Origin: Caballeronia sp. SEWSISQ10-4 2
Lineage (GTDB): Bacteria; Pseudomonadota; Gammaproteobacteria; Burkholderiales; Burkholderiaceae
Assembly (NCBI RefSeq): GCF_030464885.1
Contig: NZ_JALPRJ010000012.1
Location: 1-64,000 of the forward strand
Length of the DNA: 64,000 nt
Direction: 5' to 3'
In this document: in pieces, positions 1 to 64,000 of the stretch
Layout of the letters: each line of letters starts with the position of its first letter
Position numbering within the stretch: position 1 is the first letter of the stretch
Translations under genes and position numbers: made by a program
Notes under the pieces: model-generated
The model's input: the letters and a program-made list of their open reading frames with translations, nothing else
What the model was told of the DNA's origin: nothing
The model's database searches: none

Positions 1-25
1 TTGGGAGGCGTTTTCTTTGCTTCTG

Positions 26-52
26 TTTCTTTTTCGCCGTTGGAAAAAGAAA
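26..52. repeat. Perfect 10-bp T/A-rich hairpin
   Basis: TTTCTTTTTC at 26-35 pairs exactly with GAAAAAGAAA at 43-52 around a 7-nt loop. It resembles the CTTTCTTTG-type hairpins common between genes in Burkholderia genomes (recalled family pattern, not searched). It may serve as a terminator for a gene outside the window. The rest of 53-208 shows no gene. Confidence 0.5.
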
Positions 53-208
53 TGACGTGCCGCCACGCACAGTGGCTAATAGTGATAAATAGAATAACTA
101 ACTTAAACCGACCGCAGGCCTAAGCAGCAGCAACCCAGCATCCCCCCGCCCCTTACGCCCCAAAACCCCACCAACCAGCCCCCCGAGTGCGAACGAAAAG
201 AACCTCGT

Positions 209-3200
209 TCATGCACGGACCGCTATCGACCTCAACCGCCCCTTGCCCGCAAACTCTTCAAACCCTTCAATAGGCAACGGCCGACAAAAATAGAAACCTT
301 GATAGGCATGACAACCCGCGCTGGCCAAAAAGTCGCGTTGGGCTTCAGTCTCCACCCCCTCGGCGATCACCCCCAAACCGAGGCTCTGCGCAAGCGCCAC
401 AATAGTCCTGGCAATCGCGGCATCATTCGGATCGACAAGCACGTCGCGCACAAACGACTGATCGATTTTCAACTGATCCAAAGGCAGGCGCTTCAAGTAC
501 GAAAGCGACGAATAGCCGATACCGAAATCGTCCAGCGAAAAGACCACGCCCCGTGCCTTGAGCGCGACCATCTTTTCAATGATGTCCTGCACATTGTCGA
601 CCAGCACGCTCTCTGTGAGTTCCAGCTTGAGCCGGTTCGGGTTAGCACCTGTTCGACTGATCACCATCAGCACCTTGTCCACGAAATCAGGTTCGCGGAA
701 TTGCTGCGCGCTGACGTTGACTGCAATCGTGAGATGGGCCATGTCCGGCCGGACGGCCCATAACGCCAGTTGAGCACACGCGTTTTCCAGCACCCAATTT
801 CCCAACGCAAGAATCAGCCCGGTCTCTTCAGCCAGGTGAATGAAATCGGCAGGCGGAACGAGACCGCGCTGGGGATGCTGCCAACGCACCAGTGCTTCGG
901 CACCCATGACCCGGTCGCCGTCGATCACCTGAGCCTGGTAATGAAGCACGAACTGATTGCCCTCGAGAGCCTTGCGCAGACCCGCCTCCATCGCGGCTCG
1001 CTCCACCACGACGGTCTGCATGGCCGGGTCGAAGAAACACAGCGCGTTGCGCCCCAGTTCCTTCGACTTGTACATGGCGAGGTCGGCCTGCTTTAGGAGC
1101 TCGTCGATGGGCGTCTGATATCCCCTGAACACGGCAGCACCAATACTCGCGGTACTGCGGTAGTCGATCTCGTCGAGCTGATACGACTTGCCAAGCACCG
1201 CGAGGATTTTTTCACCCACGGCCTCAGTCTGGCTGGCAGCCTCTTGCCAGGTGTCGTGCAAGCTTCCCAGCACCACCACGAACTCGTCGCCGCCCACCCG
1301 CGCCACGGTGTCGCCATCGCGTACGCTGGCCGCGAGACGCTGCGCCACCTGTTGCAGCAGCAAGTCGCCTTTGTCGTGACCCAGCGTGTCGTTCAAAGTC
1401 TTGAAGTGATCCAGGTCGATGAACAGCAACGCCCCGCACGCACCGGTTCGAGCGCTGACCGTGATGGCCTGCGTCAGCCGATCCAGCAGCAAGGTGCGGT
1501 TGGGCAAACGGGTCAGGGCATCGAAGAAGGCCAGTTCCTTGATTCGTTCTTCCGCGATCTTGCGTTCGGTGATGTCGTGGTGCGTGCCCACATAGTGGCT
1601 GACGACCCCGCCCTCTCCCGTGACCGCCGAGATCGTGAGCCATTTCGGATAGACCTCGCCATTCTTGCGCCGCCCCCATATCTCGCCCTGCCAGCCACCC
1701 ATGCGGTGGATCGTCTCCCACATCCCGGTGAAGAAAGCTTCGTCGTGATGGTGCGAGCGGAGCAGTCTCGGGGTCTGGCCCACCACTTCTTCAGCCGTGT
1801 AGCCGGTACATTCGGTGAAGGCCGAATTAACCCGCAGGATGGTGTTGCTGGCGTCGGTGACCATCATGGCTTCGAGCGAATCGAAGGCGACCGCGGCAAT
1901 ACGCAGTTCAGCCTCGACTTGCTTGCGATCGGTAATGTCGCGCCCGCTGGTCCGAAAGCCTGTGAACACGCCTCTCGCATCCGTGATCGGAACCCAGGAA
2001 ACGGACAGCCAGACCAGCGAGCCGTCCTTGCGGACACAGCGGAATTCAAGGTCCTCGCCGCGAAAGCCCTGAAGGCCCTTCAGGAACTCAGGGGCAACAC
2101 GAGGCATGTCCTCGGGGTGAATCAGCGTGCCGGCAAAGTCCGGCATGGCCATGCATTCCTCGACGGTATATCCGGTGTAGTGCTCGACCGATGGATTGAT
2201 CCAGCGTGGCTTGCCGTCCGGTCCCCACCAGACTTCCCAGTTGACCGTACAGTCGGCAATGGCGCGGAATTTTTCCTCGCTCTCGCGCAATTCGCGGGTC
2301 ATCGTGGAAGCCAGCCGCATGGCGCGGCCGCGGCCAGTCACCATCAACCAGGCAAGTAGCGCCAGCAGCAGGCTCAGGCCCGTACCGGTGACGGCGATCA
2401 GCATCTCGGCGTTACGGCCGAAACGGCCCTTGAAGTCGTCCTGGGTGCTCATCGAGAGCGTCCAGTTGTGCCCGGGCACAACCAGGTACTCAACGGCCGA
2501 AATGGCCGGAGGCAGGTGCTGCTCGCCTGTGTCGGGGGATCGGTACAGCAATGCCGCCTCGGACGGTTCGACGCCATCGTAAATGGCTAAAGCGAGGCCG
2601 GGCAGCGGATCGCCGTAAAGGCTCGCGATGACGTCGTGCATGCGAAACGAGGCGTAGACCCAACCGGCCAGATGCGCCCTGCGCTCGGCGACGCTGTCGT
2701 GCGGCTGGCCCCGGGCGTAGATCGGCAGGTACATGATGAAAGCCGGTTTCGCGTCCGGCCCGGTATCCACGCCCAGGCGGACCTTCCCGGACACCGCCAC
2801 CATGCCGGAATCACGCGCCTTCTCCATGGCGAGCCGCCGCACAGGGTCGGCCCAGGGGTCCACGCCAAGCGGGATGCGATTGCCGCCAATAGGCGGTTCG
2901 CGCTGCACGATCGGGGCGTAGTTTTCACGCGAGCCACCCGGCCGGATGGTGTAGCCGGTGAAACCCAGCTGGTGCATCGCGGTGACATGCGCGTCCTTGC
3001 GCGCCGCCGGCACCCATTGGACGACCCCGATCGCCTGAATGCCGGAAAAGTTGGCATCGAGATTGAGCGCACGGACGTAGTCGCGAAAGTTGTCTCGGTC
3101 CATCATGCCGGTGGCGGCGAACAGGCCCTGCACGCCGCGCAGCATCTGCTCGTAGGTCGACATGCGCTGTTCGACGCGACTCACCGCGTCGCCCAGCGAA

Positions 3201-3325
3201 AAATTGAACTGGGAGAGCAACTCGTTGCGGGAGGCTTGCCGTTCGTGATCCCAGACAATCCAGGTAACGCCGAGTGCGGCGGACAAGATCAGCAAGGGCA
3301 GCAAGACCAGACGCGCCCAGGTCAC
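209..3325 (-). CDS. CHASE-PAS-PAS-GGDEF-EAL membrane sensor of cyclic di-GMP
   Basis: A 1038-residue inner-membrane sensor expected to make and/or break cyclic di-GMP. An N-terminal membrane helix (about 5-25) precedes a periplasmic CHASE domain (about 70-290) and a second helix (about 307-330). Two PAS domains follow (about 350-470 and 475-595), then GGDEF (motif intact at 678-682, with an RxxD inhibitory site at 669-672) and EAL (motif at 810-812, with DDFG, KID and EGVET motifs further on). Both output domains therefore look catalytically competent, and the net activity cannot be told from sequence. Its start overlaps the stop of the upstream solute-binding protein gene by 4 nt, so the two are probably co-translated and functionally linked. 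Confidence 0.95.
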   Translation of the reverse strand: MTWARLVLLPLLILSAALGVTWIVWDHERQASRNELLSQFNFSLGDAVSRVEQRMSTYEQMLRGVQGLFAATGMMDRDNFRDYVRALNLDANFSGIQAIGVVQWVPAARKDAHVTAMHQLGFTGYTIRPGGSRENYAPIVQREPPIGGNRIPLGVDPWADPVRRLAMEKARDSGMVAVSGKVRLGVDTGPDAKPAFIMYLPIYARGQPHDSVAERRAHLAGWVYASFRMHDVIASLYGDPLPGLALAIYDGVEPSEAALLYRSPDTGEQHLPPAISAVEYLVVPGHNWTLSMSTQDDFKGRFGRNAEMLIAVTGTGLSLLLALLAWLMVTGRGRAMRLASTMTRELRESEEKFRAIADCTVNWEVWWGPDGKPRWINPSVEHYTGYTVEECMAMPDFAGTLIHPEDMPRVAPEFLKGLQGFRGEDLEFRCVRKDGSLVWLSVSWVPITDARGVFTGFRTSGRDITDRKQVEAELRIAAVAFDSLEAMMVTDASNTILRVNSAFTECTGYTAEEVVGQTPRLLRSHHHDEAFFTGMWETIHRMGGWQGEIWGRRKNGEVYPKWLTISAVTGEGGVVSHYVGTHHDITERKIAEERIKELAFFDALTRLPNRTLLLDRLTQAITVSARTGACGALLFIDLDHFKTLNDTLGHDKGDLLLQQVAQRLAASVRDGDTVARVGGDEFVVVLGSLHDTWQEAASQTEAVGEKILAVLGKSYQLDEIDYRSTASIGAAVFRGYQTPIDELLKQADLAMYKSKELGRNALCFFDPAMQTVVVERAAMEAGLRKALEGNQFVLHYQAQVIDGDRVMGAEALVRWQHPQRGLVPPADFIHLAEETGLILALGNWVLENACAQLALWAVRPDMAHLTIAVNVSAQQFREPDFVDKVLMVISRTGANPNRLKLELTESVLVDNVQDIIEKMVALKARGVVFSLDDFGIGYSSLSYLKRLPLDQLKIDQSFVRDVLVDPNDAAIARTIVALAQSLGLGVIAEGVETEAQRDFLASAGCHAYQGFYFCRPLPIEGFEEFAGKGRLRSIAVRA

Positions 3326-4116
3326 GGGGGTGCCTGGAAATCGACCATGGATTTAGCCAGGTCGGGTTTGAAGTACTTCTCGAAAATGCGGAGAACGGTT
3401 CCATCCGCGCGCATCTCGTTCACCAGCGCACGCCACTCATCCTGCTCGGCCGGCGACAGCGCCTTCTTCGACATGATCAGGCCATGCGGAATGGCGGGAT
3501 CGTTGAACTCGATGATGGTGGTGACATCGCGGATCTTCTTTTCATCGAGCGCCGGGTAGTCGAACGGCTCCATGATCATGCCCTGGATGCGGCGGTGGAT
3601 CAGCGCCTCATACAGCGGTGCCAGACCACCCGCCTGGCTGACGCGGTTTTCAGCCGAGAGTGTGTCGACCAGCCGGTTCGCAGAGTCGCTATAGCGAAAG
3701 CTGCGGATCACGCCCAGTTGAAACTGGTCGCTACGCTCGAAATCGGCCAGCTGATGCATGCCCGCGTCCTTGCGCACCAGCAAATAGTATTTGTTGCTGA
3801 AATACCAGGCGAAGGAGGCAAAGCGGTTGCGATCGGCGTTGGCAATACCGGACAAGCTGAAATCAAGCGCGCCGGATTCGATCAGTTGCCAGATACGAGC
3901 GCGCGACATGAGGCTGACGCCAATTTTGCAGCCGCTTCGGCGGATCAGTTCGTCGGCGAAGTCCTTGTCGATGCCTGTGTCGGTATCGGCGGAATAGAGC
4001 AGGCCGTGATCGTGCAGCGCGAGCGTAAAGGGGCGTGAGCAATCGGGCCCTGCGGCGACCGCGCGGCCCAGACATGACATCGCCAGCAGCAAGCCGCCCA
4101 GAATGTGTCGGATCAC
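3322..4116 (-). CDS. Periplasmic solute-binding protein (SBP family 3-like)
   Basis: Encodes a periplasmic binding protein of the amino-acid/polar-solute type. Choosing the GTG at 4116 places a typical signal peptide (hydrophobic GGLLLAM core, cleavage near AVAA) at the very start. An ATG at 4185 would add 23 residues before the signal and lies in AT-rich, promoter-like sequence. The body has the two-lobe SBP pattern, with a DKDFADELIRRSG stretch near the start and an FEKYFKPDL ending. No permease or ATPase gene is adjacent. Instead it overlaps the CHASE-GGDEF-EAL gene by 4 nt, which suggests a ligand-sensing rather than transport role (inference). Confidence 0.8.
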   Translation of the reverse strand: MIRHILGGLLLAMSCLGRAVAAGPDCSRPFTLALHDHGLLYSADTDTGIDKDFADELIRRSGCKIGVSLMSRARIWQLIESGALDFSLSGIANADRNRFASFAWYFSNKYYLLVRKDAGMHQLADFERSDQFQLGVIRSFRYSDSANRLVDTLSAENRVSQAGGLAPLYEALIHRRIQGMIMEPFDYPALDEKKIRDVTTIIEFNDPAIPHGLIMSKKALSPAEQDEWRALVNEMRADGTVLRIFEKYFKPDLAKSMVDFQAPP

Positions 4117-4844
4117 AGCGTCGCCGTGGTGGTGGAAGTGACTAAAATACAGCCCTCTTTTTATTAACACCGGTCTCAAAGGCATGTTTAGTCATTTTTG
4201 CCTTCGACGACGGGTTATGCAGGGAGACTTTTTATGACGCACCTAATTGCGTACCCGATCTGTCGCTCGGAAAAACGACAGCAAATCCCATCAATCGGGC
4301 GGTTCCGGCAGCTTGTTAGTTTGGTAAAAAAATGATACGCCTCGTGAATTAATGGTACCGGACGTGTATTAAAACTGCAACCAAGGCCAAACGTTTGCAA
4401 GTCGTGAGGCCGCAATCATTTCATATGCGGCCGTGGGCGCGCTGCCGCGCACTGTACTTGGCGCAGGTGACAGATCCGTGTGGCTGGCAGCGAGCTGGAA
4501 AATTCTTATTTCGCGTCTCTCTATCCTCTGATTAAACGCGTGGCCATCATGACGGCAAGGGGCGTTACTCATATAGGAAATACCGTTTGCCCTCGAAATG
4601 GAATTAAGCGTTGACTCACATCGGCATATCCGCCTAATGACGTTCGACAATTGATTCTGAAGGAATTTGGCCGATTAGAGCGCCGCAGCAGATATGCGCC
4701 CTTGCATGCGCAGCGCCTGCTCTTTGCAGCGAATTTCGATGAAAAGCAATGCAATTGCAATAACAAAAGTTATCGCAATTGCATAAGGCGCGCGGCCCTC
4801 ACGCGTGGGTGGAAGTGATCGCGCGCCGTATAGACGTCAGGGCG
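4117..4844. other. Gene-free, relatively AT-rich intergenic stretch
   Basis: About 0.7 kb with lower G+C than its surroundings. The short reading frames here have no recognisable domain, ribosome site or codon pattern. The part just above 4116 should hold the promoter of the solute-binding protein gene. The notable content is the inverted repeat at 4749-4784, listed separately. Confidence 0.5.
4749..4784. promoter_or_regulatory. 16-bp inverted repeat, possible operator or weak terminator
   Basis: ATGCAATTGCAATAAC (4749-4764) and GTTATCGCAATTGCAT (4769-4784) pair at 15 of 16 positions around an AAAA spacer. It lies 61 nt past the stop of the minus-strand FKBP gene. The AT-rich stem and lack of a clear T run make a regulator-binding site at least as likely as a terminator. 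Confidence 0.45.
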
Positions 4845-5249
4845 TCAGTTGCCGATTTTCAGCAGCTCGACTTCAAACGTCAGCGTGCTGTTCGGCGGAA
4901 TCGGACCTACGCCACGGTCGCCGTATGCCGTCGCCGGCGGGCATACAAGCTTGGCCTTGCCGCCAACCTTCATCTTCTGGAGGCCTTGCGTCCAGCACGG
5001 GACGACTTGGCCGAGCGGGAATGATGCGGGCGTACCGCGCTTGTACGAAGAGTCGAATTCGGTGCCGTTCGCGAGCGTGCCGCGATAGTTGACGGTCACG
5101 GTATCTGCCGCAGTAGGCTGCGGCCCGGTACCTTCTTTGATTTGCGTCACGGTGACGCCGGAAGGAAGCGTTTCTGTCGCTCCCGTAGCGGCATAAGCAG
5201 ATGACGAAGCGATAAAAGCAAAAGTGAGCAGCAGCGAAACTTTTTTCAT
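4845..5249 (-). CDS. Secreted FKBP-type peptidyl-prolyl cis-trans isomerase
   Basis: A 134-residue protein with an N-terminal signal peptide (MKKVSLLLTFAFIASSSAYA) followed by one FKBP domain. Family motifs are clear: VTVNYRGTLANGTEFDSSY, GQVVPCW in place of the usual GxVIxGW, and a GVGPIPPNSTLTFEVELL ending. It should speed proline isomerisation during folding of periplasmic proteins. The start at 5249 was chosen because it gives a normal signal peptide and has GGAC upstream; a longer frame to 5312 adds a non-signal tail. The Cys in the VVPCW position, usually Ile-Pro/Gly, is a mild oddity near the active-site pocket. Confidence 0.9.
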   Translation of the reverse strand: MKKVSLLLTFAFIASSSAYAATGATETLPSGVTVTQIKEGTGPQPTAADTVTVNYRGTLANGTEFDSSYKRGTPASFPLGQVVPCWTQGLQKMKVGGKAKLVCPPATAYGDRGVGPIPPNSTLTFEVELLKIGN

Positions 5250-5356
5250 AAAGCGTCCAGAGCGTCCCGAAAGTGGGGTGTTGTTAGCAAAATGCGATGT
5301 CGATGAAGCCAAGCGCCGAACACATTAGCACGGACGCGCGACGGTATGGCAGACCC

Positions 5357-6262
5357 TTACTTCGAGGCGGCCTGATGCAGCCGGGCCTTGATGAAATCGA
5401 TGAACAACCGGGTTCTCGCCGGCAACAGGCGAGTATCAGTAATCGCATGTACCTGGACAGGCGCAAGACTCCAGTCTGGCAGCACCCGCCGCAGCCGGCC
5501 CGATGCCACCTCCTCGCGCGCGAGCTCCGTATCGAGTACCGCGATGCAATCACCCAGAATTGCCAACGCGCGGCTTAGCCCGACGCTATTCATCCTGAAG
5601 CGGGGCGCAATCGTTACATTGACCACTTCGTCGCCCCGATAAAAGGTCCTCAGGACCTCCTCCTGGTTTTTCGTCCCCTGCACGATGCACACCACGTGAT
5701 GAATTAGGTCATCGGGATGGAGCAGCGGCGGCGCAGCCTTGAGATAACCGGGCGATGCATAGAGATAACGCGGCAACAGCCCGATCTGGCGTGCGACGAG
5801 CGTTGAGGGCGCCGTCGGCGGTGGACCGATGCGAATGGCGAGGTCGAACGGCTCGCTCTGCAGATCCACGCGGCGCGGCGTCAGGTCGAATTCGAAACTG
5901 ATCAACGGATAAGCCTGGGCGAACTCGCTGAGGATCGGCGCGAAATAGCCAATAGCGAGATCGACCGGCATCGACACACGCAGCGTGCCGCTGGGCCGCT
6001 CCACCACATCGACCAGGGATTCGTGCGCCATACGCGCTTCCTCGACAATGCTCTGGCAACGCTTGAAATACACGTCGCCCGCAGCGGTGAGTTCGACCTT
6101 GCGTGTAGAGCGATGAAGCAGCTGCAGGCCAATCGTCTTTTCCAGCTCCGCGATATGGCGGGACAGCGTCGAATTGGGCATATCGAGCGCTTCCGCTGCG
6201 CGCCTGAAGCTTTTGGTTCGAGCCACCTCCACGAACAAACGCATATAGCTCAACACTTCCAC
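5357..6262 (-). CDS. LysR-family transcriptional regulator
   Basis: A 301-residue LysR regulator. The N-terminal winged helix-turn-helix shows SFRRAAEALDMPNSTLSRHIAELE and LLHRSTRKVELTAAG, followed by the effector-binding domain with the LRVSMPVDLAIGYFAPIL start typical of the family. It is divergent from the Old Yellow Enzyme gene at 6366 with only about 100 bp between, the usual arrangement for a LysR protein that activates its neighbour. That region contains AT-rich half-sites (TATAG near 6298 and CTATA near 6332), but no dyad good enough to call an operator. Confidence 0.93.
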   Translation of the reverse strand: MEVLSYMRLFVEVARTKSFRRAAEALDMPNSTLSRHIAELEKTIGLQLLHRSTRKVELTAAGDVYFKRCQSIVEEARMAHESLVDVVERPSGTLRVSMPVDLAIGYFAPILSEFAQAYPLISFEFDLTPRRVDLQSEPFDLAIRIGPPPTAPSTLVARQIGLLPRYLYASPGYLKAAPPLLHPDDLIHHVVCIVQGTKNQEEVLRTFYRGDEVVNVTIAPRFRMNSVGLSRALAILGDCIAVLDTELAREEVASGRLRRVLPDWSLAPVQVHAITDTRLLPARTRLFIDFIKARLHQAASK

Positions 6263-6365
6263 GATGATTGCTCCACTGGTGGATTACTGTTTCCAAGTAT
6301 AGCTATTTATCCCTTATATGGATCAATGCACTATATCGATACCCCTTCACAAACAAGGAATCGAC

Positions 6366-7433
6366 ATGAACCCGCTCTTCAGCACTACCCGAATCGGCCG
6401 CTACACGCTTCGCAACCGCCTCGTCATGGCGCCAATGACGCGCTCCCGCGCGGACGACGCCACCGGCGTGGTCGCAGACATGGCGGCGGCTTACTACGGA
6501 CAGCGCGCCGGCGCTGGCCTGATCATTACGGAAGGCACCTATCCCGCGCCGATGGGCAAGGGTTATGTGCGCACGCCGGGCATTCATTCCGAGTCCCAGA
6601 TCGAGGCATGGAAGCGCGTCACCGCCGCCGTTCACGCCAAGGGCGGAGTGATCTTCCTGCAGCTCATGCATACCGGACGTATCTCCCATCCGAGCCTCTT
6701 GCCGGGCGGCGCAACACCTGTTGCCCCTTCGGCGATCCAGCCGGCCGGCACGGTGTTCACGGCGACGGGACCGCAGGAACTTGTGCGGCCGCGCGCTCTG
6801 GAGACTGGTGAGGTGGCGGACATCGTCGAGGAATATCGGCTCGCCACGCGTTACGCGTTGATGGCCGGCTTCGACGGCGTTGAATTGCACGCGGCTTCCG
6901 GGTATTTGCCGGAGCAGTTCCTGTCGTCGGGAACGAATCAGCGGACTGATGCGTACGGCGGCTCGCTTGCCAATCGCGCGCGCTTCATTGTGGAAGTGTT
7001 GAGTGCGATGTCTCAGGAAGCGGGCAGTGACCGCGTCGGTATCAAGATCGCGCCTGAAATGGGCTTCAACGATGTAAGCGATGCATCGCCGCAGGAGACC
7101 TATCACTATCTCGTGCAGAAACTCAACTCGCTCAAGCTCGCGTATCTCCATGTAGCCATGACGGGGAGCAAGTTCGACTATCGCGCGCTGCTGCGGCCGT
7201 TGTTCGATGGCCCATTTTTATCGGGCGGCGGGCTGACCAACGAGACCGCGCAAGCGCTGATTGAACAAGGTCACGCCGATGCCGCCGTATTCGGGAGCCT
7301 GTATCTCGCCAATCCGGATTTGCCACAACGTTTCCTCGCCGATGCACCGTCCAACACGCCAGACCGGAACACGTTCTTCTCGCCCGGTCCGAGCGGGTAT
7401 ATCGACTATCCCGCACTGGAGAGTGCTCAATGA
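6366..7433 (+). CDS. Old Yellow Enzyme family ene-reductase (NemA-like)
   Basis: A 355-residue FMN-dependent TIM-barrel oxidoreductase that reduces activated C=C bonds or nitro-esters with NAD(P)H. Family signatures include NRLVMAPMTRSRA, IITEGTYPAP, QLMHTGRISH and NQRTDAYGGSLANR. The ATG at 6366 has AAGGA about 6 nt upstream; an ATG at 6318 lacks this. In the substrate-binding site the usual His-x-x-His/Asn reads His-Ala-Ala-Ser (VELHAASGYL), so the second ligand-holding residue is replaced by Ser. It is divergent from the LysR gene at 5357-6262, its likely regulator. A second OYE lies at 10408-11523. Confidence 0.93.
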   Translation: MNPLFSTTRIGRYTLRNRLVMAPMTRSRADDATGVVADMAAAYYGQRAGAGLIITEGTYPAPMGKGYVRTPGIHSESQIEAWKRVTAAVHAKGGVIFLQLMHTGRISHPSLLPGGATPVAPSAIQPAGTVFTATGPQELVRPRALETGEVADIVEEYRLATRYALMAGFDGVELHAASGYLPEQFLSSGTNQRTDAYGGSLANRARFIVEVLSAMSQEAGSDRVGIKIAPEMGFNDVSDASPQETYHYLVQKLNSLKLAYLHVAMTGSKFDYRALLRPLFDGPFLSGGGLTNETAQALIEQGHADAAVFGSLYLANPDLPQRFLADAPSNTPDRNTFFSPGPSGYIDYPALESAQ

Positions 7434-7477
7434 ACCGCGCCCTTCGTATCAACGCCTATTAGAAGCACCGTCGTCCT

Positions 7478-8407
7478 TCAGCTACGGGCCATCGCCTTGC
7501 CGACATGCTCGGCGAATGCTTTGACCTTGGCTGAATGCCGGCGCGCAAGCGGGCTCACCACATGGATCGGGATAGGGATCGTTTCCCAGTCCGGCAACAT
7601 CCGCTGTACTTCGCCACTGGCCAGTTCATCATCGAACAGCCAGGTCGGCGAATATCCGATACCCATACCCGCGAGCACCGACGCCCGCATCACCTCACTG
7701 CTGTTGGTTTGCAAATTGCCTTTGACGCGCACAATGCGCGCAGTTCCCGCCGGATCCACCGCGCCGGGCCCTGCCGTAAAACTCCAGGCGTTGCGCATCG
7801 CCAGTTCGGTGTAGACGATGCAATTGTGATCGGTCAGGTCGTCAGGAACGCGGGGCACCTTCGTTCCTTTGGGCAGTGAGCGCACGTAGCTGCGATGCGC
7901 CATCAGCATCCGCTGGGTCGTTCCCACGCGACGGGCAATCAGGCTGCTGTCCGGCAGATCGCCGATGCGCACCGCGACGTCGATCCCCTGCTCCACGAGA
8001 TCGATAAAACCATCGCTAAGACGCAGGTCGATCTTCACGCCGCGATGCTCCGCCAGAAACGACTGAACCAGCGGCATGAGCTTCAGGCGCCCGAAGCCGA
8101 CCGAAGCCGCAATCCGCAGCCAGCCCGTCAGTTGCTGCTCGCCGCGTCGCAACGCGCCTTCGGCCTCCGCGATCTCCGCAAGCAGGCGCCGCGCCTTTTC
8201 GAAATAGTGTTCACCTTCTTCCGTCAGTGCGAGCGAACGCGTGGTTCGCGTCAGCAGTCTTGCGCCCAGCTCGCGCTCCAGCGCCGCGACCTGTTTGCTC
8301 ACTGCGCTCTGCGTTGTGTCGGACTCGTGCGCGACCGCGGAAAAGCTACCCGCCTCCACCACGCGCACGAAAGTCTTCATTGCCTGAAGCTTGTCCATTT
8401 TGCTCAA
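7478..8407 (-). CDS. LysR-family transcriptional regulator
   Basis: A 309-residue LysR regulator with helix-turn-helix AGSFSAVAHESDTTQSAVSKQ and the RLLTRTTRSLALTEEG wing, followed by a substrate-binding-like effector domain. The TTG at 8407 is preceded by AGGA at good spacing, better placed than the ATG at 8398. It is divergent from the SDR gene at 8524. The 116-bp gap holds TATGAGCATA, a short palindrome that could be a half-site. It most likely controls the SDR and the following CxxC protein. Confidence 0.92.
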   Translation of the reverse strand: MSKMDKLQAMKTFVRVVEAGSFSAVAHESDTTQSAVSKQVAALERELGARLLTRTTRSLALTEEGEHYFEKARRLLAEIAEAEGALRRGEQQLTGWLRIAASVGFGRLKLMPLVQSFLAEHRGVKIDLRLSDGFIDLVEQGIDVAVRIGDLPDSSLIARRVGTTQRMLMAHRSYVRSLPKGTKVPRVPDDLTDHNCIVYTELAMRNAWSFTAGPGAVDPAGTARIVRVKGNLQTNSSEVMRASVLAGMGIGYSPTWLFDDELASGEVQRMLPDWETIPIPIHVVSPLARRHSAKVKAFAEHVGKAMARS

Positions 8408-8523
8408 TATATTCCTGCGGGGAATTAGTTATATGAGCATACACCGTCTATATCGTTAATTCGGAATCAGTCAAAGTTCAGTCATCGCTCACGCGATTTC
8501 ACCCAACCTGAAGGAGCACTGAT

Positions 8524-9273
8524 ATGAACCAACCTGTCGTCCTTATCACTGGCGCGCTGACCGGCATCGGCCGCGCCACCGCCCTTGCCTTCGCCCGCGA
8601 AGGAAACCGCGTCGTCGTCAGCGGCCGTCGCGAGGAGGCAGGCCAGGCGCTTGCCGCCGAACTGCGCGCCCTCGGCGCCGAAGCCGAATTCCTGCGCGCC
8701 GATGTGCGCTTCGAAGCCGAAGTGCGCAGCGTGGTCGAGCAGACCGTCGCGCGTTTCGGCCGCATCGATGTGGCGGTCAACAACGCCGGCACTGAAGGTC
8801 AACTGGCGCCGATCGTCGAGCAGACAGCGACCAACTACGAAGACACGTTCTCAGTCAACGTGCTCGGCACGCTGCTGTCGCTCAAGCACGAGATGCGCGT
8901 GATGCTGGCGCAGGGTGCGGGCTCGATCATCAACCTCTCGTCGATCGCGGGCCAGGTCGGCATCGCGGGCGCGTCGGTCTACGCGGCCAGCAAGCATGCG
9001 GTCGAAGGCCTCACGAAAAGCGCGGCGCTCGAAGGCGCTGCCGCAGGCGTGCGCGTCAACGCCGTAGCGCCGGGTCCTGTCGCCACCGAAATGCTCGACC
9101 GCTTTGCCGGCGGCAGCGAAGAGGGCAAGGCAAGCTTCCTTTCCACGATACCGGCACGACGCGCCGCCACCCCGGACGAGATCGCCCAGACGATTGTCTT
9201 TCTTGCGAGCAACAAGGCGCGCTACCTCACCGGACAGAACATTGCGGTCGACGGCGCCTACACGGCGCAATAA
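8524..9273 (+). CDS. Short-chain dehydrogenase/reductase (classical SDR)
   Basis: A 249-residue classical SDR. The nucleotide-binding TGALTGIGRATA glycine motif, the NNAG motif (VAVNNAGTEG), the catalytic Ser region (IINLSSIAGQ) and YAASK are all present, and the C-terminal YLTGQNIAVDGAY is typical. AAGGAG lies ahead of the ATG. The substrate cannot be read from sequence; it should be an alcohol/carbonyl pair using NAD(P). It is followed 54 nt later by a carboxymuconolactone decarboxylase-like gene, probably in one transcript under the divergent LysR gene. Confidence 0.92.
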   Translation: MNQPVVLITGALTGIGRATALAFAREGNRVVVSGRREEAGQALAAELRALGAEAEFLRADVRFEAEVRSVVEQTVARFGRIDVAVNNAGTEGQLAPIVEQTATNYEDTFSVNVLGTLLSLKHEMRVMLAQGAGSIINLSSIAGQVGIAGASVYAASKHAVEGLTKSAALEGAAAGVRVNAVAPGPVATEMLDRFAGGSEEGKASFLSTIPARRAATPDEIAQTIVFLASNKARYLTGQNIAVDGAYTAQ

Positions 9274-9327
9274 CGCCCGGATTTTTTCAATCAACTTTAT
9301 TCATCTTTTTTGCCAAGGAGTATCACC

Positions 9328-9867
9328 ATGACCATGATCAATGTCCCGATGCGCGAAGAAGTCTCCCCGGCTAACCAGGCCATCTTCGACAAGCTCAAGA
9401 GCAGTCTCGGCACTGTGCCCAACCTGTACGCAACGCTTGCTCATTCGGAGCATGCGCTCGGCAGCTACCTCGCGTTCCAGAACGCGAAGAGCAGCATTAG
9501 CGGCAAGGCACGCGAAGTCGTCAACCTCGTGGTCAGCCAGGTGAACGGCTGCGAATACTGCCTGGCGGCCCACACCGTCATTGGCAAGATGAGCGGTTTC
9601 ACCGACGAGCAGATCCTCGAGATCCGCAGCGGCAGGGCGAGTTTCGATGCGAAGTTCGACGCGCTCGCACGGTTGGTGAAGAACATCGCGGTCAACCGCG
9701 GGCACGCCGATCAGGCACTGGTCGATGCGTTCCTCGCCGCGGGCTGGACGAAGGCCAATCTGGTCGACGCGATCGTCGTGATCGGTGACAAGACGGTGAC
9801 CAACTATCTGCACGGGACAACTCGCGTACCGGTCGACTTCCCCGCTGCTCCTCAACTTCCCGCCTGA
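9328..9867 (+). CDS. Carboxymuconolactone decarboxylase / AhpD-like protein with CxxC
   Basis: A 179-residue all-helical protein of the CMD/AhpD family. The hallmark is GCEYCLAAHT, a CxxC followed by His, the redox/proton-relay motif of AhpD-type peroxidase partners. Such proteins usually act in alkylhydroperoxide reduction or as peroxidase-like enzymes rather than as true decarboxylases. The ATG at 9328 is preceded by AAGGAG (9315-9320) with 7-nt spacing. It lies directly after the SDR gene, and a large hairpin follows it. Confidence 0.9.
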   Translation: MTMINVPMREEVSPANQAIFDKLKSSLGTVPNLYATLAHSEHALGSYLAFQNAKSSISGKAREVVNLVVSQVNGCEYCLAAHTVIGKMSGFTDEQILEIRSGRASFDAKFDALARLVKNIAVNRGHADQALVDAFLAAGWTKANLVDAIVVIGDKTVTNYLHGTTRVPVDFPAAPQLPA

Positions 9868-9876
9868 TGGTTGCAA

Positions 9877-9927
9877 CCGGGTGAGCCACGGACGTAACGC
9901 GATGAGCGCGACGTCCGCCTCACCCGG
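9877..9927. terminator. Large hairpin between converging genes
   Basis: CCGGGTGAG (9877-9885) pairs with CTCACCCGG (9919-9927), CGGACGT (9889-9895) with ACGTCCG (9911-9917), and CGC with GCG around a GATGA loop. This 51-nt folded element sits between the convergent genes ending at 9867 and 9959. It has no T tract, so a bidirectional terminator or RNA-stabilising hairpin is inferred. Confidence 0.6.
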
Positions 9928-9958
9928 CTAACTGAAACCGACCAATCGGGCGTCTGGT

Positions 9959-10354
9959 TCAGTTGGGGAAATGCTCGCCGAACATAGGCAGGCCACTAGC
10001 AGAACCTTCAGGGGTTGCTTCATCCTGGAGCACGTCCCAATGCTCGGCCAGGATTCCATTCTCAAGCCGGACGATATCTACCGCGACGAAAGCCACCGCA
10101 CGGCCGTTGCCCGAAAAGCGGCCATGAACCATGACAAAATTACCTTCGGCCATGATGATGCCGTGTTCATAGACCAGTGTGTCAGGCAGGTTCTTGACGA
10201 GTTCGAAAAGACCCTCGCGGCCCGGAGCGATGTGCGCACTGTGCTGGACGTATTGAGGCGACCAGAATTTCGCTGCGGCGGCATAGTCGCGCTGGTTGAA
10301 GAGCGTGTCGAATGCTTCAAGGACGATGGCCTTGTTTTCCTCTTGAATGTTCAT
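9959..10354 (-). CDS. NTF2-like / SnoaL-like small protein, paralogue of 37881-38279
   Basis: A 131-residue cone-fold protein of the NTF2/SnoaL group (FDTLFNQRDY, WSPQYVQHSAHIAPGREGL, LAEHWDVLQDE). Such proteins include small isomerases, cyclases and dehydratases as well as non-enzymatic binders; no specific activity is claimed. It is closely related to the protein at 37881-38279, sharing FDTLFN, QHSAHI, PGREGLF, LAEHWDV and SGLPMFG. Transcription follows the OYE gene (53-nt gap) in a probable three-gene operon. Confidence 0.85.
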   Translation of the reverse strand: MNIQEENKAIVLEAFDTLFNQRDYAAAAKFWSPQYVQHSAHIAPGREGLFELVKNLPDTLVYEHGIIMAEGNFVMVHGRFSGNGRAVAFVAVDIVRLENGILAEHWDVLQDEATPEGSASGLPMFGEHFPN

Positions 10355-10407
10355 GGTGTTTCCCTTGGCTTGAGTTGATTGGTTCCTGCCCGTTCAGCAA
10401 GTCTTTG

Positions 10408-11523
10408 TCATACCTGACTGGCAGCTGCCAGCCTCGGATAGTCCGTATAACCCTGCGAGCCTCCCGCATAGGCTGTAGCCCGATCGAACCGGTTCAGCGC
10501 AGCGCCCCCTCGAATACGCTCTGGCAGATCGGGATTGGCGACGAACATCCGCCCGAACGCGACGGCATCGGCCAGCTTCGACTCGAGCACCTGGACCGCG
10601 GCCTCGGGGCTGTAGCCGCCGGCGGTGATCATCGGTCCATCGAATGCATGACGGAACAGCGCGGCGTTGTTGGCGTTGTCGACGCTCGCGTCGTCTCCAA
10701 AACCGGCGGACGACGCACGCGGCTCGATCATGTGGAGATACGCAAGCTCGCGTTTACCGAGTTCGCGGATGACGTAGATGAAATGAGGCACTGTGTCGCT
10801 GTCGCTCAATCCCCCCAGGTTGCCGTGTGGCGAGAGACGCACTGCGGTGCGATCGGCGCCGATGACGTCGATGATTGCGTCGACGACCTCAAGCAATAGC
10901 CGGGTCCGGTTTTCGATCGAGCCGCCATACTCGTCGTTGCGATGATTGCTGCCGTCCTGCAGGAATTGATCGAGCAGGAAGCCGTTCGCGCCATGGATCT
11001 CGACACCGTCGAAGTTGGCATCGAGTGCATTCCTCGCGGCGTTCCAGAAGGCCTCGACGATCTCCGGTATCTCATCCGTTTCCAGCGCATGCGGCGTCTC
11101 GAAGGGCGCCTGCTGAAACGCTGGCGTATAGGCGAGGCCCGGAGCGGCGATAGAAGAAGGCGCGACGGGCGGGCTGCCGTCGGGGTTGTAACTCGAATGC
11201 GACCAGCGCTCATGGTGAACGATCTGGAGTACGATCAGGCCGCCCTTGGCATGGACGGCTTCCGTGACACGACGCCAACCGGCTATCTGGTCCGGCGAAT
11301 AAATGCCGGGCATCTGCGGATACCCGTGCGCATTGGCGCTGATCGCTGTCGCTTCGGTCACGATAAGTCCTGCCGAGGCACGCTGCGCATAATATTCGGC
11401 GCTGATGGGCAACGGCACGCCACCGGGACCTGCACGCATACGGGTAAGCGCCGGCATCACGATACGGTTGGGCAGCGACAACGCGCCCAGTTGGAGCGGC
11501 ACAAAAAGATAGTCGGCAGACAT
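10408..11523 (-). CDS. Old Yellow Enzyme family ene-reductase
   Basis: A 371-residue FMN ene-reductase with NRIVMPALTRMRA, VTEATAISANAHGYPQMPG, VEIHGANGFLLDQFL and NHRNDEYGGSIENR. The substrate-binding pair is the normal His-x-x-Asn (HGAN), unlike the first OYE at 6366. It is expected to reduce electrophilic alkenes with NAD(P)H in the cytoplasm. Upstream by 49 nt is an uncharacterised gene and downstream by 53 nt an NTF2-like gene, all on the minus strand. The LysR gene at 12608 is divergent from this operon and is its likely regulator. Confidence 0.93.
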   Translation of the reverse strand: MSADYLFVPLQLGALSLPNRIVMPALTRMRAGPGGVPLPISAEYYAQRASAGLIVTEATAISANAHGYPQMPGIYSPDQIAGWRRVTEAVHAKGGLIVLQIVHHERWSHSSYNPDGSPPVAPSSIAAPGLAYTPAFQQAPFETPHALETDEIPEIVEAFWNAARNALDANFDGVEIHGANGFLLDQFLQDGSNHRNDEYGGSIENRTRLLLEVVDAIIDVIGADRTAVRLSPHGNLGGLSDSDTVPHFIYVIRELGKRELAYLHMIEPRASSAGFGDDASVDNANNAALFRHAFDGPMITAGGYSPEAAVQVLESKLADAVAFGRMFVANPDLPERIRGGAALNRFDRATAYAGGSQGYTDYPRLAAASQV

Positions 11524-11572
11524 GGCGAGACTCCCGGTCGAATGCGGTACGGCGCTAAAGACGCGTGGTCTG

Positions 11573-12292
11573 TCAGCTGAAGGTCAACTGGCCGAAGTCC
11601 AGTGAAACGAGCAAGGGCTCGGGCACCTTCTGCATGTTCTCGTCATGGGCGTAGATGCGCCGCTTGGTCGGCATCTTGATGCCCTGGAATTCGCGATAGT
11701 CGCTGACGTAATTGGCGCCGCTCGCGCCGCCCAGGATATCGACGGTGTAGTCGTGGCGCCGCATCAGTCCGTCGGGGCCGAAATGGGTGATCTGCGTTTT
11801 TGTATGACTATGGATATGAGCGGGGAATGTCACCTTGAGGCGGCGCCATTCCTCGCCATTCTCGTGCCACGGCTCGATCTCTTCGCTCTCGAACCCCGGG
11901 TAGGTGTAAAGGAAGGGCGACGTGAGATACGTCCACAGCGCCTCGCTGGCGAAATAGGTGGCGTGGAACTTGTCCCACGGCGTCTCTTGTACATGGCCGG
12001 CGTAAGCGGCCTCGGGATCGTAGCGGCTATCGAGCAACTCTCCATCCAGCGTTTCGAGCGACATGCGGCCCGGAACGAACACGCTACGCTGACCGGGTGC
12101 CGGGAACGGCGTGATCGTCAGCAACTGCTTATGCGTGTCGATCTCCAGGACCTTGTCCTTGAATACGCCGGGTTGCTGCTTGACGTGCCAGATCGCGCCG
12201 TCGATCGATACTTCGGCCTTGAGGCGGGTAAACATGTTCCAGCGATCCAGGCCGCCATGGGCGTCGATAGCGAAAGCAAGCAGGTCGTTCAT
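11573..12292 (-). CDS. Conserved protein of unknown function (239 aa)
   Basis: I do not recognise a named family. The protein starts MNDLLAFAIDAHGGLDRW and continues with beta-strand-like alternation. It has no signal peptide or membrane helix, so it is probably cytoplasmic. The opening 'ahGG...W' pattern resembles outer-membrane-lipoprotein-sorting-like or DUF proteins annotated in aromatic and short-chain metabolism loci, but this is a weak resemblance. The ATG at 12292 has AGGAG 10 nt upstream; the in-frame TTG at 12301 sits too close to that site. It is the first gene of a probable operon with the OYE and NTF2-like genes. Confidence 0.75.
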   Translation of the reverse strand: MNDLLAFAIDAHGGLDRWNMFTRLKAEVSIDGAIWHVKQQPGVFKDKVLEIDTHKQLLTITPFPAPGQRSVFVPGRMSLETLDGELLDSRYDPEAAYAGHVQETPWDKFHATYFASEALWTYLTSPFLYTYPGFESEEIEPWHENGEEWRRLKVTFPAHIHSHTKTQITHFGPDGLMRRHDYTVDILGGASGANYVSDYREFQGIKMPTKRRIYAHDENMQKVPEPLLVSLDFGQLTFS

Positions 12293-12380
12293 GGTGGGCA
12301 ATCTCCTGTGTAAGAGAACAGCATGTAAAGACGATTTGGATTCGTGCTGTCGATGGATGCAGATTACGGCGATCGCCTTC

Positions 12381-12537
12381 GCACCAGTAGCCGGTCTTTT
12401 TCGCTATCACTTATGTGATTTACACACGAGTCCAGTTGAATGCCGCCCGAGGGATGAGTAACGGCCGCCGTGACTTGCGGCAGGTCGATTGGATGGCTGC
12501 GCGACCGGTAGCCGATGATTTCGGCTATCTTTTATGT
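12381..12537. promoter_or_regulatory. Paired LysR-type operator sites between divergent genes
   Basis: Two imperfect direct repeats of about 36 nt (12381-12416 and 12501-12537) share the order GTAGCCG...TTTCG(G)CTATC..TTATGT. The second contains a perfect inverted repeat, TAGCCGA (12509-12515) and TCGGCTA (12521-12527), with 5 nt between. ATCAC/GTGAT (12406-12419) marks the first. Two sites in a divergent LysR promoter is the classic repressor-site plus activator-site layout. The whole 12293-12607 gap has no gene. Confidence 0.6.
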
Positions 12538-12607
12538 CCGTGGCGCATTAATTACCCTGCCCCGATAGCCAACGCCGGTGCTGCTATTCCGTTCCAAGAG
12601 AACCTTG

Positions 12608-13516
12608 ATGAAAGACATATTCGCACTCAAGCTCTACACCCGCGTCGCCCGGCTGGGGAGCTTCTCGGCCGCAGCCCGCGAATGCGGCCTGTCTCAGTCG
12701 CAGGCATCGCGCATCATCGCCGAGCTGGAAGCGGGGCTCGGCGCCCGGTTGCTCTCACGCACGACGCGAGCGGTCGTGCCAACTGAAGCGGGTTCCGAGT
12801 TCCTCGCCCGAATGGAGCCAATCCTCGCCGCTCTGGACGAGGCGGAACATAGTGTTCGCGAAGGGGGTGAGCTGCGCGGGTTGCTGCGGATGAGCATGCC
12901 GACGAGCGTAGCAATCCGGGAAGTGATCCCGCGCCTTACAGCGTTCACCGCGAGGCATCCTCACCTGCAACTCCAGCTTCTGCTCGAGGACCGGCGGCAA
13001 GATCTGATTCGCGATGCCGTCGATGTCGCGATCCGGCTCGGCCAACTCCCGGACTCTGGCGCGACAGCGAGGCTCATCGCAACAATTCCCCGCATGATCC
13101 TTGCGGCCCCCAGCTATCTCGAGCGCGCAGGCATACCGGTTACACCTGACGATCTCGTTGGACATCAGATCGTGGGGGGGCCTGCAGCATCGGTACCTGG
13201 GGCGTGGAAGTTCGAACGCGATGGCGAGACGGTGGTCGCGGACGTCCAGCCGTATTTCACAACGAACGAGAACGAAGGTGCCGTTGCCGCCGCGGTGGCC
13301 GGTTTCGGCATCACGTCCACCACTGGATGGGCGTGTCGTCGCGAACTGGACGACGGGTCTCTTGTCCCGCTACTTGTGGACTGGGAAACCGCTGATATTC
13401 CCGTACACGCCTACTTCCCAATGGGCCGTGCGACGCGCGCAGCCGGTCGCGCCGTCGTCGAGCATCTCATTGCCGACCTCCGGGCGAATGCGGAAACCAC
13501 GTGCTCCGTTTCCTGA
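12608..13516 (+). CDS. LysR-family transcriptional regulator
   Basis: A 302-residue LysR protein with helix-turn-helix LGSFSAAARECGLSQSQASR, wing LLSRTTRAVVPTEAG, and an effector domain with LRMSMPTSVAIREVIPRL and WKFERDGE. The ATG at 12608 was chosen because it gives the usual short lead-in to the DNA-binding domain; a longer frame from 12578 adds ten residues without a better ribosome site. It is divergent from the operon of unknown gene, OYE and NTF2-like gene and very probably controls it through the paired sites at 12381-12537. Confidence 0.93.
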   Translation: MKDIFALKLYTRVARLGSFSAAARECGLSQSQASRIIAELEAGLGARLLSRTTRAVVPTEAGSEFLARMEPILAALDEAEHSVREGGELRGLLRMSMPTSVAIREVIPRLTAFTARHPHLQLQLLLEDRRQDLIRDAVDVAIRLGQLPDSGATARLIATIPRMILAAPSYLERAGIPVTPDDLVGHQIVGGPAASVPGAWKFERDGETVVADVQPYFTTNENEGAVAAAVAGFGITSTTGWACRRELDDGSLVPLLVDWETADIPVHAYFPMGRATRAAGRAVVEHLIADLRANAETTCSVS

Positions 13517-13574
13517 ATCCGGCATGAGTAATTGCATCGGATTCCTCAAAACTTTTACTCTTCGCGTTCAAGTT

Positions 13575-13610
13575 TTTCCTACATCGCGTCAGATGACGCG
13601 ATGTAGGAAA
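13575..13610. terminator. Perfect 17-bp-arm palindrome, bidirectional terminator
   Basis: Positions 13575-13591 and 13594-13610 are exact reverse complements (TTTCCTACATCGCGTCA arm) separated by GA only. It lies between convergent genes ending at 13516 and 13631. T-rich sequence precedes it on the plus strand and, because the palindrome itself ends in AAA, both strands carry a short U tail. A bidirectional intrinsic terminator is the simplest reading. Confidence 0.75.
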
Positions 13611-13630
13611 TGAGACAGGTTAAGGGCACA

Positions 13631-14197
13631 TCAAGGGAACAGCCCGGCCGCCCGATATGCCGTAACCGCCCGGTCGAACAGTGCGATGTCGTCCCGGCCT
13701 CTTGCAATGAGCTGAGCACCTTCGATCGCAGCGAAGATTGCAAGCGCCTGGTGTTGAATTGCATCCTTTCCTGCTTTCGATTTTCGAAGCGCAAGGACTT
13801 CAGTCAACCATTTAACGTTCACGTTGATGAATCGGTCCACCTCTGCTCGCACTTCCACGGGCAAGTCGTCGTATTCGGCAGACATGAGTCCAACAAGGCA
13901 CATTCGATTGTCATTGAGCAACACCGAGCGAAAGATGGCCGTATAACCGGTCATGCATTTGTGAGCATCTTTGGAGGTGGCAAGCAATTTTTCGAGTGCT
14001 GCGCTTCCATCGTCTGTATAGCGTTGCGCCAGGGCGGCGCCAAGATCACCTTTTGTAGGAAAGTGGTGATGGATGCTCGCGCTGGACACGCCCACCTCTT
14101 TTCCGATTTCACGAAAGCTCAATGCGTTGTAGCCGTGCGCTTGCACCATGAGCCGCGCCACACTCATGATTCGTTCTTTGGTGTCTGTGGTGGTCAT
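13631..14197 (-). CDS. TetR-family transcriptional repressor
   Basis: A 188-residue TetR repressor with the N-terminal DNA-binding domain (RLMVQAHGYNALSFREIGKEVG, SSASIHHHFPTKGDL) and a helical ligand domain. It faces the glutathione transferase gene at 14385. The intergenic region carries three copies of the palindrome TATCTATCGATAGATA-like (14255-14368), almost certainly its operators, one of them close to its own start. Repression of itself and the transferase, relieved by an electrophilic ligand, is the likely logic (inference). Confidence 0.93.
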   Translation of the reverse strand: MTTTDTKERIMSVARLMVQAHGYNALSFREIGKEVGVSSASIHHHFPTKGDLGAALAQRYTDDGSAALEKLLATSKDAHKCMTGYTAIFRSVLLNDNRMCLVGLMSAEYDDLPVEVRAEVDRFINVNVKWLTEVLALRKSKAGKDAIQHQALAIFAAIEGAQLIARGRDDIALFDRAVTAYRAAGLFP

Positions 14198-14254
14198 CGG
14201 ACGCCTTCATCTACCAATTGAGAGTTGTTGAAAGGTAAGTAGTTTTTTTGAGTA

Positions 14255-14368
14255 TATCTCTACCGATAGATAAGCACAATCGTGCTGCTTAGCTATCGAT
14301 AGATAGTTATTGACATCGTGACTTTCGCGCTCCATGCTTGGTCCCACGCTTTACCTATCGATAGATAA
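14255..14368. promoter_or_regulatory. Three TetR operators and a TTGACA promoter element
   Basis: The half-site CGATAGATA occurs three times, each completed by an imperfect mirror: centres near 14263, 14299 and 14359 (TCTCTACCGATAGATA, TAGCTATCGATAGATA, TACCTATCGATAGATA). A TTGACA -35 box lies at 14310-14315, directly after the second site, and the third site falls downstream of the expected start point. This gives full coverage of the glutathione transferase promoter by the divergent TetR protein. Confidence 0.8.
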
Positions 14369-14384
14369 CATGAAGGAATTGATC

Positions 14385-15053
14385 ATGAAAATTTACGACA
14401 CCCCTGGCTTCCCGAATCCAGCCCGCATTCGCATCGTCCTCGCCGAGAAGGGACTGGATTCCCAAATCGAATTTGTGAAGGTGGATCTGTTTGCGGCCGA
14501 GCACAAGCAAAGCGCTTTTCTTGCCATCAATCCGACGGGAACGGTCCCCGTCCTCGAACTCGACGATGGCACGTTTATCTCGGAAGGCGTCGCGATTACC
14601 GAGTATCTCGACAACCTGGACGCAAACCCCACACTCACCGGAAAGACACCGAAGGAAAAGGCGGTCATCCACATGATGCAGAAGCGGGCTGATGATCAAC
14701 TCATCGATGCCGTCGGCATTTATTTTCACCACGCAACACCTGGACTGGGTGCTCGCCTGGAAGCCTACAAAAGCCCCGAGTGGGCGCACAGGAAGGAATG
14801 GGGCGACCGGCACCATGAGAAGTTCGTGCGCGGCATGAAGTACTTCGACGGCGTTCTTAAAGTACAGCCCTATGTGGCTGGCGACGATTTCTCGATGGCC
14901 GATATCACGGTCTATGCCGCGCTCATGCACGGCAGCGCAGCAGGCATTGCGATTCCGGACGACTGTTCAGCCTTGTCTGCCTGGCACGCAAAGATGTCAT
15001 ATCGGCCGAGCGTGAAGAATCGAAGCGGACAAGTGATGGAACTGCCGGCCTGA
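14385..15053 (+). CDS. Glutathione S-transferase family protein
   Basis: A 222-residue GST. The thioredoxin-like N-terminal half has the NPTGTVPVLELDDGTFISEGVAITEYL segment with cis-Pro and the glutathione-binding E-S/G motif, followed by the helical C-terminal half (PYVAGDDFSMADITVYAAL). It conjugates or reduces electrophiles with glutathione in the cytoplasm. The ATG at 14385 is preceded by GAAGGA; an upstream ATG at 14370 overlaps that site. Three TetR operators cover its promoter. Confidence 0.93.
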   Translation: MKIYDTPGFPNPARIRIVLAEKGLDSQIEFVKVDLFAAEHKQSAFLAINPTGTVPVLELDDGTFISEGVAITEYLDNLDANPTLTGKTPKEKAVIHMMQKRADDQLIDAVGIYFHHATPGLGARLEAYKSPEWAHRKEWGDRHHEKFVRGMKYFDGVLKVQPYVAGDDFSMADITVYAALMHGSAAGIAIPDDCSALSAWHAKMSYRPSVKNRSGQVMELPA

Positions 15054-15140
15054 CACAGCCCGATGCCCTTGTGTACCGGGGCATTGCGGCCGCTAGTTCC
15101 GATCGCTGCATTGCTATTCCACGGTGACTGGAGAACTACC

Positions 15141-15212
15141 ATGAAGCATTTCAGCAAGGTGTCCGGCTTTCGTTTGAGTCTTATCGTGGCTGCTTTCGCA
15201 AATTACTTATAA
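15141..15212 (+). other. Orphan 23-codon signal-peptide-like reading frame
   Basis: ATG at 15141 preceded by GGAG (7-nt spacing) opens a 23-residue frame, MKHFSKVSGFRLSLIVAAFA followed by NYL and a stop. It looks like the start of a secreted protein whose body is missing, or a very small membrane peptide. Either is possible; no homologue is known to me. The remainder of 15054-15356 contains no other gene. Confidence 0.3.
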
Positions 15213-15356
15213 CTCTTTATTTATCGTTATCATGAAAATCATTAATTATCGAAAATTGTCGGCGGACTCTACTCTGTAATCATCCCCGCCGCACCGTGTG
15301 TAGGTCAATGCACTCGATCCTCAAGCGGGGCGAGGGATGAGGTCGAGGAAAGGACC

Positions 15357-15605
15357 ATGAACACCGCCGAGAAGTCCCTGCATTATCTGGTCGAAAAGTG
15401 GCTTGCACCCGATCCGACGGCACGAATCCGAGTAGTCCGGTTTGGTCATATACGCGAAGACAGGACCCGCTACGTGCATGTCGAGGCATCAGCTTCGAGC
15501 GGTCCGCGTGCAATCTTTTTCTTTCGGCACGACGACGGCTGCTGGTGTGTATTTCCGCCCCGGATCGCGCAACCGTCAATGACCGGTTATCGGCTTGCCG
15601 CTTGA
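15357..15605 (+). CDS. Small hypothetical protein (82 aa)
   Basis: Unrecognised 82-residue protein. The ATG follows GAGGAAAGGACC, a good ribosome site. The body has an IRVVRFGHIREDRTRYVHVEA and FFFRHDDGCWCVFPP pattern suggesting a small beta-rich fold, with no signal peptide or membrane helix. Such short cytoplasmic proteins with alternating strands are common lineage-specific genes in Burkholderia. It stands alone between the GST gene and the porin. Confidence 0.55.
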   Translation: MNTAEKSLHYLVEKWLAPDPTARIRVVRFGHIREDRTRYVHVEASASSGPRAIFFFRHDDGCWCVFPPRIAQPSMTGYRLAA

Positions 15606-15852
15606 GCGGCATCACAGACCCGAAAATTCGTCAGAGAACGCGGTCGAATGTCCGTAGATGCGCCGGCCACCGCCTGTCGACGCTCGATCATTTTTGGCAA
15701 TGTGCAGACCAGTCGATGAGTGCCGCGAGCGCAATGCGCACGCGAAGTGACGACGAACTCGTCGGGTACTCGAAGAGCTTCATGTCTTCCCTTTTCTTGA
15801 AAGGCGCGCACGCGCTGCGTGTGCACCTCGTCGCCCTGCACGAACACGCGAA

Positions 15853-16938
15853 TCAGAAGTAATGCTGCAAGCCGATCCGCAACGAGAGCTGATGATCATT
15901 CGACGAAGGCGACAGCGAAGGCAAGTCTGCCAGCGCACCGCCATTCGTCTTCTGGAACGTGACTTCGGCATAAGCCAATGTCCGCTTGGACAGTTGGTAC
16001 AAATTTGCGAGGCCCACGGTGCTGTATCCCTTGCCCGCAAGCTCGGTGTGGAAGCCACCCAAACTCACGGTGTTGGCGATGCTCGTCTGATAATCCACGC
16101 CGAGTTCTTCGGTCAGCGCAGTCTCCGTATCCTGCCGTGTCTGCAGATGCACCTGATCGATCAGGCCGTGAATGCGCCAGCGATCGCCAAGCTTGTAGGT
16201 TCCCGCCACGCCGATGATCCGCGTATTGTCCGCCACGAAAGACGCTCCGCCGGCCAGGTTCTGCCCCATGAAGCTCGTGTAGCCCAGCTGCGTATTGAAA
16301 GCATACGTGCGATGGTTCGTGTCGCTATAGACGGCGCCGAGCTGCAGCGGTCCCGTCGCATAGAGCACCGCCGCGCCGATGTACCGGCCGAGCGCGGTGT
16401 TGGCATCGCTGAACGAATACATGGTGCGAATGCCGAAGCCGCGATAACCCGGGCTCGCATACTTGATCGAATTGCTGATGGGCGTCACCGCCGCATTGTC
16501 GATATTGCCCGGGTGATACATGAAGTTGTTGAACTGCACCGCGCCGTTCGCGCTCGGCGTAAAAACTTCGTTTGTCAAATCCCACTGCCGGCCGAGCGTC
16601 AGCGTGCCCCACCGCTGGCTGGCAAGACCCACATAAGCCATCCGGCTGAACTGATAACCCGATATCGCAAAGCGGCCGTTGTTCGAAAAGTAGCCGTTCT
16701 CCAGCTTGAAGATGGCGCTCAAGCCACCGGCAAGATCTTCCGAGCCGACGAAGCCGAACTTGTCCGGCACCGCGATCGGTCCCATGACGACCGCCTTGCC
16801 GCCATTCTGATTGCTGACATAGCCCATCCCTTCGTCGATACTGCCGTACATGGCGAGGCTACTGGTCTGCGCTTCGCATCGATCGATATAGCCGATGCAA
16901 ATAGCCATCGCAGCAATGAGACTAATATTCTTTAGCAT
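15853..16938 (-). CDS. Gram-negative general porin (Burkholderia type)
   Basis: A 361-residue outer-membrane trimeric porin. It has a signal peptide (MLKNISLIAAMAICIGYIDRCEA), the SLAMYGSIDEGMGYV first strand, the GFVGSEDLAGGLSAIFKLENGY and LGRQWDL signatures, and a terminal ...LRIGLQHYF strand ending in Phe as BAM substrates do. The start at 16938 was chosen for its signal peptide; a longer frame to 16983 adds a non-signal extension. The signal peptide carries an unusual Cys-Glu-Ala near cleavage. It follows the isomerase gene by 160 nt on the same strand, so it may import the substrate of that cluster. Confidence 0.9.
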   Translation of the reverse strand: MLKNISLIAAMAICIGYIDRCEAQTSSLAMYGSIDEGMGYVSNQNGGKAVVMGPIAVPDKFGFVGSEDLAGGLSAIFKLENGYFSNNGRFAISGYQFSRMAYVGLASQRWGTLTLGRQWDLTNEVFTPSANGAVQFNNFMYHPGNIDNAAVTPISNSIKYASPGYRGFGIRTMYSFSDANTALGRYIGAAVLYATGPLQLGAVYSDTNHRTYAFNTQLGYTSFMGQNLAGGASFVADNTRIIGVAGTYKLGDRWRIHGLIDQVHLQTRQDTETALTEELGVDYQTSIANTVSLGGFHTELAGKGYSTVGLANLYQLSKRTLAYAEVTFQKTNGGALADLPSLSPSSNDHQLSLRIGLQHYF

Positions 16939-17098
16939 TACTAATCCTGTGGAATATATCAAAAATCGGTCAGTTTTAAACACCGGCCAATGGCGACCTG
17001 ATCAAGGTTGAATGTCTGATGCCAAACTGGATTGGATCGGCCGTCGCCAAGCGCACGTGGAAGCTCAACGTCCTGCGCAATGCGGTTACGTCAATGGT

Positions 17099-17815
17099 TC
17101 ATGCGTCGAAAGCGCCTTCCAGCAGGCTTCCATAGTGCTTCGGCTTTTGCGCGACGTTCAGCGTTTTCAGGCAGTACCAGAGCAATGCGGCATTGCTGGC
17201 AATCACGGGCTTGTTCACGAGCGCTTCAAGCTTTTCTATGACATCGGCGAGCCGGATTCCCGCGCAACTGATCACGAGCGCATCGAACGGTCCTTTGAGC
17301 GTGGCTGCCAGTTCAAGCCACCGTTGTGGATGCAGCATCCCCTGATCGAACGGCGTATTCTGCGGCAAGCTTTTTTCTGAAACGACACGCAGACCCTGTT
17401 TCTCGAAGAACGCAATCTCCGCTTCCACCACTTCACGCCGATAGGGCGTCATCAGCGCGATGCTACTGGCATTCGCCGCCGCCAACGCCGCCATGACCGC
17501 CTGAATTGTCGTGACCGACCGGATGCCGGTCGCAGCCTGCACGCGGCGGTTGATCTCATCCGGTCCGGCAACGACGCCCGCCGCGGTGCAGTTGAGCGCA
17601 ATCAGATGCACGCGGGCATCGGCGAGCAGCATGGCGTGCGATCCGAGATCGTCGATCAACGACTTGTCCGACGCGATCGACGTATCGCGAAACGGCAGCC
17701 GCGTAGTAAGAAACTGCACGCCGCCGCGCGCCATCATCTGCACTTCATGGTCGCAAAGACCACCCGATGGATACAGATGCCCAATGCGCACCACTTCGCC
17801 CAATCCACAACTCAT
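17099..17815 (-). CDS. Maleate isomerase / Asp-Glu racemase superfamily enzyme
   Basis: A 238-residue cofactor-independent enzyme of the Asp/Glu racemase superfamily, closest in pattern to maleate cis-trans isomerase and arylmalonate decarboxylase. Both catalytic-cysteine positions are filled: Cys76 in LNCTAAG and Cys184 in ISCAGIR. Decarboxylases of the family keep only the second, so an isomerase or racemase is more likely. The GHLYPSGG start is also family-like. It lies 74 nt after the MFS transporter gene on the same strand, and would fit conversion of maleate to fumarate at the end of a ring-degradation route (inference). Confidence 0.85.
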   Translation of the reverse strand: MSCGLGEVVRIGHLYPSGGLCDHEVQMMARGGVQFLTTRLPFRDTSIASDKSLIDDLGSHAMLLADARVHLIALNCTAAGVVAGPDEINRRVQAATGIRSVTTIQAVMAALAAANASSIALMTPYRREVVEAEIAFFEKQGLRVVSEKSLPQNTPFDQGMLHPQRWLELAATLKGPFDALVISCAGIRLADVIEKLEALVNKPVIASNAALLWYCLKTLNVAQKPKHYGSLLEGAFDA

Positions 17816-17889
17816 GGAACGTCCTGTGATGACAGTTTGACTTCGAAGGCACGCATGGCGCAGCGCGCGGTACGGTCAGCGAAGACGCT

Positions 17890-19239
17890 TCAGCTTTTCA
17901 GCGATACTGCGCCGGGCGTCATCGAAGGGCTGCTCCAGTTCGGGTTGCGCGTGAGCGCAATGGCCGCGGCTGCCACCAGCGCCGCGCCGGCGAACGCGTA
18001 GAAGTTCCACTGGACATCGGCGCCTTGGGAAGCCAGGTACGCACCGACCATCGGACCGCTCATTGCGCCGAATCGGCCGACGCCCACTGCCCAGCCCGTG
18101 GCGCTCGCCCGGGCATGCGCACGGTAATAGTTGGCGATAAAACCAAGCTGCACCATCGCCACACCAATGCTGCCGAAACCCGCGAGCGCCACCAGCACGT
18201 AGTTCATGATGAGACCGCTCTTGATCGCGAGACCGGAGATGGCGATTGCACCCACCACGTAGCCGCCCATGATGGTCTTGCGCGTGCCGAGAAAGTCGCT
18301 GATACGCCCGATCAGAATGCCGCCCAGCGCTGACGAGAGCATGAACACCGCGAGGAACGAGAGGCTCGGACCAAGCTCGTAGCCCATCTTGCGCATGAGT
18401 TGCGGCAGCCACGTGCCGAGGCCGTAGATCACCATGACAGCGGCGACCTGCGCCACCCACAAGCTGACGGTGGCGAGCGCGTTCTGCTTCGAGAACACTT
18501 CGCGGAACACGGCGCCAACCGTCGGTTTGGGCAGCGGGTCCTTGACGCGCTGCTCCAGTTCGACGGCCGCAATGCCGAGCTTCCTGGCAAGCGTCGCCGC
18601 TTTCGCATGACGGCCGCGTGCAATCAGGAAGTCGAGCGATTCGGGCAGCATATAAAACAGGAACGGCACCGCTAGCAGCGGCGCGGCGCCGAGCGCCACA
18701 ACGAAGCGCCAGCCATGCGAGCCGAGAAACGCCATGCCCATCACCGCCGAGAGCAACGCGCCGAACGAATAGCCCGAGTACATCAGCGCGAAGTTGAGGT
18801 TGCGCTTTTCAGGCGGCGAAAACTCGATCGTCAATGCCGCCGCCGCCGAAATCACGCCGCCAAGGCCCAGTCCGCCGATAAACCGTGCCACCGAAAACAC
18901 GAAGGGTGTGGGCGCGCAGCCAGCGCCGATCATCGAGAGCGAGAAGAGCGTCACGCAGCCAATCAGCAACAACTTGCGCCCGACCAGATCACTGACCACG
19001 CTGATGAAATACGACCCGATGAGCGTCCCGAAAAGCGCGGCGCTGCCCATCGCGCCGATCTCGATGGGCGTGAGTTTCCAGTTGGCGTCGGCGAGAAGGG
19101 CGGGAACGATCGTGCCCATCACACCAATGTCGTAGCCTTCGGCCACGATGGTGAGAAAGCACAGGATGAGCACCAGATACGTAGTTCGCGCCGGGGGATG
19201 GAACGCGTGGGACGCCGCAGTATCGGATAAAGCCGCCAT
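17890..19239 (-). CDS. MFS transporter, aromatic acid:H+ symporter type
   Basis: A 449-residue twelve-helix major facilitator. The first helix carries EGYDIGVMGTIVPALL, matching the DG(F/Y)D-type motif of aromatic acid:H+ symporters such as PcaK/BenK, and the cytoplasmic loop has SDLVGRKLLLIG. It should import an aromatic or heteroaromatic acid with protons. It is the first gene of a minus-strand unit with the isomerase and perhaps the porin. Its upstream region carries the GAATGGCATTC palindrome (19387-19397) shared with the Rieske operon promoter, so it is probably repressed by the TetR protein at 19503. Confidence 0.92.
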   Translation of the reverse strand: MAALSDTAASHAFHPPARTTYLVLILCFLTIVAEGYDIGVMGTIVPALLADANWKLTPIEIGAMGSAALFGTLIGSYFISVVSDLVGRKLLLIGCVTLFSLSMIGAGCAPTPFVFSVARFIGGLGLGGVISAAAALTIEFSPPEKRNLNFALMYSGYSFGALLSAVMGMAFLGSHGWRFVVALGAAPLLAVPFLFYMLPESLDFLIARGRHAKAATLARKLGIAAVELEQRVKDPLPKPTVGAVFREVFSKQNALATVSLWVAQVAAVMVIYGLGTWLPQLMRKMGYELGPSLSFLAVFMLSSALGGILIGRISDFLGTRKTIMGGYVVGAIAISGLAIKSGLIMNYVLVALAGFGSIGVAMVQLGFIANYYRAHARASATGWAVGVGRFGAMSGPMVGAYLASQGADVQWNFYAFAGAALVAAAAIALTRNPNWSSPSMTPGAVSLKS

Positions 19240-19386
19240 GAAGGCACCTCAATATTTAGCATAGCAGATGATGTGGACCAGGATCTGCAGGCGCGACCGT
19301 TCCGCACGCCCAGACCGGACGCGCCGGATTTCGGGCCGTCGCGAGGTCAGGAACATCGGGTCGATCCGCGTGATGATCTAAATACA

Positions 19387-19415
19387 GAATGGCATTCTTT
19401 ATTCGAGCATGTCAA
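19387..19415 (-). promoter_or_regulatory. TetR operator and promoter of the transporter unit
   Basis: GAATGGCATTC (19387-19397), an 11-bp palindrome, lies in the sequence CAGAATGGCATTCTTTATT. The same 19-nt block with two changes occurs at 20281-20299. On the minus strand TTGACA (19415-19410) precedes it, so the palindrome covers the -10/start region of the transcript reading into the MFS gene. Confidence 0.75.
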
Positions 19416-19502
19416 AAGATTTTCAAAAATCCGTTCTGTTTCTTTTTGACGACGCTGAACATGCAACGCGTTCAATGTGCACGACCGCATTGCAGCAAAA
19501 AA

Positions 19503-20105
19503 TCAGCGCGTGCGCGGCTCGGTGTCGGGTTCAGTACCGCCCAGCAGGAGATCCGCCATCATGCTGGCGATCTGGTCGATGTCGCGCACGTCGCCAATCC
19601 GGTGATTGATCACGAAGCCGTCGAACGCCATCCAGATCACGTGCGCGAGCATGTCGCCCTGCACCACCGATAACCGCTCCGGCGGCAACGAGTCGCGCAG
19701 CAATGCGCCGATAAAGGCATCGACGGTATCGATCAGCTTGAACGGCTTGCCCTGGTTCGGCGGCGCGCTTGCGAGTGCGTCGATCAGCGCGTTGGCGAAC
19801 GTATGGTCGGTGGACGGAATGTCGGACCAGAGGCCGACCAGAATGCGCTCGATGCGCGCCCTCGGCGTATCCAGGCTCATCACCTCGTCGCGCAGCAGGT
19901 CGAGCTGCTTCGTCAGCCAGGGCTGGTAAATCTCATAGAGGATGACGAGCTTCGAGTCGAAGTAGACGTACAGATTCGCGACGGTTGTTTTGGCGAGACG
20001 AGCGATCTCGGTCATGGTCGTCGCCGAATAGCCCTTGCTGCTGAACGCCGAAAATGCGGCCTTCAGGATGGCCGCCCGCACTTCTGGTTTCTTGACCTGC
20101 GGCAC
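19503..20105 (-). CDS. TetR-family repressor of the Rieske/transporter regulon
   Basis: A 200-residue TetR regulator with FSSKGYSATTMTEIARLAKTTVANLYVYFDSK as the helix-turn-helix region. It lies between the MFS unit and the Rieske oxygenase operon and is divergent from the latter. The shared palindrome GAATG(G/C)CATTC at 19387 and 20282, both overlapping promoters, makes it the natural candidate to repress both units until the pathway substrate or an intermediate is present. The inducer is unknown. Confidence 0.92.
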   Translation of the reverse strand: MPQVKKPEVRAAILKAAFSAFSSKGYSATTMTEIARLAKTTVANLYVYFDSKLVILYEIYQPWLTKQLDLLRDEVMSLDTPRARIERILVGLWSDIPSTDHTFANALIDALASAPPNQGKPFKLIDTVDAFIGALLRDSLPPERLSVVQGDMLAHVIWMAFDGFVINHRIGDVRDIDQIASMMADLLLGGTEPDTEPRTR

Positions 20106-20256
20106 TGGGTCTCCTCAAACAGGATGATCTGCGGGTATAGCGGGTATCACCAGACACCGGCGTCCCTACTTTTTCGCCCGCCAAGCCATGCGCGGGTGCT
20201 CGCCATTCTAGCAATCCCCCCGTTTCGATCGACAAAGAACGCGTGACGCATAACGC

Positions 20257-20292
20257 TTGACAAGCCATTTTTTTGAAAACAGAATGCCATTC
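20257..20292 (+). promoter_or_regulatory. Promoter and TetR operator of the Rieske operon
   Basis: TTGACA at 20257-20262, then 17 nt, then CAGAAT at 20280-20285 as -10. The palindrome GAATGCCATTC (20282-20292) overlaps the -10 box, so a bound repressor would block polymerase. GAGGAC ahead of the ATG at 20333 is the ribosome site. Confidence 0.75.
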
Positions 20293-20332
20293 GTTATTGA
20301 CGAACATCTGCTTCCCTTTCGAGGACGATCGC

Positions 20333-21640
20333 ATGACTAACATTCCCGCCCCTGAAGGCACGCTCACTGGACGCTACGCCGAACTGGGCTCTGGACTGAT
20401 TCCTGTCGAGCCGTACATCTCGGCCGACTACTTTGCACGCGAGAAGGCGCACATCTTCAAGAAGACGTGGCTGCAGGTCGGCCGCGTGGAAGAAATTCCG
20501 GAAGCCGGCGACTATTTCGTCAAGACGCTGGCCGCGTGCGATACGGAAGTCATCGTCGTACGAAACAGGCAGGGCCAGATTCGCGCGATGCACAACGTCT
20601 GCTCGCATCGGCTCAATCAGATTGCTTACGAGAAGACCGGCCACACGCGCAAATTCTTCTGCAAGTTTCACGGCTGGGCGTACGACCTCGACGGCAACCT
20701 CACCGGCGTGCCCGACGAAAAATGCTTCTTCGGCCTTTCGCGCGCGGACTATGCGCTCACGCGCGTGTCGTGCGACGTGTGGCAGGGATTCATCTTCGTC
20801 AACATGGATCCGAACCCCGCGCTCTCGCTGGACGAATTCATGAAGCCGATGTACGGCGACATCGAAGGCTATCCGTTCGACAAGATGACGGTTGGCTTTG
20901 CGTGGGAAACGGTCGTCGATTGCAACTGGAAACTCGCGCTCGACGCGTTCCAGGAGGCGTATCACGTGGCCTACGTGCACGGCAATTCGATTGCCGATGC
21001 GATCGACAAGAGCGAAGGCGGCAGCATGCCGCCGCTCGACGCGCTGTGCGGTGACTTTCATCGACGGCTCTCGCTCGCGGGCAACCAGAAGTCCGTCTAT
21101 GGCAACCCGAAGGCGGTCACCTCGGGCGGCGCGGCGGCGAGCGAAGCCTTGTCCGATGCGAGCGCGAAGCGGCCCATTGCATCAGCGGCGTTGCGCGCGG
21201 GCATTGGCAGCGCGCGCCATGCGTTCCCGCTCGACGCGCTGCCCAAGGGCGTGAACTGGACCAAGAGCCCGAACTGGCTCTTCGACATCAATGTCGTCTT
21301 CCCGGACTTCTATCTCTCGCTACGCCCGAATTATTGCCAGGCGTACAACTTCCGCCCGATCGCGCACAACAAGACGCTGCTCGAAGCGCGCGTCTATTAC
21401 CCGGAGATGACGACGCCCGGCGGCCGCTTCTTCCTTGAATACATGAAGGTCGCGTTGCGCGATGTGCTGCTCGAGGATCTGAGCACGCTCGAGCGCACGC
21501 AGCGCGCCGCCGAAACCGGCGTGAAGAAGTTCATGGTGCTGCAGGATAACGAACTGCTCGTGCGCCATAGCTATCACGTGATCGAGCGCCTGCTGGCCGA
21601 AGCCGAGACGAAGGAACAACCCGTGGCGGCGGCCGACTGA
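20333..21640 (+). CDS. Rieske non-heme iron oxygenase, alpha subunit
   Basis: A 435-residue terminal oxygenase subunit. The Rieske [2Fe-2S] ligands are Cys90, His92, Cys110 and His113 (NVCSHR ... FCKFHGW). The catalytic Fe ligands lie in DAFQEAYHVAYVH (His211, His216), with the bridging Asp204 position kept. It should insert O2-derived oxygen into an aromatic or heterocyclic substrate, drawing electrons from the ferredoxin and reductase encoded in the same operon. The ATG at 20333 follows GAGGAC; a longer frame from 20273 would run through the operator. No classical beta subunit gene is present, but an NTF2-like protein (24071) has the same fold. Confidence 0.95.
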   Translation: MTNIPAPEGTLTGRYAELGSGLIPVEPYISADYFAREKAHIFKKTWLQVGRVEEIPEAGDYFVKTLAACDTEVIVVRNRQGQIRAMHNVCSHRLNQIAYEKTGHTRKFFCKFHGWAYDLDGNLTGVPDEKCFFGLSRADYALTRVSCDVWQGFIFVNMDPNPALSLDEFMKPMYGDIEGYPFDKMTVGFAWETVVDCNWKLALDAFQEAYHVAYVHGNSIADAIDKSEGGSMPPLDALCGDFHRRLSLAGNQKSVYGNPKAVTSGGAAASEALSDASAKRPIASAALRAGIGSARHAFPLDALPKGVNWTKSPNWLFDINVVFPDFYLSLRPNYCQAYNFRPIAHNKTLLEARVYYPEMTTPGGRFFLEYMKVALRDVLLEDLSTLERTQRAAETGVKKFMVLQDNELLVRHSYHVIERLLAEAETKEQPVAAAD

Positions 21641-21651
21641 GGAGCATGAAC

Positions 21652-22050
21652 ATGGAAGAAAAAATCATCGTAATGGCCGGGCGCAGTCAGATTTCAAGCT
21701 CGACGCCCGCAACTTTGCCCGACGCGTTTGCCAACCTCCAGCCGTTCGTCGAACGCTGGGCGCTGGCAACGGAAACCGAGCGCAACACGCAACGTCATGC
21801 AGTGGGCATGGACGCGATTCTCGCGTTCAAGGACGCCATGCTGCCGCGCGTGGATGCCGTGATGCAGTGGCTCGACACGTTTCCGCTCAACGCGTTGCCC
21901 GATGCAGCGAAGCCGCTGATGTACCTGCTGCTCTCGTTCGCGGAAGTCGCGCCCGCGGTTGAGTTCTACAAGCAGCCGGCGGTCATCGATGGATACGATC
22001 CGCGGCGCTTCGTGGCCGACGAAACGTTCACGATGCGGCCCGCCATCTGA
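21652..22050 (+). CDS. Small protein of unknown function in the Rieske operon
   Basis: A 132-residue protein I do not recognise. It is mostly helical, with no signal peptide, no conserved Cys pair and no metal motif that I can see. GGAG lies 7 nt ahead of the ATG at 21652, which is preferred over the ATG at 21646 because that one sits against the site. It comes 11 nt after the oxygenase alpha gene, so a role linked to the oxygenase is plausible. Confidence 0.75.
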   Translation: MEEKIIVMAGRSQISSSTPATLPDAFANLQPFVERWALATETERNTQRHAVGMDAILAFKDAMLPRVDAVMQWLDTFPLNALPDAAKPLMYLLLSFAEVAPAVEFYKQPAVIDGYDPRRFVADETFTMRPAI

Positions 22051-22081
22051 CGTTGTGCAGCATTCATACAGGAACAGCACC

Positions 22082-22498
22082 ATGCCCAAGTGCCGCATTT
22101 TTGGTATCGACGACGGTCTCAAGCAGGTCGTCGCCAACGGCCTTTATATGAAGACCTATATCGGCGAATCGATCAGCGTTGCGGTGATCAAGTTCGTAGA
22201 AGAGGCAGGACGCGAACTGCCGGCGAAGGCTCACGACCACGGCGAGGAAGCGTCGTTGCAAGTGAGCGGCGGCTGCTCGATCTTCGAAGTGCGGCCTGGC
22301 GAAGCCGATGTCGAGCACGTCATGAACGCGGGCAGCGCGGTGATCATTCCCGCCGGCCTCAGCCACTACGGCGTGAACCGCTTCGAACCGGCTGGCATCA
22401 GCATGCGACTGAACGTGGTCACGCCGCCGCGCGCCGAGTATGGCAGCGGCGACGAAACGCCTTACTATCCGCTCGCGGACCGGGAAGGCGCGCGATGA
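22082..22498 (+). CDS. Cupin-domain protein with intact metal-binding motifs
   Basis: A 138-residue single cupin. Motif 1 shows HDHGEEASLQVSGG with two His and a Glu; motif 2, GSAVIIPAGLSHYGVN, matches the G(x)5PxG(x)2H(x)3N consensus exactly. A bound metal is therefore expected. Such small cupins serve as isomerases, lyases or dioxygenases; the reaction here is not known. Its stop overlaps the next cupin gene by 4 nt (ATGA). Confidence 0.88.
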   Translation: MPKCRIFGIDDGLKQVVANGLYMKTYIGESISVAVIKFVEEAGRELPAKAHDHGEEASLQVSGGCSIFEVRPGEADVEHVMNAGSAVIIPAGLSHYGVNRFEPAGISMRLNVVTPPRAEYGSGDETPYYPLADREGAR

Positions 22499-22827
22499 CC
22501 ACCATCAACACGATGCCCTGCCAGCACGTCTCAAGCGACGATCGCGTGGACGGCGCCGCACTCTCCGCCGGCATCCAGACGCTGCGTCAAGACGAAATCA
22601 TCGATATCGAAGCGGGCACGCTCGGCGAAGAAGTCGGCGCGATTCTCTCGGGCCGCATCGACGTTGTTGCCGCGGGCGAACACTACGTTCTCTGCGCAGG
22701 CGAAGCCATCGTGATTCCCGCCGGCGAAGCGCGGCGCTTCACGTGCCTCACCGAGCGCGGCGAGTTGTATCGCGTCACCGTTCGTGCGTACGACAGCGTG
22801 CACGGCAACGTGCCGGTGCGAGCATGA
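22495..22827 (+). CDS. Degenerate cupin-domain protein
   Basis: A 110-residue cupin fold (GAILSGRIDVVAAGEHYVLCAGEAIVIPAGEARRF). Neither the HxH pair of motif 1 nor the His of motif 2 is present, so metal-dependent catalysis is unlikely. It may be a partner or regulator of the metal-binding cupin encoded just before it, with which it overlaps by 4 nt. The following reductase gene also overlaps by 4 nt. Confidence 0.85.
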   Translation: MTTINTMPCQHVSSDDRVDGAALSAGIQTLRQDEIIDIEAGTLGEEVGAILSGRIDVVAAGEHYVLCAGEAIVIPAGEARRFTCLTERGELYRVTVRAYDSVHGNVPVRA

Positions 22828-24068
22828 ACACGCATTCGCACGTGGCGATCGTGGGCGCGGGTCACGCGGGCGGACGCGTGGCGCAACATCTGCGCGCGCT
22901 CGGCCATAGCGGCCGCGTGACGCTGATCGGCGCCGAAGCGCATGCGCCTTACGAGCGGCCGGCGTTATCGAAGGAAATGCTGCTTGGCACGACAGCCGGC
23001 GAAAACCTCGTGCTCGCGCCGTCGGCATTCTGGATGGACAATGCGCTCGCGGGCATCGGCATCGAACGGGTGCATGCAACGGTTGAATCGCTCGACGTCG
23101 ATGCACGCCGCGTGCGCCTTCATGACGGATGTTATATCGGCTTCGATCAGCTCGTGGTGGCAACAGGCGCGGCGGCGCGTCGCCTGCCGGTGCCTGGCTG
23201 CGACCTGCCGGGCGTACACGTATTGCGCACGCTCGATGACTGCATCGCGCTCAAGGCCGCGTTTCCGGCGTGCCGCGAACTCGCGATCATCGGCGGCGGC
23301 GTGATCGGCATGGAAGTCGCGTCGAGTGCAACGAAGCTCGGCATGCGCGTAACTGTGCTCGAAGCGGGCGGCGCGATCATGAACCGTTGCCTGCCGCCGC
23401 TCGTGTCCGCGTGGCTCGAAGCGCAGCACGCGGAACACGGCGTCGCGGTAAAGAAGAACGTGCGCGTGGAGAAGATCGTGAAGACGGGCGAGCGGCTGCA
23501 GATCGTCGCCAGGTCCGGCGATGGACGCCTGCTGACTGATGCCGATTGCGTGCTGATGGCAACTGGCGCCGACTGCCATCCCGCTTTCCTGCACGGCACG
23601 GGCCTGGCGGATACACAAGGCGTGCACGTCGATGCCCATTGCCGCAGCCCGCTCGCCCCGTGGCTTTATGCAGCCGGCGACGTCGCCTGCCTGCGCGACG
23701 CTGAATCCGGCGTCGCATTGCGCCAGGAAACGTGGCGCAATGCAGAGAGCCAGGCGCGCGCCGTCGCGGAAATGTTGCTTGGCCGCAGCGAGCCGTATCG
23801 CGAAACGCCGTGGATGTGGACCGATCAGCACGGGCACTCCATTCAGGTGACCGGCACGCCCGACGCCGCGCACGAATGGATCGTGCGCGGCAGCCTGGAA
23901 GCGGCGAGCGCAACAGTCGTGGGTCTGCGCGACGGCTGCGTGCATGCGGGCGTGACGATCAACCAGAGCCGCGACCGGCGTCACATCGAAGCGCTCGTGA
24001 CAGGCCGCCAAGCGGTGGACACGCTGCGTATCGCCGATACACGGCATGCACTGAAAACGTTCCTCTGA
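22824..24068 (+). CDS. FAD-dependent ferredoxin reductase of the Rieske system
   Basis: A 414-residue flavoprotein of the oxygenase-coupled ferredoxin reductase (BphA4/AlkT-like) group. It has an N-terminal FAD-binding VAIVGAGHAGGRVA motif, YERPALSKEML, an NAD-binding IIGGGVIGMEVASSA motif, and the second FAD contact LYAAGDVA. It passes electrons from NADH to the Rieske ferredoxin at 26486. ATGA overlap with the preceding cupin gene indicates coupled translation. Confidence 0.93.
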   Translation: MNTHSHVAIVGAGHAGGRVAQHLRALGHSGRVTLIGAEAHAPYERPALSKEMLLGTTAGENLVLAPSAFWMDNALAGIGIERVHATVESLDVDARRVRLHDGCYIGFDQLVVATGAAARRLPVPGCDLPGVHVLRTLDDCIALKAAFPACRELAIIGGGVIGMEVASSATKLGMRVTVLEAGGAIMNRCLPPLVSAWLEAQHAEHGVAVKKNVRVEKIVKTGERLQIVARSGDGRLLTDADCVLMATGADCHPAFLHGTGLADTQGVHVDAHCRSPLAPWLYAAGDVACLRDAESGVALRQETWRNAESQARAVAEMLLGRSEPYRETPWMWTDQHGHSIQVTGTPDAAHEWIVRGSLEAASATVVGLRDGCVHAGVTINQSRDRRHIEALVTGRQAVDTLRIADTRHALKTFL

Positions 24069-24070
24069 TC

Positions 24071-24652
24071 ATGACGACTACACCGGCTTTGCTTTCACTC
24101 GAAGAACGCGTGGCGCGGCTGGAAGCCATCGACGCCATTCGCCGCCTGAAAGCCCGCTACGCCGCGCTCGCCGATGCCAAGTACACAAACGACTACACGC
24201 GTCAGCCCGACGCCGTCATGCACGACATCGCGCGGCAACAGGCCGAGTGCTTCACGCACGACGCGGTCTGGGCCGGCGGCTCGGGCTTCGGCAACGATCT
24301 GGCAGGACGCGAAGCGCTGCACGACTGGTTCCGTCGTTCGCCTTGGCGCTTCGCCATGCATTACTACATGAGCGAATCGATCGATGTCGACGTTCGCGCG
24401 GGCACGGCGCACGCAACCTGGCGGCTCTGGCAACTGGCATTGCGCGACGACGACGCTCACGCCGTTCTCCTCGGCGCGATCACGGAGGAGAAATACGCAG
24501 TCGATGGCGCGGGCCACTGGCTCTTGAGCGAGATGCGCTTCGTGCAACTGAAGATGATGGAGCCGAGTGCGATTCCCTTGCCCATCGCTAATGATTTTGG
24601 CGCGCTCGCGGCCATGCGAACGCGCGGTACAACCCTCACGGAACGAACATGA
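24071..24652 (+). CDS. NTF2-like / SnoaL-like protein, possible beta-type subunit
   Basis: A 193-residue NTF2-fold protein (LEERVARLEAIDAIRRLKARYAALAD, then a WxGGSGFGND region and HYYMSESIDVDV). This fold includes SnoaL-like dehydratases and isomerases and also the beta subunits of ring-hydroxylating dioxygenases. Since the operon lacks a standard beta subunit, it is a candidate for that place, though an independent dehydratase or isomerase is equally possible. It starts 2 nt after the reductase gene and overlaps the PyrK-like gene by 4 nt. Confidence 0.85.
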   Translation: MTTTPALLSLEERVARLEAIDAIRRLKARYAALADAKYTNDYTRQPDAVMHDIARQQAECFTHDAVWAGGSGFGNDLAGREALHDWFRRSPWRFAMHYYMSESIDVDVRAGTAHATWRLWQLALRDDDAHAVLLGAITEEKYAVDGAGHWLLSEMRFVQLKMMEPSAIPLPIANDFGALAAMRTRGTTLTERT

Positions 24653-25560
24653 ACGATTCCCCCACGGCGAGCAAAGTCATTGCGTTTGCGCCGGCCGGCC
24701 ACGAAACGCACTACGCGTGCCACGTGTGCCACGACGAGGCCTTGCCGATTGCCGAGAACATCTGCACCGTGCGCTCGAACGACTGGGTCAACCCCGAATA
24801 CAAGCATCTGGTGCTGAGCGCGCCCGCCACGGCGCTGACAGCTGTTGCCGGCCAGTTCTTCCATCTCGCGTGCCCGCCTTCTACCGATGAAGCCGCGTAC
24901 CTGCGCCGCCCAATGAGCATCTATCGCGTAGAAGCGGACGATGAACGCATCGAGTTCCTCTACAAGGTGCAGGGCGTGGGCACGCGCGGTCTCGCGCGTC
25001 TGGCTCCGCGCGACACGCTCGACGCGCTCGGCCCGCTCGGACAGGGCTTCAGGTTGCCGGCCGTCGCGCCGGGCGAACGCGCGCACGTGCTGCTGCTCGC
25101 ACGCGGCGTGGGTCTCGCGACCATGGCGCCGCTCGCGCAGGAAGCCATCCGCAGCGGCGCGCGCGTGACCGCGATCCTGAGCGCGCGCAGCGCGTCGCTC
25201 GTGATGTCGGTGGATTATCTGCGCGAAACGGGGGCGGATGTTTTGGTCGTCGCCGACGACGAACAAACCAGCGACGTCGTCCAGATCGAACGCATGATCC
25301 GCCGCGTTCACGCCGGGCAGGCAATCACGTTCGCCACCACGTGCGGGTCGAACCGCCTGCTCTCGACACTGCAGCACCTCACCGCCGAGTTCGGCATTCC
25401 CGGCGAGATCGCGCTCGAGCAGCACATGGGCTGCGCGATCGGCGCCTGCTACGCGTGCGTGCGTCCGTTCAGAAAACACAGCGGCTCGGATGAACTCACC
25501 TACCGGCGCGTGTGCTGGGACGGTCCCGTCTTCGATCTTCAGGAAACGACATCATGGTAG
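24649..25560 (+). CDS. PyrK-like FAD/[2Fe-2S] electron-transfer protein
   Basis: A 303-residue protein of the dihydroorotate dehydrogenase electron-transfer family. It has an FAD-binding RRPMSIYR motif (86-93), an NAD-binding half, and a C-terminal [2Fe-2S] cluster with Cys262, 267, 270 and 289. It should shuttle electrons between NAD and the FMN of the PyrD-like partner encoded next, whose gene overlaps it by 7 nt. It is longer than ordinary PyrK. An N-terminal extension contains Cys24, Cys27 and Cys39 (YACHVCHDE), a possible extra metal site. The usual glycine-rich GGG turn reads ARGVG. Confidence 0.92.
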   Translation: MNDSPTASKVIAFAPAGHETHYACHVCHDEALPIAENICTVRSNDWVNPEYKHLVLSAPATALTAVAGQFFHLACPPSTDEAAYLRRPMSIYRVEADDERIEFLYKVQGVGTRGLARLAPRDTLDALGPLGQGFRLPAVAPGERAHVLLLARGVGLATMAPLAQEAIRSGARVTAILSARSASLVMSVDYLRETGADVLVVADDEQTSDVVQIERMIRRVHAGQAITFATTCGSNRLLSTLQHLTAEFGIPGEIALEQHMGCAIGACYACVRPFRKHSGSDELTYRRVCWDGPVFDLQETTSW

Positions 25561-26489
25561 ACCTCAGCGTCAACATCGGCTCGCTTGCGCTTGCGAATCC
25601 GGTCATGCCCGCGTCGGGCACGTTTGCCGAAGGCACGGCGCAGGTCTTCGACCTCAACTGCCTAGGTGCGATCGTGACGAAGACGATCACGCACGACATC
25701 CGCGAAGGCGTGCCGCCGCCGCGCGTGGCCGAGTTCCGCGACGCCACGCTTTTCTCCATCGGCATTCCCAGCAAGGGCAGCGACTACTACATCAGCGAGA
25801 CTGTGCCCTTTTATCGACGATACGCACCGCCGCTCGTGGCGAGCATTTCGGCCAATAGCATCGAGGAGTTCGGCGAACTTGCCGCGAAGATCTCGGTGCC
25901 GGGCGTGAGAGCGATCGAGGCGAACGTCTCGTGCCCCAATCTCAAGAAGGACGGGCGCGCGTTCGGCATGGACCCGGAAGCCACATACCAGGTCGTGAAA
26001 GCGATGAAAGCCGTCACCAGCGTCCCCATCTGGCCGAAGATGACGCCCAACGCGGGCAACGTGGTCGAAGTGGCGCGCGCGGCGGAAGAAGCCGGCGCGG
26101 ACGCGCTGGTCGTGAGCAACGCCATCCTCGCGATGGCAATCGACGTCGAAACTTTCCGGCCGCGTCTGGCGAACGTCATGGGCGGACTGACCGGATCTGC
26201 GACACGCCCCATCATGCTTCGGATTGCATATCAATGCGTGCAGGCCGTATCGATTCCGGTGATTGGTTGCGGTGGAATCGGCAGCGCGTCAGATGCGCTC
26301 GAATTTCTACTGGCCGGATGCAGCGCCGTGCAAGTCGGCACCGCGAACTTCGTCTCGCCGACCACCATGCCGCGCCTGATCGACGACCTCATGAAATATT
26401 GCGAGCGGCATGGCATCACGCGCATTGCCGACATCATCGGCGCGGTGCGCATGCACGAACTCAACACGCTTCAACAGGCGGCGCTATGA
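25554..26489 (+). CDS. PyrD-like (class 1B dihydroorotate dehydrogenase family) protein
   Basis: A 311-residue FMN TIM-barrel protein of DHODH class 1. The catalytic Cys127 sits in NVSCPN, and FMN motifs such as NPVMPASGTF, CGGIGSASDALEFLLAG and VQVGTANF are intact. Compared with the lactococcal enzyme, the Lys (VTK43) and Asn residues around Cys are kept, but the substrate-binding Asn of the LN-x-(I/M)-G motif is Phe (LFSIGIPSKG). It is therefore unlikely to be a housekeeping pyrimidine gene. Within a Rieske operon it more likely oxidises or reduces a ring intermediate, possibly taking the place of a diol dehydrogenase (inference). Confidence 0.93.
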   Translation: MVDLSVNIGSLALANPVMPASGTFAEGTAQVFDLNCLGAIVTKTITHDIREGVPPPRVAEFRDATLFSIGIPSKGSDYYISETVPFYRRYAPPLVASISANSIEEFGELAAKISVPGVRAIEANVSCPNLKKDGRAFGMDPEATYQVVKAMKAVTSVPIWPKMTPNAGNVVEVARAAEEAGADALVVSNAILAMAIDVETFRPRLANVMGGLTGSATRPIMLRIAYQCVQAVSIPVIGCGGIGSASDALEFLLAGCSAVQVGTANFVSPTTMPRLIDDLMKYCERHGITRIADIIGAVRMHELNTLQQAAL

Positions 26490-26854
26490 ACACTATCGTG
26501 ATCAGGAATGCATCGGCCATGACGGACTTTTCTCTCGTGGATGGCTGGTACGAGATCGGCGCGATCACCGATATCTTCGCGGAACGCGACTGTCGCGGCG
26601 TGGAGCTCGCAGGCGAGAAGATCGGCCTCTTTCACGTCGATGACGAAGTGCTCGCACTCGACGACATTTGCACGCATGGCGCGGCGCTCCTGAGCGACGG
26701 CGACATGGAGGACGGCGAAGTGGAATGCCCGCTGCACGCAGGCCTCGTGGATGTCCGCACAGGCCGTGCGCTGTCCGCGCCCGTCACGCGCGACACGCGC
26801 CGTCACGACACGAAGATCGTGGACGACCGGCTTTTCGTACGGCTGCAAGCATGA
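26486..26854 (+). CDS. Rieske-type ferredoxin
   Basis: A 122-residue Rieske ferredoxin with ligands Cys62, His64, Cys81 and His84 (DDICTHG ... ECPLHAG). It carries single electrons from the FAD reductase (22824) to the oxygenase alpha subunit (20333). The ATG at 26486 overlaps the preceding stop by 4 nt; an internal Met12 would also give a typical ferredoxin length of about 111 residues. The gene is separated from the oxygenase by seven others, an unusual order. Confidence 0.93.
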   Translation: MNTIVIRNASAMTDFSLVDGWYEIGAITDIFAERDCRGVELAGEKIGLFHVDDEVLALDDICTHGAALLSDGDMEDGEVECPLHAGLVDVRTGRALSAPVTRDTRRHDTKIVDDRLFVRLQA

Positions 26855-27885
26855 TGCAGACGCCCAACACAGCCGCGAAACGCGCGCGGATCGCGGTGAT
26901 CGGCACGGGCGGCACATTCGCCATGCACGGGCGGCATCGCTTCGACTGGATCGGATATGCCGACAGCGGCGTGATTCATCCTATCGACGATCTGCTTGCC
27001 ACGCTCGGGGAACTCGCGCCCGATCTCGACCTCGTGCCGATTCCGTTTCGCAGTCTCGGGAGTGTGTCGATTGGACCCGCCGACTGGCTCGAGCTCTCGG
27101 CGCTGATCCGGCGCACGGCGGCGGTCGATCCTTCGCTGACGGGTTTCGTCGTCACGCATGGCACGGCGACGCTCGAAGAAACGGCGTGGTTCCTCGACCT
27201 GACGCTCGCGCTCGATCAGCCGGTCGTCGTGACGGGCGCACAGCGTCCGGCCAACACCGATGGCAGCGATGCCAGCGGCAACCTGCGCGCGGCGCTCGCG
27301 ATTGCGGCGTCACCTGCGTCGCGCGGCGCGGGCGTGCTGGTGACGCTCGGCGGGCTCTTCTTCGCCGCGCGCGACGTGACGAAGGCCGCGAGCTTCGAGC
27401 TCGGCGCGTTCGAAGCGCCGCCGTTCGGCCCGCTCGGCCGTGTGGATGCGGACGCGAGCGTGGTCTGGCGGCGCCGCATGCCCGAACGCGCGCCTCGCTG
27501 CGACCTGCCGCAGGACATGACGACACTGCCGCGCGTCGATATTGCGATGTCCTATGCGGGTGCGGACGGCGTCGCCATCGATGCGTTCGTGGCCGCCGGC
27601 GCGCGCGGCATCGTTTCGGCGGGTCTTGCGCCGGGACGGCCGGCGTCGAAGGAAACGAGCGCGCTCGTGCGCGCGGCGCAGGCGGGCGTAGTCGTCGTGC
27701 AGGCGACGCGCGCGCCGCGTGGCACCGTGCCCGTGCAGCGCTTCCTCGCCGCCGACGGCCTCCTGGCGGGCGGCGATCTCGCGCCGCCCAAGCTGCGCAT
27801 TGCGCTGATGCTCGCGATCGCTGCGGACGACGCGAGCGGCGGTATCGACTTGCCGCGTCTTCAGGCGCACCTGCTCGCGCTCTAA
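26851..27885 (+). CDS. Asparaginase-family protein with altered substrate site
   Basis: A 344-residue protein of the asparaginase/glutaminase family. The nucleophile-type Thr22 (GTGGTFA), Thr105 (HGT) and Lys178 (ARDVTK) are all present. The Asp that follows Thr in the usual HGTDT motif, which holds the amino group of the substrate, is Ala106 (VTHGTATLEET). The substrate carboxylate loop (normally DS-x-x-M) is also changed (RSLGSVSIG). An amidase or imidase acting on a non-amino-acid substrate is a reasonable inference. Overlaps the ferredoxin gene by 4 nt. Confidence 0.88.
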   Translation: MMQTPNTAAKRARIAVIGTGGTFAMHGRHRFDWIGYADSGVIHPIDDLLATLGELAPDLDLVPIPFRSLGSVSIGPADWLELSALIRRTAAVDPSLTGFVVTHGTATLEETAWFLDLTLALDQPVVVTGAQRPANTDGSDASGNLRAALAIAASPASRGAGVLVTLGGLFFAARDVTKAASFELGAFEAPPFGPLGRVDADASVVWRRRMPERAPRCDLPQDMTTLPRVDIAMSYAGADGVAIDAFVAAGARGIVSAGLAPGRPASKETSALVRAAQAGVVVVQATRAPRGTVPVQRFLAADGLLAGGDLAPPKLRIALMLAIAADDASGGIDLPRLQAHLLAL

Positions 27886-27930
27886 TGCGACGCGCGGCGC
27901 TTTTCCCTCTCAGCCATCGACCCGATCATC

Positions 27931-28629
27931 ATGCAATTTTCCTATCTCGTCACCTTCACGCATCCCGACCCGGACGCGCGCATCAGCGCGCGCGATCTGG
28001 AGACGATGACCACACGCATCGATGCCACGCCGAATCTTCGCCGCGCGCGCCTCTACACGCCGCAGCACGCCGACGACTACTACACGAACGACGGTCCTTC
28101 GCCCATCTTCGCGCTGCAACTCGACTTCGATACCCTCGCCGCGCTCGAGGCGTCCATTGCCGCCGATGGTCACTTGCAAAGCATCGCGCACCGCGATCTT
28201 CCGAGCCTCGCGGCGTGCGCCATCGAACAGCAGGTGATGGCGCGCCGGCCATTCCCGGTGCTCGACCCGGCGCCGCGCGTGCCCGATGGCGCGCTGCCCT
28301 GCCAGTTCCTGGTCCACTATCCGGGCCGTGCGGAAAATCTCGACGAATGGCTCGCCTATTACCTCGCGCATCATCCGCAAATCATGAAGTTCTTCGACGG
28401 CGTGCGCGAAATCGAGATCTTCACCCGCGTGGACTGGATCGACGCGATGCCGTGGTCACGAGTTCACTATATGCAGCGCAACAAGCTCATGTTCGATAGC
28501 GCCGAAGCCATAACCGCCGCGATGAATTCGCCCGTGCGTCATCAGATGCGCGCCGATTTCGAGCGCTTTCCGCCGTTTGAAGGCAGCAATATCCATCATC
28601 CAATGTCGGCGCGGACAATCGTGAGGTAA
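27931..28629 (+). CDS. Two-domain EthD-like (dimeric alpha-beta barrel) protein
   Basis: A 232-residue cytoplasmic protein that reads as two ferredoxin-like alpha-beta barrel halves fused in tandem. The C-terminal half has the EthD-like pattern MQRNKLMFDSAEAI...SPVRHQMRADFERFPPFEG. EthD-type proteins accompany oxygenase operons but their role is often unclear; some act as isomerases or lyases on polar ring-fission products. It begins 45 nt after the asparaginase-like gene and ends the operon. Confidence 0.8.
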   Translation: MQFSYLVTFTHPDPDARISARDLETMTTRIDATPNLRRARLYTPQHADDYYTNDGPSPIFALQLDFDTLAALEASIAADGHLQSIAHRDLPSLAACAIEQQVMARRPFPVLDPAPRVPDGALPCQFLVHYPGRAENLDEWLAYYLAHHPQIMKFFDGVREIEIFTRVDWIDAMPWSRVHYMQRNKLMFDSAEAITAAMNSPVRHQMRADFERFPPFEGSNIHHPMSARTIVR

Positions 28630-28658
28630 GCCGGGGCTCGAAGCTGGTCGGTCGTAGA

Positions 28659-29573
28659 TCAAACGGCCGGCGTGTTCGATGAACCACCGGCCTTCAAGAA
28701 ATCGACAAAGACGCGCAACGGGGCCGGCAAGTGGCGCCGCCCCGGATAATAAAGAAATGGCCCCGAAAAGCGCTGCCACCACGGCTCGAGGATCGGCTCC
28801 AACGCTCCGCTATCGAGATGCTGGCGCAGCATACCCTCGAAAAGGTGGATGACCCCCACCCCTGCTACAGCCATACTGATCGCAAGATCGACTGCTGCGC
28901 CGGGCCTGACCAAAAGCGGTCCCGGCGGATCCAGCCTCACCACCTCGCCGTCTCGCTCGAAATCCCAGCATGGCATCGCGCCTCCGGCAAATTGGCCGCG
29001 CAAGCATGCATGAGAAAGCAGGTCGCGCGGGTGCCCGGGTCTCCCGTGCGTGTCGAGATAGGCTGGCGCTGCAGCCGTAGCGAAACGCTGCACACGCGGG
29101 CCGATCGGGACGGCGATCATGTCCTGCTCGAGCCGCTCGTCATAGCGAATGCCGGCGTCGCAGCCGATCGAAAGGACATCGACGAAACCGTCCTCAACCA
29201 CGACCTCCACGCGGATGTCGGGATAAGCCTTCAGGAACGGCGCGATGACAGTTGGCAATACGATCCGCGCGGCGCTCGACGGCACGTTGAGTTTGAGCGT
29301 GCCGGTCGGCTTGTCCCTGAACCCGTTCAAAACGTCCATCGCCGCTTCCATCTCGCTGAACAATGGCGTCAGCTTTTCGATGAGACGCAGCCCCGCTTCG
29401 GTCGGGGCTACGCTGCGTGTGGTCCGGTTGAGCAAGCGCAGCTCAAGCTTCGACTCGAGGCGACGCACGGCGATGCTGAGGCTAGAGGCGGAGACGCCGC
29501 TGATTCGGGCTGCGTCGCGAAAGCCGCCGGCGCGAGCGACCGAAACGAATGCGGCGAGATCGTTGAACTCCAT
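28659..29573 (-). CDS. LysR-family transcriptional regulator
   Basis: A 304-residue LysR protein with AGGFRDAARISGVSASSLSIAVRRLE as the DNA-binding helix region and LLNRTTRSVAPTEAG as the wing. The start at 29573 (MEFNDLAAFV) gives the standard lead-in; a longer frame reaches 29606 without a better ribosome site. It converges with the Rieske operon and is divergent from the aldo-keto reductase gene at 29677. The 18-bp dyad at 29608-29625 between them is its likely binding site. Confidence 0.92.
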   Translation of the reverse strand: MEFNDLAAFVSVARAGGFRDAARISGVSASSLSIAVRRLESKLELRLLNRTTRSVAPTEAGLRLIEKLTPLFSEMEAAMDVLNGFRDKPTGTLKLNVPSSAARIVLPTVIAPFLKAYPDIRVEVVVEDGFVDVLSIGCDAGIRYDERLEQDMIAVPIGPRVQRFATAAAPAYLDTHGRPGHPRDLLSHACLRGQFAGGAMPCWDFERDGEVVRLDPPGPLLVRPGAAVDLAISMAVAGVGVIHLFEGMLRQHLDSGALEPILEPWWQRFSGPFLYYPGRRHLPAPLRVFVDFLKAGGSSNTPAV

Positions 29574-29607
29574 GGCATTGTTCACTTTGTTAAACAACCC
29601 GTGCAAT

Positions 29608-29625
29608 TTAGATCGGATTATCTAA
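29608..29625. promoter_or_regulatory. LysR-type dyad operator
   Basis: TTAGAT (29608-29613) and ATCTAA (29620-29625) are exact inverted 6-mers with 6 nt between, giving the T-N11-A core expected of LysR sites. It lies in the divergent promoter region of the LysR gene and the aldo-keto reductase gene. Confidence 0.65.
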
Positions 29626-29676
29626 CAACGCAAACGCTTCCATACTGGCGATCAACCATTCTTCGAGGAGAGCGTC

Positions 29677-30558
29677 ATGCCAAACTTCACTCCCGTGGGC
29701 ACATTCCCGCTTGGTGGCCGCTCCGTGCATCGTGTGGGCTACGGTGCCATGCAACTTGCCGGACCCGGGGTATTCGGGCCGCCGAAGGATCGTGCCGCAG
29801 CCATCGCCGTACTTCGCGAGGCGGTCGCAGCGGGCGTCAATCACATCGATACGAGCGACTTCTACGGGCCGCACGTCACCAACCAGATCATTCGCGAAGC
29901 GCTCCACCCGTACCCGGACAACCTTGTGATCGTCACCAAGGTTGGCGCTGTTCGTGGTGAAGACGCCTCGTGGCTACCGGCGATCGAACCGGAAGATATC
30001 AAGCGAGGAGTCCACGACAACCTTCGCAACCTCGGTGTCGACACGCTCGATGTCGTCAACATGCGAATCATGGGCAAGGTCCACGCGCCCGCTGAAGGAT
30101 CGATCGGAAAGCAGGTTGCTGCCCTTGCCGAACTTCAGCGCCAGGGTCTCGTGCGCCACATCGGCCTGAGCAACGTGACCTCGGCCCAGGTCACCGAGGC
30201 ACAGGGCATTGCGGAGATTGTTTGCGTACAGAACCATTACAATCTGATCCAGCGAGACGACAACGCTCTGGTCGACGAACTAGCGGCCCAGGGGATCGCC
30301 TATGTGCCATTTTTTCCGCTGGGCGGATTCACGCCGATTCAATCGTCAGCGTTGTCCAAGGTCGCTCAAACCATCGGCGCGACGCCGATGCAGGTGGCGC
30401 TTGCCTGGCTCCTGTATCGCTCGCCTAACATTCTGCTGATCCCGGGCACTTCGTCGCTCGAGCATCTGCGTGAAAACATGCAGGCGGCACAGTGGAGGTT
30501 GACGGACGAGGTGCGCGCCGAACTGGACGCGATGGGCCAGGTCAACGGTGAACATTGA
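29677..30558 (+). CDS. Aldo/keto reductase (YdbC-like)
   Basis: A 293-residue NADPH-dependent TIM-barrel reductase. The catalytic Asp and Tyr (NHIDTSDFYG) and Lys (VIVTKVG) are present, but the usual catalytic His region (YQLH) reads DVVNMRIMG. This variant is characteristic of the YdbC-like branch, with which the whole sequence agrees as I recall it (NHYNLIQRDD, LLIPGTSSLEHLRENM). It should reduce an aldehyde or ketone; the substrate is unknown. Divergent from a LysR gene with a clear dyad between them. Confidence 0.9.
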   Translation: MPNFTPVGTFPLGGRSVHRVGYGAMQLAGPGVFGPPKDRAAAIAVLREAVAAGVNHIDTSDFYGPHVTNQIIREALHPYPDNLVIVTKVGAVRGEDASWLPAIEPEDIKRGVHDNLRNLGVDTLDVVNMRIMGKVHAPAEGSIGKQVAALAELQRQGLVRHIGLSNVTSAQVTEAQGIAEIVCVQNHYNLIQRDDNALVDELAAQGIAYVPFFPLGGFTPIQSSALSKVAQTIGATPMQVALAWLLYRSPNILLIPGTSSLEHLRENMQAAQWRLTDEVRAELDAMGQVNGEH

Positions 30559-30624
30559 AACGCGCAAATGGCAGTATCGGAGGGCGCGTTGCCTGTAGGA
30601 TCCGCCGCGCCCGCCGTTTGGAAT

Positions 30625-30942
30625 TCAACGCTTCGCGCCCTTCATTCCCTCGGTTTCCATCGCGGCATTTAGCTCTTCGCTCGCCTCTATGGGGTCCATG
30701 GTTTCGTCGATGAAAGCTGTCGCGCGTTCAGCGGCCGCCTTCGTTTCGTCGGCGCCGTTGCCGGATTCTTCGTCGTCGTTGCTTGGGGGCATCAGCATGT
30801 CTGCGAGCATGGCCTCCAACTCCGGCGTGTCCCACGGCGCGCCATGCTGCTTTTTCTGCTTTATGTAGTGTCTGACTTCTGCGTCTTGTTCCGGAGTCAA
30901 GGGAAGACCGCGGAAAGTGCTTTTGGGGTCGGCGTTGTCCAT
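30625..30942 (-). CDS. Small acidic hypothetical protein (105 aa)
   Basis: I recognise no family. The 105-residue protein has TFRGLPLTPEQDAEVRHYIKQKKQHGAPWDTPELEAMLADML at the N-terminus and an acidic low-complexity tail. GGAG lies 7 nt before the ATG at 30942. The 'HGAPWDTPEL' segment is reminiscent of small conserved betaproteobacterial proteins. It stands alone, convergent with the aldo-keto reductase gene. Confidence 0.7.
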   Translation of the reverse strand: MDNADPKSTFRGLPLTPEQDAEVRHYIKQKKQHGAPWDTPELEAMLADMLMPPSNDDEESGNGADETKAAAERATAFIDETMDPIEASEELNAAMETEGMKGAKR

Positions 30943-31151
30943 GATACTGCTCCGGGGTTCGTCACTTTTTGAGTGTAGCCCTATTGTCGTCCTGGAGGCT
31001 CGGCCGGTGGTCAATGCATCGATGCCAAGGCGGCGCGATGCCAATGCAAATTGCGTCAGGTCATGAAGGGAGTAGTAGTTATGACAAAAATATCCGCGTG
31101 AGTTGCGATTGGCCACCCACGCAAAAAAATCGAACTGATTGCAGGCAAATC

Positions 31152-31316
31152 TCAGCTCTTTTTGGATGTCTTCGCCATGAATTGCGTTGGCAAGTGCTGA
31201 ACCTTCTCGCTTCCGCACTTCGGACATTGCGGATGAGCAGTTTCATGTTCAGCGAGATGTTGGGCGCGCTCGAACATTTCGCCGCACGCTTCACAGCGGT
31301 ATTGGTAAGTCGGCAT
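31152..31316 (-). CDS. FmdB-family zinc-ribbon protein
   Basis: A 54-residue zinc-ribbon protein starting MPTYQYRCEACGEMFE, with a second CPKCG pair, the hallmark four Cys of the FmdB regulatory-like family. GGGAG precedes the ATG at 31316. The name comes from a formamidase-linked protein, but the family's function is general and poorly defined; Zn binding is the only safe statement. Confidence 0.85.
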   Translation of the reverse strand: MPTYQYRCEACGEMFERAQHLAEHETAHPQCPKCGSEKVQHLPTQFMAKTSKKS

Positions 31317-31444
31317 GGCACTACTCCCACACAAGTCCCGCAGATCCATCGATAGATACGATGCAACCACGGAAACAGGCATCGTAGTAACTCATTCTAG
31401 TGCAGGAAAAGAACGCATTCTGGACCACCCGTTACCTTCGGGAT

Positions 31445-32983
31445 TTATCTGGCACGATCAAAATGCCCATAGTTGATCGTAAAGGCGTTCGGCACCGTGC
31501 TGCCGTCGAAGCCCGTGGCGCCCCGCTCGCCTTCCTTGAAAGCGAACGTGAGCAGGCCCGGCGCTATGTCGGGATTCTCGAACGTCAACAGGAATGTATC
31601 GGCAGACCAATGGGACAGCTTCCCGGGAAAATCGTGTGCACCTATTTTCATCGCGAGGCTTGCACCGTTGCGCACCACATTGAGCGGCCCGTACGCGGGG
31701 CTGACATAGTGGTTGGCAAAGGCGTCAAGGTCATGTGTGAGCGGCTTGGCGTCGGCCGGCGGTTGAGGCACATCGAGAATCGCGTTCCATCCCTTTTGCT
31801 CCTCGTGAATCTGCGCTTGCAAATCTTGCCCTGACGGGCCGAGCTCCCGCTCGAGAAACTCCGCACGGACGGCCTCTGGAAACACAGTCAGCTGCTTGTT
31901 GGCGAAGATCGCGATGCCGATGCCACGCTCGGGAATCAGCGTGACGATCGTGCGCACGCCGTTCAGCGCGCCGTTCTTCTCGATCACGCGCCAGCGAAGG
32001 AAGTGATAACTCTCGCAGCCGAGCCCGGCCGAGTCATTAGGATCGTGCAGCGGACCACCAGGGCCTTGCACCATGCTCGCCGCGAAGATTTGTGTCACGG
32101 TCTCTTTGGTTAAAACCTGCCGGCCCTCGAACATGCCTGCCGCGAGCAGCATCGTCATCCATCGGGCGATGTCGCTGCCGGTCGACACAATGGCGCCCGC
32201 ACCGCTGAACTTGTCGACGTTTTCGTACGGCATGATCGAGCCGTCGATGTTATGAGCCGTGGCGTGGTTGTCGTCCTTGAAAAGCTCCGCCTGAGTTGGA
32301 GCGCTGCGTGTCATGCCGAGCGGCAGGAGCATGGCGGTCGACAGCAGTTGCGGCGCACTCATTCCGGCGGCTCGCGCAGCGCTCTCCTGCCCAAGGAAAA
32401 TTCCGTAGTTCGAATAGGCCCATTTCGACCGGAAGCTATGGTCGAAATGCACGCAGCGCGCTCGGTGCACAAGTTCGTCGGGGCCGTAGTCGAGTTGATT
32501 GAGCAGGTCGCCAGTGTAGGCCGGCAGGCCAGTGCGATGCGCAAAGAAGTCGCGCAATGTGACGTACTGCGAGGCGTAGGGTTCCGCCAGCGCGGTGTCT
32601 GGCGAAAAGGTCCTGACTGGCGCATCCCACGAAACAATGCCGCGCTCGACCAATGTCCCGACCGCAGTCGCCGCGATGAACTTGCTCATGGACGCAATCT
32701 GGAATCGCGTATTCCCATCGACGGCGGCTGCTTCCCCGCTGCGACGCACACCGTAACCCTTCAGGAACACATTGCCCGCTGCGCTGGACACTACAACAAC
32801 CGCGCCGGGCACCGCATAGTCCTGAAGCGTTTTCTGTATGAACTGATCAAACGAGAGCTCGTTCACGTCATGTCTCCCAGGGGATCCTTCTGCACACGCA
32901 GGCCGCAGCGGCTGTAGCGTCAATGCCAGGAGCAACGGCATGGAGAACCAGCGGTACGATCGAAGTGCAGTTGTTGCGGTCAT
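31445..32983 (-). CDS. Exported serine hydrolase, class C beta-lactamase family
   Basis: A 512-residue penicillin-binding-like hydrolase with a signal peptide (to about Ala31). The catalytic Ser98-x-x-Lys101 (ASMSK) and Tyr190-Ser-Asn (YSNYG) motifs are intact. A C-terminal beta-domain of about 130 residues (from about 380) is typical of esterase or D-aminopeptidase members rather than AmpC-type enzymes. It could be a carboxylesterase, a peptidase or a beta-lactamase-like enzyme. It is a single gene with its own upstream space. Confidence 0.9.
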   Translation of the reverse strand: MTATTALRSYRWFSMPLLLALTLQPLRPACAEGSPGRHDVNELSFDQFIQKTLQDYAVPGAVVVVSSAAGNVFLKGYGVRRSGEAAAVDGNTRFQIASMSKFIAATAVGTLVERGIVSWDAPVRTFSPDTALAEPYASQYVTLRDFFAHRTGLPAYTGDLLNQLDYGPDELVHRARCVHFDHSFRSKWAYSNYGIFLGQESAARAAGMSAPQLLSTAMLLPLGMTRSAPTQAELFKDDNHATAHNIDGSIMPYENVDKFSGAGAIVSTGSDIARWMTMLLAAGMFEGRQVLTKETVTQIFAASMVQGPGGPLHDPNDSAGLGCESYHFLRWRVIEKNGALNGVRTIVTLIPERGIGIAIFANKQLTVFPEAVRAEFLERELGPSGQDLQAQIHEEQKGWNAILDVPQPPADAKPLTHDLDAFANHYVSPAYGPLNVVRNGASLAMKIGAHDFPGKLSHWSADTFLLTFENPDIAPGLLTFAFKEGERGATGFDGSTVPNAFTINYGHFDRAR

Positions 32984-33135
32984 CGCCCACCACTGAGTCG
33001 ACTGTGTTCGTCGGTACGATCGCGGACCCGGTGGTCCTGCGACGATACCGCGTTGTTCCAGCTAAGGATCAATGTAGGAACACGTCATCGTCGGCGAAAT
33101 CAGGGTATTCCGCACTCTGCGGCATTTAAGGTTCG

Positions 33136-34356
33136 CTAGCTTCTTTTCGCTGGCGGAGTCTGCACGACCGGAGCGGCCGCTCGAAGAATGTCGTCGCGCA
33201 CGCGCGTGCGGGGCGGATAGATGCGCTCGCAGTTGATCAGCCGCTTGGTATGTTTTGCCTGGTCACCCTGAGAAACAAGATGCCTGTCCCAACCTTCCGT
33301 GTACACCGCGCCCCATGGGCCAAGGTCGAGAATGGTCGTGTACCAGTCAATGCGCAGCGGCAGCATCTCAAGGCCCAACAGATCGCAAACGGCATTGTGG
33401 CCGGCATAACGCCCCATCGGCCGGCTGTGCTGACACGACATGACAGATGGGTGCTCGCCATCAACAAGAAGCCGTGCGCAATCCCCAGCGGCGAACACGC
33501 CACGTAGCGTCTTGACGCGCAGGAACGTGTCGACTGGAAGCCGCCCTAGGCCGTCAAGCGTGACCGGAAACTGTTCAGTCAGAGAGTTCGCCCGCATTCC
33601 GCCGCACCAAATGACAGTAGATGCGTCAATCCGATCGCCATTTCCGAGCACGACGCCACCGCCGTCCACCGCTTTCAACTCCACGTTGGGCATCAGTTCG
33701 ACGCCAAGTTCTTTCATCGCAAATTCGATCACGGGTTGTGCACCACTCATTTCCTGCCCGATCTTCGCTGTACGGTCCGCGAGGATGACACGAATGACAT
33801 CGCGCTCCCTGTCACCAACGATGCTGCGCAGTCTGGACGGGAGTTCAGCCGCTACCTCTACGCCGGTAAGACCCGCGCCTACGACGACTACCGTATGGCG
33901 GCCCGCCGTTGCCGGGATGGAAGATAACGCGGACATGTGCTGCTGAAGTCTTCTTGCACCCTCATAGGTGTCTACGTCGAAAGTATGTTCCGCCAGCCCT
34001 GGTATGGCGGGACGGACGAGCTTGCTGCCTGGCGCGATAACAAGCCGGTCATATTCAAGTGACTCCGTTCCAGTCTGCGTGTTGATGGTTACGTTGCCCT
34101 TGTTGACGTCTACGCCGGATACGACGCCTTCAATCCAGTTCACACCTGCCGGGCCGAGAACATCGGATAGAGGTACCAGGGTTTCATCGAGGTTCGTCTC
34201 GTAGTTCCGCACCCGGATACTGTGATGGTTACTGGCATTGACTGTGACCACCTCGACCTGGTCGCTGGGTATGCGTAGTTCGTCAAGTTTTCGTGCCGCG
34301 CCGAGCGCGCTCCATAGTCCGGCAAAGCCGGCGCCAATCACCACAATTCGCTTCAC
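33136..34356 (-). CDS. NDH-2-like FAD-dependent pyridine-nucleotide oxidoreductase
   Basis: A 406-residue flavoprotein with two dinucleotide folds (VVIGAGFAGLWSAL; VVVVGAGLTGVEVA) and the second FAD contact GVFAAGDCARLL. It matches type II NADH dehydrogenases, but I see no C-terminal membrane anchor, so it could be a soluble quinone or other acceptor reductase. The start is GTG at 34356 with GGAGG upstream. It is 160 nt downstream of the MerR gene on the same strand. Confidence 0.88.
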   Translation of the reverse strand: MKRIVVIGAGFAGLWSALGAARKLDELRIPSDQVEVVTVNASNHHSIRVRNYETNLDETLVPLSDVLGPAGVNWIEGVVSGVDVNKGNVTINTQTGTESLEYDRLVIAPGSKLVRPAIPGLAEHTFDVDTYEGARRLQQHMSALSSIPATAGRHTVVVVGAGLTGVEVAAELPSRLRSIVGDRERDVIRVILADRTAKIGQEMSGAQPVIEFAMKELGVELMPNVELKAVDGGGVVLGNGDRIDASTVIWCGGMRANSLTEQFPVTLDGLGRLPVDTFLRVKTLRGVFAAGDCARLLVDGEHPSVMSCQHSRPMGRYAGHNAVCDLLGLEMLPLRIDWYTTILDLGPWGAVYTEGWDRHLVSQGDQAKHTKRLINCERIYPPRTRVRDDILRAAAPVVQTPPAKRS

Positions 34357-34517
34357 GGTTGCCTCCGGTCAGACGATTTCAATGCGGTCGGTGCATCTAC
34401 TCAGCGAACACAGAATGCAGTTTCGGCCAACTACTCAGCTACTGCCTGTAAATCTACGGACTTTCAGCCAGACTGCCACGACGTCGCCCGTCCCGAAGGC
34501 AATTGATGCTCCCGGAA

Positions 34518-34955
34518 CTAGTCCCTTGGCAGTTGCGAAGCCCTCTTCCTTCGCGCGCCAATAGCCCCAGACGCGGCGGCCCTCACGATACGACGGAAGG
34601 TAGGGCATTCCATGTGGCTCGGTGCGGGGCAAGCAGCGGCGTGCCGCAGGCCGTCGCGCATGGCGCTCAGTTTGCGGATCGTCCTGTCCAGCTCCTCCGC
34701 CTTGGCCACGAGCATCTGCCGGTCAACGCGCGGCTGCCCTTCCGGCGCGAACATCGGCGCAATCTCATCGAGCGAGAAGCCGGCGGCGCGCCCCAGCGCG
34801 ATCAGCGCCAGCCGGTCCAGCACGCCTGCATCGAACTGGCGACGCAACCCTCGCCTGCCGCTGGAGGCGATCAGCCCCTTCTCCTCGTAGAACCGCAGCG
34901 TCGATGCGGGAACGCCGGATCGCTGCGCCACCTCGGCGATGTCTAGCTTGATCAC
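34518..34955 (-). CDS. MerR-family transcriptional regulator
   Basis: A 145-residue MerR protein with IAEVAQRSGVPASTLRFYEEKGLI as the winged helix, a RRQFDAGVLDRLALI second wing, and a long dimerisation helix. Cys109 and Cys117 (ACPAPSHMECPTF) could be metal- or redox-sensing; the four-cysteine iron-sulfur motif of SoxR is absent. It is divergent from the methyltransferase gene at 35031 and its probable operator lies within a 19-bp-spacer promoter at 34959-34991. Confidence 0.92.
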   Translation of the reverse strand: MIKLDIAEVAQRSGVPASTLRFYEEKGLIASSGRRGLRRQFDAGVLDRLALIALGRAAGFSLDEIAPMFAPEGQPRVDRQMLVAKAEELDRTIRKLSAMRDGLRHAAACPAPSHMECPTFRRIVRAAASGAIGARRKRASQLPRD

Positions 34956-34958
34956 CTC

Positions 34959-34991
34959 TTGACCTCAAGTCGACTTGAACTTGCATAGTGT
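34959..34991 (+). promoter_or_regulatory. MerR-type promoter with dyad in a long spacer
   Basis: TTGACC (34959-34964) as -35 and CATAGT (34984-34989) as -10 leave a 19-bp spacer, the distorted spacing activated by MerR proteins. The spacer contains the perfect 14-bp palindrome TCAAGTCGACTTGA (34965-34978), very like a SoxR box. It should drive the methyltransferase gene under the divergent MerR protein. Confidence 0.75.
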
Positions 34992-35030
34992 AGCTTCCGC
35001 TCCCCAAGGGGCAAGCACAGGACAACGGCC

Positions 35031-35897
35031 ATGGATGTCAATCATCAGACCGAAAGCGAGCAGACGGCGCTTTGGAACGGCAGCGCCGGACACGCCTGGG
35101 TGGCGGCGCAGGAGGTGCTCGACCAGATGTTGAAGCCCTTTGAAGACCTGCTCGTCGAGATGATTTGCGCCGGATCCGGACATCGGGTGCTAGACGTCGG
35201 CTGTGGCACGGGCAGCACGACGCTGGCCGTGGCGCGGCGGCTCGGCGCGAAGGGTCATTGCACCGGCGCCGATATTTCCGCCCCGATGATCGCCGCCGCC
35301 CAGGCACGCGCCGAACGGGAAGACTCGACGGCAAGCTTCATCCGTGCCGACGCGCAGACCCATGCCTTCGAGCCGGCGAGCTTCGACAAGATCATGTCGC
35401 GCTTCGGCGTCATGTTCTTCGATAACCCTGTCCTGGCCTTCACAAACCTGCGGCGCGCCGCCAGGGAAGGCGCCGAACTGCGCTGCATCGCCTGGCGGAG
35501 TGCCGCGGACAATCCGTTCATGACCACCGCCGAGCGCGCCGCCGCGCCGCTGCTGCCGAATCTGCCAGGCCGTCGGCCGGGCGCGCCGGGGCAGTTCTCC
35601 TTCGCTGACCGGCAGCGGGTGTCTTCCATCCTGGAACAGAGCGGCTGGGCCGAGATCGACATCAGGCCGCTCAATGTGAGCTGCAGCCTGCCCGAGAAGG
35701 AGTTGGTCGGCTACTTCACCCAGCTCGGCCCCGTCGGTCTGATCCTTCAAGCGACGGACGAACGGACGCGCACGCAAGTCATCGAAACCGTCCGCAGCGC
35801 CTTTGATCCCTATGTGCACGGAACCGAAGTTCGCTACACCGCTGCATGCTGGATGGTCAGCGCCCGGGTGCCGTCTGCGCCGGCTGCGTCAGCTTGA
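35031..35897 (+). CDS. SAM-dependent class I methyltransferase
   Basis: A 288-residue Rossmann-fold methyltransferase. Motif I reads HRVLDVGCGTGSTTL, followed by the acidic Asp of the second strand (GADIS) and an Asp-Lys-Ile-Met-Ser-Arg-Phe-Gly motif IV region. The substrate cannot be told; small-molecule methylation is more likely than protein or nucleic acid. It is the sole target of the divergent MerR gene. Confidence 0.9.
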   Translation: MDVNHQTESEQTALWNGSAGHAWVAAQEVLDQMLKPFEDLLVEMICAGSGHRVLDVGCGTGSTTLAVARRLGAKGHCTGADISAPMIAAAQARAEREDSTASFIRADAQTHAFEPASFDKIMSRFGVMFFDNPVLAFTNLRRAAREGAELRCIAWRSAADNPFMTTAERAAAPLLPNLPGRRPGAPGQFSFADRQRVSSILEQSGWAEIDIRPLNVSCSLPEKELVGYFTQLGPVGLILQATDERTRTQVIETVRSAFDPYVHGTEVRYTAACWMVSARVPSAPAASA

Positions 35898-35961
35898 CAT
35901 GCGACCGCAGCGCATCTGTCCGGCGGCTAACCATGTAGGACTCCCCGTGATGTCCGTCGCG

Positions 35962-36549
35962 CTATTCGCTACTGCACTTCAGGAAGGCCGGATGAGTCAC
36001 CATCGCGCGAGTGTTTTCCAGGATCACTTGCGTGAGCTCAGGGCTGTCCACCGCGCGGGCCATGTTTACCGCGCCCACGATTGCCGTCAGGATGGCAGTG
36101 GCTCTTGCGGTGGCCGCCCTGCCTCCACCAAGCGCCTGGGCAATCTGCTCCACGTTCTTCTCGAAGTAACCGGCAATAACCTGGCGCGCTGCAGGTCCGG
36201 CGTACCGGGCTTCGCCCGCTAGCGCACAGATCCCGCACCCGTCACCGAGATTCTCGATGTGCTCCGGGTTGAGCCAGACATCCGCGATCTCAGCCACCGA
36301 CGGCTTCTTCTTGACGCGGAAGAGTTGATCTATGCCCGCCTGGCCATGCTGCATCATCCGGTCGACGGCTTCCGCAAGCATGGCTTCACGCGATGCGAAG
36401 TGCGCATAAAAAGCGCCCTTGGTAAGTCCTGCGCTTTGCATGGAGTCCGCAACACTGACGCTGTCCAGGCCGTGCTCGCTGATTTGCCGTGCCGCGGCAT
36501 CGAGAATTCGCTCCCTGCTGCGCGCCTTGTCTGCCTGCGAATATCCCAC
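35962..36549 (-). CDS. TetR-family transcriptional repressor
   Basis: A 195-residue TetR protein with RILDAAARQISEHGLDSVSVADSMQSAGLTKGAFYAHFASRE. This QacR/AcrR-like pattern with a Cys-rich GDGCGICALAGE segment is common in regulators of electrophile-responsive enzymes. It is divergent from the oxidoreductase gene at 36748, and the inverted repeat ATTGCGA/TCGCAAT at 36576-36596 between them is its probable operator. Confidence 0.92.
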   Translation of the reverse strand: MGYSQADKARSRERILDAAARQISEHGLDSVSVADSMQSAGLTKGAFYAHFASREAMLAEAVDRMMQHGQAGIDQLFRVKKKPSVAEIADVWLNPEHIENLGDGCGICALAGEARYAGPAARQVIAGYFEKNVEQIAQALGGGRAATARATAILTAIVGAVNMARAVDSPELTQVILENTRAMVTHPAFLKCSSE

Positions 36550-36570
36550 GATCCCTCACGAAGAAATAGC

Positions 36571-36599
36571 TTGACATTGCGAAGTACGATCGCAATACT
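36571..36599 (+). promoter_or_regulatory. Promoter overlapped by TetR operator
   Basis: TTGACA (36571-36576), 17 nt, then AATACT (36594-36599). The inverted repeat ATTGCGA (36576-36582) / TCGCAAT (36590-36596) fills the spacer. A related half-site, TTACGATCG, lies just beyond near 36610. A bound TetR dimer would block the promoter of the oxidoreductase gene. Confidence 0.65.
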
Positions 36600-36747
36600 A
36601 ATTCTGAATTACGATCGACCTCCAGATTATAGCTCAAACAGAGCGAAGTCTGGCGTGGGTCTGCACACCTCAATTGGGGAGATATTTTAAGTAGTTAGTA
36701 TTCCAAACATTAACCCACTCAGGCGTCTATCGAAGAGGAGCTTCATC

Positions 36748-37716
36748 ATGAAAGCCGTCGTACTTACCGCATATGGCGACCCTGCAACAGGACTTGAATT
36801 CCGTGAATTACCCGAACCCGCCAGTCCGGGCACGGGACAAGTGCTGGTCGGGGTCGAATATGCCCCAGTCAACTTCAGCGACATTCTCGTCGCGCAGGGC
36901 TTGTACCCGCTGCATCCCGAATTGCCATCCGTTATTGGTAACGAGGGTGCGGGGCGTGTGCTGGAGGTCGGCACTGGAGTCGACAACGTCAGGGTCGGCG
37001 ACCGCGTGGCTCTCCCGATGGGCAGCTTTACCTGGCGCGAAAGAATGGTCGTCGATGCAGAAGGCATGGTCGCGCTTCCTGCCGACGCCGACCCCCAGCA
37101 GTTGGCGATGCTTAGCATCAACCCGCCCACCGCGCTTCTGTTGCTCGAGACATACGTGCAGTTGCAGCCGGATGACTGGATTGTAATCAACGCGGCCAAC
37201 TCGGCCATATCGCGCTGGATAGTCAGTTTCGCAAAGCAAAAAGGTGTGAAGACTATCGGTTTGGTGCGCCGCGCCGAAGCTATGAGTGCCGCACGGGAAG
37301 CGGGATGCGAGCTAGTCTTGCTGGACGACGATAACGCGCCCAAGAAGATAGTCGAGGCGCTGGGCAAAGAGCGCCTGCAGCTTGTGCTGGATGCTGTCAG
37401 CGGCGAGGCTGCCGGCCGCCTGGCCAAGCTGCTGGGGCCTGGCGGCACCCTCGTGTCGTACGCGGCCCAAAGCTTTTCGCCCATGGTGGTTAGCCCGCTC
37501 GAGGTCATCTTCAATGACCTGACCATTCGCGGCTTTTCATTAGGGAATCCAGCCTTTGCCGGACAAATTCCCAGCGCCATCATGCAGGCGGCAACGATGG
37601 TGGCATCGGGGGAAATCGCAGTTCCAGTAGCCGCGACATATCGGCTTGAGGAAATCGGCGCTGCAATCGCCCATCAGGCGAGAGGCGGAAAAGTTCTTCT
37701 GAAAATTGGGGACTAG
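36748..37716 (+). CDS. MDR-superfamily NADPH oxidoreductase (enoyl/quinone reductase-like)
   Basis: A 322-residue medium-chain dehydrogenase/reductase without the zinc-ligand pattern of alcohol dehydrogenases. It resembles 2-enoyl thioester reductase or quinone oxidoreductase: VNFSDILVAQGLYPLHPELPSVIGNEGAGRV, then the NINPPTALLLL and IVINAANSAISRWIVSFAKQKG Rossmann region. It should reduce an activated double bond or quinone with NADPH. GAGGAG precedes the ATG. It is followed by an NTF2-like gene 164 nt downstream and is probably repressed by the divergent TetR protein. Confidence 0.9.
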   Translation: MKAVVLTAYGDPATGLEFRELPEPASPGTGQVLVGVEYAPVNFSDILVAQGLYPLHPELPSVIGNEGAGRVLEVGTGVDNVRVGDRVALPMGSFTWRERMVVDAEGMVALPADADPQQLAMLSINPPTALLLLETYVQLQPDDWIVINAANSAISRWIVSFAKQKGVKTIGLVRRAEAMSAAREAGCELVLLDDDNAPKKIVEALGKERLQLVLDAVSGEAAGRLAKLLGPGGTLVSYAAQSFSPMVVSPLEVIFNDLTIRGFSLGNPAFAGQIPSAIMQAATMVASGEIAVPVAATYRLEEIGAAIAHQARGGKVLLKIGD

Positions 37717-37880
37717 GTGCAACGTACGAGGCCCTGGCCCGAAGGTCCCGCAGCCCGCTACCACGTCGGAAAACAGGCGACCTGATTTACCGGGTGACGG
37801 CGTTTCATTGCCATCCTTCTTGGCACTCATCGATGCAGCAGCTCTAGCTGGATCCAGCAATCAATTCCAGGAGAACGAAA

Positions 37881-38279
37881 ATGACGACCATTCAAGAGCA
37901 GAACAAAGCCTTTGTTCAGGAAGCCTTCGACACGCTGTTTAACAAGCGTGACTACACCGCAGCAGAGCGGTTTTGGTCGGCGAACTATATCCAGCACAGT
38001 GCGCATATTCCTCCGGGCCGCGAAGGACTCTTCAATCTGGTTAAGTCCGTGCCCGACACGCTCCGCTACGACAACGCGTTGATCGTCGCCGAGGGTGACC
38101 ATGTTCTGCTGCACGGCCGCTTCTCCGGCATGGGAGCACCCGCTAACTTGATCGTCGTCGATATCCTGCGTATCGAAAACGGCAAGCTGGCCGAACATTG
38201 GGACGTCATTCAGGACGAAGCCACCAAGGAAAGCTCAAAAAGCGGGCTGCCGATGTTCGGTTCAAGCTTTCCGGCTTGA
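37881..38279 (+). CDS. NTF2-like / SnoaL-like small protein, paralogue of 9959-10354
   Basis: A 132-residue NTF2-fold protein (FDTLFNKRDYTAAERFWSANY, PGREGLFNLV, LAEHWDVIQDEATKESSKSGLPMF). AGGAG lies 7 nt before the ATG. It is clearly a paralogue of the protein at 9959-10354. Both lie next to ene- or quinone-reductase genes, which suggests a shared role with the reduction of unsaturated carbonyl compounds (inference). Confidence 0.87.
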   Translation: MTTIQEQNKAFVQEAFDTLFNKRDYTAAERFWSANYIQHSAHIPPGREGLFNLVKSVPDTLRYDNALIVAEGDHVLLHGRFSGMGAPANLIVVDILRIENGKLAEHWDVIQDEATKESSKSGLPMFGSSFPA

Positions 38280-38389
38280 GAAGATACGCGCCATGCCGGT
38301 CACAGCCGCTTCGTCGAAGATCCGGCTTTCCGGGCCACTATCGATGCCGCGGGTGGACTGGTCTTTTGAACCGTGCACGAAGAACGGAC

Positions 38390-39304
38390 TTACATCGATG
38401 CCGGCGTCGTGACTCGTTGCAACATCGTCATCGGGCCGAGTGTCCTGATAGCTCTCATCTGTGCTTCGTCCCGAACGAAGAGGGATCCCGCAAACCCCAA
38501 CGCGTTGACCGAGACTCCCTCGACATGCTCCATGGACCTCGGCACGAGCAGCATCCATCCGGTGGTGACCAGCAGGTTATACGGCGCCGACTGCTGCGGT
38601 TCGCCATTGACATCGATCGCGCGCAAACCGACTGCATCGAGTAAGGCGCGGTAGCGGTCGAATGCGCTGCGTGCCATCTCCAGCGGACGCGTTGCGACCA
38701 GCGGATCCAACCGGACGAACGCATGCGGAAAAGGCAGCCCGGGAACGGTACCGACGAGCCCGTCCATGCGTGCAGCAGCAAGGAGCGGCTCGATCGGCAA
38801 CGGCGGGCCTGATTCGTCGAGCGGCAAGGGCACGATCTGTAGATGTTTATGGCGTTGACTCGCGCCGGCGGCCGGGCCGCCATTGTAGAAACCGAGGCCA
38901 TCGAACTGCGTTATGCAGTTGAACAGCGCTTCAAAGTCCGCCAGATTGAGCAATGCCTCCTGCAGTTCAAAGCGACGCGTGACGATCAGGAGATGATGGT
39001 CGATGACGTTGAACTTGTTGAGCAGGACGATGTGGGTCCCGGAGATATCGGCGACAAAAAGGTCCGGGGCGTAAGGAAGGAAAGGATCAGCCCGGCGACT
39101 GTTCGCCGCCTTGGCCATACGCATTTGTTGGTCCTCATCCTTGCGGACAAGACTCGAGACCTGGCGGATGAGGAAACGCACGCCACCATCTTCGATCGTC
39201 GTGCGGATTGTCTCGATAGGAAGCAGTGCGCCACAATCCAGCGCATGCGCCGTTTGACGGAGTACCGCGGGCCACAAGGTGCCGCTAATGTCAGGTGGAC
39301 TCAT
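38390..39304 (-). CDS. Ap4A phosphorylase-like ATP adenylyltransferase
   Basis: A 304-residue HIT-related protein. The segment GASQRHKHLQIVPL contains the His-x-His-x-Gln catalytic triad region of Ap4A phosphorylases, and the preceding DHHLLIVTRRFELQ and NGGPAAG parts agree. It would phosphorolyse diadenosine tetraphosphate to ATP (or ADP) plus ADP, or use related nucleotides. The ATG at 39304 (MSPPDISG) was chosen because the sequence further upstream lacks family-like character; no good ribosome site is visible, so the start is uncertain. Confidence 0.85.
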   Translation of the reverse strand: MSPPDISGTLWPAVLRQTAHALDCGALLPIETIRTTIEDGGVRFLIRQVSSLVRKDEDQQMRMAKAANSRRADPFLPYAPDLFVADISGTHIVLLNKFNVIDHHLLIVTRRFELQEALLNLADFEALFNCITQFDGLGFYNGGPAAGASQRHKHLQIVPLPLDESGPPLPIEPLLAAARMDGLVGTVPGLPFPHAFVRLDPLVATRPLEMARSAFDRYRALLDAVGLRAIDVNGEPQQSAPYNLLVTTGWMLLVPRSMEHVEGVSVNALGFAGSLFVRDEAQMRAIRTLGPMTMLQRVTTPASM

Positions 39305-39410
39305 CAGCCAGCGCCGGTCGTCAGTCGATGACGGAAGGCATGCATTGACGCTCCATCGTGACTCCTCTTGCCAAAAGTAGTGTGGCGCAGCTTCGTTGCA
39401 ACGCACCAAG

Positions 39411-39848
39411 TTATTGCGCCGATACCTTGAACACCGGGTTGAAGGGTGTGCCTTCAAGGTGGTGCTTGAGTTGGCGTATCAGGCATCCCCAGGTCGTATT
39501 GCGTTCCGCCACCGCTTTCGCCGCTGAGTGTTCGTCTGCGTGCAGGAAAGAGACTTTCGTCTTGCTGGCGTCAACCGCAGCCAGTTCGAAACTGATCGTG
39601 GTGCCAACCCAGTCGGGTGGCCCGCCGACGCAGGACCACGCCAGCCGGTGCGGCGGATCCAGCTCGTCAATGCGCATGCGAAAGACAACGCTGCGTTCCA
39701 TGAAGCCAAATTCGGCCATGCCGCCGGGACGCGCTTCGACAACACTGTCTTCGGTCCACCACGCCCTCAGGCCTTCCTGCGTGGTGAGCGCGGCGAAGAC
39801 ATGTTCAGCCGGTGCCTCGATCGTGATCTGATGGTGGAGATCGGTCAT
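39411..39848 (-). CDS. SRPBCC / AHSA1-like START-fold protein
   Basis: A 145-residue protein of the AHSA1/polyketide-cyclase-like helix-grip group: HHQITIEAPAEHVFAALTTQEGLRAWWTEDSV, followed by PHRLAWSCVGGP and the C-terminal WGCLIRQLKHHLEGT helix. It binds a hydrophobic ligand in its cavity; no enzyme activity is assigned. GGAGG lies 5 nt before the ATG at 39848; the longer frame to 39992 is not supported. It precedes the Ap4A phosphorylase-like gene by about 106 nt on the same strand. Confidence 0.85.
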   Translation of the reverse strand: MTDLHHQITIEAPAEHVFAALTTQEGLRAWWTEDSVVEARPGGMAEFGFMERSVVFRMRIDELDPPHRLAWSCVGGPPDWVGTTISFELAAVDASKTKVSFLHADEHSAAKAVAERNTTWGCLIRQLKHHLEGTPFNPVFKVSAQ

Positions 39849-40076
39849 CGCTACCTCCGATTGCGGCTTGCTGATCTGACGTCGCCCCTGCAAACGGGGG
39901 CTGCCATTTCCGCGGCGTGGAGCTTTCTTTATACACTCAACCGAAGTCAACCCGCTTCTGCCCTTCAACCAGTTTGAGTAACTCATGGGCAAGCGAGCCG
40001 GACACAGCTGAAGCCGATCAATAGTCGGCTGTCCATGTTCACGAGAAAGGATTGCGTCAATTCGGCCGCTCAGCGC

Positions 40077-40544
40077 TCATGCCCCGGTTTGGACTGACTT
40101 GATGAGATTGTTGCGCAGCGTCACGATCGCCTTCTGCACTTTCGCGAACTCGTCCGGCGCCAGGCCAGTCGCCTCGACGAGGTCCATGTTCAGGCCTTTT
40201 TCGCGCAGCCGCCGGCCGCTTTTCGTAAGGCTGACCAGCACCTGACGCTCGTCTTCGGGATCGCGCTGCCTTTCCAGATAACCCATTGCCTCGAGCTTTT
40301 TCAGCATCGGCGTGAGCGTGTTGGATTCGAGAAACAGCTTCTCGCCCAGACCGCTAACGGTCTGGTTGTCTTCCTCCCACAGCGCAATGATCGTGACGTA
40401 TTGCGTATAGGTGAGCCCAAGCTCCTCGAGGATCGGTTTGTATGCCTTGCCGAACGCCAGGTTCGTGGAATAGACCGCAAAGCACAGGAAGTCGGAGAGC
40501 GTCACGTTCGCGGGCGCCGGTTGGTCCGTGGATTTCATCTGCAT
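40077..40544 (-). CDS. ohrR: OhrR-type MarR-family organic peroxide sensor
   Basis: A 155-residue MarR protein of the OhrR branch. The peroxide-sensing Cys21 lies in SDFLCFAVYS and the winged-helix is QTVSGLGEKLFLESNTLTPMLKKLEAMG. No second Cys is present, so it belongs to the one-Cys type, which is oxidised to a mixed disulfide or sulfenamide. It should repress ohr and itself until an organic hydroperoxide oxidises the Cys. A perfect 12-bp palindrome matching the sites before ohr lies at 40587-40598. Confidence 0.9.
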   Translation of the reverse strand: MQMKSTDQPAPANVTLSDFLCFAVYSTNLAFGKAYKPILEELGLTYTQYVTIIALWEEDNQTVSGLGEKLFLESNTLTPMLKKLEAMGYLERQRDPEDERQVLVSLTKSGRRLREKGLNMDLVEATGLAPDEFAKVQKAIVTLRNNLIKSVQTGA

Positions 40545-40586
40545 CCTCTTTGGCTAAAGATTGATATCTCGCAAGAAAAATTATAT

Positions 40587-40598
40587 ATCGCATGCGAT
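40587..40598. promoter_or_regulatory. OhrR operator upstream of ohrR
   Basis: ATCGCATGCGAT, a perfect 12-bp palindrome, occurs within TATATCGCATGCGATTGTA about 43 nt before the ohrR start. The same sequence is repeated upstream of ohr at 41566-41579, tying the two genes to one regulator. Confidence 0.75.
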
Positions 40599-40731
40599 TG
40601 TATCGCGATGGAGTGAACCCTAGACTGCCGCCGCGTAGAGCGCAAGGCCAGGTTAATTTCAACCCGATGCCGTGACCGACGCGCATCAGAAGCATGATGC
40701 GCGACGGCCCAGCGACGGGGGGATGCGCGAT

Positions 40732-41013
40732 CTAGCGATGTGCGAAGAGGCTGTCGCCGTTGTCGCGCAACGGCACGGCGGCACGGCTCCCCGCCTGGGA
40801 GTGGCCGGCGACTACACCGCCATACGCCTCTTGCGAGCTAGCAGCGCCGTCGCGCTCGGCGGCGAGGGATTGCACGCTCTGACCGCGTTGCGACACCGGG
40901 GCCCCAACCGAGGGCTTGTAAAAGGGGGCCGGGCCATAGCCGCTGGCGAACGCGGGAGCGGCGGCGGAAGCCGAAAATGCGACGAGCAATGCAACGATGA
41001 GTTTGGTCTTCAT
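40732..41013 (-). CDS. Small secreted protein of unknown function
   Basis: A 93-residue protein with a clear signal peptide (MKTKLIVALLVAFSASAAAPAFA) followed by a short Gly/Ser/Pro-rich tail. It resembles the many small periplasmic DUF4148-like proteins of Burkholderia but I cannot assign it firmly. It lies between ohr and ohrR on the same strand, which suggests induction with them during peroxide stress (inference). A weak AGAGAA ribosome site precedes the ATG. Confidence 0.65.
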   Translation of the reverse strand: MKTKLIVALLVAFSASAAAPAFASGYGPAPFYKPSVGAPVSQRGQSVQSLAAERDGAASSQEAYGGVVAGHSQAGSRAAVPLRDNGDSLFAHR

Positions 41014-41063
41014 GATGAAATTTCTCTAAAAAATGTTCAATGAGAGGCACGTGTCTTGCCGGA

Positions 41064-41510
41064 TCACGCCGTGACGACGTTCAGGGCGACGTCGATGTTT
41101 CCGTGCACAGCTTTCGAGTACGGGCAGATTTGATGGGCCGAGCGCGCGATCGCCTCGGCGACGTCCTGCGCCAGGCCCGGCACGCGGACGGTGAACTGGG
41201 CGCCGAGGAACCATCCGGGACCGGTCTGGCCCACGTCTACCTGGATATCCACGGAAGAGTCAGGCGGCAGCGTGACCTTCTTCAGCGAGGCCGCGATCCC
41301 GAGCGCGCTGATATAACAGGCCGACCAGGCGCCCGCAAACAACTGCTCGGCGGTCGGGTGCGGCTCGGCGGCGATGAACTCGTGGTTTTCACCGCCGGGC
41401 GCCGACAACTTGATGTCGACGACACCGTGATCGCCACGCTGGGCGCTCGGGTCGGGGTTGACCGTGGTGTGGGTCTTGCCCGAAAAGATGACTTTTTCGA
41501 TCTTGGCCAT
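41064..41510 (-). CDS. ohr: Organic hydroperoxide resistance protein (OsmC/Ohr family)
   Basis: A 148-residue Ohr-family thiol peroxidase. The two catalytic Cys are in WSACYISAL (Cys61) and HQICPYSKAVHGNIDV (Cys125). It reduces organic hydroperoxides with lipoylated partner proteins. AAGGA precedes the ATG at 41510. The OhrR palindromes at 41551-41636 lie directly upstream, so it is expected to be induced by organic peroxide. Confidence 0.95.
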   Translation of the reverse strand: MAKIEKVIFSGKTHTTVNPDPSAQRGDHGVVDIKLSAPGGENHEFIAAEPHPTAEQLFAGAWSACYISALGIAASLKKVTLPPDSSVDIQVDVGQTGPGWFLGAQFTVRVPGLAQDVAEAIARSAHQICPYSKAVHGNIDVALNVVTA

Positions 41511-41550
41511 GATGGATTCCTTGATGAATAAGAGGTGTTGATTGGATTTA

Positions 41551-41636
41551 AATCGCATGCGCTTAAATCGCATGCGATTCATGATGCACAAAGAAATAAG
41601 TGATATCAATCGTATAAGACTTAATCGCATACGATT
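41551..41636. promoter_or_regulatory. Cluster of OhrR-type operators upstream of ohr
   Basis: AATCGCATGCGATT occurs perfectly at 41566-41579 and with one change at 41551-41564; a variant AATCGCATACGATT is at 41623-41636, and a weaker copy (AATCGTAT...) starts at 41608. The 14-bp palindrome is shared with the site before ohrR at 40587. Several boxes suggest cooperative repression. The remaining part of 41511-41812 shows no gene. Confidence 0.75.
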
Positions 41637-41812
41637 TTTAATAGAAACGAATGATGATCCAGCGATGACCCCGCGATGACCCATTACGCATCGACGCGCG
41701 CAACCCAGCGCTACAACCAGCATTCAAGGGGATTCCAACTTGAAGAGATTGAACGCATCTCCCTATAGGGCGCGTGCGTTTCTTCGATGCCGGCAGTTGG
41801 CCGTAACACGCT

Positions 41813-42442
41813 TCAGCGCGTACCCTGCCCCGCATCCAGCGCGAAATTCCTGAAAAGCATCTGACGGGTCGCGTTCAGTATTTCCTCTCCGAGCTCCGGA
41901 TTGGCGCCGGCTACCGCCCGCGACAGAATGAGCGCACCGACCATCTCGCTATAGAACGCGATTGCCTCCCGGCGCGCTTCGTCCGTATCTTCGCTGTCGG
42001 AGCACTGTTCCGCGATAAGTCCTGTCAACGTTTCAATCATTGTCTGCAGGCCGCTTGCAAAGTGCAACTGTGCCTCATGGCCGAGCCGACGGACGTCCGC
42101 GGTGAGGCCGGCTACCGCGCAACCCTGCTCGATATCACTGCAATGCGTGCCGGACAGGTAAAAGTCCACCTGTCGCCTCAGCCGGTTCCCGCCTGGCTCA
42201 ATCGGTGCGGCAACTGCTTCCTTCAGGTCGCGGTTGGCCTTGTCCATCGCAGTCGCCACGACTTCAGCGGCCAGCACCTCCTTCGATTCGAAGTGGTTGT
42301 AGAACCCGCCCTGGGTAAAGCCTGCGGCCTTCATCAGCGCGCTCAGGCCAACTCCGTCGATTCCATGCTCACGGAACAACTTCTCCGAAGCCGCAATGAT
42401 GGCCTTTCGGTTCTCCGCCGCCTTCTGTTTTGAGACACCCAT
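41813..42442 (-). CDS. TetR-family transcriptional repressor
   Basis: A 209-residue TetR protein with ASEKLFREHGIDGVGLSALMKAAGFTQGGFYNHFESKE. The C-terminal half contains a GTHCSDIEQGCAVAGLTADV stretch with paired Cys. It is divergent from the SDR gene at 42699, separated by two copies of a CAATG-N8-CATTG operator. It probably represses itself and the SDR. Confidence 0.92.
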   Translation of the reverse strand: MGVSKQKAAENRKAIIAASEKLFREHGIDGVGLSALMKAAGFTQGGFYNHFESKEVLAAEVVATAMDKANRDLKEAVAAPIEPGGNRLRRQVDFYLSGTHCSDIEQGCAVAGLTADVRRLGHEAQLHFASGLQTMIETLTGLIAEQCSDSEDTDEARREAIAFYSEMVGALILSRAVAGANPELGEEILNATRQMLFRNFALDAGQGTR

Positions 42443-42495
42443 CGTTCAATGCTCCACGCCGTTGTCAGATCAATTATAGCCGCCTTTGAAAAATA

Positions 42496-42557
42496 CAATG
42501 GTGATCGACATTGACTTTTCAGAATCGATCCACCAAACTCAATGTCAGTCACCATTG
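42496..42557. promoter_or_regulatory. Two facing TetR operators of the SDR module
   Basis: CAATGGTGATCGACATTG (42496-42513) and CAATGTCAGTCACCATTG (42540-42557) are each imperfect palindromes of CAATG-N8-CATTG, and each is the reverse complement of the other apart from a few positions. They lie 26 nt apart in the divergent TetR/SDR promoter region. The rest of 42443-42698 has no gene. Confidence 0.75.
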
Positions 42558-42698
42558 TGTTTAGATGAATCTCAAACTTCGTAGGAAATTTTCATGAACA
42601 TCTAAAGCAATCAACCCCTGCTATTCGAAAGCGTAGCGCCCATGTTCGGGAACAGCTTCCCGGGCTAACTTCACCCATCACTTTTATTTGAGGCAATC

Positions 42699-43445
42699 AT
42701 GAAACTCACAGGTAACACTATCTTCATCACCGGCGGCGGCTCGGGCATCGGCCGTGGTCTCGCTGAAGCGTTCCACAAACTCGGCAATCAGGTGATCATT
42801 TCGGGCCGACGCGCGGAGCGCCTGCAAGCGACCATCGATGCGAATCCCGGCATGCAGGCGGTTGCGCTCGACATCACCGATCCAGCGGATATCAAGGCAG
42901 TCGCCGCCAAGCTGATTGCCGACCATCCCGGGCTGAACGTGCTGATCAACAACGCCGGCATCATGCTTCCCGATGGCGCTCAAGGCCCGGTCGACGACGA
43001 ACTGCTGAGCTCGACCGTCGAGACGAATCTGCTTGGACCAATCCGCATGACATCGGCGCTGATCGAGCACCTGAAGACCCGAGACGGCGCTGTCGTGGCA
43101 AATGTCACGTCGGTACTTGGCTTTGTGCCGTTGGCGATCGCGGCGGTGTACAGCGCGACCAAGGCGGCATTGCATTCATACACGCTCTCACAACGCTATC
43201 TGCTTCGGGGCAGCAAGGTCTCACTCATTGAGATCGCGCCGCCATGGGTCCGTACCGAGTTGTTGAACAGCAGCGAAGAAGAGCGCGCGATGCCGCTTGA
43301 TGCGTTCATCGCGGGCGCGATCGAGCAACTGGGCACCGAGGCCAACGAGATACTGGTGGGTCAGGCTGTGGACATGCGCGCCAATCCGGGGCCTGGCGAG
43401 CACGCGTGGGTCAACCAGTTTAACGACATGTTTGCTGCCGGTTGA
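42699..43445 (+). CDS. Short-chain dehydrogenase/reductase
   Basis: A 248-residue classical SDR with the TGGGSGIGRGLAEAF glycine motif, NNAGIM, the catalytic Ser in ANVTSVLGF and YSATK. The C-terminal substrate-binding part, MRANPGPGEHAWVNQFN, is DltE-like. GAGG lies 5 nt before the ATG. It is controlled, most probably, by the divergent TetR protein at 41813. The substrate is unknown. Confidence 0.9.
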   Translation: MKLTGNTIFITGGGSGIGRGLAEAFHKLGNQVIISGRRAERLQATIDANPGMQAVALDITDPADIKAVAAKLIADHPGLNVLINNAGIMLPDGAQGPVDDELLSSTVETNLLGPIRMTSALIEHLKTRDGAVVANVTSVLGFVPLAIAAVYSATKAALHSYTLSQRYLLRGSKVSLIEIAPPWVRTELLNSSEEERAMPLDAFIAGAIEQLGTEANEILVGQAVDMRANPGPGEHAWVNQFNDMFAAG

Positions 43446-43450
43446 GCACA

Positions 43451-43480
43451 GGATTGCCTGGCGAGAGAGTCAGGCAATCC
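43451..43480. terminator. 10-bp stem hairpin between converging genes
   Basis: GGATTGCCTG (43451-43460) and CAGGCAATCC (43471-43480) pair perfectly around a 10-nt loop, right after the SDR stop and before the end of the convergent DUF72 gene. There is no T run on either side, so its efficiency as an intrinsic terminator is uncertain. Confidence 0.6.
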
Positions 43481-43502
43481 GAGTACCGGGTCGCGTCAGT
43501 TA

Positions 43503-44423
43503 TCATGCGTCAACAAAATGCGTAACGCCGAGAACCCCCATTAACTTCAGCGCATTCCTCTGCCCCTGATCCTCGTAGTTGGTGTTGAAAACCACATGAG
43601 TCAGTTCGACCGCCTTTGAAATCTCGATGATCTGACTAGCGATCGAGCCAAGTTCGTCCTCGTTGTATTCGTACTTGAATCTCGACGACGACGCCAGGCC
43701 GCCTTTGATATTCCAGGTCTCCTGATTACGTCCATGCAGACGGATCAACGCCAGCCGCGGATGCGTTGTTTCCCAGATGGCAGGGATGCTGTTACTCGAC
43801 CCTTGCGGCTCATCCACCACCACGTTCACCAGCCCGCGCTCACGCTCGAGAGCCAGGGTGGAATCCCGGCGCTTTTCATCGAACCAGGTCTGGTTGCGAA
43901 ACTCGACCGCCATCGTATAGCCATCCATTGCACTCATCACGTCTGCGCAATGCTCGACATGCCGGATGCCGTGGGGATTGCAGATCACCCACGGTGCAAA
44001 CTGGAAATGCACCGCGCCGAGTTTGCCGGCGGCACGAAGCGGCTCGATGGCTTCCAGATACCGGCACCATAATTCCTGCTGCAACTCGCCCGGCAAATCC
44101 TTGTAATACAGGCTTGTCTTGCCGTTCTGCGGCAAGTGCGGCTGTATGTCCGGCGGAAACATGTCGCGCGCAGTCTGATGCCCGGTGAACAAACGAAACG
44201 CCTTGATATTGAAGACGAATCCAGGCGGCGTCCGCTCAGCCCACAATACCGAATTTGCGGGGTTCGGCATGGCGTAGTAGCTGGAATCGACCTCCACCAG
44301 CGGGAACACGGACGCGTAATGGCGCAACCGGGCCTCCGCGCTCGAACAGCCTGGCGGATAAAAGCGTTTGCACTGGATGAGCGTGGGATCCGTCCACGAA
44401 GCCGTGCCAACCAGGATGGTCAC
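43503..44423 (-). CDS. DUF72 (YecE-like) TIM-barrel protein
   Basis: A 306-residue protein of the DUF72 family: ILVGTASWTDPTL, FYPPG, FPLVEVDSSYYAMP, FQFAPWV and the VEFRNQTWFDE segment are all signatures. The function of the family is not established. The start at 44423 fits the family. It converges with the SDR gene, and its upstream region borders the LexA box of the imu operon, from which it diverges. Confidence 0.88.
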   Translation of the reverse strand: MTILVGTASWTDPTLIQCKRFYPPGCSSAEARLRHYASVFPLVEVDSSYYAMPNPANSVLWAERTPPGFVFNIKAFRLFTGHQTARDMFPPDIQPHLPQNGKTSLYYKDLPGELQQELWCRYLEAIEPLRAAGKLGAVHFQFAPWVICNPHGIRHVEHCADVMSAMDGYTMAVEFRNQTWFDEKRRDSTLALERERGLVNVVVDEPQGSSNSIPAIWETTHPRLALIRLHGRNQETWNIKGGLASSSRFKYEYNEDELGSIASQIIEISKAVELTHVVFNTNYEDQGQRNALKLMGVLGVTHFVDA

Positions 44424-44536
44424 CGCGTATTCTCCCTACCATTCCCGCTACATTCACTCGTCATAATTTTCTCCCCGCATTCCTCCCCGCGTTTAAAAAG
44501 GGGCAGTTCAGGCTCGATCAATTTCAAGGTAAAGTA

Positions 44537-44552
44537 CTGTACATCCATACAG
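44537..44552 (+). promoter_or_regulatory. LexA (SOS) box
   Basis: CTGTACATCCATACAG matches the CTGT-N8-ACAG consensus exactly and lies only 12 nt before the imuA start, so LexA would cover the promoter. The cassette imuA-imuB-dnaE2 should be induced by DNA damage. Confidence 0.9.
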
Positions 44553-44563
44553 CTAAATTTACC

Positions 44564-45271
44564 ATGTCAGCCCTGCCGAAACACGTCGAAGAGATTCACC
44601 CCGCCTTGTGGCGCGGGTCGCAACTCGCGCGCGCGCAAGGGCAGACAGTCGACACGGGCTACGCCGTGCTGTCGGCTGAACTGCCGGGTGGCGGCTGGCC
44701 GCTGGGAACGCTGATCGAGCTGCTGGTGCAGCAGCCGGGCGTGGGCGAAGTCAGGCTGTTACGCCCGGCGCTCGCCGCCGTGAGCAAGCGCCCTATTGCT
44801 CTTGTGCAACCGCCTCATATTCCAAATTCTCTCGCTTTCGCGTATCTGGGCGTACCGCTCGACAAACTGCTCCAGGTGCGCGCATCGAAACTGGCTGACG
44901 CGCTGTGGTCGGCTGAGCAAATTCTCAAGACCGGCAGTTGCGGCGCGCTCGTCTTCTGGCAGCAATACGCGCGCACGGAATCGCTGCGGCGCCTGCATAT
45001 GGCCGCGCAATCCTCCGAAACGCTGTTCCTGATGGTGCGTCCGCTCGCGAGCGCGTCGGATTCGTCACCGGCTACGTTGAGGCTGTGCGTGCGGCCGGCC
45101 GGCGACGGCATTGCTGTCGACATCATCAAGCGTAAAGGCCCGATTCGCGCCGAAAGACTGTCCGTCATCCTGCAACCCTCTCCCGTCCTGATGAGTCCCC
45201 ATGCCCGTGTACGTCGGCATACACCTACCCCGGTTGTCGCTGGAAGTGTTCCGTCCACGCTGGTCGCGTAG
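44564..45271 (+). CDS. imuA: ImuA, RecA-like accessory factor of translesion synthesis
   Basis: A 235-residue RecA/SulA-like protein beginning ALPKHVEEIHPALWRGSQLA and with GWPLGTLIELLVQQPGVGEVRLLRPALA, the pattern of ImuA. It works with ImuB and DnaE2 to bypass DNA lesions. It lacks a clear Walker A motif. Its end overlaps the start of imuB by 71 nt, an unusually long overlap. A perfect LexA box lies just upstream. Confidence 0.93.
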   Translation: MSALPKHVEEIHPALWRGSQLARAQGQTVDTGYAVLSAELPGGGWPLGTLIELLVQQPGVGEVRLLRPALAAVSKRPIALVQPPHIPNSLAFAYLGVPLDKLLQVRASKLADALWSAEQILKTGSCGALVFWQQYARTESLRRLHMAAQSSETLFLMVRPLASASDSSPATLRLCVRPAGDGIAVDIIKRKGPIRAERLSVILQPSPVLMSPHARVRRHTPTPVVAGSVPSTLVA

Positions 45272-46694
45272 GCATGAACACGGCTGCGTCGTCCTCGACC
45301 GCGACACGGTCTTTATAGGAAACCGGGGCGCTCGCGAGGCCGGCGTGTGCGTGGGCATGAAACGCGGCGGTGTCCTCACACTGTCGCCCGACACCCTCAT
45401 GTTCGAGCGCGAGCTGAGCCGAGAAAACGACTTGATGCGCGAGGTGGCTTTTTCGCTGATGAAATTTTCCCCCATGGTTGCTCTCTGCGATGAGGAAACC
45501 ATCGTTATCGATGTCACGGCGAGCTTGCGGCTCTTCGGCGGGATCGTGCGGCTGTGCCATCAGATGCGGGACATTGTCGATGCCATCGGCGTGACGGCGC
45601 GTTTAAGTACGGCGCCGACCGGCCAGGGTGCGTGGCTGCTGGCTAAAAGCGCCCACAGCGCTCACCGCGGCAAGCGGCGCGTGCTGAAGATGGCGTCGCT
45701 CGAACGCAAGCTCGGAACGCTGCCGTTCCAGGCCGCGCCGGAAGTGCGCGCCTTCACCGACTGGTTTACCGGGCTTGGCTGCAAGACGCTGAACGACATC
45801 CGCCGCCTGCCGCGTGCGGGTCTGAAAAAGCGCTGCGGCGTCGAGCTGCTGGATTCGCTGGATCGCGCTTATGGACTCGCGCCCGAGCTGTATGAATGGC
45901 TGGCCGTGCCGCCGGCTTTCAGCGCGCGCATCGAGTTGCCCGATCGTATCGAGCATGTGGAAGCCATGTTGTTTTCCGCGCGCCGGCTGATCGTGCAACT
46001 GTGCGGGTGGCTGAGCACGCTACAACTGGCGCTCACGCACGCCACGCTTACGCTGGAACATGAACGCGACCGCGATGCCATCGACCCCACCGTTATCCCG
46101 ATCGCACTCGCCGAGCCAACCTGGCACGAAGAACATTTGCTGCGCTTGTTCAAGGAGCGGCTCGGCCGTACGGAACTCGTCGCCGCGGTGATCGCGATGC
46201 GCCTGACCGCGGCAAAAATACAGCCCGCCGAACCACCTACCGAAACGCTCTTTCCCGAACCCGGCGGCTCGCCTGAAGACCACAATCGGTTGCTCGAATT
46301 GCTGGTTGCGCGGCTGGGTCCCGAGAACGTGCTGCGCGCGGCGCCATCGTCGGATTACCGTCCGGAACAGGCTAACCGCTGGATCTCCGTCACCGACACC
46401 ACCCATCCTCAAAAGCCCGAAGCCGTGCCGTCCGATCTGCCGCGCCCGGCGTGGCTGCTCGAAAAGCCGCTGCAACTGATGATGAAAAGCCATCGGCCGT
46501 TCTATGGGTCGTCGCTGAAACTGGTGTCGCCGGCTGAGCGTATCGAAGCGGGATGGTTCGACGGCGGGTTGACGAGCCGCGATTATTTCGTCGCGCAAGC
46601 CAGCGATCAAAGTTGCTACTGGATCTATCGCGAGCGGCCCGGCAGCGCCGAGGCCGAAGATCCGCGCTGGTTTCTCCACGGTCTGTTTGGATGA
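45201..46694 (+). CDS. imuB: ImuB, catalytically inactive Y-family polymerase scaffold
   Basis: A 497-residue Y-family polymerase homologue. The region corresponding to the catalytic DExx motif reads DEETIVIDVTASLRLFGG without the acidic pair needed for polymerisation, as in ImuB, and the N-terminus MPVYVGIHLPRLSLEV lacks the D-x-D-x-F motif. It links the beta clamp, ImuA and DnaE2. An ETLFPEPGG segment near residue 350 could be a clamp-binding motif. The ATG lies inside the imuA gene. Confidence 0.93.
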   Translation: MPVYVGIHLPRLSLEVFRPRWSRRHEHGCVVLDRDTVFIGNRGAREAGVCVGMKRGGVLTLSPDTLMFERELSRENDLMREVAFSLMKFSPMVALCDEETIVIDVTASLRLFGGIVRLCHQMRDIVDAIGVTARLSTAPTGQGAWLLAKSAHSAHRGKRRVLKMASLERKLGTLPFQAAPEVRAFTDWFTGLGCKTLNDIRRLPRAGLKKRCGVELLDSLDRAYGLAPELYEWLAVPPAFSARIELPDRIEHVEAMLFSARRLIVQLCGWLSTLQLALTHATLTLEHERDRDAIDPTVIPIALAEPTWHEEHLLRLFKERLGRTELVAAVIAMRLTAAKIQPAEPPTETLFPEPGGSPEDHNRLLELLVARLGPENVLRAAPSSDYRPEQANRWISVTDTTHPQKPEAVPSDLPRPAWLLEKPLQLMMKSHRPFYGSSLKLVSPAERIEAGWFDGGLTSRDYFVAQASDQSCYWIYRERPGSAEAEDPRWFLHGLFG

Positions 46695-46700
46695 TACATC

Positions 46701-49700
46701 GTGGATACCACCTTCTCCATGCTGCCCGCGTATGCGGAGCTTTTCGCGTTTTCCAACTTCACGTTTCTTCACGGAGCATCGCGTGGAGAGGAGTTGGTCG
46801 CGCGGGCCGCGCAACTCGGCTATGCCGGTCTGGCGATCACCGATGAATGCTCGCTCGCCGGTGTCGTACGTGCGCATGTGGAGGCGAAGAAACTGAATTT
46901 TCCGCTGGTTATTGGCTCGTATTTCAAGCTCGTCAATGCGGATCTTTCGCCGGCCTTCGGACTCATCTTGCTGGCGACGAACCGCGAGGGTTATGGCAAT
47001 CTCTCCGAGCTCATCACCATTGCCCGCATGCGTTCGAAAAAAGGCGCGTATCTGCTCACGCCGAACGATCTGGCTCGACCCGATAAAGAATTCGCTCATT
47101 TGCGCGGCATGCCGAATTGTCTCGCGATCCTGGTGCCCGATTTCCCCGCGAAGCAGACCGCGCTCGATGCCCAGATTGAATGGCTCGACACCACGTTTCC
47201 TCAACGGACGTGGGTTGGCTTGACGCTGCACCAGCGCGCACTCGACGACATCCATCGGGGGATCGTCGAGCACGTCGCCGCGTTCCATAAGGTGCCCGTG
47301 GTCGCGACCGGCCACGTGGTGATGCACGTGCGTTCGCGTAAGCCGCTGCAGGACACCATGACGGCGATTCGCGTCGGCAAGCCGGTTTCGGAATGCGGTT
47401 ACGATCTCGCGCAGAACGCCGAACAGCATCTGCGATCCCGGTTGCGGCTCGCGAATCTCTACCCGGAATACACGCTCGGCGAAACGCTCAATGTGCTCAA
47501 GCACTGCTCGTTTTCACTCGATGATTTGCGCTACGACTATCCGGACGAAATCGTGCCGGAGGGATATACCCACGCGGCTTATTTGCGGCAGGAAACTTAT
47601 GTGGGCGCGCATCGGCGTTTTCCGCTCGGCATTTCACATAAGGTGCGGGCTCAGATAGAACATGAACTCGAGTTGATCGAGCATATGAAATACGAGGCGT
47701 ACTTTCTCACTGTCTATGACCTCGTGCGTTTTGCGCGCAGCCAAAACATTCTTTGCCAGGGGCGTGGTTCCGCGGCGAACTCAGCTGTGTGTTATTGCCT
47801 CGGCGTTACCGAAGTGGACCCGGCGCGCGGCAACATGCTGTTCGAGCGGTTCATCAGTAAAGAGCGCGGCGAGCCGCCGGATATCGATGTCGACTTCGAG
47901 CATCAGCGGCGCGAGGAAGTCATCCAGTACATTTATCGTAAATATGGGCGTGATCGCACGGCGATTGCGGCGGCGGTGTCGACGTATCGACCGCGTGGTG
48001 CATTGCGTGAAACGGGCAAGGCGCTGGGGGTCGATGCGCAGATTGTGGATCGTGTCGCGAAGTCGCATCAGTGGTTCGATAACGGTCAGGACCTGCTGCA
48101 GCGCTTCGCTGAATCCGGGCTCGATCCAGAGAATACGTTGATTCAGTCGTGGGCTTCGCTGGCCGCGCAATTGCTGAATTTTCCGAGGCATCTGTCGCAG
48201 CATTCGGGTGGTTTTGTGATCAGCCGGGAGAAACTCACGCGGCTGGTTCCTATCGAAAATGCCGCGATGCCGGATCGCAGCGTGATCCAGTGGGACAAGG
48301 ACGATCTGGAAGCGCTGGGGCTTTTAAAAGTCGATGTGCTCGCGCTCGGCATGTTGTCGGCGATTCGACGCACGCTCGATATGGTTTCGGAGAAGCGCGG
48401 CGAGCGCTTCACGATGCAGGACATCCCGTCCAAAGATGAAGCGACCTACGAGATGATCTCGCAGGCGGACACTATCGGCGTGTTTCAGATTGAATCGCGG
48501 GCGCAGATGTCGATGTTGCCGCGACTTCGACCGCGTACGTTCTACGATCTGGTGATCGAAGTTGCGATCGTGCGGCCCGGTCCGATTCAGGGCGGTGCGG
48601 TACATCCGTATTTGCGGCGGCGTCAGGGTTTGGAGCCGGTTAAATATCCTAGCGAGGGTTTGAGGATCGCATTGGAAAGAACCTTGGGCGTACCGATCTT
48701 TCAGGAACAGGTCATGCAGATCGCGATGATCGCGGCAGGGTTCACTGCAGGCGAAGCCGATGCATTGCGAAGGGCAATGGCCGCGTGGAAACGCAAAGGC
48801 GGCCTGGAGAAATACTATGACCGGATTGTGAACGGCATGACCGAGCGTGGTTATGAAAATGCCTTTGCCGAAGCTATTTTCGAGCAGATCAAAGGCTTCG
48901 GTGAATATGGTTTTCCTGAAAGCCATGCCGCCAGTTTTGCGCTACTTGTGTATGTCAGCAGTTGGTTGAAGCGACATGAGCCGGCGGCGTTTCTTGCGGC
49001 TATGTTGAACTCGCAACCGATGGGTTTCTACTCCCCTTCGCAACTCGTGCAAGATGCGAAGCGCCATGGCGTAGTCGTGCTTCCCGCCGATGTGACGGTG
49101 AGCGGCTGGGATTCGGTGCTTGAATATCCAGATGAGCGTCGGGGCGATGAGAGCAAACCGGCTGTGCGGCTGGGGTTATCGTTGCTTCGCGGGATGCGGG
49201 ACGGTGCGGCGGAACGTATTGAATCAGCACGTTGTGTGCGTCAGTTCGAGAGTGTGGGCGATCTCGCGCAACGGGCGCAACTTGATCGGCATGATCTGCA
49301 GGCGCTGGCTGCGGCTAACGCGTTGATATCGCTTGCGGGTAATCGGAGGGAAGCGTTATGGCAATCCGCGGCCGCAGTGCCCGACAAGGACATGCTCAAC
49401 GATGCTCGGGTGGAAGATGCTACGCCGCTGCTTGGGGCGCCCTCGGAGGCTGACGATATTGTCAGCGACTACAAGGCTACGGGTTTATCGCTCGGACGTC
49501 ATCCGCTTGAATTACTGCGGCCGGCGTTGCTTGAGCATCGGTTGATGTCGGCTGCTACGTTGCGGAGTTACAGGGACGGAAGGCTCGCACGCGGTTGTGG
49601 ACTCGTGACCGTGCGTCAGCGGCCTGGTACTGCGAAGGGCGTGATGTTCGTTACGCTGGAGGATGAGACCGGCAACGTTAACGTGATCGTATGGCCGAGC

Positions 49701-49862
49701 CTGCTGGAGAAGCAGCGACGAGAGGCGCTAGGTTCAACGTTGCTGGCGGTGTATGGTACTTGGCAATGTGAGGGCGAGGTTCGACATCTCGTCGCGCAGA
49801 GATTGGTGGATATGTCGTATCTGCTGGGTGGGTTGACGAGTGTTAGCCGGGACTTTCATTGA
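46701..49862 (+). CDS. dnaE2: DnaE2 error-prone DNA polymerase (ImuC)
   Basis: A 1053-residue C-family polymerase. It has an N-terminal PHP domain (LHGASRGEELVARAAQLGYAGLAITDE), the catalytic PDIDVDFEHQRREEV motif near residue 395, and a C-terminal OB-fold (GVMFVTLEDETGNVNVIVWP). As DnaE2 it extends past damaged bases and causes SOS mutagenesis. The GTG at 46701 directly follows imuB (6-nt gap); an ATG at 46719 would also give an acceptable start. Confidence 0.95.
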   Translation: MDTTFSMLPAYAELFAFSNFTFLHGASRGEELVARAAQLGYAGLAITDECSLAGVVRAHVEAKKLNFPLVIGSYFKLVNADLSPAFGLILLATNREGYGNLSELITIARMRSKKGAYLLTPNDLARPDKEFAHLRGMPNCLAILVPDFPAKQTALDAQIEWLDTTFPQRTWVGLTLHQRALDDIHRGIVEHVAAFHKVPVVATGHVVMHVRSRKPLQDTMTAIRVGKPVSECGYDLAQNAEQHLRSRLRLANLYPEYTLGETLNVLKHCSFSLDDLRYDYPDEIVPEGYTHAAYLRQETYVGAHRRFPLGISHKVRAQIEHELELIEHMKYEAYFLTVYDLVRFARSQNILCQGRGSAANSAVCYCLGVTEVDPARGNMLFERFISKERGEPPDIDVDFEHQRREEVIQYIYRKYGRDRTAIAAAVSTYRPRGALRETGKALGVDAQIVDRVAKSHQWFDNGQDLLQRFAESGLDPENTLIQSWASLAAQLLNFPRHLSQHSGGFVISREKLTRLVPIENAAMPDRSVIQWDKDDLEALGLLKVDVLALGMLSAIRRTLDMVSEKRGERFTMQDIPSKDEATYEMISQADTIGVFQIESRAQMSMLPRLRPRTFYDLVIEVAIVRPGPIQGGAVHPYLRRRQGLEPVKYPSEGLRIALERTLGVPIFQEQVMQIAMIAAGFTAGEADALRRAMAAWKRKGGLEKYYDRIVNGMTERGYENAFAEAIFEQIKGFGEYGFPESHAASFALLVYVSSWLKRHEPAAFLAAMLNSQPMGFYSPSQLVQDAKRHGVVVLPADVTVSGWDSVLEYPDERRGDESKPAVRLGLSLLRGMRDGAAERIESARCVRQFESVGDLAQRAQLDRHDLQALAAANALISLAGNRREALWQSAAAVPDKDMLNDARVEDATPLLGAPSEADDIVSDYKATGLSLGRHPLELLRPALLEHRLMSAATLRSYRDGRLARGCGLVTVRQRPGTAKGVMFVTLEDETGNVNVIVWPSLLEKQRREALGSTLLAVYGTWQCEGEVRHLVAQRLVDMSYLLGGLTSVSRDFH

Positions 49863-49995
49863 CATTTTTTGATCCTTTTTGATCATCAGCACTCCGTTTA
49901 ATTGCTTTTGTGAAAGGTGATAACGTTCTCATCCAACGTCTCGCGTGAAAGGCACTATATTAGAGGTTGGTTTTAGTCACTGAAGGAGTTCGAGT

Positions 49996-50463
49996 ATGAA
50001 AGTCCGCACGTATCGCAGCACCGTTGCAGGCATCGCGATTGCGATGTTGTTACCCATTTCGGCCGCTCACGCGCAGCTTGGTAATTTGCTCAAGGGTGGT
50101 GGGAACTCCGATGGGTCGTCGTCAGGCGGGCTCAGTAGCCTGGGTAGCATGGGCAGCGCGTTGACCGGGCAATCAATGACATCGGGTAGTACCAGCAATG
50201 TTACGGGTGTGCTGCAGTTCTGTATCAAGAACAACTATCTCAGTGGGAATGGGGCGTCGTCGGTTAAAGACTCGTTGATGAGCAAGCTGGGTGGGACATC
50301 GGCTGCGTCGTCGGATAGTGGGTATACCGATGGGGCTAAGGGCCTTTTGAAAAGTGGTGATGGGCAGCAGCTTGATTTGAGTGGGGGTGGGTTGAAGCAG
50401 CAGGTTACCAAGCAGGTTTGCGACAAGATTCTTTCGCAGGGGAAGTCGTTGTTGGGTGGGTGA
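49996..50463 (+). CDS. DUF2501 (YjjA-like) secreted protein
   Basis: A 155-residue secreted protein with a signal peptide cleaved near SAAHA, followed by QLGNLLKGGG and a Gly/Ser-rich stretch, then the conserved C-terminal GVLQFCIKNNYL...VCDKILSQGKSLLGG with two Cys likely to form a disulfide. This matches the DUF2501/YjjA family, of unknown function. AAGGAG lies 7 nt before the ATG. Confidence 0.85.
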   Translation: MKVRTYRSTVAGIAIAMLLPISAAHAQLGNLLKGGGNSDGSSSGGLSSLGSMGSALTGQSMTSGSTSNVTGVLQFCIKNNYLSGNGASSVKDSLMSKLGGTSAASSDSGYTDGAKGLLKSGDGQQLDLSGGGLKQQVTKQVCDKILSQGKSLLGG

Positions 50464-50529
50464 TGGTTGGTTTGTTTTTTTTAGTTTTTAACCCGGGTGA
50501 GTCCTTCGTTCTTGTTGGGCTTGCCGGGG

Positions 50530-50952
50530 CTATCGCGATGTATCGCCCTCTTTCGTTCCGATTTCAGTTTCGATGAGCGACCCACTACCCACGTTTGAGA
50601 CCGATCGCCTGCTGATCCGCCCGCGTACCATGACAGGCAAGACACGCGGTAGATACACCGGATGCATCTTCGCCATCAGATCGTCTTGACCCAGTGTCGT
50701 GTCGAAGAAAAACTTCAATCCCGTGATTGCCGCGTTGAGGGAAATTGGCGAAACGCCGTGGTCGACCAGATGCAATTGATAGCGCCGCAAGTCCTCGATG
50801 GTCGCGGTGTCCGGCGAGCGACCAAGAAACACGGTGAACTGGCGAACCACCCGCAGATAACCGGCTTGCGTCTTCGGCGCGAGTCGGCGCATGCGCATGT
50901 CATCCATCATGCGCTGGCGTTGCGGACTGATAGCTTCGCTGGGGGTTGTCAT
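50530..50952 (-). pseudogene. Truncated tyrosine-recombinase (integrase) remnant
   Basis: Only the N-terminal SAM-like DNA-binding domain is left: MTTPSEAISPQRQRMMDDMRMRRLAPKTQAGYLRVVRQFTVFLGRSP, then LRRYQLHLVDHGVSPISLNAAITGLKFFF. After PRVLPVMVRGR the frame runs into unrelated sequence and stops; the catalytic domain with the Arg-His-Arg-Tyr residues is absent. It is therefore a non-functional relic of a mobile element. Confidence 0.8.
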
Positions 50953-51447
50953 GGCTCGGCTCCTGTTGAGTAACGAGGCGGATTGCCTCATTGCTCAACA
51001 TAGGAAACCGAGTGAGTTTCCTATGAAGAACCACCACGTTTAAACGGAGCGAATACCGCGCGAGCGGTTTAGTCCTCCGGGGTCCGGCGGTCATCCTTGC
51101 TTTGTTGCCGCCCGGCCAGCGTGGATTTCAGGAGTAGTCGTTGAAATGGCATGCTTGGTCCGCGCCTGCCAGCGACAAAGGTTGGACCGATCGAAGGGAG
51201 CAAACGCAGCCGGCCGATGATGGTCTTCACATCGTTGGGAAGGTGATCGCGCATTGCCCGATTTACCAGCGCGAACGCTCTTAGGGTGCGGCGAAATTTA
51301 GCTGAGAGCGCCGCGCGTCGGGAAATCGGCCGGATTGCAGACGGTCGGTTTGGAGCGTACCTTGTCAGCTGAGATAGGGATGGCGAGCTGATCACGTGCA
51401 GGACGTCCCTTTCGAAGGGTAACCATTTTTCAGCGGAGGACCTTTCC
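50953..51447. other. Gene-free flank of the integrase relic
   Basis: About 0.5 kb with no convincing gene. A minus-strand open frame at 51069-51518 has no domain, no ribosome site and overlaps the better-supported 51448 gene, so it is not called. The sequence may be leftover mobile DNA. Confidence 0.5.
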
Positions 51448-51966
51448 ATGATGATTGACCGCTCGGAAATATCAAAGGAAATCGACAGAGAGTGCCGGGA
51501 CACTCGATATTCGACCAAGGCATGGAGCTTCGCGTACTACGGCTTCATGTTCACGGCCGCGGTACTCAGCGGGGCTGCAGCAGTAATCTTGAAGATCAAT
51601 GCGCTCTTTGAGCTTGACGAGGCTATTCGGAGCGATCTCGCAGCGTTGTTTTCGATGATCGCGTCGGTGATCGGGGTGGTCGCAACGACCGGCAACTTCG
51701 CGAGCAAGTGGAGTGCGAGCCGGATGGCGAGAAGCGCGCTTGAGCAATTGCGCATCCGCATGCTCGACACTGAATGCGATCTGTCCGCGGTGCAAGACAA
51801 GCTGATCCAGATCCGCGCAGACAAGGATTATGTCTTCACGCAGCAAGCCACAAATCCATTGCCTAACCGACCGCCAATTGCGCGCGGGTCCGGTCAGGCT
51901 GTGTCGGGCGAAATGGAGGCGATCCCGGCCGCGGCTGCGCTGGGGGCTCCGAAAGGAACATCGTGA
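51448..51966 (+). CDS. Two-helix membrane protein, SLATT/DUF4231-like
   Basis: A 172-residue protein with two membrane helices (about 30-50 and 65-83) separated by a short charged turn, followed by a helical cytoplasmic tail (SASRMARSALEQLRIRMLD). The arrangement resembles the SLATT/DUF4231 two-TM family that often serves as the effector of nucleotide-signalling defence systems; this is resemblance only and no sensor partner gene is next to it. GGAGG lies 8 nt before the ATG. Confidence 0.65.
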   Translation: MMIDRSEISKEIDRECRDTRYSTKAWSFAYYGFMFTAAVLSGAAAVILKINALFELDEAIRSDLAALFSMIASVIGVVATTGNFASKWSASRMARSALEQLRIRMLDTECDLSAVQDKLIQIRADKDYVFTQQATNPLPNRPPIARGSGQAVSGEMEAIPAAAALGAPKGTS

Positions 51967-52558
51967 GTGACGCCAAGCATTGGATCCGACGCCGGGTTAG
52001 GCGATCGCGCGGCCCCCGACACGCCGCACGCAACATAAATGCAACGCTTGTCCGGCGTGTTTTGGTTTGGCACGAACAAGCTCCCCGATTAATTGGCGGT
52101 CGCAGTTATTGATCGGCTCTCCGCGTATGCGCGTCCTCGCATGAACGAGCCGCTTACTACTCGATTGCGGTGGTCCATCGCCGCCGAGTGGGACGATTTC
52201 GTACCGAGCGCAGCCAAATGTTTGCGCTCCTCATCAAACCCGGAGCGGATAGTGGAGATTCGGCCGATGACGCAACGATCGCGAACCGAATGGCCGCTTC
52301 CTAGCCGGAACCGACTCCTGAATGTCCGAACGCCGGTGCCGGGGAATGACGCTTTATGGCCGAGCCCGGTCCGACGTTGAACTGGCGGGGTGGGCCGCCA
52401 TTGATCGATCCGCGTCGGGCAGAAGTCGACCCAAGCCAGCCAGATAGCATGCGACCAACTCTGTCCGACTTAGGGCAAAAAGCGGACGCCCGTTTCCGTG
52501 AACGCCCGGGGGCATTTTACAGACCGGTAGCGCTGCGCGTTTCGCAGTGCGAGGGCCT
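51967..52558. other. Gene-free stretch, no feature recognised
   Basis: Nearly 0.6 kb without a supported gene. Short frames on both strands lack ribosome sites and domains. Fragments such as GCAAAAAGCGGACGCCCG resemble degenerate intergenic repeats seen in Burkholderia genomes, but I cannot define a unit or its ends. Confidence 0.45.
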
Positions 52559-53315
52559 TTAATGATCGTTTGACGAGTGCAGTCGCTTATAGCGATAGAC
52601 CGTTTTATCCGTGCCGGCACCCATGGGAAGCCACAATAGCGCCATGTGATAGCTCATATGAGTCCACGTGGTAAGCAGAATGTCGCCGTTGCTATCCAGC
52701 CTGACTGAACGGCCCGAAAAGGAATAGTTCGGACCAAATTCGGATCGTGACGATTGCTCAGGAGCGATCCAACCAATAGTTCCTGCTTCGCACGATACCT
52801 TGACCAGACTGTTGAATCGGGTTGTCATGCTCCCTAGCTGGGACGTGCCGTAGTAAGTCGTAATCGTGTAGTTGCCGTCAACATTCTTCTGGAAGACAGT
52901 TGTATCTGGCGCAATTCGACGACCGTTCGCATCCCTCCTATAGCCCGCGCGCATCGCTTCTGCGGCTTCTATATTCTCCGCGTGGAATATTTCGTCGGCT
53001 AGAGGTAATACGCTGGGTCCGTAGCCTTCGACGATTTGACGCACCCTGCCTTCGTAAACGCCACTCACGTCGGGGCATTCGGGTGATAGAACGGCTTTCG
53101 AATTGTCGTCAGCGTAGTCACGTGGTTCCGGTGCAGATGCACACCCGCAACCCCATTGCACACAAGAGAACGGATGCAATCGTCAGAGACATTGAACGAA
53201 ACGTCATGCCTCCGGCGCGCCCCGGCGTTTCTCGCATGGCCTCTGCTGCGACCTGGGCGCGATCGGCATTGCGTTGCCCTGAAAACAGATAGCCCTTCGT
53301 TTGCTCGAACGTCAT
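52559..53315 (-). pseudogene. Envelope protein broken by a probable frameshift
   Basis: An upstream frame opens at ATG 53315 (ribosome site GGGGAG), runs through MTFEQTKGYLFSGQ and a hydrophobic SLTIASVLLCAMGL helix, then stops at 53118. The main body continues in another frame that overlaps it (53179-52559): CASAPEPRDYADD...CPDVSGVYEGR, and runs to the 52559 stop. Joining the frames between about 53118 and 53179 gives one membrane-anchored or lipoprotein-like protein. A one-base indel, real or a sequencing error, would explain it. The body alone could still start at the TTG at 53179. Function unknown. Confidence 0.6.
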
Positions 53316-53712
53316 GCACTCCCCGCCGTATGATTCGATTATCCGCACATTTTAAAGGGCAAGCCTCCACCATCGGCCGAACTAGAACTGGGAGCAGACG
53401 ATCGCTCATTAAAGGCGAGTGACCGCAGTTGGCCGATAGCGCCAGCTCAACTGAGGCCCCTGAAGCCGACATTTGCGAAGAGTGGGACGAGCTCGCCAAC
53501 GGCGGCAAAGGCCGACGAACCGCCCTCCACTTCGCATCGACTATCGGCGGGTCATCGGCCTTTGCCGCCGTTCACCTGCCCCGAATCTGCACCGCAGCGA
53601 ATGTCGGGTGACGAGAAAGTCGAATGAGTCTTGCCGATCCACATCGGACCTTCAATACAGCGCGGAGACAACAACAGCCTTCAAGTTGCACGGCCATTCG
53701 CGCGACCGCTAC
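53316..53712. other. Gene-free stretch upstream of the broken envelope gene
   Basis: Short plus-strand frames are present but have no ribosome site or family features. Sequence such as GACCGCAGTTGGCCGATAGC looks like degenerate intergenic repeat DNA. It separates the broken gene from the end of the CHASE2 operon. Confidence 0.45.
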
Positions 53713-55200
53713 TCAAGGTCCTGGCGCCTTGTCAGTTCGATCGTTGTCGTCTTCACGCGCCGTGGCGTGCGTCGCTTCTGTTCTGGTTCGTTCACCAACG
53801 TGGAGCAACGCGGGCGCAAAGAAGCAGCCCATGACTGCGGACAGGATAATGAAAATCGAGGCCGCATCGACCAGCAGTCCGAAACGAATAAAAATAAAGA
53901 AACAGCATAAAAGATTCAGCAAATGCAGGAAGAGGCCGAGAAAGGTGGAACCCTTTGGGACGGCTCTTATGAATACCGCAAACCGCGATTGAGTGCGCGG
54001 CACATACCAAATAATGAGCAGCCCGAACATCATGATAAAGCCACTTTCTGCCCATTTCAGCCAGGTCGGGCGGCGCAGGAAACGTCCCTCGAAAATAGTC
54101 TCGATAACCTGCGCTTGAATTTCGATACCCGGCACCAGTTCGCCCAACGCGGTCGTGCGCATGTCAGTCACGCCGGTGCCGGTCAGTCCGACCAGCACCA
54201 ATTTGTTCCGGAACCGTTCCGGATCGACTGTTCCCTGCAGGATGTCGCGTGCCGACACATAGCGGTTCAGCGTCGACCGAATGGACGCGAAGTGCAACCA
54301 GATGTCGCCGCCGGGTTGCGTAGGCACCTGCGCATCCGCGACACCCACCGCCTGCACGCCCGACGCGTCGGCAAAGACGTCGATCGCCGATGAACCCGTG
54401 GCGAGGCGAAGCATTTCCATCGGCAGACTGGGGACCAGTTTCTCCCCCAAACCCATGATGAGGGGAATATGCCGGACCACGCCTTGTTCGAGCGCCACGC
54501 TCAGCATCGCCTGCCCGTGAGCCGCCGCCTGCAATTCCGGCAGGCTGGCGAGCACATAGTCGAACCGTTGCACGCGGCCCAGCGGGTCGGTGCCATGCAC
54601 GAGGATCGGAGCGCTTCGCAGATCGGTGCTGGCGCCGAAGGTGGGACGATCGAGTGCCGCAGCACCCAGTATGGTCGGTGCCGCGCGCAACGAACTGGCG
54701 AGAATGGCTTCGTGACTGGGAAGAGCCCGCAAGCTGGCAGCCAGGGCCGCAGCCGTGCTCGGCAGATTACCGGCCACCTTGTCGGGAGAGGTCTGATCCG
54801 GCTCCGGCATGTAAATGTCGAGACCGATAGCCAGCGGTTTCAGTGCTGCAATGGCATCGATCAGGCTCGCGAGTCGATTTCGCGGCCAGGGCCATTGACC
54901 GACGGTTGCCAGCGTCTCATCGTCAATCTCGACGATAGTCACGGGCTGAGCAGTCGGAATTCGTGGGAAGCGACGTTGATACTGGTCGAACAGAAGTTGC
55001 CGGGCCGTTTTAAAGGAATCAGGAAGCGCCTCGTCAAGCGCGACCACGAAAGCCGGACGTGCTACGTCGCTAGGCCATTCGCTGGACAGGTTGACCAGGC
55101 TCAGGCCGAACAACACCACCAGCGCCACTGGACGTCCCTGGGCCGCCTTAAGCAGATTCTTGATCCGGGCAAGCCATAGGTCGTAATAGCGTTTCATCAA
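53713..55200 (-). CDS. CHASE2 membrane sensor protein without an output domain
   Basis: A 495-residue protein with an N-terminal membrane helix (about 25-42), a periplasmic CHASE2 domain (about 50-390, with TIVEIDDETLATVGQWPWPR, LDIYMPE and LVLVGLTGTGVTDMR) and a cluster of about three helices after residue 400. CHASE2 proteins usually end in a cyclase, kinase or diguanylate domain; here the chain stops after the helices with a short Glu/Asp/Arg-rich tail. It lies downstream of an OmpA lipoprotein and a FecR gene on the same strand, the typical CHASE2/FecR/OmpA arrangement. Confidence 0.9.
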   Translation of the reverse strand: MMKRYYDLWLARIKNLLKAAQGRPVALVVLFGLSLVNLSSEWPSDVARPAFVVALDEALPDSFKTARQLLFDQYQRRFPRIPTAQPVTIVEIDDETLATVGQWPWPRNRLASLIDAIAALKPLAIGLDIYMPEPDQTSPDKVAGNLPSTAAALAASLRALPSHEAILASSLRAAPTILGAAALDRPTFGASTDLRSAPILVHGTDPLGRVQRFDYVLASLPELQAAAHGQAMLSVALEQGVVRHIPLIMGLGEKLVPSLPMEMLRLATGSSAIDVFADASGVQAVGVADAQVPTQPGGDIWLHFASIRSTLNRYVSARDILQGTVDPERFRNKLVLVGLTGTGVTDMRTTALGELVPGIEIQAQVIETIFEGRFLRRPTWLKWAESGFIMMFGLLIIWYVPRTQSRFAVFIRAVPKGSTFLGLFLHLLNLLCCFFIFIRFGLLVDAASIFIILSAVMGCFFAPALLHVGERTRTEATHATAREDDNDRTDKAPGP

Positions 55201-55235
55201 AGGAAAGGCCGTTCACCGTCGATGACTCGCGCGGA

Positions 55236-55853
55236 TCATTGGATGGTGATGACTACGCGTCGGTTCATGCGATTGGGAACACCATCTGCGGTGTGGACCA
55301 GTGGCTCGCGCTTGCCTCGGGCAGCAGTCTCTATTTGTTGGGCAGGAATCCCTTGCTTGATCAGGAACGCTGCAACAGTCTCCGCTCGCCGCCTGGACAG
55401 TCTGTCGTCGAATTCCTGCGAGCCCGCCAGATCGGTGTGGCCGACTACCACGAGCTGTGGCGCAGGCCAGGTAGCCAGGATCGCTTTTAGCTGTTTAACC
55501 GTGGCGAACGACTCCGGGGCCAGGTCGGTGGCGGAGTCGAAGAGAAAGAAAATCGTAAATGTCATGGGGCGCGGAGGCCGAGCCGCCAGTAGCTCGGCAT
55601 ATCGTGTCTGCACACTGGACTGGCTATCCATCGTTTTTTCGATGGCACCGCCCTTAGTGACGTCGACCCCGGCGTAAGCCTTGTTTATTGTTTGCTCTCC
55701 GGTGGCGCTGTGGACAATGACTGCTCCGACCTTGCCCTCCGGATCTGGCAATAAAATAATCTTGTCCGGGGGCGTGCTGCACCCGGACAGCAAAGCCAGC
55801 GTGGCGAATGCCGCGGCAAATGCTTGGCCGTGACGTCGGATTACGGCCTTCAA
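55236..55853 (-). CDS. OmpA-family peptidoglycan-binding lipoprotein
   Basis: A 205-residue lipoprotein with an N-terminal signal and lipobox LLSGC, and a C-terminal OmpA domain (VVVGHTDLAGSQEFDDRLSRRRAETVAAFLIKQGI...NRRVVITIQ) that binds peptidoglycan. The FFLFDSATDL segment starts this domain. It is expected to tether an envelope sensor to the cell wall. Its start overlaps the FecR gene by 4 nt and the CHASE2 gene follows after 35 nt. Confidence 0.92.
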   Translation of the reverse strand: MKAVIRRHGQAFAAAFATLALLSGCSTPPDKIILLPDPEGKVGAVIVHSATGEQTINKAYAGVDVTKGGAIEKTMDSQSSVQTRYAELLAARPPRPMTFTIFFLFDSATDLAPESFATVKQLKAILATWPAPQLVVVGHTDLAGSQEFDDRLSRRRAETVAAFLIKQGIPAQQIETAARGKREPLVHTADGVPNRMNRRVVITIQ

Positions 55854-56317
55854 CGTGCACTCTCCCCGTTACCGCCGACTTCGATGATAAATGCAGTGCC
55901 GCGCACGCCCAGCGTGGTCGTCGGCGTGCTGAAACGGACGGCATCCGGATTTGCCTTCGCCAGCTTTCCGGAAATCACTGCCAGGGAACCGCGTTTGATC
56001 GTGGCATCGAGCATCCCGTCATGGGTCGTGGTATTGAAGGCGAATTTGTTGAGCTCGAGGATGGAATTGGCGCCGGCCGAGAGTTGGGTATCGTCACGCA
56101 ACGTGATACCAACTGAGGATTCCGGGCCGGTCACTATGCGATCGCTGCCGTAAACCTCGCTGCCGATGGCCGCGCCCGAACTGCTTCCAGCCCGCTCGAC
56201 CTGCACCGTGCCCTTGAGGGTCTTGACAACGCCTGCAGCATCGGCGGCGAGTGCATCGGTGACAGCCATGCACCCGCAGGCAAAAATCAAGGCATATTTG
56301 ATCGCTTGGAGACGCAT
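55850..56317 (-). CDS. FecR-domain periplasmic protein
   Basis: A 155-residue secreted FecR-domain protein with signal peptide (MRLQAIKYALIFACGCMAVTDALA) and the FecR pattern VKTLKGTVQVERAGSSSGAAIGSEVYGSDRIVTGPESSVGITLRDDTQLS. It is probably part of an envelope sensor complex with the OmpA and CHASE2 proteins encoded downstream. The ATG at 56317 has AGGTG upstream and gives a normal signal peptide; a longer frame to 56383 does not. The 300-bp gap upstream to 56617 has no gene. Confidence 0.88.
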   Translation of the reverse strand: MRLQAIKYALIFACGCMAVTDALAADAAGVVKTLKGTVQVERAGSSSGAAIGSEVYGSDRIVTGPESSVGITLRDDTQLSAGANSILELNKFAFNTTTHDGMLDATIKRGSLAVISGKLAKANPDAVRFSTPTTTLGVRGTAFIIEVGGNGESAR

Positions 56318-56616
56318 CGGTGGCACCTGATTGCTTAAACGTGCGTAAGCGCTGCTTTGCGCGGGGCAGCGTGGCTCCCCCATGTCGACCCGGTGTTGTA
56401 AGGAATCATTCCCCGATTGCTCGTAGAGGTGGGGCTTGTGAAGGACCTGCAGAAATACTGCTCGTGGAAGTCAGGTGGCGACGTTTCTACGGTATCGAAC
56501 AGAATATGGCTCCGACCCAAATGACTCTGTGCGCTTCCCCGCATATCGCCACGAGACACTTCTTTGGCAGCCGGTTTGCGGCTATCACTTCACCGCGTGT
56601 CGGCGATATCACCCCG

Positions 56617-57453
56617 CTAAGCCGCAGGCCAGACAATAGGAAAAAGCGGGTGGTCCATTAACGCGCCTTCACTCAGCGTCTCCTCGAGGCCCGGAAACTC
56701 CGGCGAAGTACGCCAGCGCCTCGGCGCATGCCGAACATCGTCGCCGACAAACCGAATTGAGAACGCACGCCGCCGTGTCTGCCCGCTCACACCACCAGAC
56801 GCATGCAGAGTCAGCATGTTGAAGCACACCATGTCGCCCGGTTCCAGCTCCCATCCGATGATCGGATACGCCCCGCGGTCAGCTTCGATATCCGGCAGAT
56901 CCGCGAGACTGCCCTCTGGAAACCATTTAGCTTGATTGTCCATGAACGTACGCGGCATCAGCCACGGCCCGAGATGCGAGCCCACAACAAACTCCAGCCT
57001 CGACTCCTGAGAAACGGGATCGACCGGAATCCACATGCTGACGTTGTCGCGGCCGGTGATGTTGTAATAAGGCTGGTCCTGATGCCACGGCGTGCGTTGC
57101 CGGGTATTCGGCTCCTTCACCAGCAGATGATCGTGGTAAAGCCGTATCGTCTCGCTTCCCAACAACGCCGCAGCAACCGCGGGCGCTGCCGAGTGAAAAA
57201 TAAACTGACGATACGCATCGTTCTCCTGCCAATTGCAGAAGTCTTCGAAGAACCAGCCTGGATCGTCGGGACGGCTCGCGACTTTCGCGCGCGGACTGGG
57301 CGTTCGCAGGTTGCTATCGATACCCGCGCGCAACAAAGCAACCTCTTCCTGCGTGAATATCTGGCGAATACAAACCGCGCCATCGCGGTGAAAGTCTTCC
57401 ATCAATTGCGGTGTGACGGCCCGCTCCAGACGGGCGGTTACGGTCTCCAACAT
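56617..57453 (-). CDS. Phytanoyl-CoA dioxygenase (PhyH) family enzyme
   Basis: A 278-residue Fe(II)/2-oxoglutarate dioxygenase. The iron ligands are His124 and Asp126 (TPWHQDQPYY) and the distal His217 (LTLHASGG), with Arg234 placed for 2-oxoglutarate binding. GGAGG precedes the ATG at 57453. Substrate unknown; members act on CoA esters, amino acids or small molecules. It comes 42 nt after the amino-acid-type binding protein gene on the same strand, which hints at an amino-acid-like substrate (inference). Confidence 0.9.
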   Translation of the reverse strand: MLETVTARLERAVTPQLMEDFHRDGAVCIRQIFTQEEVALLRAGIDSNLRTPSPRAKVASRPDDPGWFFEDFCNWQENDAYRQFIFHSAAPAVAAALLGSETIRLYHDHLLVKEPNTRQRTPWHQDQPYYNITGRDNVSMWIPVDPVSQESRLEFVVGSHLGPWLMPRTFMDNQAKWFPEGSLADLPDIEADRGAYPIIGWELEPGDMVCFNMLTLHASGGVSGQTRRRAFSIRFVGDDVRHAPRRWRTSPEFPGLEETLSEGALMDHPLFPIVWPAA

Positions 57454-57494
57454 ACCTGCCTCCCTACGAGAAAGAATGGGCTGAGTCGTGACGC

Positions 57495-58271
57495 TCAATC
57501 GCCGTAAATGTTGAAATTGAAGTACTTCGCAGCGACCTGTTGATACACACCGTCCTGACGTATCGCGGCAATGGCCTGGTTGATCTGCGTTTCCATCGGC
57601 GCGTCGCCCTTTCGTATGCCGATGGCCACATCGCCCGCCACGCGGCTGTCCCCCACCGGCTTACCCACCAGCGCGAAATCTTTGCCACGCGGCATCTTCA
57701 GAAAGCCGAAGTCGGCTTGCACGGCGGCCTGAAATGCTGCATCGAGACGGTTCGTTACGAGGTCCTGATAAATCTGGTCCTGCGTCTGATATGACACCAC
57801 CGTCACGTTCTTCGGCGCCCATTCCGCGTTCGCATAGCTCTCCTGGGTCGAGCCCTGCACAACCCCAACGCGTTTACCCTGCAACGCCCGCGCGGTAGGT
57901 TGAAGGGTCGAGCCCGCGCGCGCAATCAATGCTGAGCTGCTGTTGTAAAGACGGTTGCTGAAGTCAATCTGCTGACGCCGCGCCGGCGTAGCCGACATCG
58001 CGGAGAGTATGGCGTCGAATTTGCGCGCCTTGAGCGCTGGAATCATGCCTTCGAAGTTCTGCTCGACCCACACACACTTCTGATGGAGCTGCGCGCAGAT
58101 CGCGTTGCCCAGGTCGATATCGAAACCCGTGAACGATTCATCGGGCGCCTTCGACTCGAACGGCGGATAGCTGGGATCGACACCGAAGCGAATGGCCTGT
58201 TTATCCTGTGCAAGAACAGCAAGGGGCAACATCGCCAGTGCGCAAAAGGCTGAAAGCGTTACGTGTTTCAT
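57495..58271 (-). CDS. Amino-acid ABC transporter substrate-binding protein
   Basis: A 258-residue periplasmic SBP family 3 protein, closest to the lysine/arginine/ornithine and histidine binding proteins: signal peptide to about Ala21, then IRFGVDPSYPPFESKAPDESFTGFDIDLGNAICAQL and GMIPALKARKFDAILSAMSATPARRQQIDFS. It should deliver a basic or polar amino acid to an ABC permease, which must be encoded elsewhere since no permease or ATPase gene is adjacent. It is the first gene of a unit with the PhyH-type dioxygenase. Confidence 0.93.
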   Translation of the reverse strand: MKHVTLSAFCALAMLPLAVLAQDKQAIRFGVDPSYPPFESKAPDESFTGFDIDLGNAICAQLHQKCVWVEQNFEGMIPALKARKFDAILSAMSATPARRQQIDFSNRLYNSSSALIARAGSTLQPTARALQGKRVGVVQGSTQESYANAEWAPKNVTVVSYQTQDQIYQDLVTNRLDAAFQAAVQADFGFLKMPRGKDFALVGKPVGDSRVAGDVAIGIRKGDAPMETQINQAIAAIRQDGVYQQVAAKYFNFNIYGD

Positions 58272-58611
58272 GAAGTTCCCCGTCGGTGTTGAATCAATTT
58301 GAACGGTCGGTAAGCCGGCCTTCGTTCATGCGATGTCGAGCGGTGCAACGTTGCGCGAGACGATCGCATCACCCGGATACTTCGCCGGCACGGAATTCAC
58401 ATGGATGCGATGACACAATCGAATCATTTCGTCGCGGCTAGCAAGCATGTCGATGGAAATGGTCATTCGCATGGGTCCGTGATTAACGTTAGAACTTGAT
58501 CGGGTGACGCTACCGTAGCGCGACAGAAAACGAGGCGGGAGAGCTAGAATCGTGAACGTGGCAACCAAAGGTGAACATGCCGCGCGGCCCCGTCTTTATC
58601 ATTGAGAGCGT
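58272..58611. other. Intergenic stretch before the broken LysR gene
   Basis: 340 bp without a supported gene. A minus-strand frame of 80 codons (58326-58568) contains MRMTISIDMLASRDEMIRL but has no ribosome site or recognised domain; it is left as unproven. Divergent promoters for the binding protein and the LysR gene should lie here. Confidence 0.45.
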
Positions 58612-59561
58612 ATGAAACTTCACCAACTCCGCACGCTTATCGCCATTGCCGAAGCAGGCGGTGTGCGCGGTGCGGCGCGCGTTTTGAAAGCCTCCCAGGC
58701 GGCTATTACCAAGAGCCTGCGCCAACTTGAGGAAAGTATGCAGATGTCACTGGTGGTGCGCACGTCGTCAGGCGTCACGCTCACGGAGAGCGGCCAGGCG
58801 CTGCTGGTTCACGCCCGATTGATTGCCGGCAGATGACACGCGCCCAGGACGCCATGAACGCCCTGCGGGGCGCCACGCAGGGCAAGCTCACGGTGGCTGT
58901 CACCCCGTGGATCGCCATGACGTTCCTGGCGGACACGGTCACGCGCTTTTGCGAGCGCATGCCCGATATCCGCCTGGAGTTCTTCGAAGGATTGTTGTCG
59001 GTCGCCAATCCGCGACTGCGCGACGGCAGTCTCGACTTCTTTATCGGCCGGCCGGAGCCTGGAGCATTCGGTGTCGAATTTCAGTATCAGCCATTGTTTT
59101 CGTCGACCTGCGCGCTCGTCGCTCGCGAGGGACATCCGCGAGCGAACTGCCATTCACTGGCGGATCTCAGCGATCTGGACTGGGTGTTGACATGGGATCC
59201 GTTGAACGAGAATGCCCTTGTCGACAACATGTTCACTCGATACAACGTGCCGGTGCCGCGAAAGATTCACCTGACGCATTCTCTTTCGATTGCAATTGCG
59301 TTGCTCAAAAAGACCGACATGATCAGCGTATTTCCGTGGCCGCTCGTCGAGGTCAGTGCGGCCAAAGAAGGACTATGTGCCATTCCGTTACGCGAACAAC
59401 TGGACGACGCGATGGTCAGCGTCATCTCGCGCAGCGGTCATCCCGCGAGTGCCGCGTCCGAGTGCTTTATAGAATGCATGATCGAAACGATTCGCGAAGG
59501 ATGCGAATCGAGTTTGCCGGAGACACGTCACGTGCTGCAGTCAGTCGAACTGTTGATCTGA
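58612..59561 (+). pseudogene. LysR-family regulator split by a frameshift
   Basis: The first part (58612-58836) is a clean LysR DNA-binding domain, MKLHQLRTLIAIAEAGGVRG...SLRQLEESM...TLTESGQALLVHARLIAG, ending at TGA. The second (58833-59561) carries on the linker and effector domain from MTRAQDAMNALRGATQGKLTVAVTPW to the C-terminus. The two overlap by ATGA and sit in different frames, exactly where LysR linker sequence should be continuous. A one-base indel near 58830 (true mutation or sequencing error) is most likely; coupled translation of two pieces is possible. Confidence 0.75.
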
Positions 59562-59594
59562 TGGGTTACTGCTGCCCCGGCATGCCATAAGAAA

Positions 59595-59627
59595 AACGGC
59601 GCGCACCATTGTTAAGTGCGCGCCGTT
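59595..59627 (-). terminator. Strong intrinsic terminator of the porin gene
   Basis: AACGGCGCGCAC (59595-59606) pairs perfectly with GTGCGCGCCGTT (59616-59627) around a 9-nt loop. On the minus strand it is followed by TTTTTC, giving the GC stem plus U tract of a factor-independent terminator 44 nt past the porin stop. Confidence 0.85.
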
Positions 59628-59670
59628 GATCCGGAAGTGTCATGCCCGGCGGCAAGCCGGGCAGCCCACA

Positions 59671-60768
59671 TCAGAATATGTTGCGAAGGCCGACCGCGAC
59701 GCCGGTCTGGTTGTTGCGACCCGGAAAGTCTGCTTGCGCCGCGCCGGTGCCACGGATGAAATCGACCGTGCCATACACTTCCGTCCGCTTGGACAGCGAG
59801 TATTCGGCAAGCACCACGCCCGAGTAGCGCACGCCGCGGCTAAGCGTGGTCCCGTTGGCGTTCAGCGCGTTGCGCGAGTGGTCGTAGTAGCCCGCCGCGG
59901 TCAGCAGCAGCGGCGTCGTGACCTGCCAGGTGGTACCGACGTAGAAGCCATCGTCGATGCGGTTGGTGTTCGTTACAGGCGCCGCGAAGTTGGCAGCCGG
60001 TGAGTTTGCAGCCGACATGAAGATGTCGACCATGCCGGTATTGTCCTGCGAATGCAGCCAGCCCGCAAAAGCCTTGACCGTGTTGAATGCATAGACAGCG
60101 CTTACGTTGACAACATTGAACTTGTTGTTGTGCACGTCGCTGTTCTGCTGGAAGCCCGCATCGAGAGACAAGCTGTTGTACGTGTAAGACGCCGTCAAGC
60201 CATACATGTTGCTCGCGCCGACGCTGCCGGCCACGTTACCAAAGCCGTACATGGCTTCCACGTTCACGCCGCCAAACTGACCGTTGTACTTGACGGAGTT
60301 GTTCTGCCGCAGGCCGTAGCCGAGCGCGCCGGGCAACCAGCCGTCCTGATCGAAGTTACCCACGGTCAGCGGGTCGTAGACGTTCCCTAACTGGTCGAAT
60401 AGCGGCGTGTTCTGGCGACCCAAGGTGACAGTGCCATATTGCTTACTCGACAGCCCAACGTAAGCCATCCGGTTGAAGAGCGTACCCGAGCTCGCAAGCT
60501 GGCCGTTCCAGAGATTGAAGCCGTTCTCGAGCCGGAACACCGCAGACAAGCCGCCGCCCAGATCCTCAGCTCCCTTCAAGCCCCAACGGCTACCGGTGAT
60601 CGGGCCGACGCCCATCGATACCTGGCTGTCGTTGTTCGCATTGGCGTTGGTGAGATAGCGGACGCTCGTGTCGACAATGCCGTACAACGTGACCGAGCTT
60701 TGCGCGAAGGCGGACTGTGCCGCGATGGCGATAAGCGCGCCGCCGATGGCGCTAATGGTTTTCTTCAC
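59671..60768 (-). CDS. Gram-negative general porin (Burkholderia type)
   Basis: A 365-residue outer-membrane porin with signal peptide (VKKTISAIGGALIAIAAQSAFA) and the QSSVTLYGIVDTSVRYLTNANANN first strand, GLKGAEDLGGGLSAVFRLENGF and LGRQNTPLFDQLG signatures and a GLRNIF end, the typical Phe-terminated Burkholderia porin. GTG at 60768 is preceded by GGGAG; the longer frame to 60912 is an upstream extension with no signal character. The strong terminator follows. Confidence 0.93.
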   Translation of the reverse strand: MKKTISAIGGALIAIAAQSAFAQSSVTLYGIVDTSVRYLTNANANNDSQVSMGVGPITGSRWGLKGAEDLGGGLSAVFRLENGFNLWNGQLASSGTLFNRMAYVGLSSKQYGTVTLGRQNTPLFDQLGNVYDPLTVGNFDQDGWLPGALGYGLRQNNSVKYNGQFGGVNVEAMYGFGNVAGSVGASNMYGLTASYTYNSLSLDAGFQQNSDVHNNKFNVVNVSAVYAFNTVKAFAGWLHSQDNTGMVDIFMSAANSPAANFAAPVTNTNRIDDGFYVGTTWQVTTPLLLTAAGYYDHSRNALNANGTTLSRGVRYSGVVLAEYSLSKRTEVYGTVDFIRGTGAAQADFPGRNNQTGVAVGLRNIF

Positions 60769-61201
60769 CAAAGTTCTCCCGTGTTTAGTTATTAGGCAAA
60801 CCGCAGGTCTATTTGACGGCTGCGGTTCATGCGAGGGCTTTTGGCCCGCGGGTAATAATATTTCCGTCAAATTAAAACAGGATCTGTTTTTGATTGTGTG
60901 TCTCCCGTTCACAACATTGGATTGACTTTTGATTCACGGGATATCGCATAAAATTTGAGTCGATTGATGTTTGCTGCAATGCACTTAGATGCCATTTCGT
61001 TTTTGAATAATCGTTAACCATAGGAATTTTCGGCATCGCGGATCGGACGTAGGTAATGTGCAGATACCAAATAGCGATGAATGACCGCGTCGGCCGACGT
61101 CAGTCCCGAACTCATTGTTTCGGGTCGCGGTAAAATGAAACGTTTATTGCATACGGCCTTGCATCGCCCGCCCGCATTTCTATGTTGCTGCTTGCGCTGC
61201 C
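60769..61201. other. Intergenic stretch between porin and UPF0149 gene
   Basis: About 430 bp, AT-rich in parts, with no gene. It should hold the porin promoter on the minus strand. A TTGACT...GCATAA pair on the plus strand (60922 and about 60946) could start transcription toward the UPF0149 gene, but the match is weak. Confidence 0.4.
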
Positions 61202-61948
61202 GTGACGAAACCCCATTCGAGACCACGCTCCAAAATGCATCTCCTGTCCGACGACGAGCTGGAAGAACTCGACCAGTTCCTGATGTCCGATTTAGTATCG
61301 GACGCAACATTGCTGATCGACAGTCTGGACGGCTATTTGACCGCCATCGCGATCGGTCCGATCACATTGATGCCTAGTCAATGGCTGCCGGGTATCTGGG
61401 GGCCTGAGCCCGACGACGCGCCTGAATTCGGGTCGATGGAACAAGCGCAACGCGTTATGAATCTGATAGTGCGGCACTTCAACAGCATCATCGCGAGCCT
61501 GGAGAATGATCCGGATTTTATCGCGCCGATCTTCAGCGAAAACGAGTTTCCAGACGACCCGCACGTGTACCTCGACGCAGAGGCTTGGGCGGTTGGTTTC
61601 ATGCAGGGTGTCGACCTGTGCCGGTCTGCGTGGAAACCGTTGTTCGATGAAACGCAGGGACAAGCATGGATACGGCCGTTGCACTTACTCGGGTCTAACG
61701 ACGTGAGCGAGGAAGAATGCGCGCTCGTCCTTAGACCCGATCAACGGGAACAGCTTTCGAAACAGATTCCCGCCAGCATTGCCTCGATCTACCGTTATTG
61801 GCTCCCGTTCCGGGCAGCGGTGTTCGAACGCCAACTCGCGACGACGGCTCAGCGCGCCGCGCCGAAAGTCGGCCGCAACGATCCATGCCCATGCGGCTCG
61901 GGAAAGAAGTTCAAGAAATGCTGCGGAGCGGGAAGCATTCTTCACTAG
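61202..61948 (+). CDS. UPF0149 (YecA/YgfB-like) protein with SEC-C zinc motif
   Basis: A 248-residue protein. The N-terminal UPF0149 domain ([39 protein letters not shown]) is followed by a C-terminal SEC-C zinc-binding motif, [23 protein letters not shown] motifs bind Zn and occur in SecA and nucleic-acid-associated proteins; the role of the combination is not known. Start uncertain: GTG at 61202 or ATG at 61235, neither with a strong ribosome site. Confidence 0.85.
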
Positions 61949-62054
61949 TGCGGACGATGATTCTGGAACCGCCGTGCGACTATTGGCAGTGGCAGAACCG
62001 GACCGCGATCCCTCCCAGGGCGATTGGACCCGCGGTGGAATCCTCATTTTGAAG

Positions 62055-62903
62055 TTACTCGACGAAGTCCGTCGCTTCGGATGAGCCTTTCCACGCATCG
62101 ATGTCGTGTTGGACCGCCGCTGCCTTTTGCGCTGCCAGTTCGTTGGCGATCTTGCTGGCGAACAGGTGCAACGGTGGGGCGGCCACGTCTACGGCCTGCA
62201 TGATCAGCATGGCCAGCTTTTCCGGATCGCCGGCCTGATGACCGTGCAGCGCGCCAAGGTGAAGATCGAGCGACGCCTTGGCTTCCGTGTATTCATCGAT
62301 CTGTCGTTTGGCCACTGCCAGCGCGCCGCTCGACAGAAAATCCGTGCGCACCGGTCCCGGATACACCACCGTTGCCTTGATGCCGAACTCGGCCACCTCG
62401 GCGGCCAGCGACTCCGTCAGGCCGGCGAGCGCGAACTTGCTCGCCGCATAACTGCCCCAGCCTGCGTATCCGCCTTGAAAACCGACGATCGATGAGATAT
62501 TTACAACATGCCCGCTGCGCTGTTCGCGCAGATGCGAAAGCGCGTGCCGCAACACGGTCAGGGGCGCGAACAAGTTGATGTTGAAGTTCTCCCGAAGCTC
62601 TACGTCCGAGAGGCCCTCGATGGTTCCCTGTTGTGCGTAGCCGGCGTTATTGACGATCACATCGATCTTGCCGAACGTCTTGATCGTTTGCTCGATGGCG
62701 GACCGCACGCTCTGGTCGTCGGTCAGATCGACTTGCAGAGGAAGAAACTGCCCGGAGGCGGGGCCAATCGCTTCCGTCAGCGACACCACGGTTCGCGAGG
62801 TCGTGGCAACGCGATCGCCACGCGCGAGAAGTTGCCGCACGAGTCGTTGGCCGACGCCTTTCGATGCGCCGGTGACAAACCAGATTTTTGCAGACTTGCT
62901 CAT
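62055..62903 (-). CDS. Short-chain dehydrogenase/reductase
   Basis: A 282-residue SDR with WFVTGASKGVGQRL as the glycine motif, VIVNNAGYAQQG, the Ser in VVNISSIVG and YAASK. The GTIEGLSDVELRENFNINLF segment is typical of the ketoreductase-like branch. AAGGAAA lies upstream of the ATG at 62903; a longer frame to 62993 is not supported. The first to be reached of three minus-strand SDR genes that run together at the window end; substrate unknown. Confidence 0.9.
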   Translation of the reverse strand: MSKSAKIWFVTGASKGVGQRLVRQLLARGDRVATTSRTVVSLTEAIGPASGQFLPLQVDLTDDQSVRSAIEQTIKTFGKIDVIVNNAGYAQQGTIEGLSDVELRENFNINLFAPLTVLRHALSHLREQRSGHVVNISSIVGFQGGYAGWGSYAASKFALAGLTESLAAEVAEFGIKATVVYPGPVRTDFLSSGALAVAKRQIDEYTEAKASLDLHLGALHGHQAGDPEKLAMLIMQAVDVAAPPLHLFASKIANELAAQKAAAVQHDIDAWKGSSEATDFVE

Positions 62904-62976
62904 GATAATTTCCTTGATAAATAAGCAATCCAAATTTAAACGAGAACGACTTTTCAAAAGAATGCGGCCAAAGGCC

Positions 62977-63738
62977 TTACTTGAGCGCCACACTCATGCC
63001 GCCATCCGCCATCACAACCGCGCCGACGATATAACTGGCTCTCTCGGACGCCAGAAAGGCGATCACTTCAGCGATTTCCCGCGGATCGGCCGCACGTTTG
63101 ATCGGCGCGTTCTTGCCGTGCTCGGCGAGGAAGGCCGGGCCATCTTCGTGGAGGTGGTTCGTGATGTTGGTCACCGCATCGCCGGACCCCACCGCATTGA
63201 CACGAATGCCGTGATCGATCGCCTCGAGCGACATGGCACGCGTCAACTGGGCGAGCGCGCCTTTCGACGCCGCGTAGGCGGCGATCAGCGGAAACGCCTG
63301 ATAACACGCGTATGAACCAACATTGACGATGGCGCCGGTCTTCGCCGGCATCATCGCGCGCATTGCCTCGCGCGAGAACAGGAATGCACCGGTGGAATTG
63401 ACCGCCTGAATGCCGTTCCAGTCATCGAGCGTCATCTCGACGACCGGCTTGTTAATGATGATCGCGGCGTTGTTGACCAGAATGTCCAGCTTGCCGAAGC
63501 GTTCCATCGCGGCGGACACGGCGCGCACAGCGCTTTCCTCATGCGCGACGTCGGCGACGAGTGGGACGATCCCCGGACGGGCCAACGCTTCGACGTTGGC
63601 GCGGCGCCCGACGGCGACCACGCTGGCGCCTTGCGCGTGCAGTAGCTCGGTGGTGGCGAGTCCGATGCCGCTTGCCGCGCCGGTGACGATCGCGACCTTG
63701 CCGGCGAACGGCTGATTGGCAGATGCATGTGAAGCCAT
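62977..63738 (-). CDS. Short-chain dehydrogenase/reductase
   Basis: A 253-residue classical SDR: KVAIVTGAASGIGLATTELL, LVNNAAII, the Ser in IVNVGSYACY, YAASK, and the DGGMSVALK end. It lies 73 nt upstream of the SDR at 62055 and 36 nt downstream of a third SDR gene, all on the minus strand, so a single transcript is likely. The substrate is unknown. Confidence 0.92.
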   Translation of the reverse strand: MASHASANQPFAGKVAIVTGAASGIGLATTELLHAQGASVVAVGRRANVEALARPGIVPLVADVAHEESAVRAVSAAMERFGKLDILVNNAAIIINKPVVEMTLDDWNGIQAVNSTGAFLFSREAMRAMMPAKTGAIVNVGSYACYQAFPLIAAYAASKGALAQLTRAMSLEAIDHGIRVNAVGSGDAVTNITNHLHEDGPAFLAEHGKNAPIKRAADPREIAEVIAFLASERASYIVGAVVMADGGMSVALK

Positions 63739-63774
63739 GGTGAATTTCTCCCTAGTCCTAAGAGATGAGGATCG

Positions 63775-64000
63775 TTAGAAAGGGCTCGCCGTCGGGCGCA
63801 CGACGATTTCGCTGACATCGACATCCGCCGGCTGTTCGATCGCATAGGCCATCGCGCGCGCAATGGCGTCCGACGTGAGCGCGATGCGGCGAAAGTCGCG
63901 CATGGCTGTCCGCGCGGTTTCGTCGGAGATCGACTCGGCCAACTCCGACTCCACGACGCCCGGGCAGATCACGGTCACGCGAATCTTGTCGGTTTCCTGC
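63775..64000 (-). CDS. Short-chain dehydrogenase/reductase, C-terminal part only
   Basis: The window ends inside this gene. Only the last 74 or so codons are seen, with RVTVICPGVVESELAESISDETARTAMRDF followed by an ALTSDAIARAMAYAIEQP helix, a pattern of the SDR C-terminal half after the catalytic Tyr-Lys. It would be the most upstream member of a tandem of three SDR genes. The start is outside the window. Confidence 0.8.
   Translation of the reverse strand, partial: QETDKIRVTVICPGVVESELAESISDETARTAMRDFRRIALTSDAIARAMAYAIEQPADVDVSEIVVRPTASPF

Follow-up and report, generated by a model that had tools for sequence, protein, structure and literature searches.

A conserved Rieske oxygenase regulon with accessory PyrDK-like enzymes in Caballeronia, probably for breakdown of a nitrogen-containing aromatic acid

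The window, i.e., the whole stretch of DNA analysed here (64,000 nucleotides of Caballeronia sp. SEWSISQ10-4 2), carries an uncharacterised catabolic regulon that is common to soil bacteria related to Paraburkholderia and has a clear putative operator and a testable product, catechol. The genes probably serve to degrade an aromatic acid that contains nitrogen, with catechol and ammonia as products, and the whole is best explained as a TetR-controlled system, acting at the putative operator, for uptake by porin and MFS importer followed by aerobic breakdown. The initial annotation knew of no named pathway with this gene set, and none was found in the open-access literature among the matches listed.

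Gene layout and putative operator

The eleven genes of the main operon (20333-28629; Table 1) are as tightly packed as first described, and all lie at the coordinates first given. Intergenic gaps range from -7 to +45 bases, and a 4-base ATGA overlap occurs at five of the ten junctions. Opposite the operon lies a divergent group encoding the TetR-type regulator, the MFS importer, a maleate-isomerase-like enzyme and a porin. The palindrome GAATGNCATTC precedes both groups, and the genome holds a second, diverged copy of the system in which it again precedes each group. A search of the 9.44-Mb genome gave six matches at five places: the window and the second copy account for two places each, and the fifth is probably due to chance. 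The backward control gave 0. At the MFS-side place, the site was present with at most two mismatches in all eight of the loci L007-L014. Since the palindrome precedes both groups in both copies, these groups form one regulon as judged by the putative operator; its presence in both promoters also bears out the early view that transporter, maleate-isomerase-like gene and porin belong with the operon.

Some of the first labels held only in part. The importer had been called aromatic-acid-type and its nearest model is indeed the aromatic acid/H+ symport family, but it scores below that model's cut-off (Table 1). Two cupins had been named: the second is one by Pfam, albeit without the metal histidines, while the first falls below the Pfam cut-off and was recognised by its metal motifs. 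The "EthD-like" protein gave no Pfam match at E 0.01; its structure model was poor (pLDDT 58), and Foldseek returned ferredoxin-like alpha+beta barrels that include EthD-type folds, none under E 0.001. The maleate-isomerase-like protein has two Cys motifs, NCTAAG and SCAGIR, as judged by eye, and among solved structures its best match is maleate cis-trans isomerase (4fq7, E 1e-10); it also matches models for EutA and arylmalonate decarboxylase, under their NCBIfam cut-offs.

Table 1. Features of the regulon in the window.
Feature	Position	Strand	Evidence
Porin (divergent group, behind second operator)	15853..16983	-	Porin_4, 4e-33
Maleate isomerase/arylmalonate decarboxylase-superfamily enzyme	17099..17815	-	Amdase, 3e-21
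MFS importer, nearest aromatic acid/H+ symport family	17890..19239	-	MFS_1; TIGR00895, 268 bits (cut-off 418)
Putative operator ACAGAATGGCATTCTTTATT, before MFS group	19384..19403	+	Exact match; shuffles expect 0.00
TetR-type regulator	19503..20105	-	TetR_N, 6e-12
Main-operon promoter and putative operator	20257..20298	+	TTGACA-17-CAGAAT by eye; ACAGAATGCCATTCGTTATT at 20279-20298
Rieske oxygenase alpha subunit	20333..21640	+	Ring_hydroxyl_A PF00848, Rieske PF00355; Glu at presumed bridging-acid position (alignment)
orf2, 134 aa, no family	21646..22050	+	Directly 3' of alpha
First cupin, single-domain, both metal motifs	22082..22498	+	Cupin_2 below cut-off; motifs by eye on alignment
Second cupin, without metal histidines	22495..22827	+	Cupin_2 over cut-off; histidines judged by eye
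FAD ferredoxin reductase, HcaD/AndAa-like	22824..24068	+	Pyr_redox_2, Reductase_C; under HcaD/AndAa model cut-offs
SnoaL_4 NTF2-like protein	24071..24652	+	PF13577, 8e-13
PyrK-like FAD/2Fe-2S subunit	24649..25560	+	DHODB_Fe-S_bind PF10418; NF000799, 138 bits (cut-off 314)
PyrD-like FMN subunit, F67 and A190 replacing Asn and Thr	25554..26489	+	DHO_dh PF01180; alignment; clade
Rieske ferredoxin	26486..26854	+	PF00355
Asparaginase-like probable half-amidase, A106 for ligand-binding Asp	26851..27885	+	PF00710/PF17763; alignment
EthD-like, probably alpha+beta barrel protein	27931..28629	+	No Pfam match; structure model

Conserved core and altered enzymes

An eight-gene core was kept in all 16 other loci, with the same gene order in 14 of them and the FAD reductase gene displaced in the remaining two (L046 and L055). 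Since the same genes recur in 16 other loci, 14 in the same order, the arrangement of the core is not due to chance. In a sample of 200 genomes of the family, the Rieske alpha subunit occurred in eight, a full-length asparaginase-like match of at least 62% in the same eight, and R-type PyrD, i.e., that of the clusters (at least 72%), in seven of these and in no others. Such co-occurrence had been proposed as a check by the initial annotation, for which independent conservation of the genes would have spoken against it; only PyrDK and the EthD-like gene behave in that way. PyrDK was present in 14 of the 16 other loci, while L066 has the core without PyrDK and L055 the core with only a PyrDK remnant. 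PyrDK is thus an accessory module and, because the core persists in these two loci, not the obligatory ring-redox step first suggested in place of a diol dehydrogenase. Both of these loci have intradiol genes beside the core, so PyrDK may be needed for another substrate or for the remaining half of the molecule.

The PyrD-like protein scored 215 bits against PF01180 and passed the NCBIfam cut-off for dihydroorotate dehydrogenase (331 vs. 269 bits), and the NxSCPN catalytic loop of the class 1B FMN barrel reads NVSCPN or NISCPN in all 15 proteins aligned. Its PyrK partner has a four-Cys 2Fe-2S domain (Cys 262, 267, 270 and 289), with PF10418 over the cut-off and FAD_binding_6 just under it (19.1 vs. 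21.1 bits). However, two positions that we take to be the orotate-ring ligands Asn67 and Thr194 of the L. lactis and human enzymes are Phe and Ala in 15 of 15 cluster members, whereas Asn and Thr occur in 16 of 16 orotate-type proteins and in the reference PyrD 5ue9. The Lys, the IGI loop and the Cys loop are unchanged in cluster members in the same alignment, and the cluster PyrDs form one clade beside the PyrDs of orotate-type operons, constituting a subfamily. A carbamoylase-type hydrolase was found beside orotate-type (O-type) PyrD in 23 of 23 cases by tblastn and in six of six by annotation; no carbamoylase or dihydroorotase match was obtained in any of the six R-type loci tested, nor a carbamoylase/ureidosuccinase-type hydrolase beside PyrD among the window's Pfam matches. 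Because the pocket is changed, pyrimidines and orotate are unlikely substrates, and PyrDK is likely to act on some other, orotate-like acid.

A comparable change was seen in the asparaginase-like enzyme. In all 16 proteins aligned, the catalytic Thr nucleophile, the Tyr, the second Thr and the Lys (presumably Thr12-Tyr25 and Thr89-Lys162 in the numbering of AnsB, the type II L-asparaginase of the same fold) were kept, which suggests amide hydrolysis. The ligand-binding Asp is replaced by Ala and the Gln after a conserved Ser by Val or Thr, again in 16 of 16; these we take to be Asp90 and Gln59, which bind the alpha-amino group in AnsB. In two alignments, the window protein showed no Glu in the column that presumably corresponds to Glu283 of the neighbouring subunit, although a gap blurs this column and in L006 the preceding position is a Glu. 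The window protein falls below the cut-off of the type II model TIGR00520 (193 vs. 314 bits). The subfamily probably does not act on asparagine, and its residues make a half-amidase likely. Since the Paroceanicella copies are annotated as "dihydroorotate dehydrogenase" and "asparaginase", such proteins are probably misnamed; both subfamilies offer a means of reading a change of substrate from sequence.

The Rieske alpha subunit has the CxH...CxxH motif and the catalytic domain, with ferredoxin and reductase alongside that resemble AndAb/AndAa of anthranilate dioxygenase, under cut-off. The bridging residue, presumably an Asp between the Rieske cluster and the mononuclear iron (place taken from naphthalene dioxygenase), is Glu in the window, 15 aligned cluster loci and L056-L058, and Asp in L059; Glu also occurs here in carnitine and betaine oxygenases. 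No Pfam match to a ring-hydroxylating beta subunit was found among ten proteins scanned, and orf2 or the SnoaL_4 protein could stand in for it. orf2 is predicted to be a four-helix protein (pLDDT 74), with no PDB match under E 0.001, and also lies directly behind 34-38% alpha relatives in four other genera. The alpha-orf2 pair of Variovorax (L059) has a 2,5-dihydroxypyridine dioxygenase as its neighbour, so benzo-fused rings are not the sole targets of this Rieske group.

Linked genes and the proposed pathway

A ring-cleavage dioxygenase had been reported missing, and this holds for the window, which was searched for CatA-like and catechol 2,3-dioxygenase-like matches, but not for four of its relatives. 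Catechol-cleaving genes adjoin the core in four of the 16 other loci, from three lineages, and none was found in the DNA examined at the other 12. L055 and L066 have catA/catB/pca genes; G101 and G133, the two of eight cluster genomes without a CatA-level score, have a catechol 2,3-dioxygenase inside the cluster (438 bits, cut-off 320). Because of these four loci, catechol is the probable Rieske product. Molybdenum hydroxylases adjoin two clusters, the second genome copy and a marine plasmid copy; the set beside the Paroceanicella cluster is related (46-50%). The best solved relative of the molybdenum subunit at the second copy is quinoline 2-oxidoreductase (2e-135); as a CoxL chain scores almost equally (8e-133) and glyceraldehyde dehydrogenase leads the NCBIfam models, though far under its cut-off (530 vs. 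790 bits), aldehyde oxidation is also possible. Tandem M20 amidohydrolases adjoin four clusters.

The initial proposal of nitrogen-heterocycle breakdown to a C4 diacid is plausible from the asparaginase residues and the molybdenum hydroxylases, pyrimidines and orotate excepted. The substrate, products and order of steps that we infer describe, tentatively, the breakdown of a nitrogen-heteroaromatic carboxylic acid. That the substrate is benzo-fused is a possibility of somewhat less than even weight; the foremost candidates are benzo-fused lactams, e.g., a 2-oxoquinoline-4-carboxylate or an oxindole-acetate. First, in some clusters only, a molybdenum hydroxylase would make the lactam. Second, the Rieske oxygenase, together with orf2, the ferredoxin and the FAD reductase, would attack the fused benzo ring where it joins the heterocycle. 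The nitrogen would be set free in a primary amide, and a catechol would result that enters an ortho or meta pathway. Third, the accessory PyrDK would use NADH to reduce the carboxylate-conjugated C=C of an orotate-like acid. Fourth, the C4 half-amide so formed would be cleaved by the asparaginase-like enzyme, giving ammonia and a C4 diacid; the unsaturated form would be the substrate of the maleate-isomerase-like enzyme. Against this scheme, we reason that a fused ring could give unsubstituted catechol only if the leaving carbon carried a further oxygen, an addition for which the four steps provide no enzyme. Moreover, just four of the 16 other loci show the linkage to catechol cleavage, and the cupins and the SnoaL-like and EthD-like proteins lie outside the four steps. 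A narrower version, in which Phe and Ala re-aim PyrDK to a benzo-fused orotate look-alike, the Rieske enzyme excises catechol and the altered asparaginase cleaves the half-amide, builds on the way 2-oxoquinoline-4-carboxylate maps on the COOH-C=CH-CO-NH edge of orotate, and is rather doubtful.

An alternative close to the early view, though unlikely, is a nitrogen heterocycle with a single ring (pyridine carboxylate, pyridone or cyclic imide): the Rieske enzyme would hydroxylate it, PyrDK would reduce it and the asparaginase-like enzyme would hydrolyse the product to a diacid. Citrazinate is 1-deaza-orotate and 4,6-dihydroxypicolinate 3-deaza-orotate, and the altered residues of PyrD and of the asparaginase-like enzyme fit equally well. 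Also in favour are the molybdenum hydroxylases at two clusters, the Variovorax dihydroxypyridine linkage and an HGTN asparaginase-like relative in Arthrobacter, whose neighbours are a molybdenum hydroxylase and a PuuE-like hydrolase (below model cut-off). However, the catechol-cleavage genes at four clusters are left unexplained, PyrDK is dispensable, and Pfam found no ring-opening amidohydrolase in the operon. Less likely still is a non-fused aryl compound with an ortho nitrogen or amide side chain (anthranilate, anilide or aryl-amino-acid conjugate type), from which Rieske 1,2-dioxygenation would expel the side chain to give catechol, leaving the chain to the asparaginase-like enzyme and PyrDK. 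The catechol-cleavage genes, the And-like ferredoxin and reductase and the M20 genes agree with this, but alpha scores far under the cut-offs of anthranilate models, and molybdenum hydroxylases and an orotate-like PyrDK would be unexplained. The importer, the Rieske enzyme and the catechol linkage would suit a non-nitrogenous aromatic acid, with the asparaginase-like enzyme as esterase or lactonase and PyrDK as enoate reductase; the kept asparaginase residues and the nearness of the molybdenum hydroxylase to quinoline 2-oxidoreductase among solved structures make this improbable. That PyrDK belongs to the usual pyrimidine pathways, whether for biosynthesis or for orotate catabolism, and lies here by chance is very improbable: its NCBIfam score and its nearest relatives in orotate-type operons favour it, but a quinone-type PyrD (445 bits, cut-off 200) and PreA are encoded elsewhere in the genome, the two presumed ligands are replaced in all 15 proteins aligned, the clade is confined to Rieske-alpha genomes within the sample, and the R-type loci tested gave no carbamoylase or dihydroorotase match.

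Comparison with known systems

The cluster is a test bed for the recruitment of old enzymes to new ring chemistry. As described in the accessible part of the source (PMC12746152), riboflavin catabolism by LumJ and LumA-D resembles the proposed scheme: a hydroxylase of the xanthine oxidase type acts first, and a Rieske dioxygenase then opens a benzo-fused quinoxaline dione to a catechol, with a labile amide. It also has a cupin, LumY, which is a hydratase. However, LumC/LumD are an alpha/beta pair, and that part mentions neither PyrDK nor asparaginase. Likewise, the accessible part of PMC12633357 describes auxin catabolism by iac and iad, which degrade an indole acid; iac leads to catechol and iad has a Rieske enzyme, but the iad product is anthranilate, IadDE is a monooxygenase, and PyrDK and asparaginase are not mentioned there. 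IadD (9o71) matches the window alpha at residues 27-222 only.

An Acinetobacter plasmid cluster (L057), indole-type as read from its annotation, shares alpha (36%) and orf2 (39%) together with an NTF2-like protein, a Rieske ferredoxin, an amidase and catechol genes, but has a flavin styrene/indole-type monooxygenase and an acetamidase/formamidase where the window has PyrDK and the asparaginase-like enzyme. The orotate-type operons (PyrK-PyrD-carbamoylase), e.g., those on Klebsiella, P. putida and Variovorax plasmids, some with dihydroorotase or OPRT-like genes, also place a PyrK-PyrD pair in a catabolic-looking operon, and we infer from their gene set that they break down orotate. Their PyrD is 52-60% identical to that of the clusters, with the Lys, IGI loop and Cys-loop residues in common, whereas the clusters differ without exception at two residues among the proteins aligned, do without carbamoylase and dihydroorotase, and have the pair joined to a Rieske core.

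Gene content, regulon and distribution of the cluster

The eleven tightly packed genes that the initial annotation had described were all present where it placed them (see the table), in a genome of 9.44 Mb that its named relatives place in the Burkholderiaceae, and with a second group of genes running in the opposite direction. Sixteen loci besides the window were compared with it: a further copy within the window's own genome (L006), nine loci from genome contigs (L007-L015), four from the same family (L062, L063, L064 and L066), and two on plasmids, one of Paroceanicella (L046) and one of Azospirillum (L055).

Features of the window and of compared loci (coordinates are those of the window unless a locus or contig is named)
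Feature	Position	Description
Eleven-gene operon	20333-28629	Alpha (Rieske oxygenase alpha subunit), orf2 (134 residues, no family match), two cupins, FAD reductase, SnoaL_4, PyrK-like, PyrD-like, Rieske ferredoxin, asparaginase-like, EthD-like; gaps -7 to +45 bases
Divergent group		TetR, MFS transporter, maleate-isomerase-superfamily enzyme, porin; divergent from the operon
Palindrome site	20279-20298	Before alpha
Palindrome site	19384-19403	Before the MFS group
Second cluster copy (L006)	G000:C99:75500-95400	Diverged (alpha 81%, PyrD 71%), own operator sites; CoxG-like gene and three-subunit molybdenum hydroxylase, without EthD-like gene
Fused PyrDK fragment	L055:16984-17274	PyrK tail piece running straight into an internal PyrD piece, then stopping
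Tandem M20 amidohydrolases	L008:15958-19611; L009:14286-18050; likewise L010, L011	With second EthD-like gene and porin, beside the cluster

A palindrome, GAATGNCATTC followed by NTTATT, overlaps the -10 region in the alpha promoters of relatives, and a scan at up to three mismatches found two sites in the window, against an expectation of 0.00 from 100 shuffled windows. In the whole genome, at no more than one mismatch, the pattern matched six times, and the matches fall at five places. Two of these are in the window and two on contig C99, where they precede the alpha and the porin-MFS group of the second copy; the fifth lies next to a kup-like gene. The pattern read backward gave zero. Since the pattern was derived from alpha promoters, the two alpha-side matches arise by construction, and the independent results are the MFS-side matches and the rarity of the pattern. 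The sixth operator-like match, on contig C132 before the kup-like potassium transporter (named by eye), was taken as chance. Both sites were present with up to two mismatches at L007-L014 (8/8), L062, L063 and L006, and only one at L066; L015 and L064 have the palindrome only in a form judged by eye to be degenerate, and the two plasmids have a different palindrome. To judge from these sites, the operon and the divergent group are one regulon, and we infer that the window's TetR protein binds the palindrome, a predicted operator.

The core of alpha, orf2, two cupins, reductase, SnoaL, ferredoxin and asparaginase was found at 16/16 loci, with the second cupin of L046 counted by position and annotation only, its reductase annotated as two ORFs, and the ferredoxin and asparaginase of L015 and L064 lying in adjoining stretches (L061 and L065). 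PyrDK was present at 14 of the 16. It was absent from L066, whose genome (G184) gave no match below 1e-60, and occurred at L055 only as a fused fragment, a natural loss of PyrDK within an otherwise kept cluster. The EthD-like gene was present at 13/16 (absent from L006, L055 and L066), and at L015 and L064 it has moved with PyrDK to the divergent group.

Alpha was found in eight of 200 genomes of the family (E 1e-110); one of the eight, that of C. novacaledonica (G030, locus L012), shows a single alpha. The asparaginase-like gene (62% or more) is present in these eight genomes, and PyrD of the Rieske-cluster type (at least 72%) in seven of them and in no others; 21 further genomes carry only orotate-type PyrD. 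Beyond the eight there were 46-47% relatives of the asparaginase-like gene in G044 and G078 and a broken copy in G173, a genome of the same genus of only 2.8 Mb, where broken ferredoxin, asparaginase-like and EthD-like genes share a small contig (L068, contig C63). Alpha was found only in the window's own genome among 399 genomes of the order (E 1e-110) and among 398 of the phylum (E 1e-90), and at >60% identity in two of 72,556 plasmid records. The gene cluster is genuine, and it is rare. Among the matches listed in the open-access literature, judged by title and start of abstract, none described this gene set, most subscription papers falling outside that scope. Likewise, no paper was found in the open-access literature searched that joined dihydroorotate dehydrogenase to a Rieske/asparaginase catabolic cluster or to ring-hydroxylating enzymes, or Rieske, dihydroxypyridine and maleamate in a gene cluster.

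The PyrD-like and asparaginase-like enzymes

The window's PyrD exceeds the cut-off of the dihydroorotate dehydrogenase model NF005574 (331 vs 269 bits), and a quinone-type PyrD and PreA are encoded elsewhere in its genome. The 15 PyrDs from Rieske clusters formed a single group (support 99/98) in a maximum-likelihood tree, beside orotate-type PyrDs, their next relatives (52-60%), which sit in operons of PyrK, PyrD and a carbamoylase-type hydrolase. The hydrolase was found at 6/6 annotated plasmid loci and, by tblastn, 23/23 others, with dihydroorotase at three of the six annotated loci, and we infer that these operons break down orotate. Such operons, with dihydroorotase, occur on plasmids of Klebsiella, Pseudomonas and others (L048 and L050 among them), and 57 Klebsiella plasmid records gave a PyrD match.

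In an alignment that took in 16 of the 29 orotate-type PyrDs, both types share a Lys, the IGI loop, the NxSCPN loop with its Cys, and a later Asn. Two ring-binding residues, Asn and Thr, whose roles in orotate binding we assume after the L. lactis and human enzymes, are kept in 16/16 orotate-type sequences and replaced by Phe and Ala, respectively, in 15/15 from Rieske clusters. On this pattern, ring recognition by the Rieske-cluster PyrD looks altered, while its chemistry and carboxylate binding look retained. Orotate or pyrimidine catabolism was rejected on the changed residues and on its partner enzymes, carbamoylase and dihydroorotase, which gave no match at 6/6 Rieske-cluster loci tested.

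The asparaginase-like sequences were aligned, as were those of alpha, with L066 excluded. All 16 sequences keep the catalytic Thr, Tyr, Thr and Lys; all 16 also have Ala in place of the Asp that follows the second Thr, and Val or Thr in place of the Gln behind a conserved Ser. We take this Asp and Gln to hold the alpha-amino group of asparagine. The natural guess for the substrate is a monoamide of a C4 diacid that carries no amino group, such as succinamate, maleamate or oxaloacetamate. Five more distant relatives in other, catabolic-looking islands (L067, L069, L070, L071 and L072) have Ala (three), Asn or Gly at the Asp position, and the Arthrobacter one is found together with a molybdenum hydroxylase and with a hydrolase that resembles PuuE at a score below the cut-off of that model. 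Proteins without this Asp are perhaps a wider, non-asparagine family.

Linkage to catechol genes and to possible nitrogen-heterocycle genes

Behind the second copy lie the CoxG-like gene, so named by eye, and the molybdenum hydroxylase, whose large subunit has quinoline 2-oxidoreductase as its nearest solved structure (2e-135), with a CoxL chain a close second (8e-133) and glyceraldehyde dehydrogenase as best NCBIfam model, sub-threshold. A related hydroxylase set (46-50%) adjoins the Paroceanicella cluster. At four Paraburkholderia loci there are, in addition, two M20 amidohydrolases and a second EthD-like gene, which may channel amino-acid conjugates into the pathway. The known pathways for dipicolinate, isonicotinate/citrazinate, kynurenate and auxin were also weighed, and no such cluster was among the matches listed in the open-access literature. 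Kynurenate fits less well, since no primary amide would come from its ring.

The L055 cluster directly adjoins an intradiol dioxygenase that scores 174 bits with its best model, below the cut-off, together with a muconate cycloisomerase that exceeds its cut-off, catC and pca genes. The immediate neighbours at L066 are a catechol 1,2-dioxygenase, with 365 bits against a cut-off of 392, and muconate cycloisomerase and PcaD, both over cut-off. CatA was over cut-off in five of the eight cluster genomes, and G184 has the cluster-adjacent one. Two others, G101 and G133, had no CatA-level score (only ~51 bits), which first spoke against catechol as product; each has a catechol 2,3-dioxygenase (438 bits, cut-off 320) inside the cluster, between the maleate-isomerase-like gene and pyrK. 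The search for this enzyme covered six of the eight genomes (all but G030 and G051) and turned up one more, at 363 bits, in the window's own genome but outside the cluster. Matches resembling CatA or catechol 2,3-dioxygenase were absent from the DNA examined at the remaining 12 loci, from the surroundings of seven plasmid loci of the orotate type, and from the 64 kb window. For these two kinds of enzyme this bears out the earlier statement that the window holds no ring-cleavage dioxygenase; the statement does not extend to the four relatives with linked genes.

By itself, a catechol-cleaving candidate in all eight cluster genomes is weak evidence for catechol, because CatA was over cut-off in 41 of 100 family members. 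For the three linked lineages the chance estimate was 6e-5, on the assumption that the 13 loci are independent and that such genes are evenly spread at two in every 6.5 Mb; it is too favourable, since catabolic genes cluster.

Proposed pathway

We propose that the cluster breaks down a benzo-fused lactam carboxylate, which the Rieske enzyme would attack at the ring fusion, so that catechol and a C4 half-amide remain. For PyrDK we propose reduction of the double bond conjugated to the carboxylate, either before the ring opens or afterwards. Along COOH-C=CH-CO-NH, 2-oxoquinoline-4-carboxylate resembles orotate, with a benzo ring on the remaining edge. Replacement of two polar residues, Asn and Thr, whose contacts with ring atoms we take only roughly, would make room for that ring. 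The half-amide would pass to the asparaginase-like enzyme and, if unsaturated, to the maleate-isomerase-like enzyme. Both substrate and order of steps are part of the proposal.

A single-ring heterocycle is also a possible substrate. Distant alpha and orf2 pairs (alpha 34-38%, orf2 28-39%) occur in varied settings, and one adjoins a 2,5-dihydroxypyridine dioxygenase, which favours this reading. Another point against the proposal is that PyrDK is missing or broken exactly at the loci with linked intradiol genes (L066 and L055), so that PyrDK and these genes may mark different substrates. Small orf2-like proteins lie directly behind distant Rieske alphas in Rhodococcus, Acinetobacter, Sphingomonas and Variovorax (L056-L059) and are perhaps an unrecognised small subunit; the predicted model of orf2 had no PDB match under E 0.001, and that of the EthD-like protein was too poor for reading function.

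For the benzo-fused lactam carboxylate, freeing unsubstituted catechol would require an extra oxygen on the leaving carbon, which counts against the proposal. Routes to a catechol are known from other systems: LumJ with LumA-D converts a quinoxaline through its dione to a catechol (PMC12746152), and iac leads from auxin to catechol (PMC12633357). Both point the same way as the proposed Rieske step.
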